From the NCBI GenBank assembly GCA_000209465.1, contig GL890588.1:55789-119788 (forward strand): a stretch of 64,000 nt of DNA, read 5' to 3'. This stretch comes from Lachnospiraceae oral taxon 107 str. F0167 (GTDB lineage Bacteria; Bacillota; Clostridia; Lachnospirales; Lachnospiraceae). Below, one piece after another: positions 1-64,000 of the stretch; position 1 is the first letter of the stretch; every line of letters starts with the position of its first letter. Made by a program: the position numbers and the translations under genes. Below the pieces are notes generated by a model. The model saw only the letters and a list, made by a program, of their open reading frames with translations. It was not told where the DNA came from and made no database searches.

Positions 1-278
1 CATGTCTTTCAAATATCATTAGTGTACTCTTACCTTTTAAATATCCTACAAAATCTGATACACTCAGTTTTGGGTGGAATCTCTACCAGCATATGTATGT
101 GATCCGGACATACTTCTGCTTCCACTATATGTACTTCTTTTCTTTTACATAACATGCTCAATATATTTGCTATATCCTGCTTTAGCTCTCCATATATTAT
201 CTTTCTCCTATATTTTGGTGCAAATACTATATGATACTTACAATTCCATGATGTATGTGATAAACTACTACTATCCAT
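1..278 (-). pseudogene. tnpA: IS200-type Y1 (HUH) transposase TnpA, frameshifted and cut by the window edge
   Basis: This is the single-strand transposase of IS200/IS605 elements. Residues 12-30 (WNCKYHIVFAPKYRRK) are the family start, and the HUH metal-binding motif is His60-x-His62 (PDHIHMLV). After EIPPK the open frame gives TECIRF and stops at position 30. A +1 shift restores the family sequence LSVSDFVGYLKGKS and stays open to base 1. The cause is one extra base in the coding-strand run CCCAAAA near 70-77. The catalytic tyrosine would lie beyond the edge. A strong GGGGG-type ribosome site precedes the ATG at 278. As written the copy cannot make full-length transposase. Confidence 0.85.
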
Positions 279-369
279 TTGGATACCCCCTTTGATATAT
301 TTATTGGTTGGCGAACCTTTTATATTATATCAAATTTGGGGGTTTTTCACATAACGCTAAAGCTATTTC

Positions 370-392
370 AACCACCCGCATAGCAGGTGGTT
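370..392. repeat. IS200-type subterminal hairpin
   Basis: AACCACC, then CGCATAGCA, then GGTGGTT form a 7-bp perfect stem with a further GC/GC pair inside. It lies about 90 bp upstream of tnpA, the position of the left-end hairpin recognised by TnpA in this family. A second perfect 6-bp hairpin (GTTCTC TTGC GAGAAC) follows at 398-413. Confidence 0.6.
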
Positions 393-424
393 TATTTGTT
401 CTCTTGCGAGAACAGGGCCTTGCC

Positions 425-649
425 CTAACAATTAAAATAGTCTATCGAAAAAGCACATCTATTTCTTTCCATTGAAAGATTAAATTGATACTCATCTTCA
501 TCATCTTCCCATGATATATTATAATTATACTCTTTGTTTTCAGATATAATGACATTTGGAAATCTTTGTTTTATATCCCTGTTAAATTTTTCTGTATCAA
601 AATCATAATTTTCTTTTTCTTTTAAACCTATAAAATATGTTACCGCCAT
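425..649 (-). CDS. small acidic hypothetical protein, possibly truncated by the IS
   Basis: A 74-residue protein rich in acidic and aromatic residues, with no signal peptide or membrane segment. I do not recognise the family. The start is well supported: an AAAGGAGG site stands just upstream of the ATG at 649. The stop codon TAG falls exactly at the presumed edge of the IS200 element (425), so the natural C-terminus may have been replaced when the element landed. Small acidic proteins like this are often immunity or accessory proteins, but nothing here proves such a role. Confidence 0.6.
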   Translation of the reverse strand: MAVTYFIGLKEKENYDFDTEKFNRDIKQRFPNVIISENKEYNYNISWEDDEDEYQFNLSMERNRCAFSIDYFNC

Positions 650-820
650 ATTCCTCCTTTAAAACTCTAATGAATGATATACTTTATTCTATCCCTGTAA
701 TGAAAAAAAATGCAAGTAATAAAAACTGTAAATATATCTTAAAATCTCGAAATTCATAATGTAAAATGATATACTATTATATATTGATATATACCGATTT
801 TGTTTTAAAAAGGTTTTGAA

Positions 821-1855
821 ATGGGGGTTGAGATGGGCTTTTTTATAATCTCATTGTGTTTCGGCTTTATTGTATTACTATGCATTTTATTGACTGTTTA
901 TATGTATCTGAGGCTTTTTATAGCTGTAAAAACAGACAGTGAAGTTCCAAATTGGATATATAAATTTGGTCAGAGCTTTCAGGGCAGAGTACATATAAAA
1001 TATGAAAATATTACAGAGCCTGCCGCTCTAATTGATGTCAATATTTTTATTTTTCTTTTTATTTTGGTGAATATTTTCTCGGGAATTTTTATTTACTACA
1101 AGAACTATAATTTCCACAGAGCAGTATATAGCTGTTTAAAATATGAATTTGTAATTATCACAATAACTTTTGGACTATACTCATTAATTAAGATTATTTT
1201 GATCTTACTCAATCACTCCAATAAATCAAGGCATTTATATTCACCATCAAATGCTGTAACCGGAGCAATCTTTTTGACAGTTTTCATCCTGACACTGTGG
1301 GTACATATGGTAGGTTTACCTGAAAAACCTATCTCTGTCCAAATTGACGTAAGCAATGTAATTGTCGGTAAAACAAAGGCATCCGTACTTTTGGATGACG
1401 GCTTTATATTTACCGGTAAAACTGCTGAAACTAAGATTATAAATAGTCACAATGATCATTTTTACTATGGAGAATTTGTAGAAATATCAAAATATGGTAA
1501 ATCATACGGTTTTATGAGCCTTACCCCTACATATAAGGATTCTGATGAATTAAAAAACTGTATAATAACCTATTATGAAGTACCGGCTGATATTAAGGTG
1601 TTATCTGATATTAAATTTAATAATACAGATTTATATAAACTGCAAATAAGTGATTTTCAAACAAAAAATATGACAGAGATTTTTTCACTTAATCCTGTAG
1701 ACTATAAAGAAATTAAAAATCCCGGTTTTTTTAAGCTTAAACTTCAGACTGTCAGCTATTCTCTGTGGAAAAGCTACAGTATTGAAGCAAACTTTTATGG
1801 AGACGATACCCCCTCATATTATTCCGTAAGAGCTCAACATACAATATGGGAATAA
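821..1855 (+). CDS. unknown membrane protein with a C-terminal soluble domain
   Basis: A protein of 344 residues and one of only two plus-strand genes in the window. Four hydrophobic segments are visible at about residues 6-35, 70-95, 105-128 and 143-165. They are followed by about 180 residues of mixed polar sequence that should form one soluble domain after the last segment. I recognise no family. The annotated ATG at 821 has AAAGG nearby. An ATG at 833 preceded by GGGGG is an equally good start and would remove four residues. A strong hairpin follows the stop codon. It stands alone between minus-strand neighbours, so no operon partner helps. Confidence 0.7.
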   Translation: MGVEMGFFIISLCFGFIVLLCILLTVYMYLRLFIAVKTDSEVPNWIYKFGQSFQGRVHIKYENITEPAALIDVNIFIFLFILVNIFSGIFIYYKNYNFHRAVYSCLKYEFVIITITFGLYSLIKIILILLNHSNKSRHLYSPSNAVTGAIFLTVFILTLWVHMVGLPEKPISVQIDVSNVIVGKTKASVLLDDGFIFTGKTAETKIINSHNDHFYYGEFVEISKYGKSYGFMSLTPTYKDSDELKNCIITYYEVPADIKVLSDIKFNNTDLYKLQISDFQTKNMTEIFSLNPVDYKEIKNPGFFKLKLQTVSYSLWKSYSIEANFYGDDTPSYYSVRAQHTIWE

Positions 1856-1863
1856 AATTTTAA

Positions 1864-1910
1864 AAGGGAGTGTAACAAAATCATAAAAATATGTTTTGCT
1901 ACACTCCCTT
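1864..1910 (+). terminator. long hairpin after the membrane-protein gene
   Basis: AAGGGAGTGTA (1864-1874) pairs with TACACTCCCTT (1900-1910), with a further CAAAA/TTTTG stem inside. It begins nine bases after the stop at 1855. The T tract is poor, so it may work as a stabilising 3' hairpin or a bidirectional terminator shared with the minus-strand gene at 1935. Confidence 0.65.
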
Positions 1911-1934
1911 CTCAAGGTAATTTGATGTTAATTT

Positions 1935-2099
1935 TTATTGAGGTGTTACTATCGGCTTTCCATCTTTATCGAGCAATGGTGTAAATCCTCCGGAATATCC
2001 GGACTTACGAAAAACATAGTTTATACCTGTTTCCGTATCAACCCATATTTCAACTACTTCAAGTACTCCCTGTTGATATACCTTCTTGAAACGCTCCAT
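1935..2099 (-). CDS. DUF6440-family small protein
   Basis: A 54-residue protein (MERFKKVYQQG...), read from ATG at 2099 to TAA at 1935 behind a perfect AGGAGG site. The sequence VDTETGINYVFRKSGYSGG followed by TPLLDKDGKP is the signature I associate with DUF6440, a small domain common in Firmicutes and of unknown function. There is no signal peptide or membrane segment. It lies between a plus-strand membrane gene and the ECF operon, with about 145 bp before the ECF genes end, so it is probably a separate transcript. Confidence 0.8.
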   Translation of the reverse strand: MERFKKVYQQGVLEVVEIWVDTETGINYVFRKSGYSGGFTPLLDKDGKPIVTPQ

Positions 2100-2245
2100 A
2101 AGTATACCTCCTAGCTACAATCTTTCTAGATTATAGCACAATACAGCGATGTAAATTATGATTATTTATTGTAAAATAATATTAATTAAAAATGAAGTTT
2201 TCTAAACATACTGATATTAAATGCTTTATTTATAAACAATTTATA

Positions 2246-3634
2246 TTATTTATAGACTCTAAACTCCTCTAAGCAAAGATTTTGATCAGTAGTCACATTT
2301 AAAAATTCAATATCATGAGAAACAATAAATATAATATTATTTTCAGTTTTCATTTCCTTTATCAGATTTGAAATCTTTATCATATTATTATAATCCATAC
2401 CGCTTGTCGGCTCATCAAAAAATATAAATCTTGAATCCTTACATAAAACCGAAGCAATAGCCACCCTCTGCTTTTGTCCGCCTGACAGGCTCATTGGATG
2501 TCTGTCTTTTAACTCCATAAGTCCAAGTCCGCTTAAAACCTTGTCGGCTTTAGCCGGATCTAAGTCTTTAATTCCAAGCTTTATCTCTTCTTCTACAGAC
2601 TCTGTAAAAAGCTGATGATTAACATCCTGCATTACTAAAGATGAATTTTTTAACCTCTCTTTTTTGCCAATGGCTCTGCCTCCAAATACTATATCACTTT
2701 TTTCTTTCTCAACAAGCCCCGTTATCGCACGCAAAAGGCTTGATTTTCCACATCCGTTCCTTCCTGTTATTCCATAAATTTTCCCAAGGTCAAAAGAAAC
2801 ATTTTCCACCCTCAGTTCACCCTTATCTTTAAAATCGCAAATGAGTTTCTTAATAATCAAATCTTTTCCTAAAGGTCTTTGCCTGTTTTCTAAATTTATT
2901 TTATTTTTGGAGCGAAGCCCCCATTCATACAGGATATCATCCGGCAGCGATAAAAATACATCTCTTGTAAAACTTTCCTTGATTCTTCCATTTTGAATAA
3001 TGATAATTCTATCCGCCACATCCATCAGATAATAAATCCTATGCTCTGCAAGTATAAGAGTTATACCCTTCTCCTTCAGAATCTGCAGCATTTCTTTTAA
3101 TATATCAATATATTTTTCATCCAGATTGGAAGACGGCTCATCAAGTACTATGATTTTGCATCCTGAAATATAGCAGGATGCCACACATAGAATCTGCTTT
3201 TCTCCTCCCGACAACTCAAAGATACTGCGCCCAAGCAGGTGTTTTATAGGAAAAACTTTCAGCATATTTTCCATATGGCTCTCCATCTCTTTTCTGTCAA
3301 GCCCTATATTTTCAAGATAAAATAATAACTCCAAGGTTGTATTTACATTAAAAAAATGAGTCTTTGGATTTTGAAAAACACTTGCTATTATAAGTGAAAT
3401 TTGATAAAGTTCCATCCCCTTTATCTCTTTACCGTCAACTTGTACTTTCCCTGTAATACGGGCATTTTCATATTCAAAAGCCAAACCGTTTATAGAATTT
3501 ATAATTGAAGATTTTCCGCTTCCACTCTCTCCTGTTAGGAGAATGCATTCTCCTTCAGTTACTTGTAATGTAATATCTTCTAATATCTTTTTATCCTGTT
3601 CATAGAATAGTGATAAATTTTCTAATGTAAGCAT
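2246..3634 (-). CDS. ECF transporter ATPase, two fused ABC domains
   Basis: A 462-residue energising component that combines both ATPases of an energy-coupling factor transporter in one chain. Domain 1 (about 1-235) has Walker A GESGSGKSS, signature LSGGEKQ and Walker B IIVLDEPSSNLDE. Domain 2 (about 255-462) has GRNGCGKSS, LSGGQKQR and FIFFDEPTSGMD. Both look intact. It overlaps the upstream T-component gene by 13 bp and ends the six-gene operon read from 8960. Fused ATPases of this kind are usual in group I ECF modules dedicated to one substrate. Confidence 0.93.
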   Translation of the reverse strand: MLTLENLSLFYEQDKKILEDITLQVTEGECILLTGESGSGKSSIINSINGLAFEYENARITGKVQVDGKEIKGMELYQISLIIASVFQNPKTHFFNVNTTLELLFYLENIGLDRKEMESHMENMLKVFPIKHLLGRSIFELSGGEKQILCVASCYISGCKIIVLDEPSSNLDEKYIDILKEMLQILKEKGITLILAEHRIYYLMDVADRIIIIQNGRIKESFTRDVFLSLPDDILYEWGLRSKNKINLENRQRPLGKDLIIKKLICDFKDKGELRVENVSFDLGKIYGITGRNGCGKSSLLRAITGLVEKEKSDIVFGGRAIGKKERLKNSSLVMQDVNHQLFTESVEEEIKLGIKDLDPAKADKVLSGLGLMELKDRHPMSLSGGQKQRVAIASVLCKDSRFIFFDEPTSGMDYNNMIKISNLIKEMKTENNIIFIVSHDIEFLNVTTDQNLCLEEFRVYK

Positions 3635-4314
3635 AGTCGCCCCCCCACTACAATAACAGTCATTATAAAAGCATAAATAAAGTCAATAATATGTACCCTT
3701 ACAGTAATATATCTTGTTTTCTTTATGGGATTGGCAATACATTTTGTTTCTGCCGCCTTAGCAATATCATCTGCAATATTTGATGAAATAATAAGCAATG
3801 GTACAGCAATGTACTCCAGATATTTAAGTGGGTTTTTGATTTCTATTCCCCTTATTTTCATTGCCATCTTTATATTATTTCTTTCTTCCTCAAATGAAGG
3901 GAAAAATCTAAACATCACCGCTATCGGTATGGATACCGCCTTTGGTATTCTTAAAAAATCCATCGACGACATAATGCTTCCCACATCTGATGTCTTAATC
4001 AGAAATTTCCCTGATGCATAAGGGATATAAAACATACGAACGACAAACAGCAATGAAAGCAACATCTTTATTACAAGAGGAAATTTTGCCAGAATTGTAA
4101 AATCCGGTACAAAAAACAAAATACCGAATACAATAATATTTTGTATTCCCTCTTTTCTAAATCCATTGATAAAATACATAATCGAAATAACAATTATCAA
4201 CGCCCATTCAGAATAATGATTTATTGAATGTAATATGGTAAAACCCAGTAAGACTGTGACAAAAAACTTGGGTATAGGATTGGGATTTAGACTATTACTT
4301 TTTACAGAGTACAT
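3622..4314 (-). CDS. ECF transporter transmembrane T component (EcfT/CbiQ-like)
   Basis: A 230-residue integral membrane protein with several hydrophobic helices in its first 110 residues. The cytoplasmic region contains the coupling-helix motif EERNNIKMAMKIRGIEIKN, which matches the A-R-G type motifs of EcfT that touch the ATPase. It couples ATP hydrolysis to the S component. Its start shares a base with the stop of the S-component gene (TAATG) and its end overlaps the ATPase gene, indicating tight translational coupling. Confidence 0.92.
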   Translation of the reverse strand: MYSVKSNSLNPNPIPKFFVTVLLGFTILHSINHYSEWALIIVISIMYFINGFRKEGIQNIIVFGILFFVPDFTILAKFPLVIKMLLSLLFVVRMFYIPYASGKFLIKTSDVGSIMSSMDFLRIPKAVSIPIAVMFRFFPSFEEERNNIKMAMKIRGIEIKNPLKYLEYIAVPLLIISSNIADDIAKAAETKCIANPIKKTRYITVRVHIIDFIYAFIMTVIVVGGRLCLH

Positions 4315-4895
4315 TAAACTATACCCGCCTTCATAAAATGCTTTTTAAGCAGTGCCTTTCCTATAAATGCTCCTATAACTCCCCCGACAATTGCACCTGT
4401 ATAAACCAATGCCATATGCGGATATGTAACAAGTTTTACCAAAGCATCCACATACTCCTGCCCCATCATCATAGTCATCTCGATATACTTTTCTCTCGCC
4501 CACAGCATCTGCATAAGCGAGCCGCAAATCCATGTATTAAATATTGCAAATGAGAGCATATTGTATTTAAAAGAATTGTAATTGCCTATTCTTCTTATCA
4601 ACTCGGCTATAAGCATTACTACAAATGCATGAAGAACAAGCATATATGTATGACCTTCCACCATCATAAAAAAAGGTGTAAGTATTCCAAAAATCAACAA
4701 TGCCCAGGGCTTTTGCACCTTTGCCATAAACAACATAACAATGGTTCCGCTCACAATACCGAGTATTGTAGGATATACTAAAAACATAATCGGAATAAGT
4801 CCAATCATTCCTACACTAAACATCACTACAAAGTAAATAACTGCAAATACACCTATAGTAACCAAGTCCTTGATTTTTAACCTGTTCTCTTTCAT
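4314..4895 (-). CDS. ECF transporter S component, MptD/Trep_Strep type
   Basis: A 193-residue, six-helix substrate-binding membrane protein. The opening KIKDLVTIGVFAVIYFVVMF and the conserved HTYMLVLHAFVVM segment place it in the Trep_Strep (MptD) group of S components. Related S/T/A modules have been linked to haem uptake in streptococci (SiaFGH) and lactobacilli (Lha), often next to two ABC half-transporters as here. Transfer of that substrate to this gene is inference. It lies 9 bp after the second ABC half-transporter gene. Confidence 0.85.
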   Translation of the reverse strand: MKENRLKIKDLVTIGVFAVIYFVVMFSVGMIGLIPIMFLVYPTILGIVSGTIVMLFMAKVQKPWALLIFGILTPFFMMVEGHTYMLVLHAFVVMLIAELIRRIGNYNSFKYNMLSFAIFNTWICGSLMQMLWAREKYIEMTMMMGQEYVDALVKLVTYPHMALVYTGAIVGGVIGAFIGKALLKKHFMKAGIV

Positions 4896-4904
4896 ATTAA
4901 TCCC

Positions 4905-6626
4905 CTAATAATTAAACTCTTCCGCAAGTTTTGTCTTTTTAATCAGATTTTTATATACCTTTGAGTGCTCTATAAGCTCCTTATGAGTTCCCATATCCTC
5001 AACTACGCCATCATCAATCACAACAATTTTATCCACCTTTTCAATGGACTTTAATCTATGTGAAATAATAATAACTGTTTTGTTCTTAATAAGATTGTTT
5101 AAACTGTCCTGTATTTTCTTTTCATTATCCACATCAAGGCTTGCAGATATTTCATCAAGTATTAAAATCGGTGCATCCTTTAAAAATGCCCTTGCAATTG
5201 ATAATCTCTGCCTTTCTCCACCTGATAATTCCGCTCCGTTTTCACCTATCTTTGTGTCAAATCCCTCAGGTAATTTTTCTATAAAATCCATACAATTGGC
5301 AAGCCTTGCCGCATTCTTTACTTCTTCATCACCTGCTTTTTCATTTCCCAGACGGATATTTTCTAAAATACTTGTATTAAATAAGGTTACATCCTGAAAA
5401 ACAATTGAGATATCTTTGAATAATGAATCTGTAGATATATTTTTTATATCCCTGCCATCAATTAAAATGCTTCCTCCGTCATAATCATAAAGTCTTGATA
5501 TAAGTCTAAGCACCGAGGTTTTCCCTGAGCCTGATACACCGACAAGTGCTGTAACCTCTCCCTGTTTTGCCGTAAAGCTTACGTCCTTTAAAACCGGTGT
5601 GTACTTGTCATAAGCAAAGGATACATTTTTAAACTCTATATCATATTTTGAAAGTTTGGTATCCTCACCCTCTTGAAGTACTGCACTTTTCATTTCTTTA
5701 ATTCTTCTGACAGCAGGCTCTATATAAAACATTTCCGTAATACCCTCTTTTGAGATATCAAACAGTTCCTTTATTTTTATAGCCCCGATAATATATCCTA
5801 TAAGATACAAAACCGTTATTTCATTATGTAAAAGCAGCCGTATTCCTACCGCTATTACTACAGCAACACTGATATAGGCAAGAAGTGAAGAAATCCCGAT
5901 AAATACCATAGAAACAAACTCTACACCTAAATGAATCCTTTCACTTTCCTCCATCTTTTTATACAAAGCCTTTTTTACCTTTTCAGATTGATTAAAGCTG
6001 CTGATTTCCTGCTGTAATTCAATTGTTTCTTGAAAAATCTCTGAATTATCTCTCAAAACATTATAGTATTTACCATAAGCCGAAACTTCAGTTTCCTTTG
6101 CCAAAGGTATAATTATGAAGCTGAGAAGTGTGGGTATAATGGCGGCAAGTCCCAGTTTCCAGTTCCCAATCAACATGAGCAGCCCCATAAGCGGGAAAAA
6201 CATCCACATACCGACCACTTTCGGTATGGAATGGCTCATCGCATGTTCAATTGTTTCCACATCAGCCATAATTGTCTGAGAAAGATCCGACAAATCATGT
6301 TTTGAAAAATAAGCAATTGGAAGGTCTGCCAGGTTCTTTGCAATTCCTTTTCTTAAATCTGCCGATTCCTTGTAGGTTGCATTATAAAGACTTACATATT
6401 CATTAGATAAAGATATGTACATAAATACCAAAGTCATTACTGCAATTATAATAAACTGCCAAGTGCTGCTTATATTTCCTAATGCCAGCTGATTTATAAG
6501 CCCCATTAAGATAAACATCGGTGCAAGATTGATACAATATGTCAGAAAACAAAACCATGTAGCCTTTGTAAGGTTCTCTGCCCCCTGTTCGGATAGAGCG
6601 TAACGATTTTTATAATAATTTTTCAT
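4905..6626 (-). CDS. ABC half-transporter (TMD-NBD), second of a pair
   Basis: A 573-residue fusion of a six-helix type I exporter fold (about 1-320) and an ATPase domain (about 335-565). The ATPase has Walker A GVSGSGKTS, signature LSGGERQR, Walker B ILILDEISASLD and switch His in IISHRLKS. It begins inside the end of the partner gene (17-bp overlap), so the two proteins should form a heterodimer. Such pairs resemble YbtP/YbtQ and IrtA/IrtB, which have an exporter fold yet serve iron-siderophore import. Because an ECF importer follows directly, a shared metal or haem substrate is plausible. Confidence 0.9.
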   Translation of the reverse strand: MKNYYKNRYALSEQGAENLTKATWFCFLTYCINLAPMFILMGLINQLALGNISSTWQFIIIAVMTLVFMYISLSNEYVSLYNATYKESADLRKGIAKNLADLPIAYFSKHDLSDLSQTIMADVETIEHAMSHSIPKVVGMWMFFPLMGLLMLIGNWKLGLAAIIPTLLSFIIIPLAKETEVSAYGKYYNVLRDNSEIFQETIELQQEISSFNQSEKVKKALYKKMEESERIHLGVEFVSMVFIGISSLLAYISVAVVIAVGIRLLLHNEITVLYLIGYIIGAIKIKELFDISKEGITEMFYIEPAVRRIKEMKSAVLQEGEDTKLSKYDIEFKNVSFAYDKYTPVLKDVSFTAKQGEVTALVGVSGSGKTSVLRLISRLYDYDGGSILIDGRDIKNISTDSLFKDISIVFQDVTLFNTSILENIRLGNEKAGDEEVKNAARLANCMDFIEKLPEGFDTKIGENGAELSGGERQRLSIARAFLKDAPILILDEISASLDVDNEKKIQDSLNNLIKNKTVIIISHRLKSIEKVDKIVVIDDGVVEDMGTHKELIEHSKVYKNLIKKTKLAEEFNY

Positions 6627-8364
6627 TTGACACCCTCCAATTATTTGCAGTATTGTATAAGTTCAGCAATCTGCTATATATTCCATTCTTTCTTATCAGG
6701 GTTTCATTATCTCCCCTTTCCATCAGTTTTCCGTTTTCCAGTACAATTATCTCATCTACATTTTGTATACTCGTCATTCTGTGTGCAATCATAATGACAG
6801 TCTTATCCTTCATCAGATTTTTAAAAGCCTTTTGCAGTTCATACTCATTGTCTGCATCAATAGCTGCACTTGCCTCATCCATAATTATAATGGATGACTT
6901 TTTTAGAATAGCCCTTGCAATTGCAATCCTTTGTTTTTCACCACCTGAAAGATGAACTCCCTTTGAACCTATAATTGTATTTTCTCTTTCCTTAAATTTA
7001 GCAATGATTTCATCACATCCTGCAAGGCTCATAGCCTCCATAACCTCTTCTCGCCCTGCTTTATCATCAGCTAAAGCCACATTTTCATATATAGATTTTT
7101 TAAATAATTTGCTGTCCTGAAATACAAATGAAATATTTCTGATAATAGCTTCCTTTGTATATTCTTCAAGTGGGAAACCTCCGATTTTTATCTCTCCGCT
7201 GTCTATTTTATAAAATCCTGATAAAAGCTTTGCTATAGTGGATTTACCCGAGCCTGAATGTCCAACCAAAGCATAGGTTTTCTTCTCATCCAAGGAGAAT
7301 GATATATTCCTTAAAACCTTATTTTCTCCATAAGAAAAACTCACATTTTCAAATTCGATATTAAAATTATCGAAATGCTCTCTCCTGCCATATGAAAGCT
7401 TATCTTCCTGCATTTTATTATATAAGTTTTCCAAATGCTCTATGGCATAACCTGCCTTAAACATGTTCATACTCGCCCACATGATTTTCATAAAGGAAAC
7501 CATCATAACACCTGCCAGGAAAAAAATCATGATAAGCTCCACCGCTACAGTCTTCGGATAGCTTATTCCGGTCAAGAAAAAACTTAGAGGAATACTTATA
7601 ATAGCAATCAACCCTAAAAATATTAATTGATATAAAACATAGGGCTTTTTACATGAAAGGGAATAATCATAGGCATACTTTGAATAATTTGTAATCGCCT
7701 CATGCAATGCCTTAAAAGATTTCAGCTTTGTACCAAAGATTTTAACAACCTGCACACCTCTGATATATTCAACCGTTTCAGCACTTAATGTATCCAGTGA
7801 AGCCTGATACAGCTTCATAAATTCACCATTTCCCATCATGCCCTTTAATATAAGTCCACTCACAACAGTTAAAATAATGATTGCCGTTCCTACACGAAAG
7901 CTTATAATAAATGACAGTATAATTGCAAAAAACGGAACAAGGAATGCCTGTGAATTATCCGGAAGCATATGTGCCACCGCCATATGAGTTTTTGCCGCAT
8001 TATCATCTATTGTCTTTCTGATATAACCTGATGAATTCAAATCAAAGAATCTAAAGCTTGAATCCGTCAGCCCGTCAATCCCTCTTTTTCTTAAATTTGT
8101 TTCAAGTCGAAATGCCAACTTATGTGAAGTAATCCCTGATGCAAGGTATAACAGTCCGCTTAAAGTCAAATAAAAAACAATTCTTGTGGAATGAAAACCT
8201 GCATTTTCGTAATTTCCTTTAACAATAATTTCATCAAAAAATTTATATATATAATAATATCCATATACCATAAAGAAAGCTGAAATTCCCGATATTATAA
8301 TTGCCAGATAACCTATAAGCTTATTATCAGGTACATATCGAAATAATTTCTTATAAACTTTCAT
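6610..8364 (-). CDS. ABC half-transporter (TMD-NBD), first of a pair
   Basis: A 584-residue partner of the next gene, with the same membrane-ATPase layout. The motifs Walker A GHSGSGKST, signature LSGGEKQR, Walker B IIIMDEASAAID and switch IAHRMTS are all present, so both nucleotide sites can be catalytic. The start overlaps the TetR gene by 4 bp (ATGA). The membrane half has charged residues typical of YbtP/IrtA-like proteins, but substrate choice cannot be read from sequence. Confidence 0.9.
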   Translation of the reverse strand: MKVYKKLFRYVPDNKLIGYLAIIISGISAFFMVYGYYYIYKFFDEIIVKGNYENAGFHSTRIVFYLTLSGLLYLASGITSHKLAFRLETNLRKRGIDGLTDSSFRFFDLNSSGYIRKTIDDNAAKTHMAVAHMLPDNSQAFLVPFFAIILSFIISFRVGTAIIILTVVSGLILKGMMGNGEFMKLYQASLDTLSAETVEYIRGVQVVKIFGTKLKSFKALHEAITNYSKYAYDYSLSCKKPYVLYQLIFLGLIAIISIPLSFFLTGISYPKTVAVELIMIFFLAGVMMVSFMKIMWASMNMFKAGYAIEHLENLYNKMQEDKLSYGRREHFDNFNIEFENVSFSYGENKVLRNISFSLDEKKTYALVGHSGSGKSTIAKLLSGFYKIDSGEIKIGGFPLEEYTKEAIIRNISFVFQDSKLFKKSIYENVALADDKAGREEVMEAMSLAGCDEIIAKFKERENTIIGSKGVHLSGGEKQRIAIARAILKKSSIIIMDEASAAIDADNEYELQKAFKNLMKDKTVIMIAHRMTSIQNVDEIIVLENGKLMERGDNETLIRKNGIYSRLLNLYNTANNWRVSNEKLL

Positions 8365-8960
8365 CCTGATACCCCCTTTCCCTGTTCAAACATATAGATA
8401 AGCATTTTTTCTAAAATATGCCTGTTTTTCTTAAAACTTTCTCTGGCTTCCAAAACATCCGAAGCGATAATCAATGCACTGATAAAATCACTGATAAGCT
8501 GAAAAAGATTTGAATCACAAAGCCACCCCTGAACTTCACTCATAACTGTTTTAAACTTTTCCCTTGTATGCTCCTGCAATTCAACCATAATACTCATAAG
8601 TTCCGGATTCCTTTTTTTCTCAATCAGAAACTCAATATAAAGGGGAATAAAAGGATTGTCATCTATAATTTTGTCCACAAGTTGTTTTGCCATAAACTTA
8701 TCTTCATTCCCCTTTTCACATTCTGTTAAATGCTCTTTAATTATTTTATTTCTGTAGTCGATTCCGCAAATCATGATATCTTTAAAAATTTCATTTACGC
8801 TTTTGTAATAGTGATAAACACCCCCTTTTGACAAAGTAGTTCCGGCGATGATGTCTTCCATAGTTGTCTTTCCAAACCCTTTTGCCACAATTACTTTCGC
8901 AGCCGAATCCATTATTTCTTTTTTTCTTTCCGCTCCGGTTAATCTCTTTGCAGCGCACAT
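8361..8960 (-). CDS. TetR-family regulator of the transporter operon
   Basis: A 199-residue one-component repressor. Residues about 10-58 form the TetR helix-turn-helix (KKEIMDSAAKVIVAKGF, then TTLSKGGVYHYYKS). The rest is an all-helical ligand pocket. It is first in the operon, directly behind a promoter and a 14-bp palindrome, so it very probably represses its own operon and is released by the transported compound or a toxic form of it. A strong GGAGGTGG ribosome site precedes the ATG at 8960. Confidence 0.92.
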   Translation of the reverse strand: MCAAKRLTGAERKKEIMDSAAKVIVAKGFGKTTMEDIIAGTTLSKGGVYHYYKSVNEIFKDIMICGIDYRNKIIKEHLTECEKGNEDKFMAKQLVDKIIDDNPFIPLYIEFLIEKKRNPELMSIMVELQEHTREKFKTVMSEVQGWLCDSNLFQLISDFISALIIASDVLEARESFKKNRHILEKMLIYMFEQGKGVSG

Positions 8961-8978
8961 ATCGCCACCTCCCTTTTC

Positions 8979-8992
8979 CGACGGTATCGTCG
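8979..8992. promoter_or_regulatory. palindromic operator, probably for the TetR protein
   Basis: CGACG-GTAT-CGTCG is a perfect 5-bp inverted repeat immediately downstream of the predicted transcription start and just before the ribosome site of tetR. A repressor bound here would block the promoter at 9001-9029. It is the only strong palindrome between promoter and start codon. Confidence 0.7.
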
Positions 8993-9000
8993 ATAAGATA

Positions 9001-9029
9001 ATTATATATCAGTTAGGCTTTACTAACAA
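9001..9029 (-). promoter_or_regulatory. sigma-A promoter of the TetR/ABC/ECF operon
   Basis: On the minus strand TTGTTA (-35), a 17-bp spacer and TATAAT (-10) form a near-consensus promoter. Transcription would start close to 8994 and run through all six genes to 2246. Confidence 0.75.
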
Positions 9030-9171
9030 GTATTTTTTATTTTTATTTTCTCTTTATCCTCTATACTTATTACTAATATAATTTTTATATCAAAAACTTT
9101 TACCTTTTATAAAAAATCTTGTAGTTTTGAAAGCAACATATTATCCTGTCTTTACAAAATCTGAAGTAAAA

Positions 9172-9215
9172 AAGTCCTCCTGATTTTAGATAAATTCTAA
9201 AATCTCGGAGGACTT
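9172..9215 (-). terminator. intrinsic terminator of the first PepSY gene
   Basis: On the minus strand AAGTCCTCC-GATTTTAGA pairs with its complement across a five-base loop, with one small bulge, and a run of six T residues follows. It lies about 200 bp after the PepSY stop, leaving a long 3' untranslated region that is conserved in the second copy. Confidence 0.85.
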
Positions 9216-9417
9216 TATTGATTTATATTTAATTAAATTGCCATTTTGATATTAGGTTTGTATTGTATTTTTAAATCTTAGAGTAACATAAGTTTTACTT
9301 TAAAAATCCTACACTACTCAGGCACTGAGTTCAGGTATTCTACCGCTTTTATCTTTAGTGTTATGCCTAATACAGCTCATTATGCTTTACTTATAAGCTT
9401 TTAAAACTATAATGATA

Positions 9418-10299
9418 TTAGTCATCTATCTCAGCACTGCTTGAGATTATAGCTCCGTTTGAAACATTGATATCGTACTCATATTCCATATTTCCTACTT
9501 TAAACTCAATCTCATAAACTTTAATACCATTCTCATAGTCAATCTTTGCCTTTGTAAATCTTGCCGATCCCACTCCTGCATGTGAAAGAGCTATCTGCTT
9601 TGCTTCTTCTACTGAAATCTCTGACACTTGAGCCTTGCTAGGAGCCTCTTTGCTTGGCTGTGTAGGAATCACATAATTTTCAATATCCTTATCAACTGAT
9701 AATATTGCTCCGTTTGCAGCATCTATTTCATAATCATACTCTACATTTCCGCTGTAAAACTCTACATCATAAACTTTTACACCGTCCTCATAATCAAGCT
9801 TTGTCTTAACAAATGATACTTTATCATTTGAAAGACCTGCATGAGCAAGTGCTATCTCTTTTGCTTTTTCTACACCTATATCTGCTGCCGGTGCAACTGT
9901 AGTCTGCTGTGCCGGTATACTATAATTTTCTATATCACGATCACTTGAGACTATTGCTCCGCTCACTGCATCTATATCATAATCGTATTCAACATTTCCG
10001 CTGTAAAACTCCACATCATAAACAAGTCTGTTATTCTCAAACTCAAGCTCTACTTTAACGAAAGTTACATCCTTTTCTGCAAGTTTTGCATCTCCAAGAG
10101 CTATCTTTTTAGCCTTATCGGCGCTTATTTTCTTTGCTTTATTTGCCTTATTTGATTTATTGGCTTTCTTTGCTACGGCAATCGCTTCACCACCTACGCT
10201 TCCATAATACGGAACTCCTGTTACTCCTGCTGCAAATAATAAACAAGCCACTGTTGCAACACCCATAAAACCTTTACTTAATCCATTAAACTTCTTCAT
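9418..10299 (-). CDS. secreted PepSY-repeat protein, three repeats
   Basis: A protein of 293 residues. Residues 1-30 form a signal-like N-terminus (MKKFNGLSKGFMGV then a hydrophobic stretch). A lysine- and alanine-rich linker follows at about 42-66. Three PepSY-type repeats start near residues 58, 140 and 228, each with the pattern A-K-x-IAL-x-HAG...VYDVEFYSGNVEYDYDID. PepSY domains occur on secreted peptidase-associated and cell-surface proteins and may bind or inhibit proteases. A near-identical but shorter paralogue lies at 12634. The ribosome site AAAGGATGG precedes ATG 10299. Confidence 0.88.
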   Translation of the reverse strand: MKKFNGLSKGFMGVATVACLLFAAGVTGVPYYGSVGGEAIAVAKKANKSNKANKAKKISADKAKKIALGDAKLAEKDVTFVKVELEFENNRLVYDVEFYSGNVEYDYDIDAVSGAIVSSDRDIENYSIPAQQTTVAPAADIGVEKAKEIALAHAGLSNDKVSFVKTKLDYEDGVKVYDVEFYSGNVEYDYEIDAANGAILSVDKDIENYVIPTQPSKEAPSKAQVSEISVEEAKQIALSHAGVGSARFTKAKIDYENGIKVYEIEFKVGNMEYEYDINVSNGAIISSSAEIDD

Positions 10300-10661
10300 T
10301 GTATACCATCCTTTCTTTGTACATAAAACTTTTACTGCTTTGTTAAATATACGCTCTTTTGATAAATTCCGGATATTCTTTCAAAAAAGCCCTCTTCAAA
10401 ATATATATGCACTGTAAATACATATTTTTGAAAGGTCAGGGAATTATATTTATTAAAAGTACAAACCCCTTATTTTACTTTGCGCTGTCTCTATAAGTTA
10501 ATCATCTACCGTCGACGTTTATATGGACCTTCTTATAAGACTACCGCTTTTTCAAGTTCTCTTTTTTACCCTTTCACTATATTAATGCACGAGGATGGCA
10601 TTTTATTGCATAGTTTTAAAATTTTTTATTTTTATTTTCAGGATGATAAAAAATCTAAATT
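10300..10661 (-). promoter_or_regulatory. conserved upstream region of PepSY copy 1
   Basis: This stretch without a gene is repeated almost exactly upstream of copy 2 (13255-13603), so it probably holds the promoter and any operator. The clearest element is the inverted repeat at 10395-10432. A CGTCGACG palindrome lies near 10511. I could not fix a convincing -35/-10 pair. Confidence 0.45.
10395..10432. promoter_or_regulatory. conserved inverted repeat upstream of PepSY copy 1
   Basis: TTCAAAATATATAT and ATACATATTTTTGAA are near-perfect arms of about 14 bp around a short centre. The same element stands at 13371-13408 before copy 2. It could be a regulator site or an mRNA hairpin in the leader. 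Confidence 0.5.
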
Positions 10662-12113
10662 TTATTCTATATTTACCATATCACGATTTGTTTTATAAAA
10701 TGCCGCTCTTGAAATCTTACTCTTTTCCAAGTATCCATGCTTTTCCAGATTATTTAAGACCTTTGTTCTAAAATAGGTTGAATCACTAATACCTAAATGC
10801 TGTGCTATTTCTGAAACTTTGTGTGCCTTAAAATAACAAAATGCCAATACTTTTTTATCCTGCTCCGTTCCACTTGGCACAGGTACAAAACTGATAATCG
10901 GACTTGTATCATCTTCAATACCTTTCTCATATGTCAAATCAGGAAGTACCAATGTAAAGTGATCCGACTTTGAATAAATATATGGTTTATGAGCCTCATC
11001 AACAACAGCGTATTCCTCCATAATTTTATCAAATCCTGTTCCTGCCGCCTCCATTACATTACATGCAACAAGTATACCTGATATCAATTCATTTCTTCTT
11101 TTTGAGATAATACCTGAAAGATCATATGTTTTTCCAAGCTTTTCTCCTCTATAAAAACCACCCGGTGAAGATATTTCCAATCTATCCTTAAACATATCTA
11201 CTTGAATCTGAGTTCCATCAAGATAATAATCTCTATGAGCCACAGCGTTTATTACACCTTCAAATAAAGCCCTTGCCGGATATGAATCTACATTCACTCT
11301 TGAGTCTTCAAGCTTTGTCATCCCATGATTCATTCTTTGGCTCACAAAATCCATAATATAATTTATGGTCAATACTATATTACCATTAAAACGATTTATA
11401 GTGACAACTCTATCACTCCCCTTATGAATTCCTGAAAATACCGAGCACTGTACTTCTGTTTTCTTCCCTTCATAATCATCCAAAAACAAAACTGCACCAT
11501 TTGATAAATAGCCTTCTTCGTTAAAAAAACCAATTGAACGCAAAGCCTTTTCCTTCAAATCTTTTCCATTGTTATTCTTTTTATAAAATGCCTTAAGATC
11601 TGATATCTTTGTAGAATTGTACTTTATATCCGATGTCAAAATATCATACTGAGTGTTTTTACTTTTTATGCTCATTTCAATAATTTCTTCATAAGTAGCA
11701 CCATTTGTAAAACCGTCACGCCTCATAAAGATAGACGGAATATTTTTATATTTTAAAATCACCGGTTTAATATTGGATTCTTCAATACTCACCTTCAATA
11801 TAAAGCGCTCTTTTTCATGCACTTCATACCTTATAAAAGAAATCTTCATTTCCGGTCTGGGTGTCAAATGCTCATTTACCCGGTTATTAAAATAATTTCT
11901 TTCATTATCAGCAGCTTTTCTATCAAAACCAATCAACTTATTTGTCTTGTCTTCTACTCCAATATAGAAATCTCCACCTGATGCATTTGCAAATCCTGCA
12001 ATACTTTTAAGCCAGCCAAGTATGTCATCCCTGTTTAAAAAAGCTTTACATTCCAATCTATCGCTTTCAAGCTTTATATCCCCGATTATCTCCTCCAAGT
12101 ACATATTTATCAC
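10662..12113 (-). CDS. AlbA_2 / HATPase_c_4 transcriptional regulator (Schlafen-like)
   Basis: A protein of 483 residues. The N-terminal AlbA_2 domain (about 10-130; LECKAF...FANASGGDFYIGVED) is a nucleic-acid-binding or Schlafen-like fold. A GHKL-type ATPase domain follows at about 270-390 (ALFEGVINAVAHRDY, AAGTGFDKI). The C-terminus carries a winged helix (about 425-475; HKVSEIAQHLGISDSTYFRTKVLNNLEKHGYL). Proteins of this layout are annotated as RecG-like regulators and act as DNA-binding regulators or in phage-defence settings. An array of ACTTCAA repeats sits 14 bp upstream of its start and may be its own operator. It is flanked by the two PepSY copies. Confidence 0.85.
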   Translation of the reverse strand: MINMYLEEIIGDIKLESDRLECKAFLNRDDILGWLKSIAGFANASGGDFYIGVEDKTNKLIGFDRKAADNERNYFNNRVNEHLTPRPEMKISFIRYEVHEKERFILKVSIEESNIKPVILKYKNIPSIFMRRDGFTNGATYEEIIEMSIKSKNTQYDILTSDIKYNSTKISDLKAFYKKNNNGKDLKEKALRSIGFFNEEGYLSNGAVLFLDDYEGKKTEVQCSVFSGIHKGSDRVVTINRFNGNIVLTINYIMDFVSQRMNHGMTKLEDSRVNVDSYPARALFEGVINAVAHRDYYLDGTQIQVDMFKDRLEISSPGGFYRGEKLGKTYDLSGIISKRRNELISGILVACNVMEAAGTGFDKIMEEYAVVDEAHKPYIYSKSDHFTLVLPDLTYEKGIEDDTSPIISFVPVPSGTEQDKKVLAFCYFKAHKVSEIAQHLGISDSTYFRTKVLNNLEKHGYLEKSKISRAAFYKTNRDMVNIE

Positions 12114-12126
12114 CTCTTTTTGAACT

Positions 12127-12211
12127 ACTTCAATGTTACTTCAATATCACTTCAAAGTCAACTTCAATATCACTTCAAAGTAAACTTGAACAAACTTCAA
12201 ATTACTTTCAA
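12127..12211. promoter_or_regulatory. helically phased ACTTCAA repeat array
   Basis: Eight copies of ACTTCAA or close variants begin at 12127, 12138, 12149, 12161, 12172, 12184, 12194 and 12204. The spacings are 11, 11, 12, 11, 12, 10 and 10 bp, that is, one helical turn. All lie on one DNA face just before the AlbA_2 gene, which suggests cooperative binding of a regulator. Six copies match exactly. The sixth is ACTTGAA and the eighth ACTTTCAA. Confidence 0.7.
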
Positions 12212-12390
12212 TTAATTGCAGGGCTCTATTATAGTGCTATGCTGCAATACAAAAAATTATTACAAGGTTTAACCTGGGTTGATTTTAATTACACATTCGT
12301 AATATCGATAACAACAGATATTAGAATTAATTTTTACTTTGACTATCCTTAAAATTCGTATATCAGTCTTAGATATAGCTTCAAATAAAA

Positions 12391-12433
12391 AAATCCCCGG
12401 CTTTAGATTATTTGTCTAAAACCGAGTGGATTT
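12391..12433 (-). terminator. intrinsic terminator of the second PepSY gene
   Basis: On the minus strand AAATCC...TTTAGA pairs with TCTAAA...GGATTT, with internal mismatches, and seven T residues follow. Position and layout match the terminator at 9172-9215, but the stem sequence has diverged with compensating changes. Confidence 0.75.
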
Positions 12434-12633
12434 TATTGATTTATATTTAATTAATTGCCTTTTTGATATTAGGTTTGTATTGTATGTTTTTAAACTTAGG
12501 GTACATAAGTTTTACTTTAAAAATCCTACACTACTTAGGCACTGAGTTCAGGTATTCCACCGCTTTTATCCTTAGTGTTATGCCTAATACAGCTCATTCT
12601 GCTTTACTTATAAGATTTTAAACTATACTGATA

Positions 12634-13254
12634 TTAGTCATCTATCTCCGCACTGCTTGAGACTATGGCTCCATTTAAAACATTGATATCGTACTCATAT
12701 TCCATATTTCCTACTTTAAACTCAATCTCATAAACTTTAATACCATTCTCATAGTCAATCTTTGCCTTTGTAAATCTAGCCGATCCCACTCCTGCATGTG
12801 AAAGTGCTATCTCTTTTGCTTTTTCTACACCTATATCTGCTGCCGGTGCAACTGTAGTCTGCTGTGCCGGTATACTATAATTTTCTATATCACGATCACT
12901 TGAGACTATTGCTCCGCTCACTGCATCTATATCATAATCGTATTCAACATTTCCGCTGTAAAACTCCACATCATAAACAAGTCTGCTATTCTCAAACTCA
13001 AGCTCTACTTTAACAAAAGTTACATCCTTTTCTGCAAGTTTTGCATCTCCGAGAGCTATCTTTTTAGCCTTATCGGCGCTTATTTTCTTTGCTTTATCTG
13101 CCTTATTTGATTTATTGGCTTTCTTTGCTACGGCAATCGCTTCACCACCTACGCTTCCATAATACGGAACTCCTGTTACTCCTGCTGCAAATAATAAACA
13201 AGCCACTGTTGCAACACCCATAAAACCTTTACTTAATCCATTAAACTTTTTCAT
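12634..13254 (-). CDS. secreted PepSY-repeat protein, two repeats
   Basis: A 206-residue paralogue of the protein at 9418, nearly identical over residues 1-147 and at the C-terminus. The middle PepSY repeat is missing: EKAKEIAL of repeat 2 runs directly into SHAGVGSARF of repeat 3. The 87-residue loss is in frame and joins two similar stretches, as expected for recombination between repeats. Signal region, Lys/Ala linker and ribosome site are the same as in copy 1, so it should be expressed and exported in the same way. Confidence 0.87.
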   Translation of the reverse strand: MKKFNGLSKGFMGVATVACLLFAAGVTGVPYYGSVGGEAIAVAKKANKSNKADKAKKISADKAKKIALGDAKLAEKDVTFVKVELEFENSRLVYDVEFYSGNVEYDYDIDAVSGAIVSSDRDIENYSIPAQQTTVAPAADIGVEKAKEIALSHAGVGSARFTKAKIDYENGIKVYEIEFKVGNMEYEYDINVLNGAIVSSSAEIDD

Positions 13255-13370
13255 TGTATACCATCCTTTCCGTGTTCAATAAAAATTTTTTTAAACTTTT
13301 ACCGCTCTGTTAACTCTGTTAAATATACGCTCTTTTGATAAGTTTTAAATATTCTTTCAAAAAAGCCCTC

Positions 13371-13408
13371 TTCAAAATATATATGCACTGTAAATACATA
13401 TTTTCGAA
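13371..13408. promoter_or_regulatory. conserved inverted repeat upstream of PepSY copy 2
   Basis: The counterpart of 10395-10432 with one base changed in the right arm (TTTTCGAA). Its retention in both copies supports a shared regulatory role. Confidence 0.5.
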
Positions 13409-13641
13409 AGGTCAGGGAATTATATTTATTAAAAATCCAACCCCTTATTTTACTTTGCGCTGTCTTTATAAGCTAATTATCCACCGTCGACGTTTATATG
13501 GATTTTCTTATAAGACTACCGCTTTTCAAGTTCTCTTTTTTATCCTTTCATTATATTAATGCACGAGGATGGTATTTTATTGCATGGTTTTAAAATTTTT
13601 TTATATTTTTTAATATCATGGCTTTTATTAAGTAATTGTAG

Positions 13642-13860
13642 TTATATTTTATTCTTGATTTCTGCCTCCTTAGAAAGACTTACTATATTGCTGTAGATAA
13701 AGAGTGCCGTTTCAAATACAATGACCGGAGTACATATTATGGTAAGCAGCTTTGCTCTTTCTCTTAAATAATATGACAAGCCAAATCCAATCAACTACAC
13801 TGTTACAAGTGGAATTATAAATATTTTATCCAATCTGTGTCCCTTTTTATTGTAGCTTGT
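13642..13860 (-). pseudogene. remnant of a small membrane protein
   Basis: Reading the minus strand gives KKGHRLDKIFIIPLVTV, a TAG stop, then LIGFGLSYYLRERAKLL and two further hydrophobic stretches (IICTPVIVFETALFIYSNIV), ending at TAA 13642. The frame is coherent on both sides of the stop, and there is no ATG. It looks like the tail of a small multi-helix membrane protein with a nonsense mutation. The family is unknown. Confidence 0.45.
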
Positions 13861-14092
13861 TGAGTACAGTATTACCTGATTTAATTTCCACTTTATAAAA
13901 CTCTGCTAATTGCAATATTTCCAAGTCCAAAAAATCCATATGCCAAGACAAGGTGTTTTTCCTTTTTGAATTAACCGGTGAAATCATTATACTTTCATCT
14001 GTATCAATACCGGTAAATTCTATTTTAATATTGTATTTATTCATATTGGAATCGTCTTTTGAAATATAAGCAACTTTCTTTGTACGACACAA
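13847..14092 (-). CDS. hypothetical fragment of 81 residues
   Basis: The frame opens at a TTG (14092) without a good ribosome site. It stays open upstream, without any ATG, to the stop of the AlbA_2 remnant at 14177. The region LSWHMDFLDLEILQLAEFY is compact and protein-like, with no signal or membrane segment. It is probably the C-terminal part of a decayed gene. It overlaps the membrane remnant downstream by a few bases, so the two may once have been one operon. Confidence 0.35.
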   Translation of the reverse strand: MCRTKKVAYISKDDSNMNKYNIKIEFTGIDTDESIMISPVNSKRKNTLSWHMDFLDLEILQLAEFYKVEIKSGNTVLNKLQ

Positions 14093-14176
14093 ATGCTTTA
14101 TTTTAAATATATTTCTATTAATATCTGCCGCGCCGTCTACTGCATTTTCTATAGTAATCTGTTCAATAAGTGCATA

Positions 14177-14357
14177 TTATGCTTCTATAAGTATCTTCCA
14201 CTTACCGTTTCGTTTTCCGTTCTCACAAGCAATTAAACCTTTTCCTGCATTTCTACCGTACATCTCTTAATTGTTCTCTCTGACTTCCCTACAAGCTCCG
14301 ATATCTGCTTTTGAGTTAATGCCGGATTGTTTTTTAAGATATTTATAATAGCAAACA
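14177..14357 (-). pseudogene. C-terminal winged-helix remnant of an AlbA_2-type regulator
   Basis: The minus strand reads INILKNNPALTQKQISELVG, then KSERTIKR and VEMQEK. A one-base deletion near 14240 follows, after which the next frame gives KGLIACENGKRNGKWKILIEA and a stop at 14177. This is the typical C-terminus of AlbA_2/HATPase regulators, the same family as the intact gene at 10662 but clearly another member. Everything upstream of the helix-turn-helix is gone. Confidence 0.75.
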
Positions 14358-14358
14358 A

Positions 14359-14378
14359 ACTTCAAATCACTTTGAAGT
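14359..14378. promoter_or_regulatory. perfect 8-bp inverted repeat containing ACTTCAA
   Basis: ACTTCAAA-TCAC-TTTGAAGT. The half-site is the same heptamer that is repeated eight times at 12127-12211. It lies directly upstream of the AlbA_2 remnant, so it may be a leftover operator for the same regulator family. Confidence 0.5.
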
Positions 14379-14389
14379 GGTATTTCTAT

Positions 14390-15222
14390 TTACATGACCA
14401 TCTCTATAAGTCTGATTATCTCATCCATAATAGATTCGAATTCTATATCTTTAGCATATGGATTCTTATTTTTATATCTTATCCACCTATATTTAATATA
14501 TTTATTATTGTAAATTCTGTTTGCAATATTTAATGAGTTTTCTTTTGTCAATATTGTATTTCTATACTTAAAAGTAAGTGATACCGCAACTCTCAATGAA
14601 TCAAAATTTATTTTATTTGTTTTAGTTTTTAATATTGTGTATATATCATAAAAGTCTTTACTTCTGCTATTGTTCTCAGCTCTGGTCAAAACCGTTTGAA
14701 GCTTTTCTGATATAACAGATTCCAGAGGATAAAGCATCAACTTTATTTCCTCACCAATAATAGTTGTATAATTATCCAATTTAGGAAATGGATATATCGG
14801 ATCTCCGGTTGCAATATCTATTGCAAATTTAATTCTCATATTAGATAAATGTCCAACGATATAAAATCTTAATCCACCATACTCATCTTCCAACCTTATT
14901 TCATCACAATCTCCTACAGTCTCAAGCCATACCCCTGTTCTAAACTCATCATATAAAACACTGTCAAGAATTTTTTTAATCTCTACAGAATCAAGCCTTA
15001 CCCCTTTAACTAAAAAATCAATATCTTGGGTTGATCTATTTTGTACACCAAGTGTATATGTTAAAAGCATTCCTCCCTTTAGCATAAAATTTTCTTGATA
15101 CTTACTCTTTGACAATATTTTTAGAAATTCATCGAAAAAAACTTACTTAACACCAGATTATAATTCAGACCAAACGACTTTGCTTTATTTCTCAGCTTAC
15201 TTGTAATACTGTCTTTATTCAT
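14390..15222 (-). pseudogene. abiEii: AbiEii-family nucleotidyltransferase toxin, frameshifted
   Basis: This is the toxin half of an AbiE type IV toxin-antitoxin system. The open part (14390-15115) has the family motifs GGMLLTYTLG, TQDIDFLV (the DxD nucleotidyltransferase site), LESVISEKLQTVL and RSKDFYDIY. The true start is ATG 15222 (MNKDSITSKLRNK...YNLVLSKFF). The frame breaks at a T7 run on the coding strand (15135-15141), where one more T would give SKFFFDEFLKILSKSKYQ. Corrected length would be 277 residues, normal for the family. The start overlaps the end of abiEi. Confidence 0.85.
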
Positions 15223-15810
15223 AGGCAAGTACCTCCAAAATACTCTCAATCTGCTCTGAAATACCAAATATATTTGCGTAATCTCTAAGCTTCCATATAT
15301 CTCTCGAGCTGTTTTTAAGATAAAATTTCCAAGCTTTAGAAAATATCTCCGGATCCTGTCTTTTCCTATCTCTAACTATATCACAAATAGTTCTCTCCAT
15401 ATCATAAACATAAACAGGATTTCCCATATCAGTTTTTTTTTTACAATGCCAATTTTATACCAGTCCTTTTTTACTTGATGTACATTAACCATCCCCTTAA
15501 ATCTCCATGGATTATACCCCTGATATACTGTAACTTCATTTATGTATGGAAGTCTTTCGGTTAATCCATGTATGTATAAGGCAGTTTGATAGGAGTATAT
15601 ACACACTTTATTTTGAAGTTGAAAGAAGTACATTTCATCATAGTTGTCAAAGCCGTTATCAAAATATATTCCTCTCCCAATTCTCTCAAGTTCTCCCTTT
15701 CTGACCATATCTGTAAGATACCATGAGTCAATACCGTATTTATCAGCTTCTTTCGCAGTAATTATACCATTATTTTTTTCTATAATTTTTTTTATATTAT
15801 CTGTATTCAT
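15215..15810 (-). pseudogene. abiEi: AbiEi-family antitoxin/repressor, frameshifted
   Basis: The antitoxin and autorepressor half of the AbiE system. The N-terminal winged helix (residues about 1-55; NGIITAKEADKYG, LERIGRGIYF) is intact. ATG 15810 follows AAAGGAAGTGG and is preferred over upstream in-frame starts. The frame breaks at an A10 coding run (15433-15442). One more A joins IVKKKTDMGNPVYVYDMERT to the distal part (MERTICDIVRDRKRQ...), ending at 15215. Corrected length would be 198 residues. A 50-bp palindrome directly upstream is the likely AbiEi operator. Confidence 0.85.
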
Positions 15811-15814
15811 AACC

Positions 15815-15864
15815 CACTTCCTTTTGTGCTTTATTATATAATAAACACAGCACAAAAGGAAGTG
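15815..15864. promoter_or_regulatory. 50-bp palindrome upstream of abiEi, probable AbiEi operator with promoter
   Basis: CACTTCCTTTTGTGC (15815-15829) and GCACAAAAGGAAGTG (15850-15864) are perfect 15-bp arms. Between them TTTATTATATAATAAA is itself palindromic and provides a TATAAT -10 box on the minus strand. AbiEi antitoxins are known to repress their operon through inverted repeats, and this fits. Confidence 0.75.
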
Positions 15865-15989
15865 AGAAATATCCATTAAAAGATTTTCAAAAAGGTGGGT
15901 TGAAAATTAACCCACCCAACACCTGACATAGAGCTGAAATACAGACACCTCACTAATGGTTTTAAGTCCAGCGATAAGACATTTTTCGA

Positions 15990-16196
15990 TTATTTATTCT
16001 TTAGAAACTTTGCAATTTCATCGACGAATTCTAGGTGCCATGCATCAGAATTCAGCACACCTTTATAACACCTTGAAAACTTGGCGCCTACATCAGGGGT
16101 ACACCAACCGTTACCATAATTAATAAGCAAACCCATCTTCTCCATAATTTTATTTAGGGCATTTACACTTTTTATATCTAGTCCAATATCCTGCAT
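15990..16196 (-). CDS. unknown 68-residue protein, possibly N-terminally truncated
   Basis: A soluble, helical small protein (LDIKSVNALNKIMEKMGLL, then NGWCTPDVGAKFSRC). The pattern of a short helix-turn-helix-like segment followed by a Gly-Trp-x-T loop recalls C-terminal modules of phage antirepressor proteins, but I cannot assign it. No convincing ribosome site stands before the ATG at 16196. The frame is open a further dozen codons upstream without a start, so this may be a fragment. Confidence 0.4.
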   Translation of the reverse strand: MQDIGLDIKSVNALNKIMEKMGLLINYGNGWCTPDVGAKFSRCYKGVLNSDAWHLEFVDEIAKFLKNK

Positions 16197-16283
16197 TTTT
16201 TTACTAATTTGCTTTTGTATAAATCTCTATTGTAATTATACAACCTAGTTTTGCCTACTTATCTTATCCTTGAATCATCAAGT

Positions 16284-16415
16284 TTATTTGTTATCGCTCT
16301 GTACAGATGTGGTTAATTCCATCATCTTTCGCGCATATGTATCACCATCAATTTCTTCATTGGCATACTGTTGCATAAGCTCATCAATCTGTTCTTTAAG
16401 TTCTTCTCTTGTCAT
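16284..16415 (-). CDS. unknown 43-residue protein
   Basis: MTREELKEQIDELMQQ... to TAA 16284: a short acidic helical protein with GAGG about 10 bases before ATG 16415. It ends in a polar tail. It follows the zinc-ribbon gene by 17 bp and is probably the last gene of the small cassette starting at 17399. Function unknown. Confidence 0.55.
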   Translation of the reverse strand: MTREELKEQIDELMQQYANEEIDGDTYARKMMELTTSVQSDNK

Positions 16416-16432
16416 TTTATTTGCCTCAAAAA

Positions 16433-16615
16433 TTAATCATTAACATTTCTAAAATCTTCTTCTGACTCGTAAATATCATCAGAGGAAATACTATTTTTAT
16501 GACCGCACTCGGTACACTTCCATACATAATGATGGTCGTCAAATCCTGGCTGGTCATTTAAATAAGCATTGCAACGGTCACAATACCAATCAATCCCCGG
16601 AAATCTTTCACTCAT
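16433..16615 (-). CDS. small zinc-ribbon protein
   Basis: A 60-residue protein starting MSERFPGIDWYCDRC. The pairs C-x2-C (YCDRC) and C-x2-C (KCTEC) are spaced to bind one zinc ion. ATG 16615 directly follows AAGGAGG and is clearly better than the upstream in-frame ATG. It starts one base after the stop of the preceding single-helix membrane protein, so they are co-translated. I recall similar proteins in gut Firmicutes but know of no function. Confidence 0.7.
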   Translation of the reverse strand: MSERFPGIDWYCDRCNAYLNDQPGFDDHHYVWKCTECGHKNSISSDDIYESEEDFRNVND

Positions 16616-16616
16616 T

Positions 16617-16919
16617 TTAAATACCTCCTTCTTCATCTGGATGTGTAGCATCGTACTCTTTAATACCCTTTATGATTTCTTCTTTTGCCTTTTTTATCTC
16701 AGCAGCATTATTTTTCTTTTTATATTTGAAGTAATCAACTACTTTGATAGTTGCGGCAGTTAATAAAGATGCTCCGATTGCTGCAAATCCTATCCAAGGT
16801 GCCATCTCCATTTTGCCTGCATCTTTACTTGCCTTTTCAAGCAGCTCAACATACTTTTCAGGGCCTCCAGCGGTCTTGGCTGCCTTTGACAATTCTGCGT
16901 AATCCCAATTCTGTGCCAT
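16617..16919 (-). CDS. single-pass membrane protein of unknown function
   Basis: 100 residues from ATG 16919 behind AGGAGG (MAQNWDYAELSKAAKTAGG). Residues about 37-60 (MAPWIGFAAIGASLLTAATI) form one membrane helix. The C-terminal half is a highly charged helix (EIKKAKEEIIKGIKEY). It starts one base after the stop of the HTH-membrane gene and ends one base before the zinc-ribbon start, a tightly packed cassette. No family recognised. Confidence 0.65.
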   Translation of the reverse strand: MAQNWDYAELSKAAKTAGGPEKYVELLEKASKDAGKMEMAPWIGFAAIGASLLTAATIKVVDYFKYKKKNNAAEIKKAKEEIIKGIKEYDATHPDEEGGI

Positions 16920-16920
16920 A

Positions 16921-17399
16921 CTATTCCTCCTCTTGACCTTGAACCTTTTCATCAAGTTCTTTTATTAGCTTTTTTGCTTCATTGATACGTTGCTGTTCTT
17001 CTTCAATCTCCTCTTGAAGAGGCTTTATACTTTTTTCTTTCGAACAATGTTTTCTTTAGAAGATTGTATATTGGCTAATAGCAGTTTACGTATTTCTAAT
17101 GTGTTTAAATGAGCGTTTTTGATTTTATCATTCTTAATAAATTGTTGAGCAAGAAGTCCTCCAACAATGGCAACGGTTGCTGTATTAAGTCCAACCGGAG
17201 AAACTAACAGTCCACCTGCAATTCCGGCGTACTTAGGAGAGGTATTTAGAAAAGCATCCAGCATAGATTTTGTTACTATATTTCCGCCTTTTCCTGATTC
17301 CTGAATCGATTCAATCTTAGCTGAACGAATCTACCTTCTTACGGTTTCTGGATTTGTATTTAGCATATCAGCTATTTCTCTTACGCTATAAGTATCCAT
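16921..17399 (-). pseudogene. HTH plus membrane-domain protein, broken by a stop and a frameshift
   Basis: The reconstructed product is about 159 residues. An N-terminal excisionase/MerR-like helix-turn-helix (MDTYSVREIADMLNTNPETV) is followed by a TAG at 17331-17333 where Trp is expected (RR-stop-IRSAKIESI). Next comes a glycine-rich hydrophobic pair of helices (SPKYAGIAGGLLVSPVG). A one-base loss in an A6 run (17031-17036) follows, and then a coiled-coil tail (SIKPLQEEIEEEQQRI...GQEEE) ending at 16921. The conserved arrangement suggests a DNA-sensing protein anchored in the membrane. Two lesions make it inactive as written. Confidence 0.7.
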
Positions 17400-17430
17400 A
17401 GCAATTCCTCTGGTATTATTATATCACGAC

Positions 17431-17462
17431 AAATATAGTAATATAATATAAATATAGTAATA
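17431..17462. repeat. two direct repeats upstream of the HTH gene
   Basis: AAATATAGTAATA occurs at 17431-17443 and 17450-17462, 19 bp apart, in the promoter region of the HTH-membrane gene. It could be a binding site for that HTH protein. Confidence 0.4.
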
Positions 17463-17486
17463 AACTGCAAGTAATATATTAACAAG

Positions 17487-17520
17487 AAACCCTCTCGACC
17501 TTGTTTGGCCGTGAGGGTTT
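17487..17520 (-). terminator. terminator hairpin after the 178-residue gene
   Basis: AAACCCTC and GAGGGTTT form an 8-bp perfect stem, with GGCC inside the loop. On the minus strand a short T-rich tail (TTTCTTGTT) follows. It lies 5 bp beyond the stop of the gene at 17525. Confidence 0.7.
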
Positions 17521-17524
17521 GCTC

Positions 17525-18061
17525 TTAATTTTGCCAATTCATTATTTTTTCTGCACCTATTTCAAGAACGTCTGAATATTTTACATCTTCCATCATAATT
17601 TGCTTAAGCTTATTCTCCATTTCATTATCAACAATAAAACTCTCTCCATTTAGGTTTAGTAAACTTTTTTTTAGAATTTTTTGTAGGATACTATCATCTA
17701 ATACTTCTTCTTTACTTTTACCAATTAAATAAACAGCATAGAACAGAACCACAGCTTTTTTATTACTATAAGGATTTAACCTTATCTTTTCATGTCCTTG
17801 ATAGAAAGTCTCACTCACAAAGCGTTTTATTGATTTTTTCTGCAATGTTGATGCCTGTGTTATTTTTTTCAATTGATTGAGAAATATTTTATTCAATCTC
17901 TCATTTGACATAACAGAATCATCATCTACGGTTGTAAAACATTTAGCTAAGTTAAACCATACCGGATATAATTTAGCATTAAGAATTGGAACCGTTACCT
18001 TTGGAATCATTAGAGTTACACCATTAACCACTCCTGCTCTCATAAAATTATCCGGAGACAA
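17525..18061 (-). CDS. unknown helical protein, probably lacking its N-terminus
   Basis: 178 residues from a TTG at 18061; an ATG five codons on is also possible. Neither has a good ribosome site. The frame is open a further 19 codons upstream (YQGEAEQKFLETL) without an ATG, which argues for a truncated gene. The sequence is helical and basic with no membrane segment or known motif. It sits between accessory fragments, an rlmD remnant upstream and a small cassette downstream, consistent with an island that has lost pieces. Confidence 0.5.
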   Translation of the reverse strand: MSPDNFMRAGVVNGVTLMIPKVTVPILNAKLYPVWFNLAKCFTTVDDDSVMSNERLNKIFLNQLKKITQASTLQKKSIKRFVSETFYQGHEKIRLNPYSNKKAVVLFYAVYLIGKSKEEVLDDSILQKILKKSLLNLNGESFIVDNEMENKLKQIMMEDVKYSDVLEIGAEKIMNWQN

Positions 18062-18118
18062 TGTCTCTAAAAACTTCTGTTCTGCTTCGCCTTGATATCC
18101 GTGATTTTAAAAATCCCC

Positions 18119-18280
18119 TTATGCGGTGGACAAATCAACCTGAAAGTTAATCTTCTCAATTTTAGCTTTCATATCTGACAATATTTCCTTCGCTTCAACC
18201 TATACTCGAGACATAAATACTACCATCTCAACATGATAGCTCCTTGCAAACTGATCAACCAAAATATTTAAAACGCTATA
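18119..18280 (-). pseudogene. remnant of the C-terminus of an RlmD-type methyltransferase
   Basis: The minus strand reads ILVDQFARSYHVEMVVFMSR, V, TAG, then VEAKEILSDMKAKIEKINF to a stop at 18119. The VDQFARSYHxExVV block is the extreme C-terminal motif of RlmD-family enzymes and is also present in the intact gene at 20060 (VVDQFARSYHTESVVV). Only about 50 codons remain, with an internal stop. It may mark one end of an insertion next to rlmD. Confidence 0.75.
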
Positions 18281-18327
18281 TCGAAAGTTCAAATAACATC
18301 ATAGTCTAAACGTCACCATTAAGTATA

Positions 18328-20016
18328 TCAACAATTATTTAATATATTATCTATATTCTTATATTTTTTTTGTGAACTTGTCTTATAGTCCAATAATGTT
18401 AAGCTATTATTTTCCTCAGAACCTATACGCTTATTGAGTATATTCAATAATTCATCTTTTGTATACACTAAAGCTCTCTCTTCAATTACTTCTAACATTT
18501 TGTCTTTATCCAATAGGAAATATTGTTCTCTATAAATATTGTCATACAATTTTTCCGTTTCATTAGAGCCAACTAGGTCTTTCCCAAACTTATCTTTAAA
18601 ATTATCATCTAATTTTTTAATCCAGTCACCTGTACCACTATCGTTTTCTGCAAAACAATAAGCATTGTCGTATATTTGACTATTACAATTCATTTTCTTT
18701 AAAATATAATAATAGTCTTGTTCATTATAATATTCTTTACAAATTTCAATATGGTAAAAGCGTAATTCTGCTTCAGCGAAGCTTCTAACTGAACAACAAT
18801 AATCAATTAGAAATCTCTTAAATACATCTATCTGATTTCTATGTTCAATCTGATTTAAAATTAGTTTTAAATTTTCTTCACCCAAACGATAACAATGAAT
18901 AGTACCATCTGTATATGTTTCACATTTAATCTTTTTATTAGATATTTCTTTAAAATGCATTTCAACATCATCCTTTAAAAAAACTGCTGTTGATTCTAAC
19001 AAAAATTGCTCTATATCTAAAAAACCATTTTTTTTCCACCCCTTATACATATGTTGAACTGATGACCTTACAGTGTTTATACAGTATTCATTAAAGCAAT
19101 CATATATATCTGGATTAAACTCAATAAATTTAATAAGACTAATAATTCTGCTTGAACGCTTGAACTTTTCATATGCTTCTATAAAATCATTATATGTTAA
19201 ATTTGATTTATTATATATCAAGCTAATATACCAACTACTAAATGTTTCAACTTGAATTTTATTCAAAAGTTTATCTTCATTATCCTTAATGATCTTCTTA
19301 TAGCCTTTATGGTCACCATTATACATATATATTAGTCCCAATAAATTCGAATCTCTATTTCTAATAGCGTCATCATCCTCCCATATAAATACCGATTGCC
19401 ACAAAAACTTAAAAAGCTCATTTTTTCTTGCCTGAGTCATTCTATTTAAATATCTAGTATAGATATACTTTTCAAATCCAGATTCTGCAACTCTTAAATA
19501 ATATTCTTTCAAATCTTCTACAATTTTTATATTTATATCTCTTGCAAGAATAGCATCTCTTAAAAATACTATCTCAAATGCCTTTCTTATCAGGTCTCCG
19601 GCAGTTTCTTTTCTTATAGGCTTTAAAGTAAGTTCTTCACTTTCACTAATTATAGGATGAGCCGCATAATTTCTCTCCTTTTTCAAATGTTCAAGTTCTT
19701 CTTTTTCTACCTTTGATATAATTTTCATATCTTCACATATCTTATCTATAAGATATGTTTCCCAGCTTGGATCAAATGGATTATTTTTCTGTTTTTGTTT
19801 TATTTCATTATATATTACCTTAGCTTTTTCTTCGTCATACACATCTTTTAATGTAATTAACTTTTGCATAAGATCAAATATCAATGTTGTATATAGGACA
19901 ACGACACTTGCTCTGTAATTTCCATTCCTGTAACAAGATACAACCTCTTCTAAGTACTCTTTTGTTTTAGGATTTACAACTTTTTCCATTTGATCTTCTA
20001 ATATAAATATTTCCAT
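18328..20016 (-). CDS. large unknown protein with an N-terminal HEPN-like domain
   Basis: A protein of 562 residues. The first 130 residues look like a HEPN domain. One helical block (YRASVVVLYTTLIFDLMQKL, residues 34-53) precedes a second helix ending in R115-N-Y-A-A-H120, which fits the RNxxxH motif of HEPN ribonucleases. The remaining 430 residues are helical and polar with scattered Cys and His, and I recognise no domain. There is no signal peptide or membrane segment. AGGAGG precedes ATG 20016. It follows rlmD by 43 bp and is followed by an rlmD fragment, a placement typical of an acquired cargo gene. A role in RNA cleavage or phage defence is inference. Confidence 0.75.
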   Translation of the reverse strand: MEIFILEDQMEKVVNPKTKEYLEEVVSCYRNGNYRASVVVLYTTLIFDLMQKLITLKDVYDEEKAKVIYNEIKQKQKNNPFDPSWETYLIDKICEDMKIISKVEKEELEHLKKERNYAAHPIISESEELTLKPIRKETAGDLIRKAFEIVFLRDAILARDINIKIVEDLKEYYLRVAESGFEKYIYTRYLNRMTQARKNELFKFLWQSVFIWEDDDAIRNRDSNLLGLIYMYNGDHKGYKKIIKDNEDKLLNKIQVETFSSWYISLIYNKSNLTYNDFIEAYEKFKRSSRIISLIKFIEFNPDIYDCFNEYCINTVRSSVQHMYKGWKKNGFLDIEQFLLESTAVFLKDDVEMHFKEISNKKIKCETYTDGTIHCYRLGEENLKLILNQIEHRNQIDVFKRFLIDYCCSVRSFAEAELRFYHIEICKEYYNEQDYYYILKKMNCNSQIYDNAYCFAENDSGTGDWIKKLDDNFKDKFGKDLVGSNETEKLYDNIYREQYFLLDKDKMLEVIEERALVYTKDELLNILNKRIGSEENNSLTLLDYKTSSQKKYKNIDNILNNC

Positions 20017-20052
20017 TATAGTAGCCTCCTATATAAATGAATTATTTAATTA

Positions 20053-20069
20053 AAGTATATCATATACTT
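20053..20069. promoter_or_regulatory. 17-bp palindrome between rlmD and the HEPN-like gene
   Basis: AAGTATAT-C-ATATACTT, perfect 8-bp arms. It overlaps the last codons of rlmD and stands 37 bp before the start at 20016. It could be an operator or a weak terminator separating the two genes. Confidence 0.4.
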
Positions 20070-21472
20070 CTTCTCGCTTCAATTTTTCTCTCCATCACCA
20101 CTACACTCTCCGTATGATAACTCCTAGCAAACTGATCCACCACTGTCAGTTTCTTAAGTTCATATTCCTTCTCGCATAAAATCTTTAAATCCCTTGCAAG
20201 TGTTGAGGAATCACAGCTTACATATACTATTCTCTTTGGCAACAATTTTAGCATTGTATCTATTGCAAGCTTATCAAGCCCTTTTCTTGGCGGGTCTACC
20301 ACTATTACATCTATATCTTTTATATTGCCGTTTTCGTACTCACCTGTGATAATTTCCTCCGCCTTTCCTACAAAGAACTTTACATTTTCTATATTGTTAA
20401 GCTTGGCGTTTTCCCTTGCATTTTGTATGGCGGCATCTACTATCTCGACACCGTAGACGAACTTTGCAGACTTTGCGAGGAAAAGTGAAATCGTACCTAT
20501 ACCGCAATACATATCCCATACTGTTTCTTTACCGGTCAGTGCGGCATATTCAAGTGCCTTGCCATATAATTTCTTGGTTTGTACAGGATTTACCTGATAA
20601 AATGACTGCGGTGATATTCTAAACTTTACATCCCCTATATAATCCTCTATATATTCTCTGCCATATATGGTAAATGTCCTATCACCCAAGATCACATTCG
20701 TGTTTTTCTTATTTATATTTATGGAAACTGATTTTAAATTATCCCCAAGAACGGTACACAGACTTTCAACAAGTTCCCTGTTATGTGGCAAATTATCGGC
20801 ATTGATTACCACACATACCATCAACTCACCCGTAGCAAAGCCCTTTCTTATAAGTACATGCCTTATTATGCCGCTTCCATCTTCCTCATTGTAGGCATCC
20901 ACCCTATACTTATCCATAAAATCAAGAACAGTCTTTAACACAGTCTTATTTTCCTCTATACCGATAATACAGTCATCAAACTCTACAATGCTGTGAGTTC
21001 TGCCTGCAAAATAACCTGTGATGTTTTTTCCGTTCTTTCTTCCGAACGGAAATTGGGATTTATTTCTGTATCGGTATGGCTCTTCCATTCCGATAATTTC
21101 TTCTATCTCTACATTTGACAGATCAAATCTGCCTATTCTTTTTAGATGATTTTCCACTTTGTTTTGCTTAAGTCTAAGCTCCGCTCTGTAGTCAAGGCTT
21201 TGCAATGTGCATCCTCCACAGCTTCTTGCCACCGGGCATTTTGCTTTTACTCTGTCGGGACTTTCCTTAACTATACTGTCAAGTCTGGCATATCCATAGC
21301 TTTTCTTTGTTTTCATCACCTTGGCTATGACCTTGTCTCCTATAACAGTATCTTTTATAAACCATGTGAAGGCATCGGTTTTTCCGATGCCTTCGCCATT
21401 TTCTCCAAAGTCTGTTATATTAACTGTTATCATTTCACCTTTTTTGTAATTTAATGTATTGTCAGTTTTCAT
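20060..21472 (-). CDS. rlmD: 23S rRNA (uracil-5-)-methyltransferase, RlmD/RlmCD type
   Basis: A 470-residue class I methyltransferase that makes m5U in 23S rRNA. Domains in order: a TRAM domain (about 8-72); a [4Fe-4S] cysteine cluster (CPVARSCGGC, near residue 85); a central domain; and a Rossmann SAM site (TVWDMYCGIGTISLFLA). DPPRKG and the catalytic-cysteine motif VYVSCDSSTLARD lie in the C-terminal third. All key residues are present. Firmicutes often hold several paralogues, so the exact U position is uncertain. A remnant of a second copy lies at 18119. Confidence 0.93.
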   Translation of the reverse strand: MKTDNTLNYKKGEMITVNITDFGENGEGIGKTDAFTWFIKDTVIGDKVIAKVMKTKKSYGYARLDSIVKESPDRVKAKCPVARSCGGCTLQSLDYRAELRLKQNKVENHLKRIGRFDLSNVEIEEIIGMEEPYRYRNKSQFPFGRKNGKNITGYFAGRTHSIVEFDDCIIGIEENKTVLKTVLDFMDKYRVDAYNEEDGSGIIRHVLIRKGFATGELMVCVVINADNLPHNRELVESLCTVLGDNLKSVSININKKNTNVILGDRTFTIYGREYIEDYIGDVKFRISPQSFYQVNPVQTKKLYGKALEYAALTGKETVWDMYCGIGTISLFLAKSAKFVYGVEIVDAAIQNARENAKLNNIENVKFFVGKAEEIITGEYENGNIKDIDVIVVDPPRKGLDKLAIDTMLKLLPKRIVYVSCDSSTLARDLKILCEKEYELKKLTVVDQFARSYHTESVVVMERKIEARRSI

Positions 21473-21560
21473 ATATCTCCGTTATACTGTTTGCTACAAT
21501 TAATCCTTTTCTCTATTCAGACTATTGAACAAATATATTAAAGTGTAGAATTCACCTATA

Positions 21561-22508
21561 TTATACACTTGTCTTTCTATAATTACTCTCAAGTAATTTA
21601 TTATAGCCGAGCCAGCCTGTAGCACCTTCCTGTCCCTGTGCCAAAAGTTCTATAAAGGTCTCCATCTTTGCATCCGCATTATCTGCCAGATTGAGCGCCA
21701 ATGCCTCTATAATTGCCGGCTTTTTCGGGGAACCGTATTCAAGTTCTCCGTGATGTGCCAGTATACAATGTATCAGCTCATTTGAAAGCTTTTTCGGGAA
21801 TCCGGGAATCTTATCAATATGAGTTTTTAATATCTCCACTCCTATCACTATATGCCCCACCAACTGACCTTCATCAGTATAATCATTTGCAGGAAATGCC
21901 GACAGTTCTCTGGTCTTTCCTATATCATGGCAAAGTGCGGATGTAATAAGTAAATCATGATTTAATGAGCTGTAATTCTCACAAAAATACTCACAAAGCT
22001 TTGCAACTCCCAGAGTATGCTCCAAAAGTCCGCCAAGGAAACCATGATGTACAGTCTTTGCCGCCGAAGATGCTTTGAATGTGGTTTGAAATTCAAAGTC
22101 CTCAATAAAAATAGCGGTTAAAAGCTTATTTAAGAAAGGATTTTTTACTGATTTTATCTTTTCTTTTAATTCAGCAAACATTTTTTCAATGTCTTTTTTT
22201 GATACAGGTACATAGTCGGATGCGGTATATTCCTTTGCATCCGCCTCTCTTATCCTTGCCACCTTAAGCTGCAATGTATTGTTAAAAGATGTAACTTCAG
22301 CATCTACCACCACAAAGGTCATAGCATCCACATCGGATATTCCCGGAGAATACAGATCCCATATCTTTGCATCAATGCTTCCTGTCTTGTCCTGCAAACT
22401 AAGACTCGCATATTCTTTACCGGTCTTTGACATTGCAATTGTTTTAGATTTGCAAAGATAAACCTCTGAAATATGCATTCCTTCTTTTAAGCTTTCAATA
22501 AATTTCAT
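21561..22508 (-). CDS. yhaM: 3'-5' exoribonuclease YhaM
   Basis: A protein of 315 residues. An N-terminal OB fold (about 12-95; LSLQDKTGSIDAKIWD) binds nucleic acid and a C-terminal HD domain hydrolyses it. Metal ligands are visible in HHGFLGGLLEHTLGV and LCHDIGK, with a later HHGELEYGSPK motif. Length and architecture match YhaM of Bacillus and Staphylococcus, which trims mRNA 3' ends. It starts 11 bp after the HtrA-like gene and probably forms an operon with it. Confidence 0.92.
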   Translation of the reverse strand: MKFIESLKEGMHISEVYLCKSKTIAMSKTGKEYASLSLQDKTGSIDAKIWDLYSPGISDVDAMTFVVVDAEVTSFNNTLQLKVARIREADAKEYTASDYVPVSKKDIEKMFAELKEKIKSVKNPFLNKLLTAIFIEDFEFQTTFKASSAAKTVHHGFLGGLLEHTLGVAKLCEYFCENYSSLNHDLLITSALCHDIGKTRELSAFPANDYTDEGQLVGHIVIGVEILKTHIDKIPGFPKKLSNELIHCILAHHGELEYGSPKKPAIIEALALNLADNADAKMETFIELLAQGQEGATGWLGYNKLLESNYRKTSV

Positions 22509-22519
22509 TTTCTACCCTT

Positions 22520-23779
22520 CTAGCTCCTGGCACCAATAGTTGTCTCAAAATCCAATTCTGTAAATCCATCTTTACCGGAACGATTCACTTTGATATTTAT
22601 AACTTGGTTCGGTTTTAGCTTTTCCATTATATTTTTAAACCCTATTATAGAGTTTACTTCCTCATCTCCAATCTTGGATATTATATCCCCTGATTGTATC
22701 CCTATATTATACGCCGGAGAGTCAGCTCTCACCTCCGAAACATATACTCCGTTCGGTATATTTCCCGGTGCCTTTGCCTTGTCTATATCAAGCGCCCTCA
22801 CTCCCAAATAAGAAGAACCTACACCATTTGTCATATTTTCAATAAGCATTTTCAAATCCGATATACCGTATGCCATGGATATGGAAGAATTATCATCCAG
22901 ATTTGAAACCACGGCTACCAAATCTCCTGATGTATCTATAAGAAATGTACCTATACTGTCTAAATGCTTATCACAATATATTACTCTTCCATATCCGTCA
23001 AAGAAGCTTGCATTCTTTTCAATAGCGGTTATATTACCGATATCCATACTTCTTGACACTCCCACCGGACTGCCTATGGCGAGTATAAATGCACCTTTTT
23101 TCAACTGATATGAATTACCCAGTACTATAGGTTCTATGCTTTTTACCTTTTCATCCATTGAGGAAATATCCACTGAGAGTATCATAAGATTTGTCAGCTG
23201 ATCTGTTCCAAGTACGGTAGCTTCTTTGACACTTCCGTCAAAAAATTCTACTATTATACCGCCTTCAATAGATATATTTGGAGTCAAAACAACAAAGCTA
23301 TCACCCGACTTTGCTATTATGATTCCCGAATAACTGCTTTCATTTTGCAATGTATTATTGAACCAATCAGTGTCTGTGGTGATGGCATTTATTTTTACTA
23401 TTGTACTGTCTTTATTTTCTGCAACTCTGCTTAGAGCTTCATACATATGCTCCAAGTTTTTCTCACTCAAATCAATACTCTCTATAGCCGATGCCACTAT
23501 GTCCTCTACGTGTTCTGAAGATTCTGTCTCCTCGGCCGTTTCAATGCTGCTCTCCTCTGTAGGTATCTCTATAGTTGTCTTTGATTTTTTACCTGCCATA
23601 TTTTTGTTTATAATATATGATGTCAATGCCATACTTGGACCTGCAACCATTCCAAAAACAATAGCAAGACAAGCTGCTGAGATTAAACTTCTATTGCGGC
23701 CTTTTTTATCCTCTATAATGGTCTGCTTTATAAAAGGATTTTTCTCATCAGGCTCATGTTCTTTTTTTGTATTCGGCAT
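22520..23779 (-). CDS. membrane-anchored HtrA-like protein with PDZ domain, probable pseudoprotease
   Basis: 419 residues: a cytoplasmic tail, one membrane helix (about 32-58), an acidic linker, a trypsin-fold region (about 115-315) and a PDZ domain (about 325-412; SPAYNIGIQSGDIISKIGDEE). The fold is HtrA/DegP, but the catalytic triad is altered. The usual NHV histidine position reads TPN, the TDLAV aspartate region reads TNLMI, and only a Ser remains in LDSIGTFLI where GNSGGPL is expected. It is therefore likely to be a scaffold or stress sensor rather than an active protease. It is followed directly by yhaM. Confidence 0.85.
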   Translation of the reverse strand: MPNTKKEHEPDEKNPFIKQTIIEDKKGRNRSLISAACLAIVFGMVAGPSMALTSYIINKNMAGKKSKTTIEIPTEESSIETAEETESSEHVEDIVASAIESIDLSEKNLEHMYEALSRVAENKDSTIVKINAITTDTDWFNNTLQNESSYSGIIIAKSGDSFVVLTPNISIEGGIIVEFFDGSVKEATVLGTDQLTNLMILSVDISSMDEKVKSIEPIVLGNSYQLKKGAFILAIGSPVGVSRSMDIGNITAIEKNASFFDGYGRVIYCDKHLDSIGTFLIDTSGDLVAVVSNLDDNSSISMAYGISDLKMLIENMTNGVGSSYLGVRALDIDKAKAPGNIPNGVYVSEVRADSPAYNIGIQSGDIISKIGDEEVNSIIGFKNIMEKLKPNQVINIKVNRSGKDGFTELDFETTIGARS

Positions 23780-23925
23780 AAAAACCCTCTGCTTTCAAGA
23801 TATATTGCATAATACCTTGTTCTCCCTAACCACGATTATAAAGGTTTAGTGTGGATTTATCAAGCAAATGTAATATAGATTTAACATATACTTCTTACCT
23901 ATACTATCTTTAAATAGACAGCATT

Positions 23926-25041
23926 CTAAACATTGTCTGATAATCTTTTCTCTGTTTCTCTCTTTAATATAAAATAAAGGCTCGCCGCCACGGGTACTGC
24001 CACAAATACCCCAAAGATTCCGCCCATACTGCCGCCAAGTGCCACAGCCACTATAACCCACATACCCGGAAGTCCTACAGAACTTCCGACCACCCTGGGA
24101 TATATTACATTGTTTTCAAATTGCTGAACTATTGTATGTAATATTATAAAAATTACCATGCTCTGCAAGGACTTTGTAAGTATCATCAGGGCACCTATAA
24201 AAAGCCCCGCATAGGCACCAATAACAGGTATAAGTGCCGTCACTCCCACCAATATGGATATTGAAGATGCATAAGGTAATCTTGCTATAAGCATCACAAT
24301 ATAGAGTAAAACTCCAAGTATTATCGCCTCTTTTACCTGACTGATAAAATAATTTTTAAAACTTGTATTAAATACCTGCAATGTATCAATTACAGTTTCT
24401 CTTTGAGACGGCATAAATGCTCTAAGCAGCTTATCCCCCTGCAATGCTATTCTTTCCTTGTCCACAAGTATATATATTGCAAAAACCACTGCCATAAAAA
24501 GAGAAATAACGGTATTAAAGAATCCTGATATACCGCTTATAACTCCCGTGAGCACATTTCCAACTCCCGACATTACATTTTGTATAAGCCTTGTCAAATA
24601 GCTTGCAATATTTATATTTTTGATATCAATATTCATACTGCTCAAAATATCATTTATAAACTTATTATTGCCTATATCCGATATCAGGCTGTTGATATAG
24701 TCGGGTTTTACATACATTATTGAAGTTATTATTTTTATAAGCTGTGGTATTATAAGCCCTAAAAGTAATACTATCACCAATACAAAAGTAATTATTGATA
24801 AAGCTATTGCTACAGTTCTTATGATTTTTTTATTATGAAACTTTTTCAAAAGCAAATCTTCATAAAAATCCATGAGTATATTTATAATATATGCCATTAT
24901 CGCCCCTGCTACAAATGGCACCAATGCTTTTGTAATATTAACTATATAGCCTTCAACAGCCTTAAAATATCGCACTATACTATATATTATTACGGTCGCT
25001 ATTATAATATAAGCTATATATTTTTTCTTTATATTATTCAC
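23926..25041 (-). CDS. AI-2E family membrane permease
   Basis: A 371-residue protein with about eight membrane helices in the AI-2E/YdiK/PerM pattern: two N-terminal helices, a polar region (about 105-175), and a conserved core with QFENNVIYPRVVGSSVGLP near the end. Family members have been proposed to export autoinducer-2 or act as Na+/H+ antiporters, so the substrate here is open. The gene is monocistronic, with about 145 bp before the htrA-like gene. Confidence 0.88.
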   Translation of the reverse strand: MNNIKKKYIAYIIIATVIIYSIVRYFKAVEGYIVNITKALVPFVAGAIMAYIINILMDFYEDLLLKKFHNKKIIRTVAIALSIITFVLVIVLLLGLIIPQLIKIITSIMYVKPDYINSLISDIGNNKFINDILSSMNIDIKNINIASYLTRLIQNVMSGVGNVLTGVISGISGFFNTVISLFMAVVFAIYILVDKERIALQGDKLLRAFMPSQRETVIDTLQVFNTSFKNYFISQVKEAIILGVLLYIVMLIARLPYASSISILVGVTALIPVIGAYAGLFIGALMILTKSLQSMVIFIILHTIVQQFENNVIYPRVVGSSVGLPGMWVIVAVALGGSMGGIFGVFVAVPVAASLYFILKRETEKRLSDNV

Positions 25042-25150
25042 AATATTACCTTTCTGTCATTTTACAAAGTAAGAATTTACCTTCTTCATCACTTATATAA
25101 GCCTTCCACCTGCCACTCCAAAAACTTTTCCAATTTTATTCCCATAGCAA

Positions 25151-25699
25151 TTAAATCTCCACTATCCTGTCTGCAAACTCTTTAGCTTCATTTATATCAT
25201 GTGTAACAAAAAGTACACTTCTTCCCCTAGTATACTCATTTATCACGGACATTGCTATATCTTTTGTTTTTTCATCCAGCCCTTTTAGAGCCTCATCAAA
25301 TATATAAAGTTTTGCATCCTTTGCCAATCCTCTGGCAAGCGCCACTCTCCTTTTTTGTCCACCGCTCATGGTATTTACTCTTTTTTCACTTTCAATACCA
25401 AGTTTATCAAGGATTTCCCTAGCAGTCTTTTGCTTTTTCTTAAGCAAACATACATTTGAAATTGCACTGAAATCTTCACTGAGCCTATCCTCCTGAAATA
25501 CGGCAGATATATCTCTTGCAATAATGACCTCGCCACGGTCAGGTTTCTCAAAACCCATAATAATATTTAAAATAGTGGTTTTTCCCTTTCCCGACTTTCC
25601 CATAAGTGCAATATGCTCACCCTCAGCTATAGTCAGATTAAAATCCTTTAAAACCTCTATACTTCCAAAGCTTTTATATATATTTTTTACTACCATCAA
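25151..25699 (-). CDS. NitT/TauT-type ABC transporter ATPase, short form
   Basis: 182 residues. Walker A GKSGKGKTT, signature TMSGGQKRR, Walker B LYIFDEALKGLDE and switch FVTHDINEA are all present. It is about 60 residues shorter than usual SsuB/TauB proteins: the segment between Walker A and the Q-loop is compact and the C-terminal extension is missing. It overlaps the permease gene by 4 bp and should energise that importer. Confidence 0.88.
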   Translation of the reverse strand: MMVVKNIYKSFGSIEVLKDFNLTIAEGEHIALMGKSGKGKTTILNIIMGFEKPDRGEVIIARDISAVFQEDRLSEDFSAISNVCLLKKKQKTAREILDKLGIESEKRVNTMSGGQKRRVALARGLAKDAKLYIFDEALKGLDEKTKDIAMSVINEYTRGRSVLFVTHDINEAKEFADRIVEI

Positions 25700-26448
25700 T
25701 AAAACCTCTTTATTAAATCAAAAAATCTTTTGAATATAAATACCGTCAATCTTTCAAATACTGCACTGCATAATATTACTATCAATGTGATGGCAAAAAC
25801 CTTGGCAGTTTCCAGGTATACCTTTGCATCAAATAAGAAAAAGCCCAATGTGTTTTTCGGTCTGCCTATTACCTCTGCGGCAATACCTGATTTAAAAGCA
25901 ATACCGATTGATGCCAAAGCTGCCGATATCAAAAATGACTCAAGTGCCGGCAAATAGATATATATAAGCTTTGCCTTTTTGCCTATTTCAAATATTTTTG
26001 CCATTTCAAGCATTTTTATATCAACCGATTTTAATCCCTCCAATATATTTGCATAAAATATCGGCATTACCATAAAAAAGCACACCAATATTGAAAGTCC
26101 CTCGCTTCCAAGCCATATGAGTATAATAATTACAAATGATGCCACAGGCACCGATCTGATAACCATAATATAAGGTGCTATATATATTTCAAATATTTTA
26201 AATCGGTATGATAATCCTGCAAATAAAATTCCAATACCTGCACCGGATAAAAATCCCAGAATTATTTTAATTATACTTTTACCCATTCCCTGCCAAAACA
26301 CTGAGCTTATTCCAAGCTCCACAGATGCTTTTATCACATCTACAGGTGATGACAGGAGAAAGGATCTGTTTAAAATCATTGCCGCTATCTGCCAAAACAG
26401 CAGTGCAAAAAGCACTGCTGTCATTTTATGTATCTTATTTTTACTCAT
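25696..26448 (-). CDS. NitT/TauT-type ABC transporter permease
   Basis: A 250-residue protein with six predicted helices and the BPD-type coupling loop near residues 160-185 (EIGKKAKLIYIYLPALESFL). The order solute-binding protein, permease, ATPase with 3-bp spacing and 4-bp overlap shows one transport system. The family imports nitrate, taurine, alkanesulfonates or thiamine precursors. The substrate cannot be fixed here. Confidence 0.9.
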   Translation of the reverse strand: MSKNKIHKMTAVLFALLFWQIAAMILNRSFLLSSPVDVIKASVELGISSVFWQGMGKSIIKIILGFLSGAGIGILFAGLSYRFKIFEIYIAPYIMVIRSVPVASFVIIILIWLGSEGLSILVCFFMVMPIFYANILEGLKSVDIKMLEMAKIFEIGKKAKLIYIYLPALESFLISAALASIGIAFKSGIAAEVIGRPKNTLGFFLFDAKVYLETAKVFAITLIVILCSAVFERLTVFIFKRFFDLIKRFY

Positions 26449-26451
26449 AGA

Positions 26452-27504
26452 CTATTTACCAAGATAATAAAACTCTTCTCCCGGTAGGGCTTCACCCACA
26501 GACTTAGGATTCAGATCAAATAATACCTTTAAATAATCTTCCGTAGCGGCTTTCATCTCATCACCTGTAATGGATACAAGATTGCAATATGGTATAGCCT
26601 TAGCCGCAATAGGTGCTTTTATAATATCATTTGCCTCCACAAGCTTTGATGCTTCTTCCACATTTTCATTGATCCATTTCACTGATTCGGTATAATCCGA
26701 TAAGAATTTATCCACCAGCTCCTTGTTTGACTCAAGGAAATCCTTTCTTACAAAGAGACCTGCGGTAACGAGCTTTCCGCCCTTTCCTATAGCATCCCAT
26801 TCCTTTGTAAGATCAAGCACCGTATTTAATCCTTCAATTTTTGTTTGTGCTACGGTTACGAACGGCTGTGGCAGCAATACAATTGCATTGTCCATATTTT
26901 CAATAGCAGCCAGACTCTCATCCGGTGATGCCTTCCAGTCCATAGTCACATCAGTATTTATATCTATACTATGTTCCGCCAAAACATAGCTGAGAATATA
27001 TTCAGGTGTAGCACCTTGACCATGTGCAACAATTGTCTTCCCCTTCAAATCCTCAACACTCTTTACACTTTGCTCTCCCTTTTCAAGTACATATAGTACA
27101 CCAAGCGTGCTTATATCAAGCATAACCACCTTACCGTCGGAATTATTAAAAAGTACGGAACCCATATTTGCAGGTAATCCGGCAATATCCACTTCCCCGC
27201 TCAAAAGCTTGGGTGCCATTACATCAGGTGAGGTTTCCATATCAAATTCCACATTATAGTCAAGGTTTCCCTTTGATGCATCATCTATAATCTTGACAAA
27301 GCCCATACTTGTAGGACCTTTCATTCCGCCAAGCTTTATAGTCACAGACTTCTCCCCGTTTGTATCTGCTTTGCTTGCCTCGGTCTGACTTTCTGCCGCA
27401 CTGCTCTCACTGCCTGCCACACTGCTTTCATTCACATTTGCCTTTGTACAAGCCGACAATGCCAATATTGCACATGCCATTATTGCTAAAATTCTTTTTT
27501 TCAC
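26452..27504 (-). CDS. ABC transporter solute-binding lipoprotein
   Basis: 350 residues from GTG 27504, which follows GGAGG by five bases. A TTG further upstream overlaps that ribosome site and is not credible. The lipobox LALSAC at about residues 15-20 gives a lipid-anchored protein. A Ser/Ala/Glu linker precedes a periplasmic-binding fold of the NMT1/THI5 or SsuA type (KLLSGEVDIAGLPANMG, KGKTIVAHGQGATPEY). It delivers substrate to the permease encoded 3 bp downstream. No riboswitch is visible in the leader. Confidence 0.88.
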   Translation of the reverse strand: MKKRILAIMACAILALSACTKANVNESSVAGSESSAAESQTEASKADTNGEKSVTIKLGGMKGPTSMGFVKIIDDASKGNLDYNVEFDMETSPDVMAPKLLSGEVDIAGLPANMGSVLFNNSDGKVVMLDISTLGVLYVLEKGEQSVKSVEDLKGKTIVAHGQGATPEYILSYVLAEHSIDINTDVTMDWKASPDESLAAIENMDNAIVLLPQPFVTVAQTKIEGLNTVLDLTKEWDAIGKGGKLVTAGLFVRKDFLESNKELVDKFLSDYTESVKWINENVEEASKLVEANDIIKAPIAAKAIPYCNLVSITGDEMKAATEDYLKVLFDLNPKSVGEALPGEEFYYLGK

Positions 27505-27561
27505 TACTACCTCCAAAATATATTTTTCTGAGCTAAAACATATTTTTTCCTCTTATGTAAA

Positions 27562-27592
27562 AAGAGCAAAGCCATAGAGGCTTTACTCTCTT
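27562..27592 (-). terminator. terminator of the LEA-like gene
   Basis: AAGAG-AAAGCC and GGCTTT-CTCTT pair across ATAGA. On the minus strand CTTTTT follows. It lies about 34 bp after the stop of the gene at 27626 and upstream of the solute-binding gene. Confidence 0.85.
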
Positions 27593-27625
27593 ATTTTAAT
27601 CAATTTCTATATAAATATCAATGTT

Positions 27626-28189
27626 TTAATTCTGAATATTGTCGATACCTTCCTTGATATCTTCCTTTACTTCTTCAGCCTTGTCCTTTGCATCTTCCAC
27701 CTTGTCCTTAAGATCGTCCTTAACATCTTTAGCGGTATCGACAACCTGATCCTTAACATCCTCAGCCTTATCCTTTAGCTCTTCAGTCTTGTCAGCTACA
27801 GCTTCTTTTACATCTTCGGCTGCTTCCTTTGCCTCTTCAACCTTAACTTCAGCGGCTTCCTTTACCTCCTCAGCCTTGTTGCTTACAGTGGTTTTTACCT
27901 TTTCAATCTCTTCCTTAAGGCTGTCTATATTTAAGAAACGTGATTTTATATTCTCACAAAATTCTCTTATCTCCTCAGGAACTTCTTCTCCCTTTGCAAA
28001 TTTATCAAAAAGAGCTTCACTGATTTTCTTCTTTTCTTTTTCTATCTCAACCTTCTCTGCCGAAATCTTTGAATTGAGTTTGCTTATTTCTATAGCATCA
28101 CTGGTCTTTTCTCCTACCTGCTTTACAAGGTCACCTGCAGCCGCTCCGATATTTTTTGCCGCATCACCCAATTGATCTAAAAATCCCAT
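27626..28189 (-). CDS. LEA-like, Lys/Glu-rich helical protein
   Basis: 187 residues. A short conserved N-terminus (MGFLDQLGDAAKNIG) is followed by a coiled coil (about 30-95) and about 90 residues of 11-residue amphipathic repeats (KEAAEDVKEAV, KDKAEDVKDQV). This is the pattern of group 3 late-embryogenesis-abundant proteins, which protect proteins and membranes from stress. It has no membrane segment. It forms a single-gene transcript between a terminator and an AT-rich region with a 17-bp palindrome. Confidence 0.75.
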   Translation of the reverse strand: MGFLDQLGDAAKNIGAAAGDLVKQVGEKTSDAIEISKLNSKISAEKVEIEKEKKKISEALFDKFAKGEEVPEEIREFCENIKSRFLNIDSLKEEIEKVKTTVSNKAEEVKEAAEVKVEEAKEAAEDVKEAVADKTEELKDKAEDVKDQVVDTAKDVKDDLKDKVEDAKDKAEEVKEDIKEGIDNIQN

Positions 28190-28283
28190 TCTTATATCCT
28201 CCTTTTGATTTCCATAACAAATCCTAAACTGAATTGTTATATTATTAATTTAGCTGATTATATCAAATAAAGTTAAAGCAAAA

Positions 28284-28300
28284 ATTAAGTTTAACTTAAT
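28284..28300. promoter_or_regulatory. palindrome upstream of the LEA-like gene
   Basis: ATTAAGTT-T-AACTTAAT, perfect 8-bp arms, about 95 bp before the start at 28189. It may be an operator. AT-richness makes chance more likely than for a GC-rich palindrome. Confidence 0.3.
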
Positions 28301-28370
28301 TGATATTATAGATTTATAAAATAATAAGTCAAGTTTATTTATAGCAAAATATTATTCTGTAATATAAACT

Positions 28371-29564
28371 TTATTCTATACTCACATTACCTTCCAATGC
28401 CTGAATATATGTATTATAGTCCGTCCTAAGTTCAAGCTTTGCACTCTCAAGTTCCGCTCTTTTTTGCAATATGCCAAGTTTGCCTCCAAGGTACTGTGCA
28501 TTGGTAATCATTCCATGCTTTTTTTGTATATCGAGTGCATTTTCATTTGCCCCCGCTGCCTGATTACCTACCACGGCGGCATCCATAGCTTTTTTATCCG
28601 CAAGTATCTTTTCATATATTTGATTTATATTTGCACGAAGCATATCTTCATCCTTACCTGACTGATACAATTTGGCGTCTACAAATGTAGTGGATTTTGA
28701 AGAAGTATTATGTCTTTTTTCAATTAGTGCCGCATTATTTCCTATTGCGGTATTTATATCCACAGCAGGGTTCAGTGCATTTATTTCTACATCACTTAAT
28801 TCCGGTATACTGCCTATATTTACAACCGTATCGGGATTCCAGCCGCACATACTTATAAGACTTCGATAAATCTTATCCTTATTTGACCTGAGGCTTATTA
28901 GATTGGCTCTTGCATTTGCAAGCTCACTCATAGCCTTGGTTATATCTGTAGATGTTGAAAGTCCGAGGTTTTTACTCTGAGTTGTGGCAGAGAGTATTTC
29001 CTCATACATCTTTACCATCAAATCAAGTATCTGCTCCTGTGCCTCTATATTCTTATATCCTATCATAAGCACCCTTACACCTGCTGCCACCTGTGACTGT
29101 GCATTTCTTATAGGTGCATTTGTTGAACTTACCTGTCTTGAAAGCTTATCCCTTGAAATACTCATTGCCTGAATACTTAATCCAAGTCCCTTAGCCTGTG
29201 CCTTATATAACATTGCATTTTCAATTTCTCCGTCATTGATTGCCGCCGTCTCACTGCTTTCCATATCTCTTCTTGAAGCTTTAAGGGTATCAATGGCAAT
29301 ATTTAAGCTGTTTACATTCTCATTAAATTTATCCCAAGATGATGAAATATTTACATTGAAATTTTTTACAAGGTCATCTATCTCCGCATACTCCAAGGTA
29401 TTGTCCATAAGCTTTGACCATGCTTCTTCACTGTAACCGTTAAGCTCCGCCACTGTTTTACCCTGCTCTGAAGGATTTGCCGGGTTTGTTGAATAAGCAA
29501 ATATATTTACGGGCTGAATCATTGACAAAATCAATGCCAGTGCCGTTATTCTTTTTTTTATCAA
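28371..29564 (-). CDS. TolC-like helical protein of an RND efflux operon
   Basis: A 397-residue protein that starts with TTG at 29564 behind GGAGGTGA. A signal peptide (about 1-23) is followed by the long coiled-coil pairs of the outer-membrane-efflux fold (SKNLGLSTSTDITKAMSELANAR, then the equivalent in the second half). It is the last gene of the operon read from 35086. Such proteins form trans-envelope channels in Gram-negatives. In a presumably single-membrane host the role is unclear; it may line the cell wall. Confidence 0.82.
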   Translation of the reverse strand: MIKKRITALALILSMIQPVNIFAYSTNPANPSEQGKTVAELNGYSEEAWSKLMDNTLEYAEIDDLVKNFNVNISSSWDKFNENVNSLNIAIDTLKASRRDMESSETAAINDGEIENAMLYKAQAKGLGLSIQAMSISRDKLSRQVSSTNAPIRNAQSQVAAGVRVLMIGYKNIEAQEQILDLMVKMYEEILSATTQSKNLGLSTSTDITKAMSELANARANLISLRSNKDKIYRSLISMCGWNPDTVVNIGSIPELSDVEINALNPAVDINTAIGNNAALIEKRHNTSSKSTTFVDAKLYQSGKDEDMLRANINQIYEKILADKKAMDAAVVGNQAAGANENALDIQKKHGMITNAQYLGGKLGILQKRAELESAKLELRTDYNTYIQALEGNVSIE

Positions 29565-29576
29565 GAAATCACCTCC

Positions 29577-30734
29577 TTATAATGCCGCCAATCCCTTTAC
29601 TATCCAGTCATAGTTTACTATTGCCTGATTCAGTGCATATTTGCTCTGCTCCAGTGCCCTTTTTGCATTCTCGGTTTTTACTCTCTGCATATCCAAATCA
29701 CTTTTACTAATCATTCCAACTGAATATTTCTGATTTGCTATATTGAGGTTTGATTCCTCAAGCTTTGCAAACGTATCTGCATAATTATATCCTTCCTTTG
29801 CGGAAGCGATATTCTGAGCTGCCACCGCCAATGCACTTCCTATATTTTTTTTATTGTCTTCAATAGTAAGCTTAAGGCTTTGTCTGTCCGAATCAGTACT
29901 TGCATTTGCAAGCTTTTTCTCATTGATTCTTAAAGTATAATTATTCTCCAATGCCTTTGCCAAATCCTCTGAAGGGGTAAATACCCTGTTTATATCGGGA
30001 GCTTTGATCTCTCCGACATTTGGAGAGTCATTATATCCCCATCCGGTCATTACCTGTAATTTTTTTAATACTGTGCTATTGTCAGATACCGCCTTATTTA
30101 TCGCATTTTCCGCATTCAATAATTTTTCTTTAGCCGTAAGTACTTCTATATTGGTACCTGTTCCCGCTCCAAGTTTTGCATTTGCAACATCAAGCTCAGT
30201 CTTTGCAAGTTCTGCATTTCCCTTTGCCACCTCTATAGCTATAAGCCCCGATTTATACGAAATCATATTTGTCATAGCGGTCTGTGCCAAGGTCTTTTCC
30301 GCCTGCTCATACCCAAGTCTTATTATATCGGCATCTTCCAAAGTGGAATCTGCAGTTGATAAAAGACTTTGCGCCGTAGCTCTGGCTGTTGCAACACTTG
30401 ATAATCTTGCAACATATGTAGGATCGCTCGGATCGGGATCATCCAGATTATTTAAAATCTCTTCGGCATTTTCTCTGTAATGATTTGAAACATCTGTATT
30501 AGTCCTTCCATAATCTCTTTTAAACTTTGCTAAAGCCACTTCATTTGATCTGACTGTAGCATTGTATTCGGCTATCAGATTTTCTATCTCATCAAAGTCT
30601 AAATTATTGTCCTCCAGCGTCGCCCATTCCTCATTACTTCTGTTAAATCTTGGAGTCCTTGCAAATACGGTTGTAGTCATAAGCATACTGCCTGAAAGTG
30701 CAAGGGCTATTATTTTTCTGCCTTTTTTATTCAT
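29577..30734 (-). CDS. TolC-like helical protein, second copy
   Basis: 385 residues from ATG 30734 (MNKKGRKIIALALSGSML), which follows AAAGAGGTG; an upstream in-frame ATG is less good. Signal peptide then two long helical hairpins (LDVANAKLGAGTGTNIEVLT, QKYSVGMISKSDLDMQ) give the typical internal duplication of TolC. It shares the fold but little sequence with the gene at 28371, so the pair may form hetero-oligomers. The two genes are 12 bp apart. Confidence 0.84.
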   Translation of the reverse strand: MNKKGRKIIALALSGSMLMTTTVFARTPRFNRSNEEWATLEDNNLDFDEIENLIAEYNATVRSNEVALAKFKRDYGRTNTDVSNHYRENAEEILNNLDDPDPSDPTYVARLSSVATARATAQSLLSTADSTLEDADIIRLGYEQAEKTLAQTAMTNMISYKSGLIAIEVAKGNAELAKTELDVANAKLGAGTGTNIEVLTAKEKLLNAENAINKAVSDNSTVLKKLQVMTGWGYNDSPNVGEIKAPDINRVFTPSEDLAKALENNYTLRINEKKLANASTDSDRQSLKLTIEDNKKNIGSALAVAAQNIASAKEGYNYADTFAKLEESNLNIANQKYSVGMISKSDLDMQRVKTENAKRALEQSKYALNQAIVNYDWIVKGLAAL

Positions 30735-30908
30735 ATTCACCTCTTTCATAATATAATAAATGTTAAATACATCTTTATATTTAATTTTACAATACTTTTA
30801 TTATTCAAATCTTACTTTTATATTTTTATTTGCTCAAGCTTTCCATACGGTTAAGGTAAGCCTCCCCGGTCAACATACTGACTTTAATTATTTAATTGCA
30901 TTTATCTT

Positions 30909-33900
30909 TCAATCAATATCGAGTCCCGCTTCTAAATGATTTCCTGTAAGCTTTTTACCTGCCTTATCAAGCATTTTATAAAGAGTGGGCAAAAGCAGCA
31001 GTGCAAGAAGCGTTGAAGCTATCAAACCTCCTACATTTACAAGTGCAAGTCCCTGGAGCATATCCGTTCCATATCCGAGAGCCATCGGAAGCATAGATAT
31101 AATTGTTGTAAGGGTGGTCAAAAGTATAGGTCTTATTCTTGTCGCTCCCGCCTCCACAAGGGCATCATCAAGAGGCATCTCCACCTTATACTGATTTACC
31201 GTATCCACATATAAAATACCGTTATTTACAACGGTACCCACCATCATCAAAAAACCTATCATTGACATCATGCTTATCGGTACATCAAATATCCAAAGGA
31301 GTCCGAATGCTCCTATCAATGAAAACGGTATTGTAAACATTACCATCAGTGAAAATCTAGGTGATTCAAACTGCATTGCCATTACAATAAATATTAAAAA
31401 TATTGCTGTAAGTAATGCATTAAGTAATGAGGTCATCTCATCACTCATCATATCATTATAGGCATTGGTAGCTCTTTCCACTCCGTTTGGAAGCCCCACA
31501 CTGTCCACAAAGGCATCAGCCTCACTATTGGCATCTCCCTTATATCCTGCCACCTTATCCGCTGTGATGGAAACCTGATATTTTTTATCCGATCTTGTAA
31601 TCGTAACCGCACTGTCTTCAAATGACACTGTGGCAAGATCTGAAAGCGGAGTTTTAGTTCCTGTAACACCTGTTATCAAAATATTTTCTATTTCATTAAT
31701 GGTGTCATAGCTTTCATCGGGATAATTCATTTTTACGGTAATCGTAGAATCTCCTGAGGAATATTTCATTACCTCCGTATCCGTAAGATTTTGATATACT
31801 ATACCCGCAACACTTCCCGGAGTCATTCCTATAGCCTCAGCCTGTACAGGATCAACATTTATCTTAACAATCGGTGCCGCATTTTCCGCACTTGAATGTA
31901 CATTTAATAAATAATTTAATGAGTGCATTTTATCTGCTATTTCATTTGCGGTCTTTCTTACCAGATTATAATCGGTACTTTGAAGATTGATTTCCACAGC
32001 ACGGTTTGATACTCCGCTTGAACTGTTAGACTGATTCTTTACGGATATTGAAGTATCAGGGATTTTGGTAAGCACAGGCTGCCACTCCTGTATTACATTT
32101 TTGGTTTTTCTGCTGCGTTTCTTTTTCAAATATGCAGTTATTGAAATACCGGTTTTTTCTGAAAACATTTCAGAATTTCCAAAGGTCATCTGATAATTTT
32201 CCACATCCGGATCCGCCGCCACAAAATCTTCTATCTGCTTTGCAATTCTATCCACATCCTCGATATTAAGTCCCGGAGCTACGGAAACACTTATTGCTAT
32301 CTGACCGTCATCCGATTCGGGCATCAGCACCATTCCGACATTTCCGGCAAGTATAAAGGATATTACAAGAAGTATCACCGATATTCCGACTACAGTGATT
32401 TTTTTCGGTATTATCTTTTTTACCGTATTTCTATAGCCATCCTGTACTTTTAAAAGCACTCTGTTTGCCAATGTATCAGTCTTTTCCACAGGATGAAAAA
32501 AGAGATATAGAAGCGGAACTATCATTATTGCGGAGAATAATGATGAAACCATACAAAATACTATGGTGTAGCCAAGCTGTGAAAAGAGCTGTCCTGAAAG
32601 ACCTTTAAGCATTGCAAGAGGAAGGAATACTACACAGGTGGTTATTATAGAACCTGTTATTGAATTTATCACAATACCTGTACCTTCCACGGCGGCATCA
32701 AAAAAGTTTTTATCATTTTTTGATCTGAAGCAGCTTTCAAGCACGACTATGGACGCATCCACAATCATACCGATTCCAAGTACCAATGAGCCCATGGATA
32801 TAAGATTTAGTGAAAAGCCTGCCGCACGCATAAGTGTAAGAGCTACCATAACGGATATCGGTATTGAACTTCCGACTATCAGCGAAGCCTTGATATCTCC
32901 AAAAAATATAAACAGAACTATCATTGAGAGTATTACCGCCATTATAAGTGTCTTAAATACATCACTGATTGATTCCTTGATATATTTTGAGCTGTCAAAT
33001 ATCGTAGTAATGGTCAAATCCTTGTTATTTGCCTTCAGTTCCTCTATAACCTTGTTAACCTGCTTTGATACTTCAACCGAAGTGGATGACTGCTGCTTTG
33101 TAATAGCCAATGAAACCACCTCTTCACCATTATAACGGCTCAGCGAGTTTTTCTCCTCCAAAGCATCATATACATTTGCCACATCCGATAAATGTATTAC
33201 ATCTCCTGTTTTTAGCGGTATTACAATATTTTTTAATCTGTTGATATCCTTATAGTCGGCACCTATACTTACACTTAGTGATTGCCTTCCATAGTCAACC
33301 TTGCCTACAGGTGTGGAAAAATCCGCACTGCTTATTATATTTCCGATATCCGACATGGCTAAATTATACTGCGCAAGCTTTTCGGGTATCAACTCAATTC
33401 TTATATAACTTGACTGCCCTCCTGATATGGAAACACTTCCAACCGAAGACATTTTCTTAAATTCAGGAACAATATTTGTGTTCACATAGTCCTGCAAATT
33501 GCCGTCCGTACCTCCGGCAATGCTTAGCTGTATATCACTTTGAGCATTCATATCTATCTCTATAATATTCGGCTCCTCGGCATCCTTTGGCAGGCTTGAT
33601 TTTACAGAATCCAATGCCTTTTTGAGGTTAATGTACGCCTTATCCATATTTGTTCCGAACTCATATTGTAAAAGCATGGTAGAGGCATTTTCCATGGAAC
33701 TTACACTTACGGTTTTTATTCCCGTCAGTGTTGAAACCTCGGACTCTATTTTTTTTGATACAAGTTCATCTATATCTGCCGGAGATGCTCCCGGATATAT
33801 AGTGGATACAACCATCATCGGCAAACTCATCTCGGGATTAAGCTCCATCGGTGCATTCATAACAGAGCGCAATCCGAAAAACAAAACCGTTATTACTGCA

Positions 33901-33950
33901 AGAATAAGAGTTACCGGTCTTTTTAATGAAAACCTTGTTAATCCAATCAT
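30909..33950 (-). CDS. RND-family efflux pump, AcrB-like
   Basis: A 1013-residue protein with 12 membrane helices and two large extracytoplasmic loops. The N-terminus MIGLTRFSLKRPVTLILAV is diagnostic. In helix 4 the family pair Asp-Asp appears as GMIVDASIVVLE, keeping one Asp of the proton relay. It exports substrates with proton entry and partners the adaptor encoded 8 bp upstream. Substrate unknown; drugs, bile salts or lipids are possible. Confidence 0.93.
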   Translation of the reverse strand: MIGLTRFSLKRPVTLILAVITVLFFGLRSVMNAPMELNPEMSLPMMVVSTIYPGASPADIDELVSKKIESEVSTLTGIKTVSVSSMENASTMLLQYEFGTNMDKAYINLKKALDSVKSSLPKDAEEPNIIEIDMNAQSDIQLSIAGGTDGNLQDYVNTNIVPEFKKMSSVGSVSISGGQSSYIRIELIPEKLAQYNLAMSDIGNIISSADFSTPVGKVDYGRQSLSVSIGADYKDINRLKNIVIPLKTGDVIHLSDVANVYDALEEKNSLSRYNGEEVVSLAITKQQSSTSVEVSKQVNKVIEELKANNKDLTITTIFDSSKYIKESISDVFKTLIMAVILSMIVLFIFFGDIKASLIVGSSIPISVMVALTLMRAAGFSLNLISMGSLVLGIGMIVDASIVVLESCFRSKNDKNFFDAAVEGTGIVINSITGSIITTCVVFLPLAMLKGLSGQLFSQLGYTIVFCMVSSLFSAIMIVPLLYLFFHPVEKTDTLANRVLLKVQDGYRNTVKKIIPKKITVVGISVILLVISFILAGNVGMVLMPESDDGQIAISVSVAPGLNIEDVDRIAKQIEDFVAADPDVENYQMTFGNSEMFSEKTGISITAYLKKKRSRKTKNVIQEWQPVLTKIPDTSISVKNQSNSSSGVSNRAVEINLQSTDYNLVRKTANEIADKMHSLNYLLNVHSSAENAAPIVKINVDPVQAEAIGMTPGSVAGIVYQNLTDTEVMKYSSGDSTITVKMNYPDESYDTINEIENILITGVTGTKTPLSDLATVSFEDSAVTITRSDKKYQVSITADKVAGYKGDANSEADAFVDSVGLPNGVERATNAYNDMMSDEMTSLLNALLTAIFLIFIVMAMQFESPRFSLMVMFTIPFSLIGAFGLLWIFDVPISMMSMIGFLMMVGTVVNNGILYVDTVNQYKVEMPLDDALVEAGATRIRPILLTTLTTIISMLPMALGYGTDMLQGLALVNVGGLIASTLLALLLLPTLYKMLDKAGKKLTGNHLEAGLDID

Positions 33951-33958
33951 AAATCCTC

Positions 33959-35086
33959 CTACTTATTTCCTGCACTTTCTGTTTCTGCATTGCCTACAGT
34001 CTCATCTGCACTGCTTTCTACCCCCTCATTTTGAGAGAGCAGTACCTCCGCTCCGTCATAGAGTTCATTACTCCATGTGGATATTACTTTGTCGGAAGTG
34101 TTAATTCCATCCTTTATCTCTATATAATCACTGTCATAAATTCCCACATTTACATTTTTCTTTACAGCCTTGCCTTCCCTGTATAAATATATATATGCAT
34201 CATTTCCCGAGTACATCACTGCTGAGATTGGGAGGGTCAACACATTATCAGCCTTGTTCTTTAAAAGTGTAAGCTTTACTTTCATTCCGCTCTGTAATGC
34301 TTCTCCCTCAAGGCTTGCCTTTACATCATAAAGTCCAGTGGAACTTGAGAGCGCATTTGATATTTCGGTTATATTGCCATTGTATTCGGTACCGTTATGT
34401 AAAACTTTTATCTGATCACCTGCTTTTAGATGATTTTGAACATCCACCGTCGCTCCGAACTTTACCTCCATTCCGCTATTGCCTGATATAGTCGCTATAG
34501 CTGTACTCTGAGCGATCATATCATGTACCTCTACACCTTTGGTCTCCACCACTCCCGAAATAGGCGCTTTAATACTTGTATATGAAGACTGTAAATCATA
34601 TTGTGACTTGGCAGCCTCGTAGTTTAATGCTGCGGATGTTGCTGCAGATCTTGCCTGTTCAAGTACCTGTATGGCAACAGCTCCGGTATCTGCCAGTGCC
34701 TGAGTTCTTGAAAGTGCTGTAGCGGTATCATTCATAGTGACCTTTGCCGCATCCATCTGAATTTTCAATGCTGTAAGTGCATCGGAATTTATTGTTGCCA
34801 AAATATCTCCGGCATTTACATTATCACCCACATTAAAATTAACCGAAAGCGCCTCACCCCCTACCTTAGGAAATACCGATACGCTTTGAGTAGGGGCGAT
34901 TGTTCCTATCTGCTCCGTATATATTACTATATTCCTTCTTTCAGGCTCCACCGTCATAACACCCGGTCTGGTATCTGTTACTACCTCCACCTTCTTTGAA
35001 CCAACAAATCTATATACTGTAAAAGCCACTGCCGCAACAACTATTACAGCTATCACTATTCTCCCTATCTTCATATATTTCTCCAT
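33959..35086 (-). CDS. RND membrane-fusion (adaptor) protein
   Basis: 375 residues: one N-terminal membrane helix (about 6-26), a biotinyl-lipoyl-like domain split around a short helical hairpin (about 60-190; SVFPKVGGEALSVNFNVGD and APISGVVETKGV), a beta-barrel and a membrane-proximal domain. It is the first gene of the four-gene efflux operon. There is no lipobox, so anchoring is by the helix. The C-terminal tail is acidic and disordered. Confidence 0.92.
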   Translation of the reverse strand: MEKYMKIGRIVIAVIVVAAVAFTVYRFVGSKKVEVVTDTRPGVMTVEPERRNIVIYTEQIGTIAPTQSVSVFPKVGGEALSVNFNVGDNVNAGDILATINSDALTALKIQMDAAKVTMNDTATALSRTQALADTGAVAIQVLEQARSAATSAALNYEAAKSQYDLQSSYTSIKAPISGVVETKGVEVHDMIAQSTAIATISGNSGMEVKFGATVDVQNHLKAGDQIKVLHNGTEYNGNITEISNALSSSTGLYDVKASLEGEALQSGMKVKLTLLKNKADNVLTLPISAVMYSGNDAYIYLYREGKAVKKNVNVGIYDSDYIEIKDGINTSDKVISTWSNELYDGAEVLLSQNEGVESSADETVGNAETESAGNK

Positions 35087-35347
35087 TCTATATATTATTT
35101 ATGATGCTTATCTGACAGAACTGTTAAAATAATAAATTGTACATGTATTATACTACCTTTAAATTTGATATTTAATACTATATTATTTTTACTTTATTAT
35201 ATTTTTATGACTATATTTATGGAAATATAGCTAAACTCCAATTCTAAACAAAACATCAAATGATTCATGCTTTACTTTTTAATAATTTTATATATAAAAG
35301 CATACTGCATGATAATACTACATATGATTTATAAAGATGATACCACA

Positions 35348-35372
35348 TAGTACTTTATAATGCAAGGTACTA
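35348..35372. promoter_or_regulatory. candidate operator upstream of the RND operon
   Basis: TAGTAC and GTACTA arms surround an AT-rich centre including TATAAT (25 bp in all), in the otherwise featureless 395-bp gap before the efflux operon. The spacing resembles a dimeric repressor site. No regulator gene is adjacent. Confidence 0.35.
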
Positions 35373-35465
35373 GGCGATATTTTTCTTTTATTATTTTCAA
35401 AATTCCGGAACGAATTTTATACTGAATCTTTCTCTTAAAATCTATATCCAAATTTTAAAAGAAAA

Positions 35466-35502
35466 AGTGACATACAAAATGTCAATCAATTTGTATGTCA
35501 CT
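35466..35502 (-). terminator. terminator overlapping the end of the first PF20097 gene
   Basis: AGTGACATACAAA and TTTGTATGTCACT are perfect 13-bp arms. On the minus strand CTTTTTC follows. The hairpin covers the last codons and stop of the gene at 35482. Confidence 0.9.
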
Positions 35503-35766
35503 GCCATAATCTCTTCTAATATCTCTATTATTTTCCGCAATATCTATTACTACCTTTTCACAACCCCTGCATAAATAAGCGATACAATATTTACCATAAA
35601 AAGGATAGCTTAGTCTTACATTCTTTTTATCCAAGTTTAAAAGCGATTTTAAAAAACCTCTTTTACTGTCTGTATCCCGCCACCAAAGTGAATACCTTGC
35701 ACCGTCTATTATACCCTCACTCATAGTCTTTCCACAATATGGGCATTTTACTTTTGCTTTTTCCAT
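35482..35766 (-). CDS. PF20097-type zinc-ribbon protein
   Basis: A 94-residue protein starting KVKCPYCGKTMSEGII, with a second cysteine pair in YLCRGCEKVVID. Together they should bind zinc. The central SLWWRD segment is typical of this small family, which I know as PF20097 and which has no assigned function. It forms a tandem pair with the related gene at 35882, about 115 bp apart. Confidence 0.75.
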   Translation of the reverse strand: MEKAKVKCPYCGKTMSEGIIDGARYSLWWRDTDSKRGFLKSLLNLDKKNVRLSYPFYGKYCIAYLCRGCEKVVIDIAENNRDIRRDYGSDIQID

Positions 35767-35881
35767 AAGTCCTCCCTTACTAAAATATCCTTTTTACTCT
35801 ACAGGGAAAAGTCCTTGTATAATGAACTTTATCTTTAATATATCTTTTATGATAGAATATATACTGCAAAGCTTCTTACTT

Positions 35882-36154
35882 TTAAATATCGATTATTATT
35901 GTTTTGCACTCTCTGCAAAGATAGGCTATGCACTTCTTCTCATCCCATATTGTGGGATAATACTTACTGGTTAATTCTATTACCTTATCTTCATATTCAT
36001 CGGCAAAAGGATATAATAAATTCTCATACCATTTACCTTTTTTGCGTTCAGGAATCCACTTAATATCATGAGATGAACGTCCTTTACCTCTGGGGATTTC
36101 TCCCCTTTCCATGATCTTTCCGCAGTATGGGCATCTTTTATTAAAGTTTTCCAT
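35882..36154 (-). CDS. PF20097-type zinc-ribbon protein, second copy
   Basis: 90 residues from ATG 36154, behind GGAGG. It opens NKRCPYCGKIMERGEIPRGKG and has the C-x2-C pairs of its neighbour (YLCREC). The two paralogues differ in the middle region (IKWIPERKKGKWYENL), so the duplication is old. Cytoplasmic; function unknown. Confidence 0.75.
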   Translation of the reverse strand: MENFNKRCPYCGKIMERGEIPRGKGRSSHDIKWIPERKKGKWYENLLYPFADEYEDKVIELTSKYYPTIWDEKKCIAYLCRECKTIIIDI

Positions 36155-36253
36155 ATAGCCTCCATTTTTCATTTAAGTACATATCTCTTTTCTATAGTAC
36201 ACTGTACTATATAGATATATAAATGTAAATATAACATTATAATAAGTAAAACC

Positions 36254-36289
36254 AAAAAAGGACATATACTCTCCCTCAGGTCAGTATAC
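36254..36289 (-). terminator. probable terminator of the fucose operon
   Basis: On the minus strand GTATACT and AGTATAT pair (one G-T wobble) across GACCTGAGGGAG, and TCCTTTTTT follows. It lies about 37 bp after the fucO stop. Confidence 0.6.
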
Positions 36290-36325
36290 GCCCCTTGCTT
36301 TAAAATATTATAAAAGGTAAAAATT

Positions 36326-37474
36326 TTACATCAAACTAAGGAATAATTCCTTAATCTCCTCAAATTTAGGATCTCTTGGATTACCGGGTCTGCAAGCATC
36401 ATCCATAGCTGACTGTGATAAGAAATCTACATCCTCAGGTTTTACTATATCTTTCAAATCCTTTGGAATGCCTACATCCTCAGAAAGCTTCTTCACCGCA
36501 TCCACAGCAGCCTTTTTATACTCCGCTTCGCTCATATTCTCTGTGCCTTCCACTCCCATAGCCTTAGCTACATCTCTGAGCTTTTCGCCAACTGCATCCG
36601 CATTATACTCCATAACTGTAGGAAGAATAATAGCATTTGCAACACCATGAGGTGTATCATATAATGCACCGAGTCCATGTGCCATTGAGTGAACTATTCC
36701 AAGTCCACAGTTGGAGAATCCCATTCCTGTAAGATACTGACCGACAGCCATACCTTCTCTTCCCTCAGCTGTGTTCTCTACTGCACCGCGAAGTGACTTA
36801 GCTATAAGCTCAATAGCCTTTAAGTTAAACATATCTGTAATTACATTTGCACCCTTTGTAGTATATCCTTCGATAGCATGTGTAAGTGCATCCATACCTG
36901 TTGATGCTGTAAGTCCCTTTGGCATACTTGACATCATATCAGGATCTACAAATGCTACTACAGGAATATCATGTGGATCTACACATACAAATTTTCTTTT
37001 CTTCTCTACATCTGTAATAACATAATTGATTGTAACCTCTGCCGCTGTACCTGCTGTAGTAGGTACTGCAAATATCGGAACGCTTGGATTCTTTGTCGGT
37101 GAAAGTCCTTCAAGACTTCTCACATCTTCAAACTCAGGGTTTGCAATGATTATACCGACAGCCTTAGAGGTATCCATCGATGAACCTCCACCGATAGCAA
37201 TTATATAGTCTGCTCCTGATTTTTTAAACGCCTCTACTCCGCTTTGAACATTTTCAATTGTCGGATTTGCCTTTATATCAGAATAAATTTCATACTCAAG
37301 TCCCTCTTTATCAAGTAAATCGGTAACCTTTTTTGTTACATTGAATTTAACCAAATCAGGATCGGAACAAACAAAAGCCTTTTTGAAACCTCTAAGCTTT
37401 GCTTCCTCTGTAACACTTAAAATAGCACCTTTTCCATGATAAGATATTTCATTTAATATAATTCTGTTAGCCAT
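36326..37474 (-). CDS. fucO: lactaldehyde reductase (1,2-propanediol oxidoreductase), iron-dependent
   Basis: A 382-residue group III alcohol dehydrogenase. NAD site GGGSSMDTSKAVG; metal ligands lie in MDALTHAIEGY and HSMAHGLGALYDTPHG. It reduces L-lactaldehyde from fuculose-1-phosphate cleavage to L-1,2-propanediol and regenerates NAD+ under anaerobic conditions. It is the last gene of the fucose operon, 39 bp after fucU. Family resemblance alone would allow other alcohols; the operon fixes the role. Confidence 0.9.
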   Translation of the reverse strand: MANRIILNEISYHGKGAILSVTEEAKLRGFKKAFVCSDPDLVKFNVTKKVTDLLDKEGLEYEIYSDIKANPTIENVQSGVEAFKKSGADYIIAIGGGSSMDTSKAVGIIIANPEFEDVRSLEGLSPTKNPSVPIFAVPTTAGTAAEVTINYVITDVEKKRKFVCVDPHDIPVVAFVDPDMMSSMPKGLTASTGMDALTHAIEGYTTKGANVITDMFNLKAIELIAKSLRGAVENTAEGREGMAVGQYLTGMGFSNCGLGIVHSMAHGLGALYDTPHGVANAIILPTVMEYNADAVGEKLRDVAKAMGVEGTENMSEAEYKKAAVDAVKKLSEDVGIPKDLKDIVKPEDVDFLSQSAMDDACRPGNPRDPKFEEIKELFLSLM

Positions 37475-37513
37475 AATGAATCCCCCTATTATCCGCTACT
37501 ATGTTGACTGATA

Positions 37514-37945
37514 CTATACAACACCCTTTTGCAACATTATATTACCATAGAGTGCTTTTTCTGATGTAGCAATGATTAAGTATGTACTTCTTGCTTCCTC
37601 GTAAAATTTAAATCTTTCGATACTGCCTATTACATCTTTTCTGGCATCATATTTTGATACTATTTCTTTAAACTCATCCCAAATAGGTGTTTCTACAGTA
37701 TCTCCCGGTACCTTTTCCATGATTTTAACAGGATGTTCATCATATGTATCAAGTGGAAAAACCTTTAATACGGCATCCAATATCTTACATACACCATGAC
37801 CGTCCATTCTTATGATATGGGCATTCTTCCCCACACTATGTGTGGGGAAATTGCCGTCTGCAATGACAAGTCTGTCTGAATGGCCCATTTCACAAAGGTA
37901 TTTCAAAAGTTCGGGTGAAATTATTTCAGGTATACCTTTTAGCAT
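37514..37945 (-). CDS. fucU: L-fucose mutarotase
   Basis: A 143-residue RbsD/FucU-family protein. It interconverts alpha- and beta-L-fucopyranose so the isomerase gets the right anomer. The conserved start MLKGIPEIISPELLKYLCEMGH and the GHSDRLVIADGNFP motif carry the active His and Asp; the length is normal. It lies 9 bp after the solute-binding protein gene. Confidence 0.92.
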   Translation of the reverse strand: MLKGIPEIISPELLKYLCEMGHSDRLVIADGNFPTHSVGKNAHIIRMDGHGVCKILDAVLKVFPLDTYDEHPVKIMEKVPGDTVETPIWDEFKEIVSKYDARKDVIGSIERFKFYEEARSTYLIIATSEKALYGNIMLQKGVV

Positions 37946-37954
37946 AACCGCCTC

Positions 37955-39076
37955 TTATTCGTATAAACATGGAGCGATCTTAGGATCTTCCATATTGTCC
38001 TTTGTATACCATAACGCACCTGTATCAACATCTGATACGCTCTCGCCGTTTGCTGCCTTTACTGCAAGCTCAACCGCCTTATAACCGATTTGAACAGGAT
38101 CCTGTGTTACGCTACCTGCGAATAAACCGTCTTTGATTGCCTGAAGCTGCTTCTTACCTGCGTCAAATCCTACTGCAACAACCTTACCCTCACCGATCTT
38201 ATCAAGACCTTCATTAGCTGTGATGATAGCATTTGCTGCAAACTCGTTTGAACCGTAGATTGCGATAAGGTCTGACTTCTCTAAGATAGCTGATGCAACA
38301 GCTGCACCGTCTGCATCCTTAACTTCTGCAGGTATACCTACATCGATAACAACAGGTGCTCCTGCCTTCTCCTTCTTTAAGCTGTCATGTCCTTCAACTG
38401 AAACTTTGTCTTCTCCAACAAGCTTTGTCATCTCCTCAACGAAGCCCTTTGTTCTCTCAACGATTGACTGTGAGTTTGACTCCTGAGCAACAACACCGAT
38501 TCTAACTGTACCTGAAGCACCTTCAATCTTATCTTTGATAAGCTCATATGTCTCTTTAGCTGCTAACTGTCCTGCTACAAGGTTGTTTGTAGATGCATTA
38601 GCCTTGATAGCTCCTGCCGGTGCATCCGGAACACCTGAGTCAAACCCTATTATCGGGATGCCTGCATCCATTGCTGTCTGGATTGAACCTAAACTTGCCT
38701 GTGTGTCAAGTGCTGCAAAACAAATAGCTGTCGGCTTCTGTGCAATAGCTGCATCCAAATACTCGATTTGCTGTGCGATTGCCGACTCATTATCAGGTCC
38801 CTGGAATGATACCTCAACACCTAAATCTGTACCTGCCTGCATTGCACCCTTCTCTACAGCCTTCCAGAACTGATGCTGGAATCCCTTAGCGATAACGTTA
38901 ATCTTCTTTCCGTCTGCGCTTGCCTCTGCCTTTGTCTCCTCCGCCTTTGAGCTGTCTGCCTGTGCCGCTGTTGTCTTTTCAGCCTCACTTGAACCGCTGC
39001 TTGATCCTCCGCCGCATGCAACAAGTGACATTGCCATCAAACCTGCCGCTGCAACTGCTAACATTCTTTTTTTCAT
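37955..39076 (-). CDS. sugar ABC transporter solute-binding lipoprotein, probably for L-fucose
   Basis: 373 residues. Lipobox SLVACGGG near residue 20, a Ser/Lys/Glu linker, then a type I periplasmic-binding (RbsB-like) fold (KINVIAKGFQHQFWKAVEKG, IPIIGFDSGVPDAP). Specificity for L-fucose is inferred from the operon. It carries substrate to the permease encoded 10 bp upstream. The very high dependence on common codons suggests strong expression. Confidence 0.88.
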   Translation of the reverse strand: MKKRMLAVAAAGLMAMSLVACGGGSSSGSSEAEKTTAAQADSSKAEETKAEASADGKKINVIAKGFQHQFWKAVEKGAMQAGTDLGVEVSFQGPDNESAIAQQIEYLDAAIAQKPTAICFAALDTQASLGSIQTAMDAGIPIIGFDSGVPDAPAGAIKANASTNNLVAGQLAAKETYELIKDKIEGASGTVRIGVVAQESNSQSIVERTKGFVEEMTKLVGEDKVSVEGHDSLKKEKAGAPVVIDVGIPAEVKDADGAAVASAILEKSDLIAIYGSNEFAANAIITANEGLDKIGEGKVVAVGFDAGKKQLQAIKDGLFAGSVTQDPVQIGYKAVELAVKAANGESVSDVDTGALWYTKDNMEDPKIAPCLYE

Positions 39077-39086
39077 AATTTTCTCC

Positions 39087-40061
39087 TTATCCCTTTCTTT
39101 TTCTATTTAAGATATCCATATACACAGCGAATACTAATATGATTCCTGTGATAAAGAGCTGATAATGTGACTGTACTCCGATATATGGGAAACCGATCTT
39201 AAGTACTGTCATTATAAATACACCAATAATTGTTCCAACTATTGATCCTACACCACCTGAAAGTGATGTACCTCCGATAACTACTCCCGCAATAGCATCA
39301 AGCTCAAATCCGTTACCTGTATTCGGCTGTGCTGTTGAGAATACCGCTACATATGCAAGTCCTGCAAGCGCTGCGAAAACACCTGAGAATACATAAGCCA
39401 TTGTTTCATATTTTTTTACATCAATACCTGAAAGTCTTGTAGCTTCCTTGTTTGAGCCTATTGAAAGTATATATCTTCCAAGTCTTGTCTTATTAAGAAC
39501 TACTGCCATTACAATAGCACATATTGCTAAAAGAATAAACCCTGTCGGGAAATTCTTTGGAAGGATACCGCCATCCTTTGTAACCATGAATATTTCTCTA
39601 AACCATGCACCTGCACTGTCCCCCTGTGGGAATGAGATAGTCTTTGTCTTTGATACGATTGAACCGAGTCCTCTTGAAACCATCATGGTTCCAAGTGTGG
39701 CTATAAACGCCGGCAACTCAAAATGTGATACCAAAATACCGTTTATAAGTCCAAATACAGCACCAACCAAGAGCATTATCAATATAACAATAAACATCGG
39801 GGTTCCTTTTTCCATAAAGGTTCCACCTATAAGTGCGGCACATATTGCAACTGTACCTATTGACAGGTCGATACCGCCTGTGGAAATAACAAAGGTTACT
39901 CCTATCGCCATAAAAGCTACATAATATGCTGATTTTGAAATATTAGTAAATGTTGTAGCCTGTAAAAACTTATCCGTTAACAGTGAAAACACTATACATA
40001 TTACTACCAGTGCAGCTATAACTACCGCCTGCTGATTTGAAAAAAGCTTTTTTAGGTTCAT
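39087..40061 (-). CDS. sugar ABC transporter permease, RbsC-like
   Basis: A 324-residue protein with 8-10 hydrophobic helices. Family marks are DLSIGTVAICAALIGG and DAIAGVVIGGTSLSGGVGSI. It overlaps the ATPase gene by 4 bp and forms the channel of the putative fucose importer as a homodimer. Confidence 0.9.
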   Translation of the reverse strand: MNLKKLFSNQQAVVIAALVVICIVFSLLTDKFLQATTFTNISKSAYYVAFMAIGVTFVISTGGIDLSIGTVAICAALIGGTFMEKGTPMFIVILIMLLVGAVFGLINGILVSHFELPAFIATLGTMMVSRGLGSIVSKTKTISFPQGDSAGAWFREIFMVTKDGGILPKNFPTGFILLAICAIVMAVVLNKTRLGRYILSIGSNKEATRLSGIDVKKYETMAYVFSGVFAALAGLAYVAVFSTAQPNTGNGFELDAIAGVVIGGTSLSGGVGSIVGTIIGVFIMTVLKIGFPYIGVQSHYQLFITGIILVFAVYMDILNRKRKG

Positions 40062-41557
40062 TTTCCCCCCTGTCTATTAGTCGCACATGTCATAATTCCC
40101 TCCTGACTAGCCTCAGATATGTCAAGACATCCTGTTATTCTGCCCTCACACATTACTACGACTCTGTCACTCATTCTAAGTACTTCCGGCAATTCTGAAG
40201 AAATCATTATTATTGATTTTCCCTCTTTGACCAATCTTTCCATTAAATCATATATTTCGCTCTTTGCACCTACGTCAATACCTCTTGTAGGTTCATCAAA
40301 TATCAGTATTTCAGAATCTTTTACCAGCCACTTGGCAATAACCACCTTCTGCTGATTACCACCTGAAAGTTTCTTTATAATCTGTGAAACACCGGGTGTT
40401 TTGGTCTTCAATTCTTTAACATACTTTTCACTGACAGTTTTTGACTTTGCACCGTCAATGAAGAGCCCCTTTGTGAACTTTTCAAGTGAAGATATACAAG
40501 TATTTTCCTCTACGGATTTATCTACAAGAAGTCCGAATCTTTTTCTGTCCTCTGACAAATATCCGATACCTGCATTAACAGCATCCTTTGTAGACTTTAT
40601 ACTTACTTCCTTGCCATGAATAAATATCTTACCTGAATCCATAGGATCCGCACCGAATATAAGCCTTGCAACCTCCGTTCTGCCCGCACCCATAAGTCCT
40701 GAAAATCCAAGTATTTCACCCTTTCTAAGTTCAAAGGAAACATCCTTTACATGCTTGCCCCTGTTTAGATTTTCACATTTAAGAACAACTTCCGCATCGG
40801 CACCGACATCGGATTTGGTCTTCGGTTCCATAAATACAGTTCTTCCAACCATCATCTTTATGATATCATCCTTGGTACATTCCTTTGTAACCAAAGTGCC
40901 GACATACTCTCCGTCTCTCATGACAATAACCTTGTCGGAGATAACATTGATTTCATCCATCCTATGTGAAATATAAATTATTCCGGTACCCTTATCTCTT
41001 AAATCGTTTATAACTTTGAAAAGTTCTTCAATCTCAGAGTCTGTAAGAGCTGCTGTAGGCTCGTCAAATACTATGACTTTCGCATTTGTTGAAATAGCCT
41101 TTGCAATCTCGACCATCTGCTGCTTTCCTACAGTAAGGTTTCCTATCTTTACATTAGGATTTATATCTACATTTAATCTCTCAAATAATTCTTTGGCATC
41201 TTCTACCATCTTAGCATCATCAATCAAGAAGCCTTTTTTTCTTTCTTTTCCGATGAAAAGATTCTGTGCCACTGTCAAATCATTCATCATATTAAGCTCC
41301 TGATGAACAATTGCAATGCCTGCCTCCTCGGATTCCGATACCGATTTATACTCAACCTCTTTTCCTTCAAAGGTTACAGTACCCTCATCCTTAGAATATA
41401 TACCGGTTAAAATCTTCATAAGAGTGGATTTTCCGGCACCGTTTTCACCCATCAGTGCCACTACCTCACCCTTATTAAGTTCAAGTTCCGCATTTTTAAG
41501 TGCAACAACTCCGGAGAAAGATTTCTTTATATTTTTCATTGTAAGTAATGCTGACAT
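40058..41557 (-). CDS. sugar ABC transporter ATPase, two domains (RbsA-like)
   Basis: A 499-residue double ATPase. Domain 1: Walker A GENGAGKST, signature LTVGKQQ, Walker B VIVFDEPTAALTD. Domain 2: GLMGAGRTE in place of a standard Walker A, signature LSGGNQQK, Walker B ILIFDEPTRGID. The degenerate second Walker A is normal for this sugar family. It lies between fucA and the permease. Confidence 0.92.
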   Translation of the reverse strand: MSALLTMKNIKKSFSGVVALKNAELELNKGEVVALMGENGAGKSTLMKILTGIYSKDEGTVTFEGKEVEYKSVSESEEAGIAIVHQELNMMNDLTVAQNLFIGKERKKGFLIDDAKMVEDAKELFERLNVDINPNVKIGNLTVGKQQMVEIAKAISTNAKVIVFDEPTAALTDSEIEELFKVINDLRDKGTGIIYISHRMDEINVISDKVIVMRDGEYVGTLVTKECTKDDIIKMMVGRTVFMEPKTKSDVGADAEVVLKCENLNRGKHVKDVSFELRKGEILGFSGLMGAGRTEVARLIFGADPMDSGKIFIHGKEVSIKSTKDAVNAGIGYLSEDRKRFGLLVDKSVEENTCISSLEKFTKGLFIDGAKSKTVSEKYVKELKTKTPGVSQIIKKLSGGNQQKVVIAKWLVKDSEILIFDEPTRGIDVGAKSEIYDLMERLVKEGKSIIMISSELPEVLRMSDRVVVMCEGRITGCLDISEASQEGIMTCATNRQGGK

Positions 41558-41569
41558 AAAATCTCCCTC

Positions 41570-42229
41570 CTATTTATCTTTAATACTAACCCTCTGACCA
41601 TATGTCTTAAACTTCTCCGCCATTAAAGTCATTTCTTCATGAGGCAGTATTACCGGCTCACCGATAGCCTTTGCCTTGGTATAAACCTCAGCGCAGTACT
41701 CTATTTCTTCTATAATATTAAAAGCGTTAAGAAGATCATTGGCACCTGCAAGTATTCCATGATTTGCCAATATAACCGCTTTTCTGTCTTTCATAGCTTC
41801 AAAAGCATTTTTTGCAAGTTCAGGGCTTCCGTATGTAGCATACTCAGCCACTCTTACATTCTCACCTGCTACGGCAATCATATAATGAGTTGCAGGAAGT
41901 TCCTGTCTTAAACATGCCATAACTGTTGCATACATTGTATGAGCATGAATCACAGCATCGATATCATCTCTATACTTGTATGGCATTACATGCATTGCCC
42001 ACTCTGATGAAGGAACTCTGTTTCCTTCTATCACATTACCGTCCACATCTATGATAACAATATCCTCAGGCTGTATTTCAAAGAAATCTATTCCTGAAGG
42101 AGTGATTGCAACATGTCCGTTTTTTCTGTCAAATATACTTAAGTTACCGCCTGTACCCTTGGTAAGACCTGCTTGTACCAATTTCTTTCCGTACTCTATT
42201 AAAAGCAGTCTTTCCTTCTCCATCAACAT
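41570..42229 (-). CDS. fucA: L-fuculose-phosphate aldolase
   Basis: A 219-residue class II aldolase. Zn ligands lie in HAHTMYATVMA and a later His (ANHGILAGA); the start MLMEKERLLLIEYGKKLVQ and GTGGNLSIFD match FucA. It splits L-fuculose 1-phosphate into DHAP and L-lactaldehyde. It follows fucI by 54 bp. Confidence 0.92.
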   Translation of the reverse strand: MLMEKERLLLIEYGKKLVQAGLTKGTGGNLSIFDRKNGHVAITPSGIDFFEIQPEDIVIIDVDGNVIEGNRVPSSEWAMHVMPYKYRDDIDAVIHAHTMYATVMACLRQELPATHYMIAVAGENVRVAEYATYGSPELAKNAFEAMKDRKAVILANHGILAGANDLLNAFNIIEEIEYCAEVYTKAKAIGEPVILPHEEMTLMAEKFKTYGQRVSIKDK

Positions 42230-42283
42230 AATCTTTCCCCTTTACTATAAAGAGGGCATGTACTGCCCTCCTGTATTTGATTT

Positions 42284-44065
42284 TTATTTATAAAGCGGAC
42301 CATAGTAAGCACATGCTCTGTAGTCCTGTCCCTCTAAGTCAGCTGTACCAAATCCGTTAAATGAATGTGGTCTGAATATTCTCTCTTCCTCTACATTGTG
42401 GAATGCTACAGGTATTCTAAGCATTGAAGCCAATGTAAGAAGTCTGTCTCCTACATGTCCCTCTACTGTTGCACCATGGTTTGCACCCCATTTTGCCATA
42501 ACATTGTATACCGAATCTGCCGCACCTACGCCGATTTTTGGAGCAAACCATGTTGTTGGCCAAGTCTTGCTTGTTCTCTCGTCAAGTATTCTATGTACAT
42601 CTTCATCAAGTACACAGGTATGTCCTTCTATTACCTGAAGTGTAGGTCCTACACCCTCAACAATATTTACTCTGATCATTGTTACAGGCATCTCTGCCGA
42701 TGTCTTAAAATGTGATGAGAAACCGCCGCCTCTAAAATACTCATAATCGGCTCTGCACCAGTCTGTAGCTTCGCAGCAAGCCTTGATATCTTCATCAGTA
42801 AGATTCCACCATTCCTTCATGGTTCCTTTACCGTTCTCATCCTTAGCGGCAGCACTTGCATCAAGACAGCTTGCACCTGAGTTGATAAGGTGGATAATAC
42901 CGTTCTTAGCATATCCGCTAAGTTCCTTACCGCTTACTCTCTTTACAGCATCCGGTGACCAGTATGTTCTAACATCTGAGAAGATTGGAGCCTTTCCTGT
43001 AGAAAGCCATCCGAACATCATAGCAACACCGTTTAATGTATCATTCTCTGTTGCAAATGGAGTAGGCATCTTCTTACCGTTCCAGTCAAATCCTGAAGCC
43101 ATAATAGCCTCTGTAAAGTCTGCATTAGGAAGCCAGTCTGTCCACATTCTCTGTCCCTGGAATCCGCCTGAGATACCGTTTCTTCCAAGTGATTCCTCAT
43201 GCCAACCCATCTTTGCAAGCTTCGGATTTCCTTCTAAGATATCTCTTACTACCATTGCATGCTTTACGCAGAATTCCCACTGCTTGTCATCTTCAATATA
43301 TCTTGACTTCTTGATTATCTCAGGGAAGTCCTTACCTGCATTGATGTCCATACCTTCTTTGCAGTATTCCTTTACCCATGCAAGAGCTCTTTCAAACTCT
43401 TCATGGTCGTAGATACCAAGTGTAATTCTTCTAAGAACCTCTGTCATATCTACCCACTCGGTTCTCATTCCGAGATACTTCTGTAAGAAATCTACATTTA
43501 CAACACTGCCTGCAATACCCATGGATACCGCACCGATATTTACATATGATTTATTCTTCATTACACCTACAGCCACAGCCGCCCTTGCAAAGTCTAAAAT
43601 CTTCTTTGCCACATCTGCTGTTATAGTTGTATCATCCTTATCCTGAACTTCAGTTCCATAGATTGAGAATGCCGGAAGTCCTCTCTGTGCATATGCAGCC
43701 ATAACTGCCGCAAGATAAACCGCACCCGGTCTTTCTGTTCCGTTAAATCCCCATACAGCCTTTATTGTGTTAGGATTAAGATCCATTGTCTCCGTTCCGT
43801 AGCACCAGCATGGTGTAACTGTAAGAGTTCCTATTACATTTTGATTTGCGAAGAACTCTTCACAAACAGCAGCCTCTGCACCGCCACCGATGGTTGTTGG
43901 AGATATTACTACCTCTACTTTTTCTCCATCAGGGTATCTGAGGTTGTCTTCTATAAGCTTAGCCGCTCTTTTTGCCATGTTCATTGTCTGTTCTTCAAGG
44001 GACTCTCTAACGCCGCCCCATCTGCCGTCGATTGTAGGTCTGATTCCTATCTTTGGATGATTCAT
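42284..44065 (-). CDS. fucI: L-fucose isomerase
   Basis: A 593-residue enzyme of the arabinose/fucose isomerase family, converting L-fucose to L-fuculose with Mn2+. The N-terminus HPKIGIRPTIDGRWGGVRES and metal-site stretches (Glu and Asp in YGTEVQDKDDTT, and EDVHRILDERTSKTWPTTW) agree with FucI. Length is standard. It lies 10 bp after fucK. Confidence 0.95.
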   Translation of the reverse strand: MNHPKIGIRPTIDGRWGGVRESLEEQTMNMAKRAAKLIEDNLRYPDGEKVEVVISPTTIGGGAEAAVCEEFFANQNVIGTLTVTPCWCYGTETMDLNPNTIKAVWGFNGTERPGAVYLAAVMAAYAQRGLPAFSIYGTEVQDKDDTTITADVAKKILDFARAAVAVGVMKNKSYVNIGAVSMGIAGSVVNVDFLQKYLGMRTEWVDMTEVLRRITLGIYDHEEFERALAWVKEYCKEGMDINAGKDFPEIIKKSRYIEDDKQWEFCVKHAMVVRDILEGNPKLAKMGWHEESLGRNGISGGFQGQRMWTDWLPNADFTEAIMASGFDWNGKKMPTPFATENDTLNGVAMMFGWLSTGKAPIFSDVRTYWSPDAVKRVSGKELSGYAKNGIIHLINSGASCLDASAAAKDENGKGTMKEWWNLTDEDIKACCEATDWCRADYEYFRGGGFSSHFKTSAEMPVTMIRVNIVEGVGPTLQVIEGHTCVLDEDVHRILDERTSKTWPTTWFAPKIGVGAADSVYNVMAKWGANHGATVEGHVGDRLLTLASMLRIPVAFHNVEEERIFRPHSFNGFGTADLEGQDYRACAYYGPLYK

Positions 44066-44075
44066 ATTTCCCTCC

Positions 44076-45488
44076 TTATTTTGAATCTATTCTTTTTATC
44101 TCACATGATCCTAAGATCAATTCAATACCTGTTTTTAAATCACTTACTTCCTTCAAATGTAGTAATGAAAGAAGTATATTTCCAAGGGCTGAACTCTCAT
44201 AAGGTCCCGCCTTTACCTCTACCCCCATTTTATCTGCAATCATAGATGTAAGTACGCTTGACTTAGCACCGCCCCCGATGATATGGATTTTCTTAAAACT
44301 CTTATTTAAAATCTTTTCGATGTCGGCTTTTACTTCCATATATTTTGCTACCATGCTCTCATAAATAACGGCAAAATAGTCAAAATCATCTTCGGGAGTA
44401 TCGCCACCCTGACTTTTTATAAAGTTATCAATTTCACTCTTTACATCAATACTTTCTTTTGCAAAAACTTCAGCATCCATATCTATAAGTGAAAGCTTTT
44501 TATTCAATTTGTTTACATAATCACTGATTTCATCAAATGGTATCTTTCTGCCAAGTTTACTTTCAAGCTGTGCTTTATATTTCTCCAAAAGATAAAGTCC
44601 TGTGATATTCTTAAAGAACATAGGCTTTGAGTCAAATCCCAACTCATTGGTAAGACTGTTCTCATACGCTTCTTCATTTATGATACATTTATCCACCACA
44701 CTTCCTATCAGTGACCATGTACCGCAGCTTAAAAACATACTGTCCTCATCAAGGAAACTGTCGGTCATTAAAAGTGCACTTGCAGTATCATGTGTACATA
44801 CAGGTATCACATCTATTGATAAAGCTCTAAGTTCCTCTATTTTTGAATCCTTTGTATTTCCTGATATTTCTGTTGCCTTTACAATCTCCGGAACCAGACT
44901 CTTTTTAAGTTCAAGCTTTTCAAATATAGTATCTGAAACCTTTCTCTGCCCCATATCATAGAGTCCTGTTGTAGACCAGATAGTTTCTTCACCTATCTTC
45001 TTTCCTGTAAGCATATAAAAAATCAGATCGGGCATCATAAGCATCTTATCCGCATTTTCATATATATCAGGATTAAGTTTCTTTAATGTAAGAAGCTGAA
45101 ATATTGTATTTATAGTCATTATCTGATTTCCGCTGTTTTTAAATATCTCAAGCTCACTTATCTTTTCCTTAGCTTCTTCTCTTCCTATAGAATACTTTTC
45201 ATCTCTATAGGAAAACGGAGTATCTATAAGTTCTCCTTTTGCATCAATCACTCCGAAATCAACTCCCCATGTATCAATACCTATACATGAAACATCTTTG
45301 TTTTCTATGATTGTGCTTACTATTTTTTCCAAAATAGCTTTAAAATCCCAGTACAGTCTGCCGTCTTTTTCTTTTATACTGTGGGACATTCTCATAACTT
45401 CCTCTGTTATAAGCTTCCCTCCCTCAATATATCCGACAATACCTCTGATGGAAGTTGCTCCCATATCGAAAGCCAATACCTTGTTCAT
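44076..45488 (-). CDS. fucK: L-fuculokinase, FGGY family
   Basis: A 470-residue sugar kinase of the actin-like fold. Phosphate loop FDMGATSIRGIVGY at the start, DTWGVDFGV (catalytic Asp region), CTHDTASALL and HIIGGGAKSS (adenosine site). It phosphorylates L-fuculose. RhaB-type rhamnulokinases look alike, so the fuc context decides. It is the first gene of the operon, and its start overlaps the stop of a 15-codon upstream ORF. Confidence 0.9.
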   Translation of the reverse strand: MNKVLAFDMGATSIRGIVGYIEGGKLITEEVMRMSHSIKEKDGRLYWDFKAILEKIVSTIIENKDVSCIGIDTWGVDFGVIDAKGELIDTPFSYRDEKYSIGREEAKEKISELEIFKNSGNQIMTINTIFQLLTLKKLNPDIYENADKMLMMPDLIFYMLTGKKIGEETIWSTTGLYDMGQRKVSDTIFEKLELKKSLVPEIVKATEISGNTKDSKIEELRALSIDVIPVCTHDTASALLMTDSFLDEDSMFLSCGTWSLIGSVVDKCIINEEAYENSLTNELGFDSKPMFFKNITGLYLLEKYKAQLESKLGRKIPFDEISDYVNKLNKKLSLIDMDAEVFAKESIDVKSEIDNFIKSQGGDTPEDDFDYFAVIYESMVAKYMEVKADIEKILNKSFKKIHIIGGGAKSSVLTSMIADKMGVEVKAGPYESSALGNILLSLLHLKEVSDLKTGIELILGSCEIKRIDSK

Positions 45489-45532
45489 ACTTCACCAACT
45501 TTCAATAATAAAATCGATAATCTTTCAGACAT
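45485..45532 (-). CDS. 15-codon upstream ORF overlapping the fucK start
   Basis: ATG 45532 follows AGGGGGTAAGAG, a much better ribosome site than fucK itself has. It reads MSERLSILLLKVGEV and ends at TGA within the ATGA overlap with fucK (45485-45488). It would couple fucK translation to that of the short ORF, or act as a leader peptide. Whether the peptide itself has a role is unknown. Confidence 0.55.
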   Translation of the reverse strand: MSERLSILLLKVGEV

Positions 45533-45892
45533 ATCTCTTACCCCCTGTAAAAACACAAAGCTTTTTCAATTTATTTATGCTGAAAATTTATTCACAAACC
45601 CTTTTAGCAATCGCTACATTTTATATGAAAAATTATCAGTATTTTTGATTATTTCACTTGTTTTTGTTTTTAATTTTCATATATCTAAAATATTACCGAA
45701 AATGTTTTTCAGTGAATACAATATAACATATTTAATAATAAAAATATATATATGAATATATTCTTGAATTACTTTTTTTTATTTTATGATATAATGTTCA
45801 TGTGTGAATTTTTTTGTTCAACCCTGTGACAGCTTGCCCCTAAACTGTTGCTTAAAGAGGGCAACTGTATAATAAAAGTAAGAGGATTATTT
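45533..45892. other. divergent promoter region of the fuc operon and its regulator
   Basis: An AT-rich gap of 360 bp between fucK and the DeoR-type gene. A TATAAT at 45790-45795 could serve the regulator, but its best -35 (TTGAAT) is 20 bp away. For the fuc operon I see no near-consensus promoter and no clear operator. I found no good catabolite-response (cre) site. Confidence 0.4.
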
Positions 45893-46648
45893 ATGGATTC
45901 GAATGGAAGAAAACAGCAGATATTGGATGTTTTAAATAAGTGCAATGGGATATCAACCATAGACAGCCTATGCCAAAGAATTTTTGCTTCACGCTCTACT
46001 GTAAGGCGGGATTTGATTGCACTTGAAGAGGAGGGAATAGTAAAAAGATCTCATGGCTATGTCTCCGTGATAGTGAAGTCCGCCAATGAAAGCCCTATCG
46101 GTATGAGAAGGATTGAAAACCTTGATAAAAAGCAGCTTATAGCCGGCAAGGCAGCCCAGCTTTTAAAAGACGGAATGGTGATATTTTTGGACTCATCATC
46201 CACTGTTTGCCAGCTGGCACCGCTTCTTAAGCTAAGGCATAATATCACTATTATTACCAATGGTATAAATATAGCAAATGAACTCTCAAATGCACAGGAT
46301 TTAAAATGTTTCCTCTGCCCCGGAGTGTTAAAGCATAAGAGTCTTTCCATTGTTGGAGAATTTGCTTCAAGTTTTATCAAAAATTTTAATGCGGAACTTG
46401 CAATTATTTCATGCAAAGCTATCAACACCAAAGGTATATTTGAGGGTGACGACTCTCAGGGGCTTGTAAAAAAGAGCATGATAGAAAATGCAAATAAAAC
46501 TGTGCTTCTTTGTGATAATACCAAGGAAGAGGCAGGAGGCTTTTTTAAGTTGTCCGATTTTAGAGATATTGACGCCTTGGTTTCAAATGGAAATTTTTCT
46601 CCCGAACTGGATGAGATACTGGCAAATAATATAAATAGGATAATATAA
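45893..46648 (+). CDS. DeoR/GlpR-family regulator of the fucose operon
   Basis: 251 residues from ATG 45893, which follows AAGAGGATT; an in-frame upstream start is weaker. The N-terminal helix-turn-helix (ISTIDSLCQRIFASRSTVRR, about 19-38) is followed by the DeoR sensor domain, with the phosphosugar-binding sites DSSSTV and TNG and the later SCKAINTKGIFEGDD. It is divergent from the fuc operon, so it is probably its repressor, induced by fuculose 1-phosphate. That ligand is inferred from E. coli and related systems. Confidence 0.88.
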   Translation: MDSNGRKQQILDVLNKCNGISTIDSLCQRIFASRSTVRRDLIALEEEGIVKRSHGYVSVIVKSANESPIGMRRIENLDKKQLIAGKAAQLLKDGMVIFLDSSSTVCQLAPLLKLRHNITIITNGINIANELSNAQDLKCFLCPGVLKHKSLSIVGEFASSFIKNFNAELAIISCKAINTKGIFEGDDSQGLVKKSMIENANKTVLLCDNTKEEAGGFFKLSDFRDIDALVSNGNFSPELDEILANNINRII

Positions 46649-46660
46649 TTTTGTATAATA

Positions 46661-46710
46661 AAAGGTCTGAATCCATATCACAAGATTTCTTGTGTTGGAT
46701 TCAGACCTTT
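46661..46710. terminator. bidirectional terminator
   Basis: AAAGGTCTGAATCC and GGATTCAGACCTTT are perfect 14-bp arms with a further CACAAGA/TTGTG stem. TATTTTTA follows on the plus strand. It ends the DeoR gene and stands 5 bp past the end of the convergent protease gene, serving both. Confidence 0.9.
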
Positions 46711-46714
46711 ATTT

Positions 46715-49192
46715 TTATCTGAAATAATCATTCCATTGATTTGTTCCAAGGTAGAGGATATGAAGATATCCTACAGCGGCACCCGCCGACTTGTCGGTAA
46801 TATTTGTGGATACCTTTGCTATTCCGCCCACATTGCGAACCTCATAGCGTTTCATTCCAACATTACTTTCATCCTGATCATCCGAATCACTGACATATAC
46901 GGCTTTTAACTTTCCGTTTAAATCATACTCGGCACCCCATAAGGTTACTATATGATTATTTCTTGAAAATACCTTATGAGATAAACCGACCAAACCGCCT
47001 CTTCCAAGTTCAAGCTTAAGATCCTCACTTAAAGATTCATAGCGCCCTCCATAAGTACGGTCTGTAAGTTTTTTCTCCTTAAATACATCATAGAAAAATC
47101 CGCCATTATTATCAGGAACCAAATCATCCCTTTCTATATTGGTAGCACCGCTAAGTTTAGGTGTATATCCGTTTATAAATAAATCCACTAAAAGATCGGT
47201 GTAAAAACCTCTCTCATTATAGCCGTACAAAACTTTATAAAGTTCAAATATTTTACTCTCTTCCTGACTTTCAAAAGAAGCCTTTAAATCTGAGAGTTGT
47301 CTGTTGGCGTGTGTGATATCTCCGTTTTTTACTATATAATTGTCAACATTTTCAATATTTTGATCAAACCACCAATGCAGCATATTTGATGCTACCGCAG
47401 CGAAGCAAAGATTCTTATCTATATCGATATTTCCCCCGCTTCTTGTTTTGTTAACATCATACCATCCGTCTCCGCTTGAAAACGGGGCTTTATAGCTTAC
47501 ATAGGTATCTGAACCGCCCTGTGTTATCTCCTTATGAAAATCTCCGCCTTCTCCCATAACCGGTCCGTTTATACCCTTTGCCCATATTATGGTTCTGATT
47601 TCTCCATCTTCATTGGTATACTGTACAACATTGTCATTCTCCGGTGTAATCAAATAATCCTTTATCCTCTGAGCCTTATCCTCGGCACTCTCCTCATTCT
47701 TATTTGGCTGCTCCTGTGTATCAGGTTGTGTAGGATTTTCTGTATTACCTGATACAGGTGGCTGAACTGTATTGTTATTTTCCTCTGTGGAAGGAGGGGT
47801 GTTGCCCTCATTATTTGCACCAGGATTTTCCTCTTCTGCATTATTTTGCCCTGAATTATTGCCGGTATTATTTTCATTTGCGGAATTATCTGATTCCGTA
47901 CTGCTTTGATTTGGGTTAGCGCCGGTATTATTTTGCCCCGAATTATTTCCGGTATTATTTTCATTTGCAGAATTATTTGATTCCGTGCTGCTTTGATTTA
48001 GGGTAGTGCCGGTATTACTTTGCCCTGAAATATTGCCGTTTTGATTATGAGCATTATTTATATTATTTTCTGCTTTATCATCAGAAGCATTATTACTAAT
48101 ATCCCTTGATGCGGAATTGTTGGAGGTATTATCTTCTCCATTCAGGTTTTTATTGACGGCATTATCAAATCTTTTTTGGCTGTTATTTGGCAGTTGCTTA
48201 GTGCTGTCGGAAATTTTATTATCTGTAGTTCTTGAATTTTCGGTACGGATATTTCCATTCAAACTTTCTGTTATATTTGAACCTGAATTCTGTGCGTCAT
48301 TTCCGACCTGACTTTCTATCCTTTTATCTTTATTTATCTCGTGGACATTTCCTATATTTGAGTTTTCCCCTCTGCTTAAGTCGGCACCTAAGTTTCCACT
48401 TCCGCTTGAATCGCCACCCAAGCTTTCACTCCTGCTTGTACCACCGCCGGAACTTCCACCTCTGCTTGAAGTGCTACCCGAGCCTCCACTCCTACTTGAA
48501 CCGCTGCCGGAACTTCCACCTCTGCTTGAAGTGCTACCCGAGCCTCCACTCCTACTTGAACCACCTCCGGAACTTCCTCCTCTGCTTGAAGCACCGCTCA
48601 AGCTTCCTCTGCTACCCGTGCTTCCTCTGCCCGAGCTTCCTCCTCTACTTGATTCTCCACTTGAGCTTTTGCTTTTGCCTACGCTACCTGAATTGCTGCC
48701 TGTACCGCCTGCCTTTTTAGCTGCATTTGTTATGCCGCCTGATGTACTTATTCCTTTTCCGTTTTCATAATGCTGTATCCCGTTTTCATTTATCCATCTG
48801 CCTGTAGAGTCAATCTTATATCCGTCTATCACCGTATTTGCACGCATTTTGCCAAAGGTATCCTTATTACTTCCTTCAAAATAATAACAATATCCGTCAA
48901 TCCACTGCCAACCTGATAAAAGCACACCCTCATTGCCGTTTTTACTGCTGTCTAAGAAATACCAGTTATTGGAAGCATCCTGAAGCCAACCTGTTTTTAA
49001 GCTTCCGTCCTCATTAAAAAAATACCAGTTATTATTTATCTGTTGCCATGCTTTTAAGGTCTTATTTTCCTTATAATATTTCCAGTTGTTATTTTCAAGT
49101 TTCCATCCTTCTACGCCTGCATAGGCATTAAATGAAAACAATATTGACATTGTGAGTCCTAAAAAAGCCGGACTTCCATTAAACTTTTTCAT
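46715..49192 (-). CDS. secreted IdeS/Mac-like cysteine protease (peptidase C66) with cell-wall-binding repeats
   Basis: 825 residues. Signal peptide (1-25), then cell-wall-binding repeats with the GW...WYF pattern (about 28-145; NNNWYFFNEDGSLKTGWLQD). A Ser/Gly-rich repeat region (about 155-275) and an Asn-rich low-complexity region (about 280-515) follow. The C-terminal domain (about 530-825) resembles IdeS. The catalytic set is Cys596 (NLCFAAVASNMLHWWFDQ), His747 (NNHIVTLWGAE) and Asp769/Asp771 (YVSDSDD). The His-to-Asp distance of 22 equals that in streptococcal IdeS, and Lys582 (YDVNKTR) may match Lys84. IdeS cleaves IgG in the hinge; activity on IgG here is inference. Confidence 0.88.
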   Translation of the reverse strand: MKKFNGSPAFLGLTMSILFSFNAYAGVEGWKLENNNWKYYKENKTLKAWQQINNNWYFFNEDGSLKTGWLQDASNNWYFLDSSKNGNEGVLLSGWQWIDGYCYYFEGSNKDTFGKMRANTVIDGYKIDSTGRWINENGIQHYENGKGISTSGGITNAAKKAGGTGSNSGSVGKSKSSSGESSRGGSSGRGSTGSRGSLSGASSRGGSSGGGSSRSGGSGSTSSRGGSSGSGSSRSGGSGSTSSRGGSSGGGTSRSESLGGDSSGSGNLGADLSRGENSNIGNVHEINKDKRIESQVGNDAQNSGSNITESLNGNIRTENSRTTDNKISDSTKQLPNNSQKRFDNAVNKNLNGEDNTSNNSASRDISNNASDDKAENNINNAHNQNGNISGQSNTGTTLNQSSTESNNSANENNTGNNSGQNNTGANPNQSSTESDNSANENNTGNNSGQNNAEEENPGANNEGNTPPSTEENNNTVQPPVSGNTENPTQPDTQEQPNKNEESAEDKAQRIKDYLITPENDNVVQYTNEDGEIRTIIWAKGINGPVMGEGGDFHKEITQGGSDTYVSYKAPFSSGDGWYDVNKTRSGGNIDIDKNLCFAAVASNMLHWWFDQNIENVDNYIVKNGDITHANRQLSDLKASFESQEESKIFELYKVLYGYNERGFYTDLLVDLFINGYTPKLSGATNIERDDLVPDNNGGFFYDVFKEKKLTDRTYGGRYESLSEDLKLELGRGGLVGLSHKVFSRNNHIVTLWGAEYDLNGKLKAVYVSDSDDQDESNVGMKRYEVRNVGGIAKVSTNITDKSAGAAVGYLHILYLGTNQWNDYFR
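47840..48010. repeat. coding tandem repeats in the Asn-rich linker
   Basis: A unit of 29 codons (87 bp), encoding NQSSTES-(N/D)NSANENNTGNNSGQNN, occurs about twice. It forms the flexible linker between the wall-binding and protease parts and is prone to length change. Confidence 0.65.
48421..48600. repeat. 60-bp coding tandem repeats in the Ser/Gly linker
   Basis: Three consecutive units of exactly 60 bp (48421-48480, 48481-48540, 48541-48600) encode a 20-residue Ser/Gly/Arg repeat (SGSTSSRGGSSG). They are highly similar at DNA level, so copy number may vary between strains. Confidence 0.85.
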
Positions 49193-49299
49193 TGTATTAC
49201 CCTTTCATTATAAAAATGACGCAAAAAAACAGCCATTATATATGACTGATTTTTGCATATCCATATTATGATACTACATATTTTAATAAATATCCATTA

Positions 49300-50952
49300 T
49301 TATTTAAATGATATTACATTCCAGATTTCTTTCGGCTCAAGTCCAAGTTTCCAGACTGCCACTCCCGCCAGATCGGCTTCCTTAACAGCCTCCATTTTCA
49401 GAGTCATGGAGCGCTCATCTTCCATCCATATATATTTGGTGGCATTGCCTATGGTAGTATGTCCCACATACTGACCTACTTCATCATCCCAGGTTAAGTT
49501 TACATTGTTCTCCTTAACCCATTTAGTTGCACCATTGATTCCAAGTGCGCTTGAACTTAATTTTGAATTCTCCCTGGTCCAAACTCTTGTATATGTAGGT
49601 ACTGCATTTATAAGCTTTTCCTTAGGCACTTCAGCCAAACTGTCTGTAATAGAATTCTTTACAAAATCTATAGATGCACTGCTGCCCTCGTCAGATCCGC
49701 TGTAATGTTCGTCATAGCCCATATTTATCACATAATCCACAACCTCAGCCAGTTTACCTCTTTCATAATACATATTGTAGGATGCCGGAATAGGCACATC
49801 CACACTTAATACCAGTCCGTTATTTCTGCATGAAACCGAAAGTTCTCTTATAAATTGAATAAAATGCGGTGCATTATCCTGAGTCAATGACTCAAAGTCT
49901 ATATTTATTCCGTCAAATCCATATGTCTTTGCATCATTCATAAGATTTTTAATAAGGTTTTTCCTGTTTTCGGAAGATGATAAAATCTTTAATGTGCTTA
50001 TATCCTTACTGAAATTATCAATAAGCGGCCATACCTGCAAGCCCTTTTTATGTGCCGCATCCACATAATCCTTTGCCGCTATGGAAGTATAATTCCCCTT
50101 ATTATCAGATAGTTTAAACCATGTGGGTGATATTACATTCATTCCGTTTGTATTATTGACCACATCCGCTAAATTGGCATTTGCTGCAACTGTTGTGACC
50201 TGATGCCATCCAAGCACCACCTTCTCATTCATAGATATGGATGTATACTGTGGCTTTGTAAAACCGCTGACTCTCTCCATTTCTTTAAAGTTTTTTAAAC
50301 GATTCTTTTTTACATATCCTAATGAACCGTTCCTTGTAAGAATCCTGTACCAATTGTCATTTTGTTCCACTATAATTACAGTATCATCCTTATTTAACTC
50401 GACATTTTCTATACTTGCGGATCTTTTGCTTGCATCCGCTCTAAGTACCGACTTTGACTTCACTTCGGCTTCTTCATATTTGCCATATCTGTTATTTATA
50501 TATACTTTTTTGATATCACCTTCAATAAAATTATCCACCCAAATATCAGTATATGCCTTTATTGTTTCTATGGAAATATAGACTTTCCCACCCTCTTCAA
50601 GCAAAAGGGGCTTGCCGTTATTATCCGTATTCTCAAAATTTGCATATACTATCTCTGTCGGCAATGTATATGAAAGAAGCTTTTCTCCTTCATTATAATA
50701 AAACTTATCATTAAGTATTGATCCTGTCCAATTTAAAGGTATATATACCACTCCGTCTTTATAAATTGCTTTGGCTTTTTGTAAAGAGTAATTATATACA
50801 AGTGCTACCTCATCATTCTCAACTTGATATATTTCAGATTCTGTTATCTTATCTTTTGAACTCCCAAAATCATCCATCTTCCCCGATATAAATATAATTC
50901 CAAGTATGATACATAGAACTATCACTATACCAACTATACCTTTTCTCTTCAC
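49300..50952 (-). CDS. secreted GH18-family protein with SH3-like domain
   Basis: 550 residues. One N-terminal membrane anchor or signal (about 7-26), a copper-amine-oxidase-like N-terminal region (about 60-165; YIPLNWTGSIL), a bacterial SH3 segment (about 170-225) and a glycoside hydrolase 18 domain (about 235-548). The catalytic motif is YGFDGINIDFE, a DxxNxDxE variant with the acid Glu kept. Related proteins (YaaH/SleL type) cut peptidoglycan or chitin-like chains. It is probably a cell-wall hydrolase. It lies 107 bp upstream of the protease gene and may be co-transcribed with it. Confidence 0.85.
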   Translation of the reverse strand: MKRKGIVGIVIVLCIILGIIFISGKMDDFGSSKDKITESEIYQVENDEVALVYNYSLQKAKAIYKDGVVYIPLNWTGSILNDKFYYNEGEKLLSYTLPTEIVYANFENTDNNGKPLLLEEGGKVYISIETIKAYTDIWVDNFIEGDIKKVYINNRYGKYEEAEVKSKSVLRADASKRSASIENVELNKDDTVIIVEQNDNWYRILTRNGSLGYVKKNRLKNFKEMERVSGFTKPQYTSISMNEKVVLGWHQVTTVAANANLADVVNNTNGMNVISPTWFKLSDNKGNYTSIAAKDYVDAAHKKGLQVWPLIDNFSKDISTLKILSSSENRKNLIKNLMNDAKTYGFDGINIDFESLTQDNAPHFIQFIRELSVSCRNNGLVLSVDVPIPASYNMYYERGKLAEVVDYVINMGYDEHYSGSDEGSSASIDFVKNSITDSLAEVPKEKLINAVPTYTRVWTRENSKLSSSALGINGATKWVKENNVNLTWDDEVGQYVGHTTIGNATKYIWMEDERSMTLKMEAVKEADLAGVAVWKLGLEPKEIWNVISFK

Positions 50953-51147
50953 TTTTCCTCCGTATAAAATAATTTAATCATAAAATCTACACTATTATAT
51001 ACTACAAATATGTATAAATATTTAAGACTATATTTTTATAATCGAAATTTTTCAAATTATGCAACCGGGATTTAGGTGAATTGCTTTCAAAATATTTTTA
51101 TATTTTCTAAATCCGGAAAATTTTATACTCACATTAAGGCATCAAAA

Positions 51148-51180
51148 AACTGCCAAAATGTCTCTAACATCATGACAGTT
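51148..51180 (-). terminator. terminator of hicB
   Basis: AACTG and CAGTT with partly paired flanks. On the minus strand TTTTTTGATG follows. It lies about 40 bp past the hicB stop. A sister hairpin with the same outer sequence is at 51799-51832. Confidence 0.7.
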
Positions 51181-51219
51181 ATATTTACACAACTTACCTT
51201 TACTTTTTCAATATATATA

Positions 51220-51648
51220 CTAATTTAATGCATGAAACCTTTCTTCAAGTGCTTCTTGTAAAACTCTTGAAATGTTTAAGTTCAATCGTTTAGCTTCAGC
51301 ATTCATCCAACCCGGTATAGTCAAGTTTTTCCTAACCATTTTCTTATCAAGTTTCTTTCTATATCTTGTTAAGTCTGCATCTATCATTGTAATTATGCCT
51401 TTTGTATAATCGAAATTTTCACCTTTATGAATATCTTTAGCTAAATCTATGACCTTTTCATAATTTGACGGTTCGGGAATTTCTTTTTTACTGTCTTCAA
51501 TACTTAAACACTTTAAGCTTATAGCATCCCTAGCCATTTCAATAGCTTTCGGCAAATCTCTGCCCTCTGTATATATCATAAGATCCGGAACAAATACTAA
51601 GTAAATATCATCCGACTTCTCAATCAATGTTGGATATACAACTCTCAT
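51220..51648 (-). CDS. hicB: HicB-family antitoxin
   Basis: 142 residues from ATG 51648, behind AGGAGGAAG. A degraded RNase-H-like HicB domain (about 1-75; VYPTLIEKSDDIYLVFVPDL, TEGRDLPKAIEMARDAI) is followed by a C-terminal DNA-binding helix pair (about 110-142; LTIPGWMNAEAKRLNLNISR). HicB neutralises the HicA RNase and represses its operon. No hicA follows, and only a short ORF remains upstream. It may be an orphan antitoxin or regulator. Confidence 0.85.
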   Translation of the reverse strand: MRVVYPTLIEKSDDIYLVFVPDLMIYTEGRDLPKAIEMARDAISLKCLSIEDSKKEIPEPSNYEKVIDLAKDIHKGENFDYTKGIITMIDADLTRYRKKLDKKMVRKNLTIPGWMNAEAKRLNLNISRVLQEALEERFHALN

Positions 51649-51667
51649 TTTCTTCCTCCTTTTCAGC

Positions 51668-51691
51668 TTAAACATCTCTACGCTTCATCAT
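51668..51691 (-). pseudogene. vestigial hicA start
   Basis: Behind AGGAG the ORF MMKRRDV-stop has only seven codons. HicA toxins typically begin MKRRD(L/V), so this looks like a hicA whose body was deleted, leaving promoter, ribosome site and start. It lies directly before hicB. A leader peptide is the alternative. Confidence 0.5.
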
Positions 51692-51711
51692 TTTCTCCTG
51701 ATATCATTTAT

Positions 51712-51740
51712 ACTGTACGTACTTTATGCGTACTTGTCAA
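51712..51740 (-). promoter_or_regulatory. promoter of the hic locus with repeated AAGTACG sites
   Basis: On the minus strand TTGACA, a 17-bp spacer and TACAGT. Two AAGTACG boxes 11 bp apart lie inside the spacer and could be HicB operator half-sites. Confidence 0.65.
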
Positions 51741-51798
51741 TATTTTTACTTAATTTATTATCTTTTCAAAAAACAATAATATAAACATATAATATAAA

Positions 51799-51832
51799 AA
51801 ACTGCCAAAATATTCCCATATCCTGACAGTTT
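51799..51832 (-). terminator. intrinsic terminator with no gene attached
   Basis: AAACTG and CAGTTT pair around a partly paired loop, and on the minus strand TTTTTTATAT follows. It reads out of the non-coding block 51840-52080 and so implies a minus-strand transcript there. Confidence 0.65.
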
Positions 51833-52015
51833 AACTTACATGACTTTCTATTTTCAATATGTTTTGTATCAATGAGCGGCTACCTAGTAAGCCCTTTCTG
51901 TGACACTTTTTCATTGATACTTTGGACTATGGCAATGCCATGTTTTTGATTTTATAACATATATCAGACGGTTTTATAAATATATTGAAAACCTATCTGT
52001 TTGCAACTGATATAT
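51799..52015 (-). ncRNA. possible structured non-coding RNA
   Basis: Three perfect inverted repeats lie in series: 51866-51875 with 51911-51920 (GTATCAATGA, with an inner GGCT/AGCC stem), 51929-51941 (ATGGCA-A-TGCCAT) and 51959-51967 with 52007-52015 (ATATATCAG, with an inner GGTTTT/AAAACC stem). On the minus strand they end in the terminator at 51799-51832. No ORF covers them. I do not recognise a known RNA family and could not fix a promoter. It might alternatively be a remnant of a mobile element. Confidence 0.35.
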
Positions 52016-52079
52016 TCGCTACAACCTGCGTGGGCTTTGCATTAAAGTAGTATTTTCATATATTTTTATATGTATAAAA

Positions 52080-52289
52080 TCAGTTTTTGGATTTCTTGAT
52101 TGAATAATCATTTAGAATACTATGATTTCCTGCTCCATAGACCGGCAGATAAATATCATAGCTGTTGAATTTTAGATATTTTTGAAATTTAACTTTTATA
52201 TTGGGGACTTTGATGGCTAAACTATCATTTATAAAAGCTATTTATAAACTGCTCCTTTCTCCGTCTTTAAATAAATTATAAGCTCCTTC
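52080..52289 (-). pseudogene. possible gene remnant with one internal stop
   Basis: The minus strand reads EGAYNLFKDGERSSL, TAA, then IAFINDSLAIKVPNIKVKFQ and YLKFNSYDIYLPVYGAGNHS, to TGA at 52080. The sequence is protein-like and keeps one frame over the stop, but there is no start codon or ribosome site. Family unknown. It occupies part of the gene-free stretch before the S8 protease ends. Confidence 0.3.
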
Positions 52290-52397
52290 CGCTCACACTG
52301 CAATAAGGAATTGTTGTTCGGTCGATATATGGCAAGATTGATTGTGCAAAACTTAGATACTTTGTCAAATGTTGGGGTAGGTTTATCTAAAACTTAA

Positions 52398-52424
52398 AAA
52401 GAGAGCCTTAAAGCGGCTCTCTCT
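52398..52424 (-). terminator. terminator of the S8 protease gene
   Basis: GAGAGCC and GGCTCTC (with extra A/T pairs) form a compact hairpin. On the minus strand CTTTTTAAG follows. It lies 10 bp past the protease stop. Confidence 0.9.
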
Positions 52425-52433
52425 TTTCATGTA

Positions 52434-55400
52434 CTAATTATTTTTTGCCCTATAAATATATATGGTCTTTTCCGATTTATTGCCGGCAAGGTCTATCGCA
52501 CTTATTTTTATACTGTTTTGCCCCTCGTTTAACGGAACTTCTATTTGTTTAACTATCTGTGTAGTATTACCGTCTTTGCTTGCAATATAAGAACTTGAGG
52601 ACTTATCATCCGTTCCTATAAGTGAATCTCCATTATAAAGGCTTAACTTAAATGAATTATCAAGGGAGCGAATCTTAATATTTACCGTATCGGCATCAAG
52701 CCCTCTTTCATATACCTGATAATCTATTACAGGATGTATCTTATCATAGAATAATCTTCTTACTATGCTTGCCGACTTTTTATTTTCAGTGCTTACCTCA
52801 ACTTTTATATTTACGTTAAATGTTTCAAGTTTTATTTTGCTTTCAAAGGAATAAGCCTCGCCCTTATATATGACCTTTCCGGCTTTTTTATAAACAATAT
52901 TGCTTTTTACAAGCTCATCTTTACCTATAGTTATAGGACTTAAAAGCTCATTGCCGTCATTATCTACAAGCTTTATTTGCACGCTTTCAACACTGTCATC
53001 CTCATCCACATATCCTACAAAACCGGATATATCTATCTCTCCCTCTTTGATGCTTTTGTTTCCAAGTACATCAAAAAACTCAGGTGTTTTAAGAAATACT
53101 ACCGGATAAGGCTTCTTTTCGGCATTTGACGGGCTGGCATCATTATCGGTAATCTCTGAAATACTTTCTTCTTCATCACCAAGATTTTGCTTAGGCTTTC
53201 CTTCTCTAAATACCGTTGTTATATCAAAGCTTGTATCCATAGGATTTATTGTAAATTCATAATAAAGATTGTCCTCATCATATTTGAAGTTATATTTTTT
53301 AGCCGTTTCAGAGTTTACTCTATTATCAAGAATTATATTTTCTTCAATATTATCATGTTTTAGAGTAAGCTTATGCAAATGAGAACTATCATCTGCCAGC
53401 TGTATCTTAATCACCGCTTCCTTTTCTATAAGGCTGTAGGTCATATCATCAAGCTTTATATCATTTACATAAACACTTGCATTATTATTGCTTATATAAT
53501 CAAAAAAGTTAAGGAAATTAACCTGATTATAATTTCTTTCTCTGACAGCTCCAAGAGTTGTTCTGCTTTTATTATCCATATAGTCAACAGCATCTATAAT
53601 CATATCCGAAGTGTCGGCAAAATATGGACAGTGCACTTCTATATCCGAGTTTCTGTAACCGTTGGTATAAACATGCACCTCTCCCCTTGAAGTGGGATTA
53701 TTGGGTACTGCTTCTAAAGGTATATTAAGCTTACCGTCTTCCACCTTTATCAGCTCTTTTCCCTCTCTCTCAGGTTCATCCTGAAATCTTATAACAAATG
53801 ATTTTCCATATCTAATACTTGTATCATCATTATCAGACTGTGCATATCTTATTGACTGCAAATATACATTCTCTATACCTATGCCCTTATCATGAACATT
53901 AAATACTATTTCCTTCATATTGCCGTCAATATCATTTACCTGAACTTCATTTGCAGTACTGAGCTTAGGAGCCGAGCTGTCCACTCTTACGGGGAATTTG
54001 TAGACCTGCTCTCCACTGCCTCCAACATTATTATTATTAAGTTTCGCCTTAATACAATATATGTATTCCGCACCGTCCTCTACAACATTCCCTCCAAGTT
54101 TTCCGTCCCATACAGAATCCGGCATAAACTTAAAGCTTTTATTGACTGAAAGTCTGCTAAGCTTCCTTACCTGCTTTGAGACGCCTAAAACTCTTAAAGT
54201 TTCCTCCGTCTTAGCATCAAGTATCGAATACTCTATCTGCTCCATGTTTCTAAGCGGTGCTATTCTTGCCGCCAAATCAGGATAGTACTTACTGTTCGGT
54301 GAAAAATATATCGCATTGTCATACAGCGGAAGCTTAAGCATCATACTTGTTCCAAGCATTGAAGAACTAACTCCGGCATTTTTATTTACAAAAAATTGCA
54401 CATTTCTTTTTGTATTTCCGATTTCCGGAAGTTGGAAGGCATCTATGGCTCTTTGCCTGCTCCAATCTCCGTAAAATCCGAGGAAAGGTATACTGAGGTC
54501 AGATACTCCGTCTTTATCCTTAAGACTTATAAAACCTTCTATAAAATTATCCTCTTCCAAGTTTAGAGCATCCGAATAATCCATAGTAAAGTCTATACTT
54601 GCAGATGAATGTGCCTCTACACTTATCTCTCTGCTTATATTGGACTCATTGGAATGTATTATTTCCGATCTTTGAAGTCTGTAAGTACCGTCTGTAGGCT
54701 CATAGAGTGCAACTGAATTTATATTATAGCTTTTTGTACTGTCACCGAAGTTTTCAAGTCTAAGTCTTACCTCAAACCTTTTCTCCTTAAGTTCCCTAAG
54801 TTCAAGTTTACCGTCAGCTATATTATCATTAGTTCCTTGTGCCCTTACTACTACTGTGGTTTTTAATGCATTCTCAATATTTAGAGCGCCGCTTCCTTGC
54901 TGTCTTACAAAGTAGGGTATATCTTCAAATATTCCCTCATCCTTTAGAGGAGTTGCGGTATTCATAAGTAAAAGTTTTATAAATTCCGAACTGTTATCGG
55001 TTTGTATATTCTTTGCTTTTATATATTGTTTAAGTATGGCTGTGGCTCCCGTTACCTGAGGAGCAGCCATGGAAGTACCGGACATATCCTTATACTTATT
55101 ATCTTCAATGCTTGAGTATATATGCCCTCCCGGAGCGCTGATCTCCGGCTTGATTCTAAGGTCGGGAGTAGGTCCCCATGAAGAAAACTTTGAAACACTT
55201 CCCGCTGCCACATTATCAACATCCGTCATTTCCGTAAATATCTCAGGTCTTAGTGCATTATTATAACCGTATTCTTCCATTAACTTATCATAGGTACTTC
55301 TTTTTATACGGATACAGGTAAGCTTTCCTGCATTACCCGGAACTTCAAGATTGCCGCCTATCTGCTCAGCCATGCTCCTGTTGTTGTAAAAAACAATGGC

Positions 55401-57083
55401 AGCAGGTCTTAATGCAGCTATTGCCTCAAGTTTATCCGCAAACCCAAAGGCATCTCTTGCTGTAGGGATTTCAAAAAGTACGAGTTTATCTTCTATATTT
55501 TCTTTTTTAATAAGCTCTTGCTTAGCGTTTTTTATATCAAATATAGCCGCAGTTATAATTTTTTTCGGATTTTCTCCCTTATGCAGGTCCATTTCCTCAT
55601 TTACATAGGCACCCCAGCCATCCTTCCATCTTATAACATACATATGCCTTTTAGTATTTTCCATGGATGCGACTGCTATAGTTCCTTCATTTACTGCCGG
55701 ATTGGCTATTAAAGCAGTATCGTAATTTTCCTTTAAAGGTTCTACATTATTTATATTTCCGGCGGTAATATTTCCGTCATTACCTGCAGCAACCGAAACC
55801 ACTATTCCTGCTTTTCTTGCCTTTTCTATAACCTCATTTTCCGGATAAGCCCTGTTCTCCATTGAAAATCCGGCTGCCGTTCCAAGACTTAGGTTTATTA
55901 CATCCGCCTTCAATGTTATAGCATCATCCAAGGCTTTTAGCCAAATATCGGTAAATGTTGTAGGATACTCAAGGTCATCTGAAAATACCTTAAGTGCAAG
56001 TATTTGTGCATTGGGTGCCACACCGAAAATCTTACTGTCATTATCATTGGCGGCAGCTATTCCCGATACATGCATACCATGCATTACACCGAAACTGTTA
56101 AGCAAATTTTTATTAAAATCATAATAGTTATAGCCATAAGGTACCTTGTCCGAATAATAAGAGCCTTTTAATCCTTTTTCGGATATTATCTTTTCTATAT
56201 CTTCCTTGCTGTACATAGGCTGTACCGCTTCATCAAGTCTAAGTGCCTTATGTCTGTAATCTATACCTGAGTCTATTACTGCAATCACACTGCCCTCGCC
56301 CTTATAGCCAAGCGTATTCCACGCATATCCTGAGCCTATTATACTGCCAGATGACTTAAGTAAAGGTCTTTGAAACTCCTGTGATACATACACACTTTTT
56401 ACTCCGGGGAGTGCTTCTATTTTTTCTATCTCAGTAGCATCGGCACTTAATGATATTCCGTTGAATATAGTATCATAATGCCTTACTTCTTTGGCATCCA
56501 CCTTTATTGCCTCATTTTTTATATCTGTTAAAAGCTTATCCTGATCTTCTTTTAATTCCTGCTTTTTTTCATCTACAAAGGCTTCATCCAATTTATCATA
56601 GTCTATATCTTTATTTATAGCCTCTTCTACCAAGGAGTCCTTATCAAGCTCTATTATAAGTCTCAATTCCTTAGGCTTATTTTCTTCTTTTTGAGTATCA
56701 GCCTTAGCTGAATTTAATATTTTATTCGCCTCTTTTGTATATTCAGACTTAGCTGAATCTAAGTTTTCATCTGACTCTTTTTCATACTCAGACTTAGCTG
56801 CATTTAATTTTTTATCCGCTTCTTCTTCATACTCTGACTTAGTTGCATTTAATTTTTTATCCGCTTCTTCTTCATACTCTGACTTAGATGTATTTATTTT
56901 TTCGTCTACATCTTTTTCGTACTCGGACTTAGCTGCTTTTAATTTCTCGTCTGTATCCTTTGCATATTCAGAAACTCTACCCCCGTTATTTTGTGCCGCA
57001 AAGCCCGGTTTAGCTGTAAAAACTAAAGGGTTTATAAGAAGTACGGCACAAAACAAGGCAAGTTTTTTACTTATCTTATACAT
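52434..57083 (-). CDS. very large secreted subtilisin-like (S8) protease
   Basis: 1549 residues. Signal peptide (1-30), then six 14-residue coiled-coil repeats of the type KSEYEKEADKKLNA (about 46-130), an I9-like propeptide (about 138-235) and a catalytic domain. Triad: Asp271 (VIAVIDSGID), His335 (MHGMHVSG) and Ser671 (DMSGTSMAAPQ). A PA insert (about 480-610) lies before the Ser. The last 850 residues contain Fn3-like modules, as in C5a peptidase or lactocepin. There is no LPxTG motif, so anchoring may rely on the SLH-type neighbour, whose stop lies 7 bp upstream of this start. Targets unknown. Confidence 0.92.
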   Translation of the reverse strand: MYKISKKLALFCAVLLINPLVFTAKPGFAAQNNGGRVSEYAKDTDEKLKAAKSEYEKDVDEKINTSKSEYEEEADKKLNATKSEYEEEADKKLNAAKSEYEKESDENLDSAKSEYTKEANKILNSAKADTQKEENKPKELRLIIELDKDSLVEEAINKDIDYDKLDEAFVDEKKQELKEDQDKLLTDIKNEAIKVDAKEVRHYDTIFNGISLSADATEIEKIEALPGVKSVYVSQEFQRPLLKSSGSIIGSGYAWNTLGYKGEGSVIAVIDSGIDYRHKALRLDEAVQPMYSKEDIEKIISEKGLKGSYYSDKVPYGYNYYDFNKNLLNSFGVMHGMHVSGIAAANDNDSKIFGVAPNAQILALKVFSDDLEYPTTFTDIWLKALDDAITLKADVINLSLGTAAGFSMENRAYPENEVIEKARKAGIVVSVAAGNDGNITAGNINNVEPLKENYDTALIANPAVNEGTIAVASMENTKRHMYVIRWKDGWGAYVNEEMDLHKGENPKKIITAAIFDIKNAKQELIKKENIEDKLVLFEIPTARDAFGFADKLEAIAALRPAAIVFYNNRSMAEQIGGNLEVPGNAGKLTCIRIKRSTYDKLMEEYGYNNALRPEIFTEMTDVDNVAAGSVSKFSSWGPTPDLRIKPEISAPGGHIYSSIEDNKYKDMSGTSMAAPQVTGATAILKQYIKAKNIQTDNSSEFIKLLLMNTATPLKDEGIFEDIPYFVRQQGSGALNIENALKTTVVVRAQGTNDNIADGKLELRELKEKRFEVRLRLENFGDSTKSYNINSVALYEPTDGTYRLQRSEIIHSNESNISREISVEAHSSASIDFTMDYSDALNLEEDNFIEGFISLKDKDGVSDLSIPFLGFYGDWSRQRAIDAFQLPEIGNTKRNVQFFVNKNAGVSSSMLGTSMMLKLPLYDNAIYFSPNSKYYPDLAARIAPLRNMEQIEYSILDAKTEETLRVLGVSKQVRKLSRLSVNKSFKFMPDSVWDGKLGGNVVEDGAEYIYCIKAKLNNNNVGGSGEQVYKFPVRVDSSAPKLSTANEVQVNDIDGNMKEIVFNVHDKGIGIENVYLQSIRYAQSDNDDTSIRYGKSFVIRFQDEPEREGKELIKVEDGKLNIPLEAVPNNPTSRGEVHVYTNGYRNSDIEVHCPYFADTSDMIIDAVDYMDNKSRTTLGAVRERNYNQVNFLNFFDYISNNNASVYVNDIKLDDMTYSLIEKEAVIKIQLADDSSHLHKLTLKHDNIEENIILDNRVNSETAKKYNFKYDEDNLYYEFTINPMDTSFDITTVFREGKPKQNLGDEEESISEITDNDASPSNAEKKPYPVVFLKTPEFFDVLGNKSIKEGEIDISGFVGYVDEDDSVESVQIKLVDNDGNELLSPITIGKDELVKSNIVYKKAGKVIYKGEAYSFESKIKLETFNVNIKVEVSTENKKSASIVRRLFYDKIHPVIDYQVYERGLDADTVNIKIRSLDNSFKLSLYNGDSLIGTDDKSSSSYIASKDGNTTQIVKQIEVPLNEGQNSIKISAIDLAGNKSEKTIYIYRAKNN
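56710..56970. repeat. 42-bp coding tandem repeats of the S8 protease
   Basis: Six units of 42 bp encode 14-residue heptad-like repeats (KSEYEEEADKKLNA). The inner units are almost identical in DNA. The coiled coil may give a stalk or a partner-binding site at the N-terminus of the pro-protein. Confidence 0.85.
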
Positions 57084-57090
57084 AACTCAC

Positions 57091-58808
57091 CTATTCTATA
57101 ATTATTTTTACTATAAATTTAACCTTGCCATAGTTATTATTATTTATTACAAGATCCTCTAAGCTGCTTACAGCAAGCTGATATTCACCTTTTTGAGCAC
57201 TCTTTACCTGTTCAAGACTTTTTCCTTCCCACTTTACATTAAGCTTTACTCTGTTATTTTCTCCACTTAATTTAAGTCCTATAAGTGCATTGTCTTCAAG
57301 GTTTACTCCATCTAATGCCTTATATTTTAATGTTTTATCCGCATACAAATGTTCATTCAGTATTATAAAGTCTTCGCTCGCATTTTCTAATGCCTTATCT
57401 TCACTACTTTCATTAGGAACAGTTTCATTTTCTTTAGGCAAGGGTTCTTTTTTATTATCTTTTGCCTTGTTACCGGGATTTCCTATATTACTTTCTCCCG
57501 TTTTGTTTTTGCTCCCGGAAGCCTTACCTTCTTGTGGAGTTTTTTATTAAGGGAACCGTTTACTTCGCCTGATTTATTTTTACCTTCAGAAGGGCTGTTT
57601 TCTTGTGGAGCTTTTTTATTAGCGGTGCCGTTACCTCCACCTGATTTATTTTTACCTTCAGAAGGGCTGTTTTCTTGTGGGGCTGTTTTATTAGCGGTGC
57701 TGCTTCCTCCACCTGATTTATTTTTACCTTCAGAAGGGCTGTTTTCTTGTGGAGTCTTTTTATTAGCGGTGCCGCTACCTTCAGCATTCTTCTTTGGATT
57801 AGCTTTATCTTGAGTTCTTCCTTTTTCTTCAGCTTCTTTGTCACTTTGAGATTTATTCTCTTTTTGATTATTATTATTTCCCGAAGAACTGCTTGATGAA
57901 CTATGACTTCTACTGCTTGTTATTATCTTTGTAACAACTCTTTTATCTCCCGGTTTATACTCTTCCGGGTTTGGCAAAGGACCTACCTTACCGTCCGGTC
58001 CCAGATTGGTATAGGAAATATTTTTTCCAAGGCTTTTTGCCGATTGCAGCTTGGAGTTTGAAAGTTGTACCTCAAAGTTTTGACTTCCATCGGCAATATA
58101 AATCTTACTTATATCGGAATTTATAATCCTTAACCTTCCATTACTTGCTTTTGGATTTATAAGTATTGGAGTTTGTGTTTTAATATTTTCTATAAGAGCA
58201 TTATTGGCATTGACAACTATAAAAGCCTTGGACTTATTATTCTCATCTGCCCTAAAACTTTGAGAGGTATTGATAACTGCAAGGAAAAGTTCCTTATTCA
58301 CATCCCGTAATTCACCCCTGTTTAATACCTTATCAGGCTCAAATCTCTTATCTTTCCCATCAATAACACCAAGGTTTTCAAGTTCTTTTATATATCCTCT
58401 TGACCATGACTGTAATTTTTCATCATCATTAAAAGCGGTTTTCCCATCAGCAGCTTCAACTCCTATATACTTTGCAAGTATATAATAAACTTCTTCCTTC
58501 TTTGGACTTTCATAAAGATTGTCAAATGATACATGCTCATCTATTATATTCAGCCCTTTTAATTTATTTACCGAGTTTTTAATATACTCCTCATCCACAT
58601 TTGCATAATTCCCTATGTCCGCCAAATCGGATTCCAAGTTACCCGAGAGCTTTTCAAGGAATATGATCAAATCTTTTTTGCTGATATTTACTTCATTATC
58701 CGTATATGTTTTTTGCTCCGCCTTTACACTCGGAGCAATCAAAAATAATTGAAAGCATATGGCAATGCTTAACAATAAAGTAAATTTTATTGCTTTTTTT
58801 ATACTCAT
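57091..58808 (-). pseudogene. SLH-type surface protein, frameshifted in a repeat region
   Basis: Signal peptide (1-30), then S-layer-homology-like modules (about 40-170; WSRGYIKELENLGVIDGKDK, FEPDKVLNRGELRD), a short beta-rich region (about 190-260), and a Lys/Asn/Ser linker with four 24-residue repeats (PQENSPSEGKNKSGG). The frame is lost at an A6 run (57540-57545). One more A gives NKKTPQEGKASGSKNKTGE and joins the separate ORF 57091-57441, a beta-domain ending FIVKIIIE. The corrected protein has 572 residues. It probably binds the cell wall and may hold the S8 protease encoded directly downstream. Confidence 0.8.
57545..57780. repeat. 72-bp coding tandem repeats of the SLH-type protein
   Basis: Repeats of 72 bp (24 codons) encode KKxPQENSPSEGKNKSGG-type units. 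Near-identity at the DNA level allows slippage, and alternative frames through them give spurious ORFs on both strands. Confidence 0.85.
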
Positions 58809-59386
58809 TTTATTTCTCCTTTTTTATTTATAAACCGTTTTTATATTCTGAACTTGTCCGTACAAAAGATAAACAGCTTTAATTTTTGCTTAGCCGATAA
58901 GATTTTATTTTATAAAACTTCATTTATACATATTGCTTTTTAAGACCGCCCACTTTTGCAAATGCTAAGAAACTTATTTTTAAATCTCACTTATTGGCTT
59001 AACAATATGTGCATATACACAATGTAGCAAATTATATCAGAAAGCATTGAAAATGTAAATTATTTGCATAGCTTTCAATGTTTTCAATCCATTAGTATTG
59101 CCCAAACTTTTTATATTTAAGAATCAAAATCACAACACTTTAACCAATGAAATCCGATCTGTCGATGAATCGTTAATATAAACAATTCTAACAGTTTATG
59201 GCTATAGTTAATAAAATCTTTTCAAAACTTCGGCAAATTTTACAGACCGAAGCTGTTTTATTGCAGTAATTTCCCGTAAATAAAAATTTTTAATCCCTCC
59301 GAAAAAAATAAAAATATCCCGGCAAATACAAGACCTTTTGGCTTTGTGATTTTGTCAGGATATATTACTATAAAATATTTATTTTT
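58809..59386. other. gene-free region between the SLH operon and queT
   Basis: 578 bp. It contains the SLH promoter at 59031-59059, a hairpin with perfect CTTCGG/CCGAAG arms at 59228-59252, and an AT-rich tail that may hold the queT terminator (ATATCC/GGGATAT with T-rich tract near 59300-59350). I see no ORF worth annotating. Confidence 0.5.
59031..59059 (-). promoter_or_regulatory. promoter of the SLH-protein/S8-protease operon
   Basis: On the minus strand TTTACA, a 17-bp spacer and TATAAT. The predicted start near 59024 gives a leader of about 215 nt before ATG 58808. Confidence 0.7.
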
Positions 59387-59896
59387 CTAAGATTTTTGAT
59401 AAGCTCTGTTCTCATTCCTAAAAATAAATGAACTTTTCGGCTCAAGGGCCAACATAAGTAAGTTTCCAAGTACTCCTACTGCAAGTACTTCTCCTATTCC
59501 CACGGTAAGCATCATATATGGTATCAAATCTGTCAAACCGTAAGCAAACTTAAGAACAAATGGAATAATAATTGCATTTGCAAGTATTGGTGGTACACAT
59601 ACCAGCCATTTTGAAATATTTCTGAGTCTGTAGCTTACAATTGCGCCTATAAGTGTTGCCAATGTTCCGAATACAATATCCGGAAGTGCCGCACCGGCAA
59701 GTATATTTGCCAAAAGACATCCTATACTTACTCCCGGTACTGCGGCCACTGTAAAGAACGGCAGAATACAAAGTGCCTCAGAAATCCTGAATTGAACAGC
59801 ACCGAAGCTGATAGGGGCAAATGCAAGTGTAAGTACTACATATACTGCCGCTATGACTGCACCCTGTGCCATCATTTTTGTTGTAATATTTTTCAT
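59387..59896 (-). CDS. queT: queuosine-precursor transporter QueT (ECF S component)
   Basis: A 169-residue membrane protein with five or six helices. GAVQFRISEALCILPFF is the QueT signature. It imports preQ1 or a related queuosine precursor together with a shared ECF module. Behind it is a preQ1-I-type riboswitch, which ties the gene to that substrate. No queuosine synthesis genes are in view, consistent with salvage. Confidence 0.9.
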   Translation of the reverse strand: MKNITTKMMAQGAVIAAVYVVLTLAFAPISFGAVQFRISEALCILPFFTVAAVPGVSIGCLLANILAGAALPDIVFGTLATLIGAIVSYRLRNISKWLVCVPPILANAIIIPFVLKFAYGLTDLIPYMMLTVGIGEVLAVGVLGNLLMLALEPKSSFIFRNENRAYQKS

Positions 59897-59901
59897 ATTA
59901 T

Positions 59902-59944
59902 CTCCTTTAGTTTTGTTTTAGGTGAGGAAGGTCTCGAACTCACC
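59902..59944 (-). promoter_or_regulatory. preQ1-I-type riboswitch
   Basis: On the minus strand GGTGAG, a 12-nt loop and CTCACC form stem P1, and the A-rich tail TAAAACAAAACTAAAGGAG follows. Loop length and tail match preQ1 class I aptamers. The tail contains the queT ribosome site, so ligand binding would hide it and shut translation. An AAGTA/TACTT hairpin precedes the aptamer at about 59945-59962. Confidence 0.75.
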
Positions 59945-60002
59945 AAGTACGCTAGATACTTTAAAGTATTTTAAAAGATAAATCAAGCTTTTTTTATAAA
60001 TC

Positions 60003-61172
60003 CTATAAGCAAGTCTTATAAATCTCCACTATATCTTCATTGGTAAGTGCCACAAATGCATCCTTTAAATATCCGTCAGTATTGGCATGTTCCGCCATAG
60101 CTTCAAAATGCTTATCATCAATGCCAAGTTCTGTAAGTGTCATAGGGATGCCGATTTCTTTAAAATAATTCTCAAGTGCATCTATTCCCGCAAATGCCAA
60201 TTCTCTATCATTTTCACCGCTAAGCCCCATAACATTTCTTGCAAATTTTGCAAATCTTTCCGTTGCACTCATATCTTTATTAAGAATATGACGCATCCAT
60301 CTGACAGTTAAAATAGCAAGTCCCACACCATGGGTGATGTCATAGTATGCTGAGAGTTCATGCTCCATTGCATGACATGGCCAACCTGTATCCTGTTTTC
60401 CATATCCGGGAATACCTGAGCAGGCTACCGATGAATCTGCCATAAGATTTGCTCTTGCCGAATAATTTGTAGGATCCTTAAGTGCTATTTTGCAGTTTTT
60501 CATAACGGACTTTAATATGGTTTCCGCTATTCCGTCAGATAAGTCACTGTCCATTGTTCTTGAAAAATATCCTTCAAAAATATGACTCATAATATCCACA
60601 CTGCCCGCAGCTGTTTGATAAGGTGATACAGTATATGTATATGTAGGATCGCATATACTTACCGCAGGATATGTATATACTGCACCCAGCTTCTCATTTG
60701 TCTCAAGATTTGAGATTACTCCGCCTGCATCAAACTCCGAACCTGTTGCGCTGAGTGTAAGTATGTCCACAAGGGGAAGTGCTTTTGCTCTTCTGAAGCT
60801 TGTTCTTACCATTTCCCAAAGATCATCACCTTCATAGTAGCGTCCTACAGCAATAGCCTTTGCACAGTCAATGGTACTTCCGCCACCTACTGCCAAAATC
60901 ACATCTATATTGTGCTTTTTACAAAGTTCTACACCACGCTCTACCGATGTTATTCTGGGATTTGGCTCCACTCCGCCACATTCAGTAATATTAAAATCAT
61001 TTTCATTCAAGATCTTTATGACTTCATCATAAAGCCCTATTTTCTTGATTGAGCCGCCGCCATATACCAGCAAAACATTTTTACCGAAAGGCTTAAGCGA
61101 TTTTGCCAGTCTTTTGATTTGCCCCTCTCCAAAATATAATTTGGTAGGAATATCATGCTTGAAATTCAACAT
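60003..61172 (-). CDS. iron-containing alcohol dehydrogenase, BdhA/YqhD type
   Basis: 389 residues. NAD(P) site GGGSTIDCAKAIA (GGGS, with the second-position residues favouring NADP or NAD unclear) and metal ligands in SVDIMSHIFEGYF and HAMEHELSAYYDITHG. It is the butanol-dehydrogenase-like branch, reducing aldehydes in fermentation. It differs from the FucO at 36326. About 105 bp separate it from queT, and it is probably its own transcript. Confidence 0.9.
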   Translation of the reverse strand: MLNFKHDIPTKLYFGEGQIKRLAKSLKPFGKNVLLVYGGGSIKKIGLYDEVIKILNENDFNITECGGVEPNPRITSVERGVELCKKHNIDVILAVGGGSTIDCAKAIAVGRYYEGDDLWEMVRTSFRRAKALPLVDILTLSATGSEFDAGGVISNLETNEKLGAVYTYPAVSICDPTYTYTVSPYQTAAGSVDIMSHIFEGYFSRTMDSDLSDGIAETILKSVMKNCKIALKDPTNYSARANLMADSSVACSGIPGYGKQDTGWPCHAMEHELSAYYDITHGVGLAILTVRWMRHILNKDMSATERFAKFARNVMGLSGENDRELAFAGIDALENYFKEIGIPMTLTELGIDDKHFEAMAEHANTDGYLKDAFVALTNEDIVEIYKTCL

Positions 61173-61286
61173 ATTGCACCTCCACTTTTGTATTAAATAT
61201 AAATAAGATTTTTAATCCGTTTTGCCATCTTTTTAAATCAAGCAGACTTTCATTATCTATTTTTCAAAATTCTTATTCGTATAGCT

Positions 61287-63545
61287 TTATTTTAATACCA
61301 TTCCCAGTACATCTTCAACCTTTTTTACAGGTATTATTTCAAGCTCATCCAAAACTTCCTCTGCAACTTCTTTCAAATCATCCTTATTCTCTTCAGGTAT
61401 AAAAACCTTCTTTATTCCTGCTCTTGCAGCTGCCATAAGCTTTTCAGGCAATCCGCCTATAGGCATCACTCTACCTCTGAGTGAAACTTCTCCTGTCATG
61501 GCATATTCCGGTGAAACGGGAATATTATTTAAAAGGGATGCAATTGCTGTGGTCATTGTAATACCTGCACTCGGACCGTCCTTTGGCACTGCACCCGCAG
61601 GTACATGAATATGAATATCATTCTTTTCAAAGACCTCGGATTTTTCAGGATACATAGACTTTACAAGGCTTAATGCTATGTCCACACTCTCCTTCATAAC
61701 ATCTCCAAGCTGTCCTGTTATTTTTATATTACCCTTGCCCTTTGTAAGCATGGTCTCAATAAAGAGTATTTCTCCACCCACTGCAGTCCATGCAAGACCT
61801 GTTACCACTCCGGCATGCTTTTTCTCCAAGATTCCCTCATGTCTTATCGGTCTTTGGTCAAGATAATCCTGTAAATCCTCAGGCTTTACATCCAATATCT
61901 CTTTATTATTTTTAACAAGCTCAACTGCGGCATGTCTGCAAAGTGAGCTTATCTGTTTCTTTAGCCCACGCACTCCTGCCTCCATAGTATAGCCGTTAAT
62001 AAGTGCTTTTATGGTATCATCTTCTATTATAAGATTTTCTTCACTTATACCTGCCTTTTTCTTTGCCTTCGGTATCAAATGATCCTTTGCAATGGAAAAC
62101 TTCTCAAGTGCTGTATAACCTGTAAATCTTATAACTTCCATTCTGTCAAGCAGAGGTCCCGGTATAGTGTCAAGAGAGTTTGCAGTACACACAAATAATA
62201 CATCGGATAAATCATAGGGAACATTCATATAATGATCTGTAAATGTATTATTCTGCTCGGGATCAAGTACCTCCAGCAATGCACTTGCAGGATCACCATT
62301 ATAAGATATGGCAAGCTTATCTATCTCATCCAAAACCATTACAGGATTTGATGTAGCGGCTTTTTTCATTCCGTCCATTATTCTGCCGGGCATAGCACCT
62401 ATATAAGTTCTTCTGTGACCTCTTATATCCGCCTCATCCCTGACACCTCCAAGAGATATACGCACATATTCTCTGCCAAGTGCCTCTGCAATGCTTTTTC
62501 CTATACTGGTTTTACCTGTACCCGGAGCACCTACAAAAAGAAGTATTGAACCGCTCTGCTTTTTATTCAAAGACATTACCGCAAGCTGTTCTATTATTCT
62601 CTTTTTTACCTTTTTCAGTCCATAATGCTCTCTGTCAAGCACCTCCATGGCATTGTCAAGTTCTATATCCTTAGGTTCTTCCTTTTTCCACTGTAATGAG
62701 GTTACAAAGTCAAGATAATTGTAAAGCAGACCGTATTCATGGCTGTCCTTACCCTCCTGCTTCATTCGATTCAGAACATTGTCAGCCTCTTTTCTGGCTG
62801 TTTCATTCATTCCCGAATTTTCTATTTTTTCTTCAAACTTTCTCACTTCGGAGATATTTTCAGGATGCATCTCATCCAATGCCTTCTGTAGAAAGTTTAT
62901 CTGCTTTTTAATGGCATCTTCTCTGTATGCCTTCTCATGAAGTTCTTTTTGTGCCTGCTTTGCTTCCTCACTTACTTCATTTATTGCCATAAATTCTCTG
63001 GCATACTGTGCTATAAGCTCCGCTCTTGCCTTTGTTGAATCCTCCGCCAGTACCGCATACTTTTCCTCCGGAGTAATATTCATAAAAGGTGAAAGCCCCA
63101 CCATTACCTCATTCATATTTTTCCATGCAAGCACATAACCTCTTGCCATAAGTCCCCATTGAAACTTTGTAACATAGTTTAAAAGTTCGTCACGAAGCCC
63201 TATAAGCATAGTATTTGCACTTTGTGGCTCCAAATCATCTATCTCAGGTCTTTGCACCCCTACCACATTTTGATTTTCAAAATCCATGTACTCAATATTT
63301 ATTCTGTTAAAGGCTTCAAGGTTTGCACCTCCCTCATCATCTATAGAAAGTACCTGCCCTGCAACAGCTATGGGATAAATATCCTCCATAGTGATATCCT
63401 TATCCTTTGGTTCCTTTAAATAAAGAAATGTTACCTTTTCCCCAACGGATATCTTTTCTACACCTGCCTCCTGTAGATATTCTTTTCTGAAATATATTTT
63501 TGAACCCGGTAAAACAACCGTATTATATGTCGGTATTAAAATCAT
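61287..63545 (-). CDS. lon: ATP-dependent protease LonA
   Basis: A 752-residue AAA+ serine protease. N-terminal substrate domain (about 1-200), coiled linker, Walker A GAPGTGKTS, Walker B MVLDEIDKL, and a protease domain with the Ser-Lys dyad (PKDGPSAGITMT and LRGRVMPIGGLPEKLMAA). It degrades damaged and regulatory proteins. A CIRCE element just before the start puts it under HrcA heat-shock control. AAGGAGG precedes ATG 63545. Confidence 0.95.
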   Translation of the reverse strand: MILIPTYNTVVLPGSKIYFRKEYLQEAGVEKISVGEKVTFLYLKEPKDKDITMEDIYPIAVAGQVLSIDDEGGANLEAFNRINIEYMDFENQNVVGVQRPEIDDLEPQSANTMLIGLRDELLNYVTKFQWGLMARGYVLAWKNMNEVMVGLSPFMNITPEEKYAVLAEDSTKARAELIAQYAREFMAINEVSEEAKQAQKELHEKAYREDAIKKQINFLQKALDEMHPENISEVRKFEEKIENSGMNETARKEADNVLNRMKQEGKDSHEYGLLYNYLDFVTSLQWKKEEPKDIELDNAMEVLDREHYGLKKVKKRIIEQLAVMSLNKKQSGSILLFVGAPGTGKTSIGKSIAEALGREYVRISLGGVRDEADIRGHRRTYIGAMPGRIMDGMKKAATSNPVMVLDEIDKLAISYNGDPASALLEVLDPEQNNTFTDHYMNVPYDLSDVLFVCTANSLDTIPGPLLDRMEVIRFTGYTALEKFSIAKDHLIPKAKKKAGISEENLIIEDDTIKALINGYTMEAGVRGLKKQISSLCRHAAVELVKNNKEILDVKPEDLQDYLDQRPIRHEGILEKKHAGVVTGLAWTAVGGEILFIETMLTKGKGNIKITGQLGDVMKESVDIALSLVKSMYPEKSEVFEKNDIHIHVPAGAVPKDGPSAGITMTTAIASLLNNIPVSPEYAMTGEVSLRGRVMPIGGLPEKLMAAARAGIKKVFIPEENKDDLKEVAEEVLDELEIIPVKKVEDVLGMVLK

Positions 63546-63558
63546 ATAACCTCCTTTG

Positions 63559-63585
63559 TTAGCACTTATTATAAAAGAGTGCTAA
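63559..63585. promoter_or_regulatory. CIRCE operator of lon (HrcA site)
   Basis: TTAGCACTT-N9-GAGTGCTAA, which matches the CIRCE consensus with one base changed in the left arm. It overlaps a TATAAT within its centre on the minus strand and ends 13 bp before the lon start codon. HrcA bound here would block lon transcription until heat stress. Confidence 0.9.
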
Positions 63586-63596
63586 AATAAATTTAT

Positions 63597-63633
63597 AAAA
63601 AAGAGGTTGAAACAATGGCTTGTTTACAACCTC
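63597..63633 (-). terminator. terminator of the aminotransferase gene
   Basis: GAGGTTG-AAACA and TGTTT-CAACCTC pair (one bulge) across ATGGCT. On the minus strand TTTTTT follows. It lies between the aminotransferase and the CIRCE element of lon. Confidence 0.85.
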
Positions 63634-63650
63634 CCCATTCATATGAGTAA

Positions 63651-63679
63651 AGTATAACACTGGCACTCATATCCGTCAA
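63651..63679 (-). promoter_or_regulatory. near-consensus promoter upstream of the terminator
   Basis: On the minus strand TTGACG, a 17-bp spacer and TATACT. It points to lon, but the terminator at 63597-63633 lies in between. The promoter could therefore feed an attenuated leader or a short RNA. Confidence 0.55.
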
Positions 63680-63710
63680 GTGATAATTAAGTTTTGCAAA
63701 ATTGAATATT

Positions 63711-64000
63711 CTACAAATTCTTCACCGCTTTTGCCAGACTCTCAAGTGCCGTCTTAAGATATTCTCTCGGACAGGCGATATTAAATCTCTCAAAGCCCTC
63801 TCCGTCTATTCCAAACATGGCTCCCGAGTCTATCCAAAGCTTCGCCTTATTTACTATAAGGTCCTCTCTTTCCTCCTCGCTAAGTCCAAGTTCTCTGAGA
63901 TCAACCCATACAAGATATGTACCCTCAGGCTCTATAAGCTTTATCTGCGGGATATTTTCCTTTAAATAATCTCTAAGGAAATCAAGATTCCCCTTTATAT
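63711..64000 (-). CDS. MalY/PatB-type aminotransferase, C-terminal end
   Basis: The last 95 residues of a PLP-dependent class I/II enzyme, cut by the window edge. LIEPEGTYLVWVDLRELGL, LWIDSGAMFG and ERFNIACPREYLKTALESLA are the typical ending of MalY/PatB cystathionine beta-lyase-like proteins. The active-site lysine lies outside. The stop TAG is at 63711-63713. Confidence 0.85.
   Translation of the reverse strand, partial: IKGNLDFLRDYLKENIPQIKLIEPEGTYLVWVDLRELGLSEEEREDLIVNKAKLWIDSGAMFGIDGEGFERFNIACPREYLKTALESLAKAVKNL

Follow-up and report, generated by a model that had tools for sequence, protein, structure and literature searches.

A probable surface-tethered IgM protease of the Mac-1 family in an oral Lachnoanaerobaculum

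The closest described counterpart of the protein analysed here is IceM, presented in the text and abbreviation list of PMC13236571 as an IgM-specific protease from Lachnoanaerobaculum saburreum. An earlier 2024 review (PMC10987683) attributes it to Streptococcus suis, with references to the IdeSsuis paper and to a conference abstract; the two reviews agree that IgM is what the enzyme cleaves. For IdeSsuis of S. suis, PMC6177247 describes porcine IgM as the sole substrate, so activity on human IgM is not shown by that paper; the cut falls at the N-terminus of the third IgM constant domain, the catalytic cysteine is Cys195, and cleavage lowers surface IgM and C3. In IdeS and IdeC, the latter called IgG-specific by its paper on the Streptococcus canis enzyme (PMC12418751), the catalytic histidine and aspartate are numbered 262 and 284 (PMC11833123, PMC12418751), and Lys84 of IdeS is assigned an oxyanion-hole role (PMC12418751, PMC9759587). 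Contacts of the prosegment-binding loop at the IdeS–Fc interface are described as mostly backbone (PMC9759587), and sequence alone would therefore say little there. T-Mac of Treponema denticola leaves human IgG uncut and cleaves C3, C3b, C4 and factor H, according to PMC11833123. Further literature on these enzymes is found in PMC11157650, PMC12655054, PMC12154255 and PMC13357706. An initial literature search for an article on an IgM protease that names this gene returned reviews only. The primary report of IceM is said to be Smith 2024.

Here we examine a Mac-1 gene in a 64,000-nucleotide stretch of the genome of Lachnospiraceae oral taxon 107 str. F0167 (contig GL890588.1, positions 55,789 to 119,788; hereafter the window), which an original prediction had read as an IdeS-like IgG protease on a wall-binding scaffold. 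We consider it likely that the gene encodes the Lachnoanaerobaculum orthologue of IceM, an exported, choline-anchored and linker-displayed Mac-1 protease that most likely cuts IgM.

Domain layout and predicted wall attachment

The gene is an open reading frame with an ATG start, located and oriented as originally predicted (Table 1). From the N- to the C-terminus, its product carries a putative signal peptide, choline-binding repeats, a Ser/Gly-rich linker, an Asn-rich linker and the Mac-1 domain. Part of the Asn-rich linker is coded by an 87-base tandem repeat, and the last residues of this linker fall inside the Mac-1 envelope given by Pfam. Only two cysteines occur in the protein, at residues 102 and 596. 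The inverted repeat that separates this gene from the convergent regulator gene is probably a shared two-way terminator; it is absent from the list produced by a consensus terminator scan with a loop limit of 8.

Table 1 Features of the Mac-1 gene and its product (window coordinates)
Feature	Position	Strand	Basis
Mac-1 family cysteine protease, predicted to be secreted and wall-binding; whole gene, 825 aa	46715..49192	-	ORF and Pfam
Putative signal peptide, about residues 1-26 (...AYA/GVEG)	49115..49192	-	By eye only
Choline-binding repeat module, about residues 28-134	48791..49111	-	Pfam Choline_bind_3 and Choline_bind_1; sub-cutoff NCBIfam
Ser/Gly-rich linker, residues 150-300 (Ser 32%, Gly 28%), tandem-repeat-coded	48293..48745	-	Composition, DNA repeats
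Asn-rich linker, residues 301-509	47666..48292	-	Asn 27% of residues 300-510
Mac-1 (IdeS-like) protease domain, residues 470-820	46733..47785	-	PF09028 3e-206, model, fold matches
Modelled stretch, residues 510-825	46718-47665	-	Structure model
Lys582, aligns with oxyanion-hole Lys84 of IdeS	47447..47449	-	Alignments; role from literature
Cys596, predicted nucleophile, aligns with Cys94 of IdeS	47405..47407	-	Alignments
His747, aligns with His262 of IdeS	46952..46954	-	Alignments
Asp769, aligns with Asp284 of IdeS	46886..46888	-	Alignments
Asp771, aligns with Asp286 of IdeS	46880..46882	-	Alignments
Inverted repeat between convergent regulator gene and Mac-1 gene	46654..46717	.	22-nt arms, 86% complementary

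The scaffold had been predicted to be a secreted, wall-binding one with a long low-complexity linker, and this layout is borne out, the signal peptide being read by eye; the repeats, however, had been taken for GW type and are choline-binding instead. They match Choline_bind_3 (PF19127; 7.7e-11) and Choline_bind_1 (PF01473; 1.2e-6) over the Pfam cutoffs, no GW family in Pfam matches the protein at E values up to 1, and residues 28–134/135 resemble the repeat tails of choline-binding proteins from pneumococcus in NCBIfam matches that stay below cutoff. The same genome holds 62 choline-binding repeat matches, one LicD-family gene (controls positive in 2 of 14) and one open reading frame that combines a nucleotidyltransferase with a choline kinase domain (2 of 14 controls exceed the choline kinase cutoff). 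Neither of these two genes, the LicD gene or the choline-kinase fusion, receives an NCBIfam name above cutoff; the models match them below it. Choline in the wall is plausible, which makes it plausible that the protein anchors itself through the repeats.

Active site and predicted fold

The C-terminal domain belongs to the Mac-1/IdeS family (PF09028), which we take to be MEROPS C66. Its Pfam match (3e-206) covers profile positions 1–361 of 361, and a sequence search of solved structures matched the IdeS crystal chain 2au1 at 1.4e-41, which places the assignment far beyond chance. The C66-type catalytic residues that had been picked out by reading the sequence are confirmed in alignments, in which the set of Lys582, Cys596 (within NLCFAAVASNMLHWWF), His747, Asp769 and Asp771 is complete, and the 22-residue spacing from His747 to Asp769 does equal the 262–284 spacing of IdeS and IdeC. 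Across 28 aligned rows (the window protein and 27 related loci), Cys596 is kept in 28, Lys582, His747 and Asp769 in 27 each, and Asp771 in 22. In a Mac-1 protein from a Peptostreptococcaceae metagenome-assembled genome (L022:8001-8906), Tyr stands in place of the catalytic His; either the protein has lost its activity or the sequence or its alignment is wrong.

The modelled stretch is predicted to adopt an IdeS-type papain fold, as judged from the model and its fold matches and as the original prediction had anticipated. Its top solved-structure matches are IgG proteases, with structure-based identities of about 34–36% to IdeS/IdeC and 22% to T-Mac, and a family missing from the VIA list of fold matches is not thereby excluded; the structure alignment took in the window protein and 24 of the 27 loci (all but L019, L029 and L033). 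PDB entries 9hb1 and 9hb2 carry the depositors' molecule label 'IgM protease', although the protein is IdeC of S. canis. Relative to L. saburreum, dN/dS is 0.127 for the Mac-1 domain and 0.109 for residues 1–150, similar to the neighbouring genes tested (0.067–0.143).

Distribution and chromosomal site

A scan of a one-genome-per-species collection with two short peptide patterns, which misses relatives that lack them, found 27 loci. By best segments, the closest is that of L. saburreum DSM 3986 (91% identity), followed by four other Lachnoanaerobaculum (83–84%), Lachnospiraceae KA00044 (68%), Johnsonella and COT-073 (near 50%) and S. suis (45–47%). Identity over the domain is 91–92% to L. saburreum, 47–49% to IdeSsuis-type proteins with Cys195 and 32–38% to six short IdeS-type streptococcal proteins. 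The source genome belongs to the genus Lachnoanaerobaculum and is close to L. saburreum; aligned pieces of the DNA flanking this locus, compared over 17 kb, are 71–90% identical between the two, so the window probably represents a separate species.

All six Lachnoanaerobaculum genomes examined contain exactly one Mac-1 gene, whereas in a sample of 299 Lachnospiraceae genomes, the source genome among them, such a gene occurs in 6. The single copy in L. saburreum DSM 3986 (L007) is the orthologue of the window gene and has the same architecture. Synteny was compared at 9 of the 27 loci: a GH18 gene, assigned by Pfam, and genes that, on inspection, probably encode a regulator and a sugar kinase flank the Mac-1 gene in all five Lachnoanaerobaculum loci (L007, L008, L009, L010 and L012) and in none of the other four (L011, L013, L014 and L023). 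We infer from the species and the gene count that IceM is the L. saburreum Mac-1 gene, the only one in DSM 3986, with choline-binding and Mac-1 parts; the review passage leaves the family of IceM unnamed. The window protein is most likely a new orthologue-type member of a kind of enzyme already described from a sister species, and the novelty once claimed for it gives way to the published IgM-specific enzyme (PMC13236571).

Accessory domains vary among the relatives. Pfam architectures, obtained for 10 of the 27 loci (the N-termini of the remainder were read by eye), include choline-binding repeats (L007, L013), S-layer (L014, L022), bacterial Ig-like (L025, L028), reprolysin-type (L027) and transglutaminase-like (L026) domains; Pfam finds no bacterial Ig-like domain in the window protein, whereas the Treponema relative L028 has one. 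With 825 residues, its cysteine at 596, repeats and a linker, the window protein departs from the short secreted IdeS form (cysteine at about residue 94), as had been proposed, but such an arrangement is not unusual for the family.

Among the neighbouring genes, the GH18 gene (49300-50952), with a Pfam GH18 match and SH3-like matches that lie just under their cutoffs, was considered as an EndoS-like IgG glycosidase and rejected on inspection. A 1549-aa subtilase (52434-57083, minus strand) with an I9 propeptide and an Fn3-like domain is likely another surface protease near the Mac-1 gene; its nearest NCBIfam model, matched below cutoff, is the LPXTG-anchored SGO_0316 peptidase family. Positions 51220-51675 (minus strand) encode a HicB-like antitoxin-type protein.

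Phylogenetic placement

Streptococcal Mac-1 genes, present in 29 of 284 genomes, include four rows with the catalytic cysteine at residue 195 (L040–L043) and two short forms with the cysteine at residue 94 (L058, L065), for which searches against the solved IdeS and IdeC structures gave 1e-213 and 2e-198. One tree used 47 of 58 domain rows, rows that were near-copies, a fragment or a weak match having been removed (L019, L029, L044, L045, L046, L050, L052, L053, L061, L064 and L068); a second, from which L055 was also absent, used 33 of the 58, picked to omit long rows. The Lachnoanaerobaculum rows group with S. suis and the Cys195 rows in both (98/82 with 47 rows, 98/98 with 33), and the short IdeS rows fall outside this grouping each time. 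A wider fork shutting out the IdeS rows in the 47-row tree has 90/94, under the starred level, and the branching order of Lachnoanaerobaculum, Johnsonella, COT-073 and S. suis is not settled by the 33-row tree. Forcing Lachnoanaerobaculum together with the short IdeS rows costs 34 log-likelihood units (33 rows) and is rejected at p-AU 6.5e-5, an indicative value because the group was chosen with the first tree already in view. Treponema rows form a distant, separate clade (100/100, 47-row tree) with Asn in the Asp771 column. As far as sequence relationships can tell, the tree supports an IgM substrate independently of how the source of IceM is attributed.

Some Streptococcus rows stand apart in other ways. 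L055 (genome G590) has a long branch and falls on the Lachnoanaerobaculum side of the 47-row tree (98/87), possibly through gene transfer or a long-branch effect. L057 and L069 (genome G577) are two tandem Mac-1 domains in one 1954-residue frame, identical over the tree columns, and L068 (genome G515) is a broken gene with three separate Mac-1 matches and a stop within one.

Probable substrate and proposed mechanism

Judged by its nearest characterised relatives, which are IgM proteases, the protein most likely takes IgM rather than IgG, the substrate originally expected. An IgG protease cutting the lower hinge like streptococcal IdeS would have the same family, active site and fold, and the best solved-structure matches are IgG proteases; yet no IgM-specific Mac-1 enzyme appears to have been solved, the chains labelled 'IgM protease' being IdeC. 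The lower identity to short IdeS-type proteins than to IdeSsuis-type and L. saburreum domains, together with the rejected IdeS grouping, makes this an improbable reading. The protein might instead act on another host substrate, such as secretory IgA (IgA is the main antibody of saliva) or a complement protein. A Mac-1 protein can take complement proteins over immunoglobulins, as the far more distant T-Mac does, and this counts against IgM. The position of the Treponema rows, remote from the window protein and lacking Asp771, makes a T-Mac-like role less likely, and the sister-species enzyme is reported to be specific for IgM; we give such a substrate little probability. It seems highly improbable that the protein keeps the fold without enzymatic activity, whether as an inactive protease or as a protein that binds antibody: the Tyr of L022 suggests that losses of activity may occur in the family, but the window protein has all five active-site residues and a dN/dS of 0.127 in its Mac-1 domain.

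We favour cleavage of IgM at the cell surface. The signal peptide would export the protease, the choline-binding repeats would hold it on the bacterium's own wall, and a flexible linker of roughly 370 residues would display the protease domain. Cys596 would act with His747, Asp769 and a Lys582/Asp771 oxyanion pair and, by analogy with IdeSsuis, would most likely cut IgM below its second constant domain. Antibody arms or the complement-activating Fc core would be stripped off bacterium-bound IgM; the tethered enzyme would, by the same analogy, remove cell-bound IgM and might thereby contribute to complement evasion. We infer that the earlier idea of a surface immunoglobulin protease stands.

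If the IgM reading is true, a surface IgM protease is retained throughout an entire genus of human oral bacteria, which would be relevant to the way plaque bacteria deal with IgM and complement. There would then be several natural variants, 69–92% identical to the window domain, of an enzyme that has already been studied as a means to clear IgM ahead of gene therapy. The finding is a modest one, because the sister-species enzyme has already been reported. More tentatively, one wall-tethered IgM protease may occupy a fixed site in each Lachnoanaerobaculum species examined. Because the gene is kept singly at that site, these oral commensals may share, as a core trait, the cutting of IgM on their surface instead of in solution, and tethering itself may be selected, since the anchor differs from one relative to another by exchange (choline-binding, S-layer, membrane-spanning) and the protease is kept.

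Comparison with known systems

Pneumococcal PspA and PspC have a choline-binding repeat module in common with the window protein; the match is limited to that module and lies below NCBIfam cutoffs, and the window module is N-terminal and carries a protease. T-Mac (TDE0362), as described in PMC11833123, likewise places a C-terminal Mac-1 domain behind N-terminal accessory domains and a linker, but those domains are bacterial Ig-like rather than choline-binding. IdeS/Mac-1 of S. pyogenes and IdeC of S. canis (2au1, 8a47, 9hb1) share the papain-type fold, the Lys/Cys/His/Asp/Asp site and the 22-residue His–Asp spacing, and differ in their short secreted form, IgG substrate and separate clade. IdeSsuis (as described in PMC6177247) resembles the window protein in its Mac-1 domain, active site, side of the tree, length and possession of additional non-protease parts; its protease domain is N-terminal with a long C-terminal part, whereas that of the window protein is C-terminal, and no choline-binding repeats were seen in IdeSsuis. 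IceM, likened here by genus and gene count rather than by its sequence, comes from the same genus but a different species, and its gene is probably orthologous. The Mac-1 gene of L. saburreum DSM 3986 has 91% domain identity to the window gene and the same architecture and chromosomal site.
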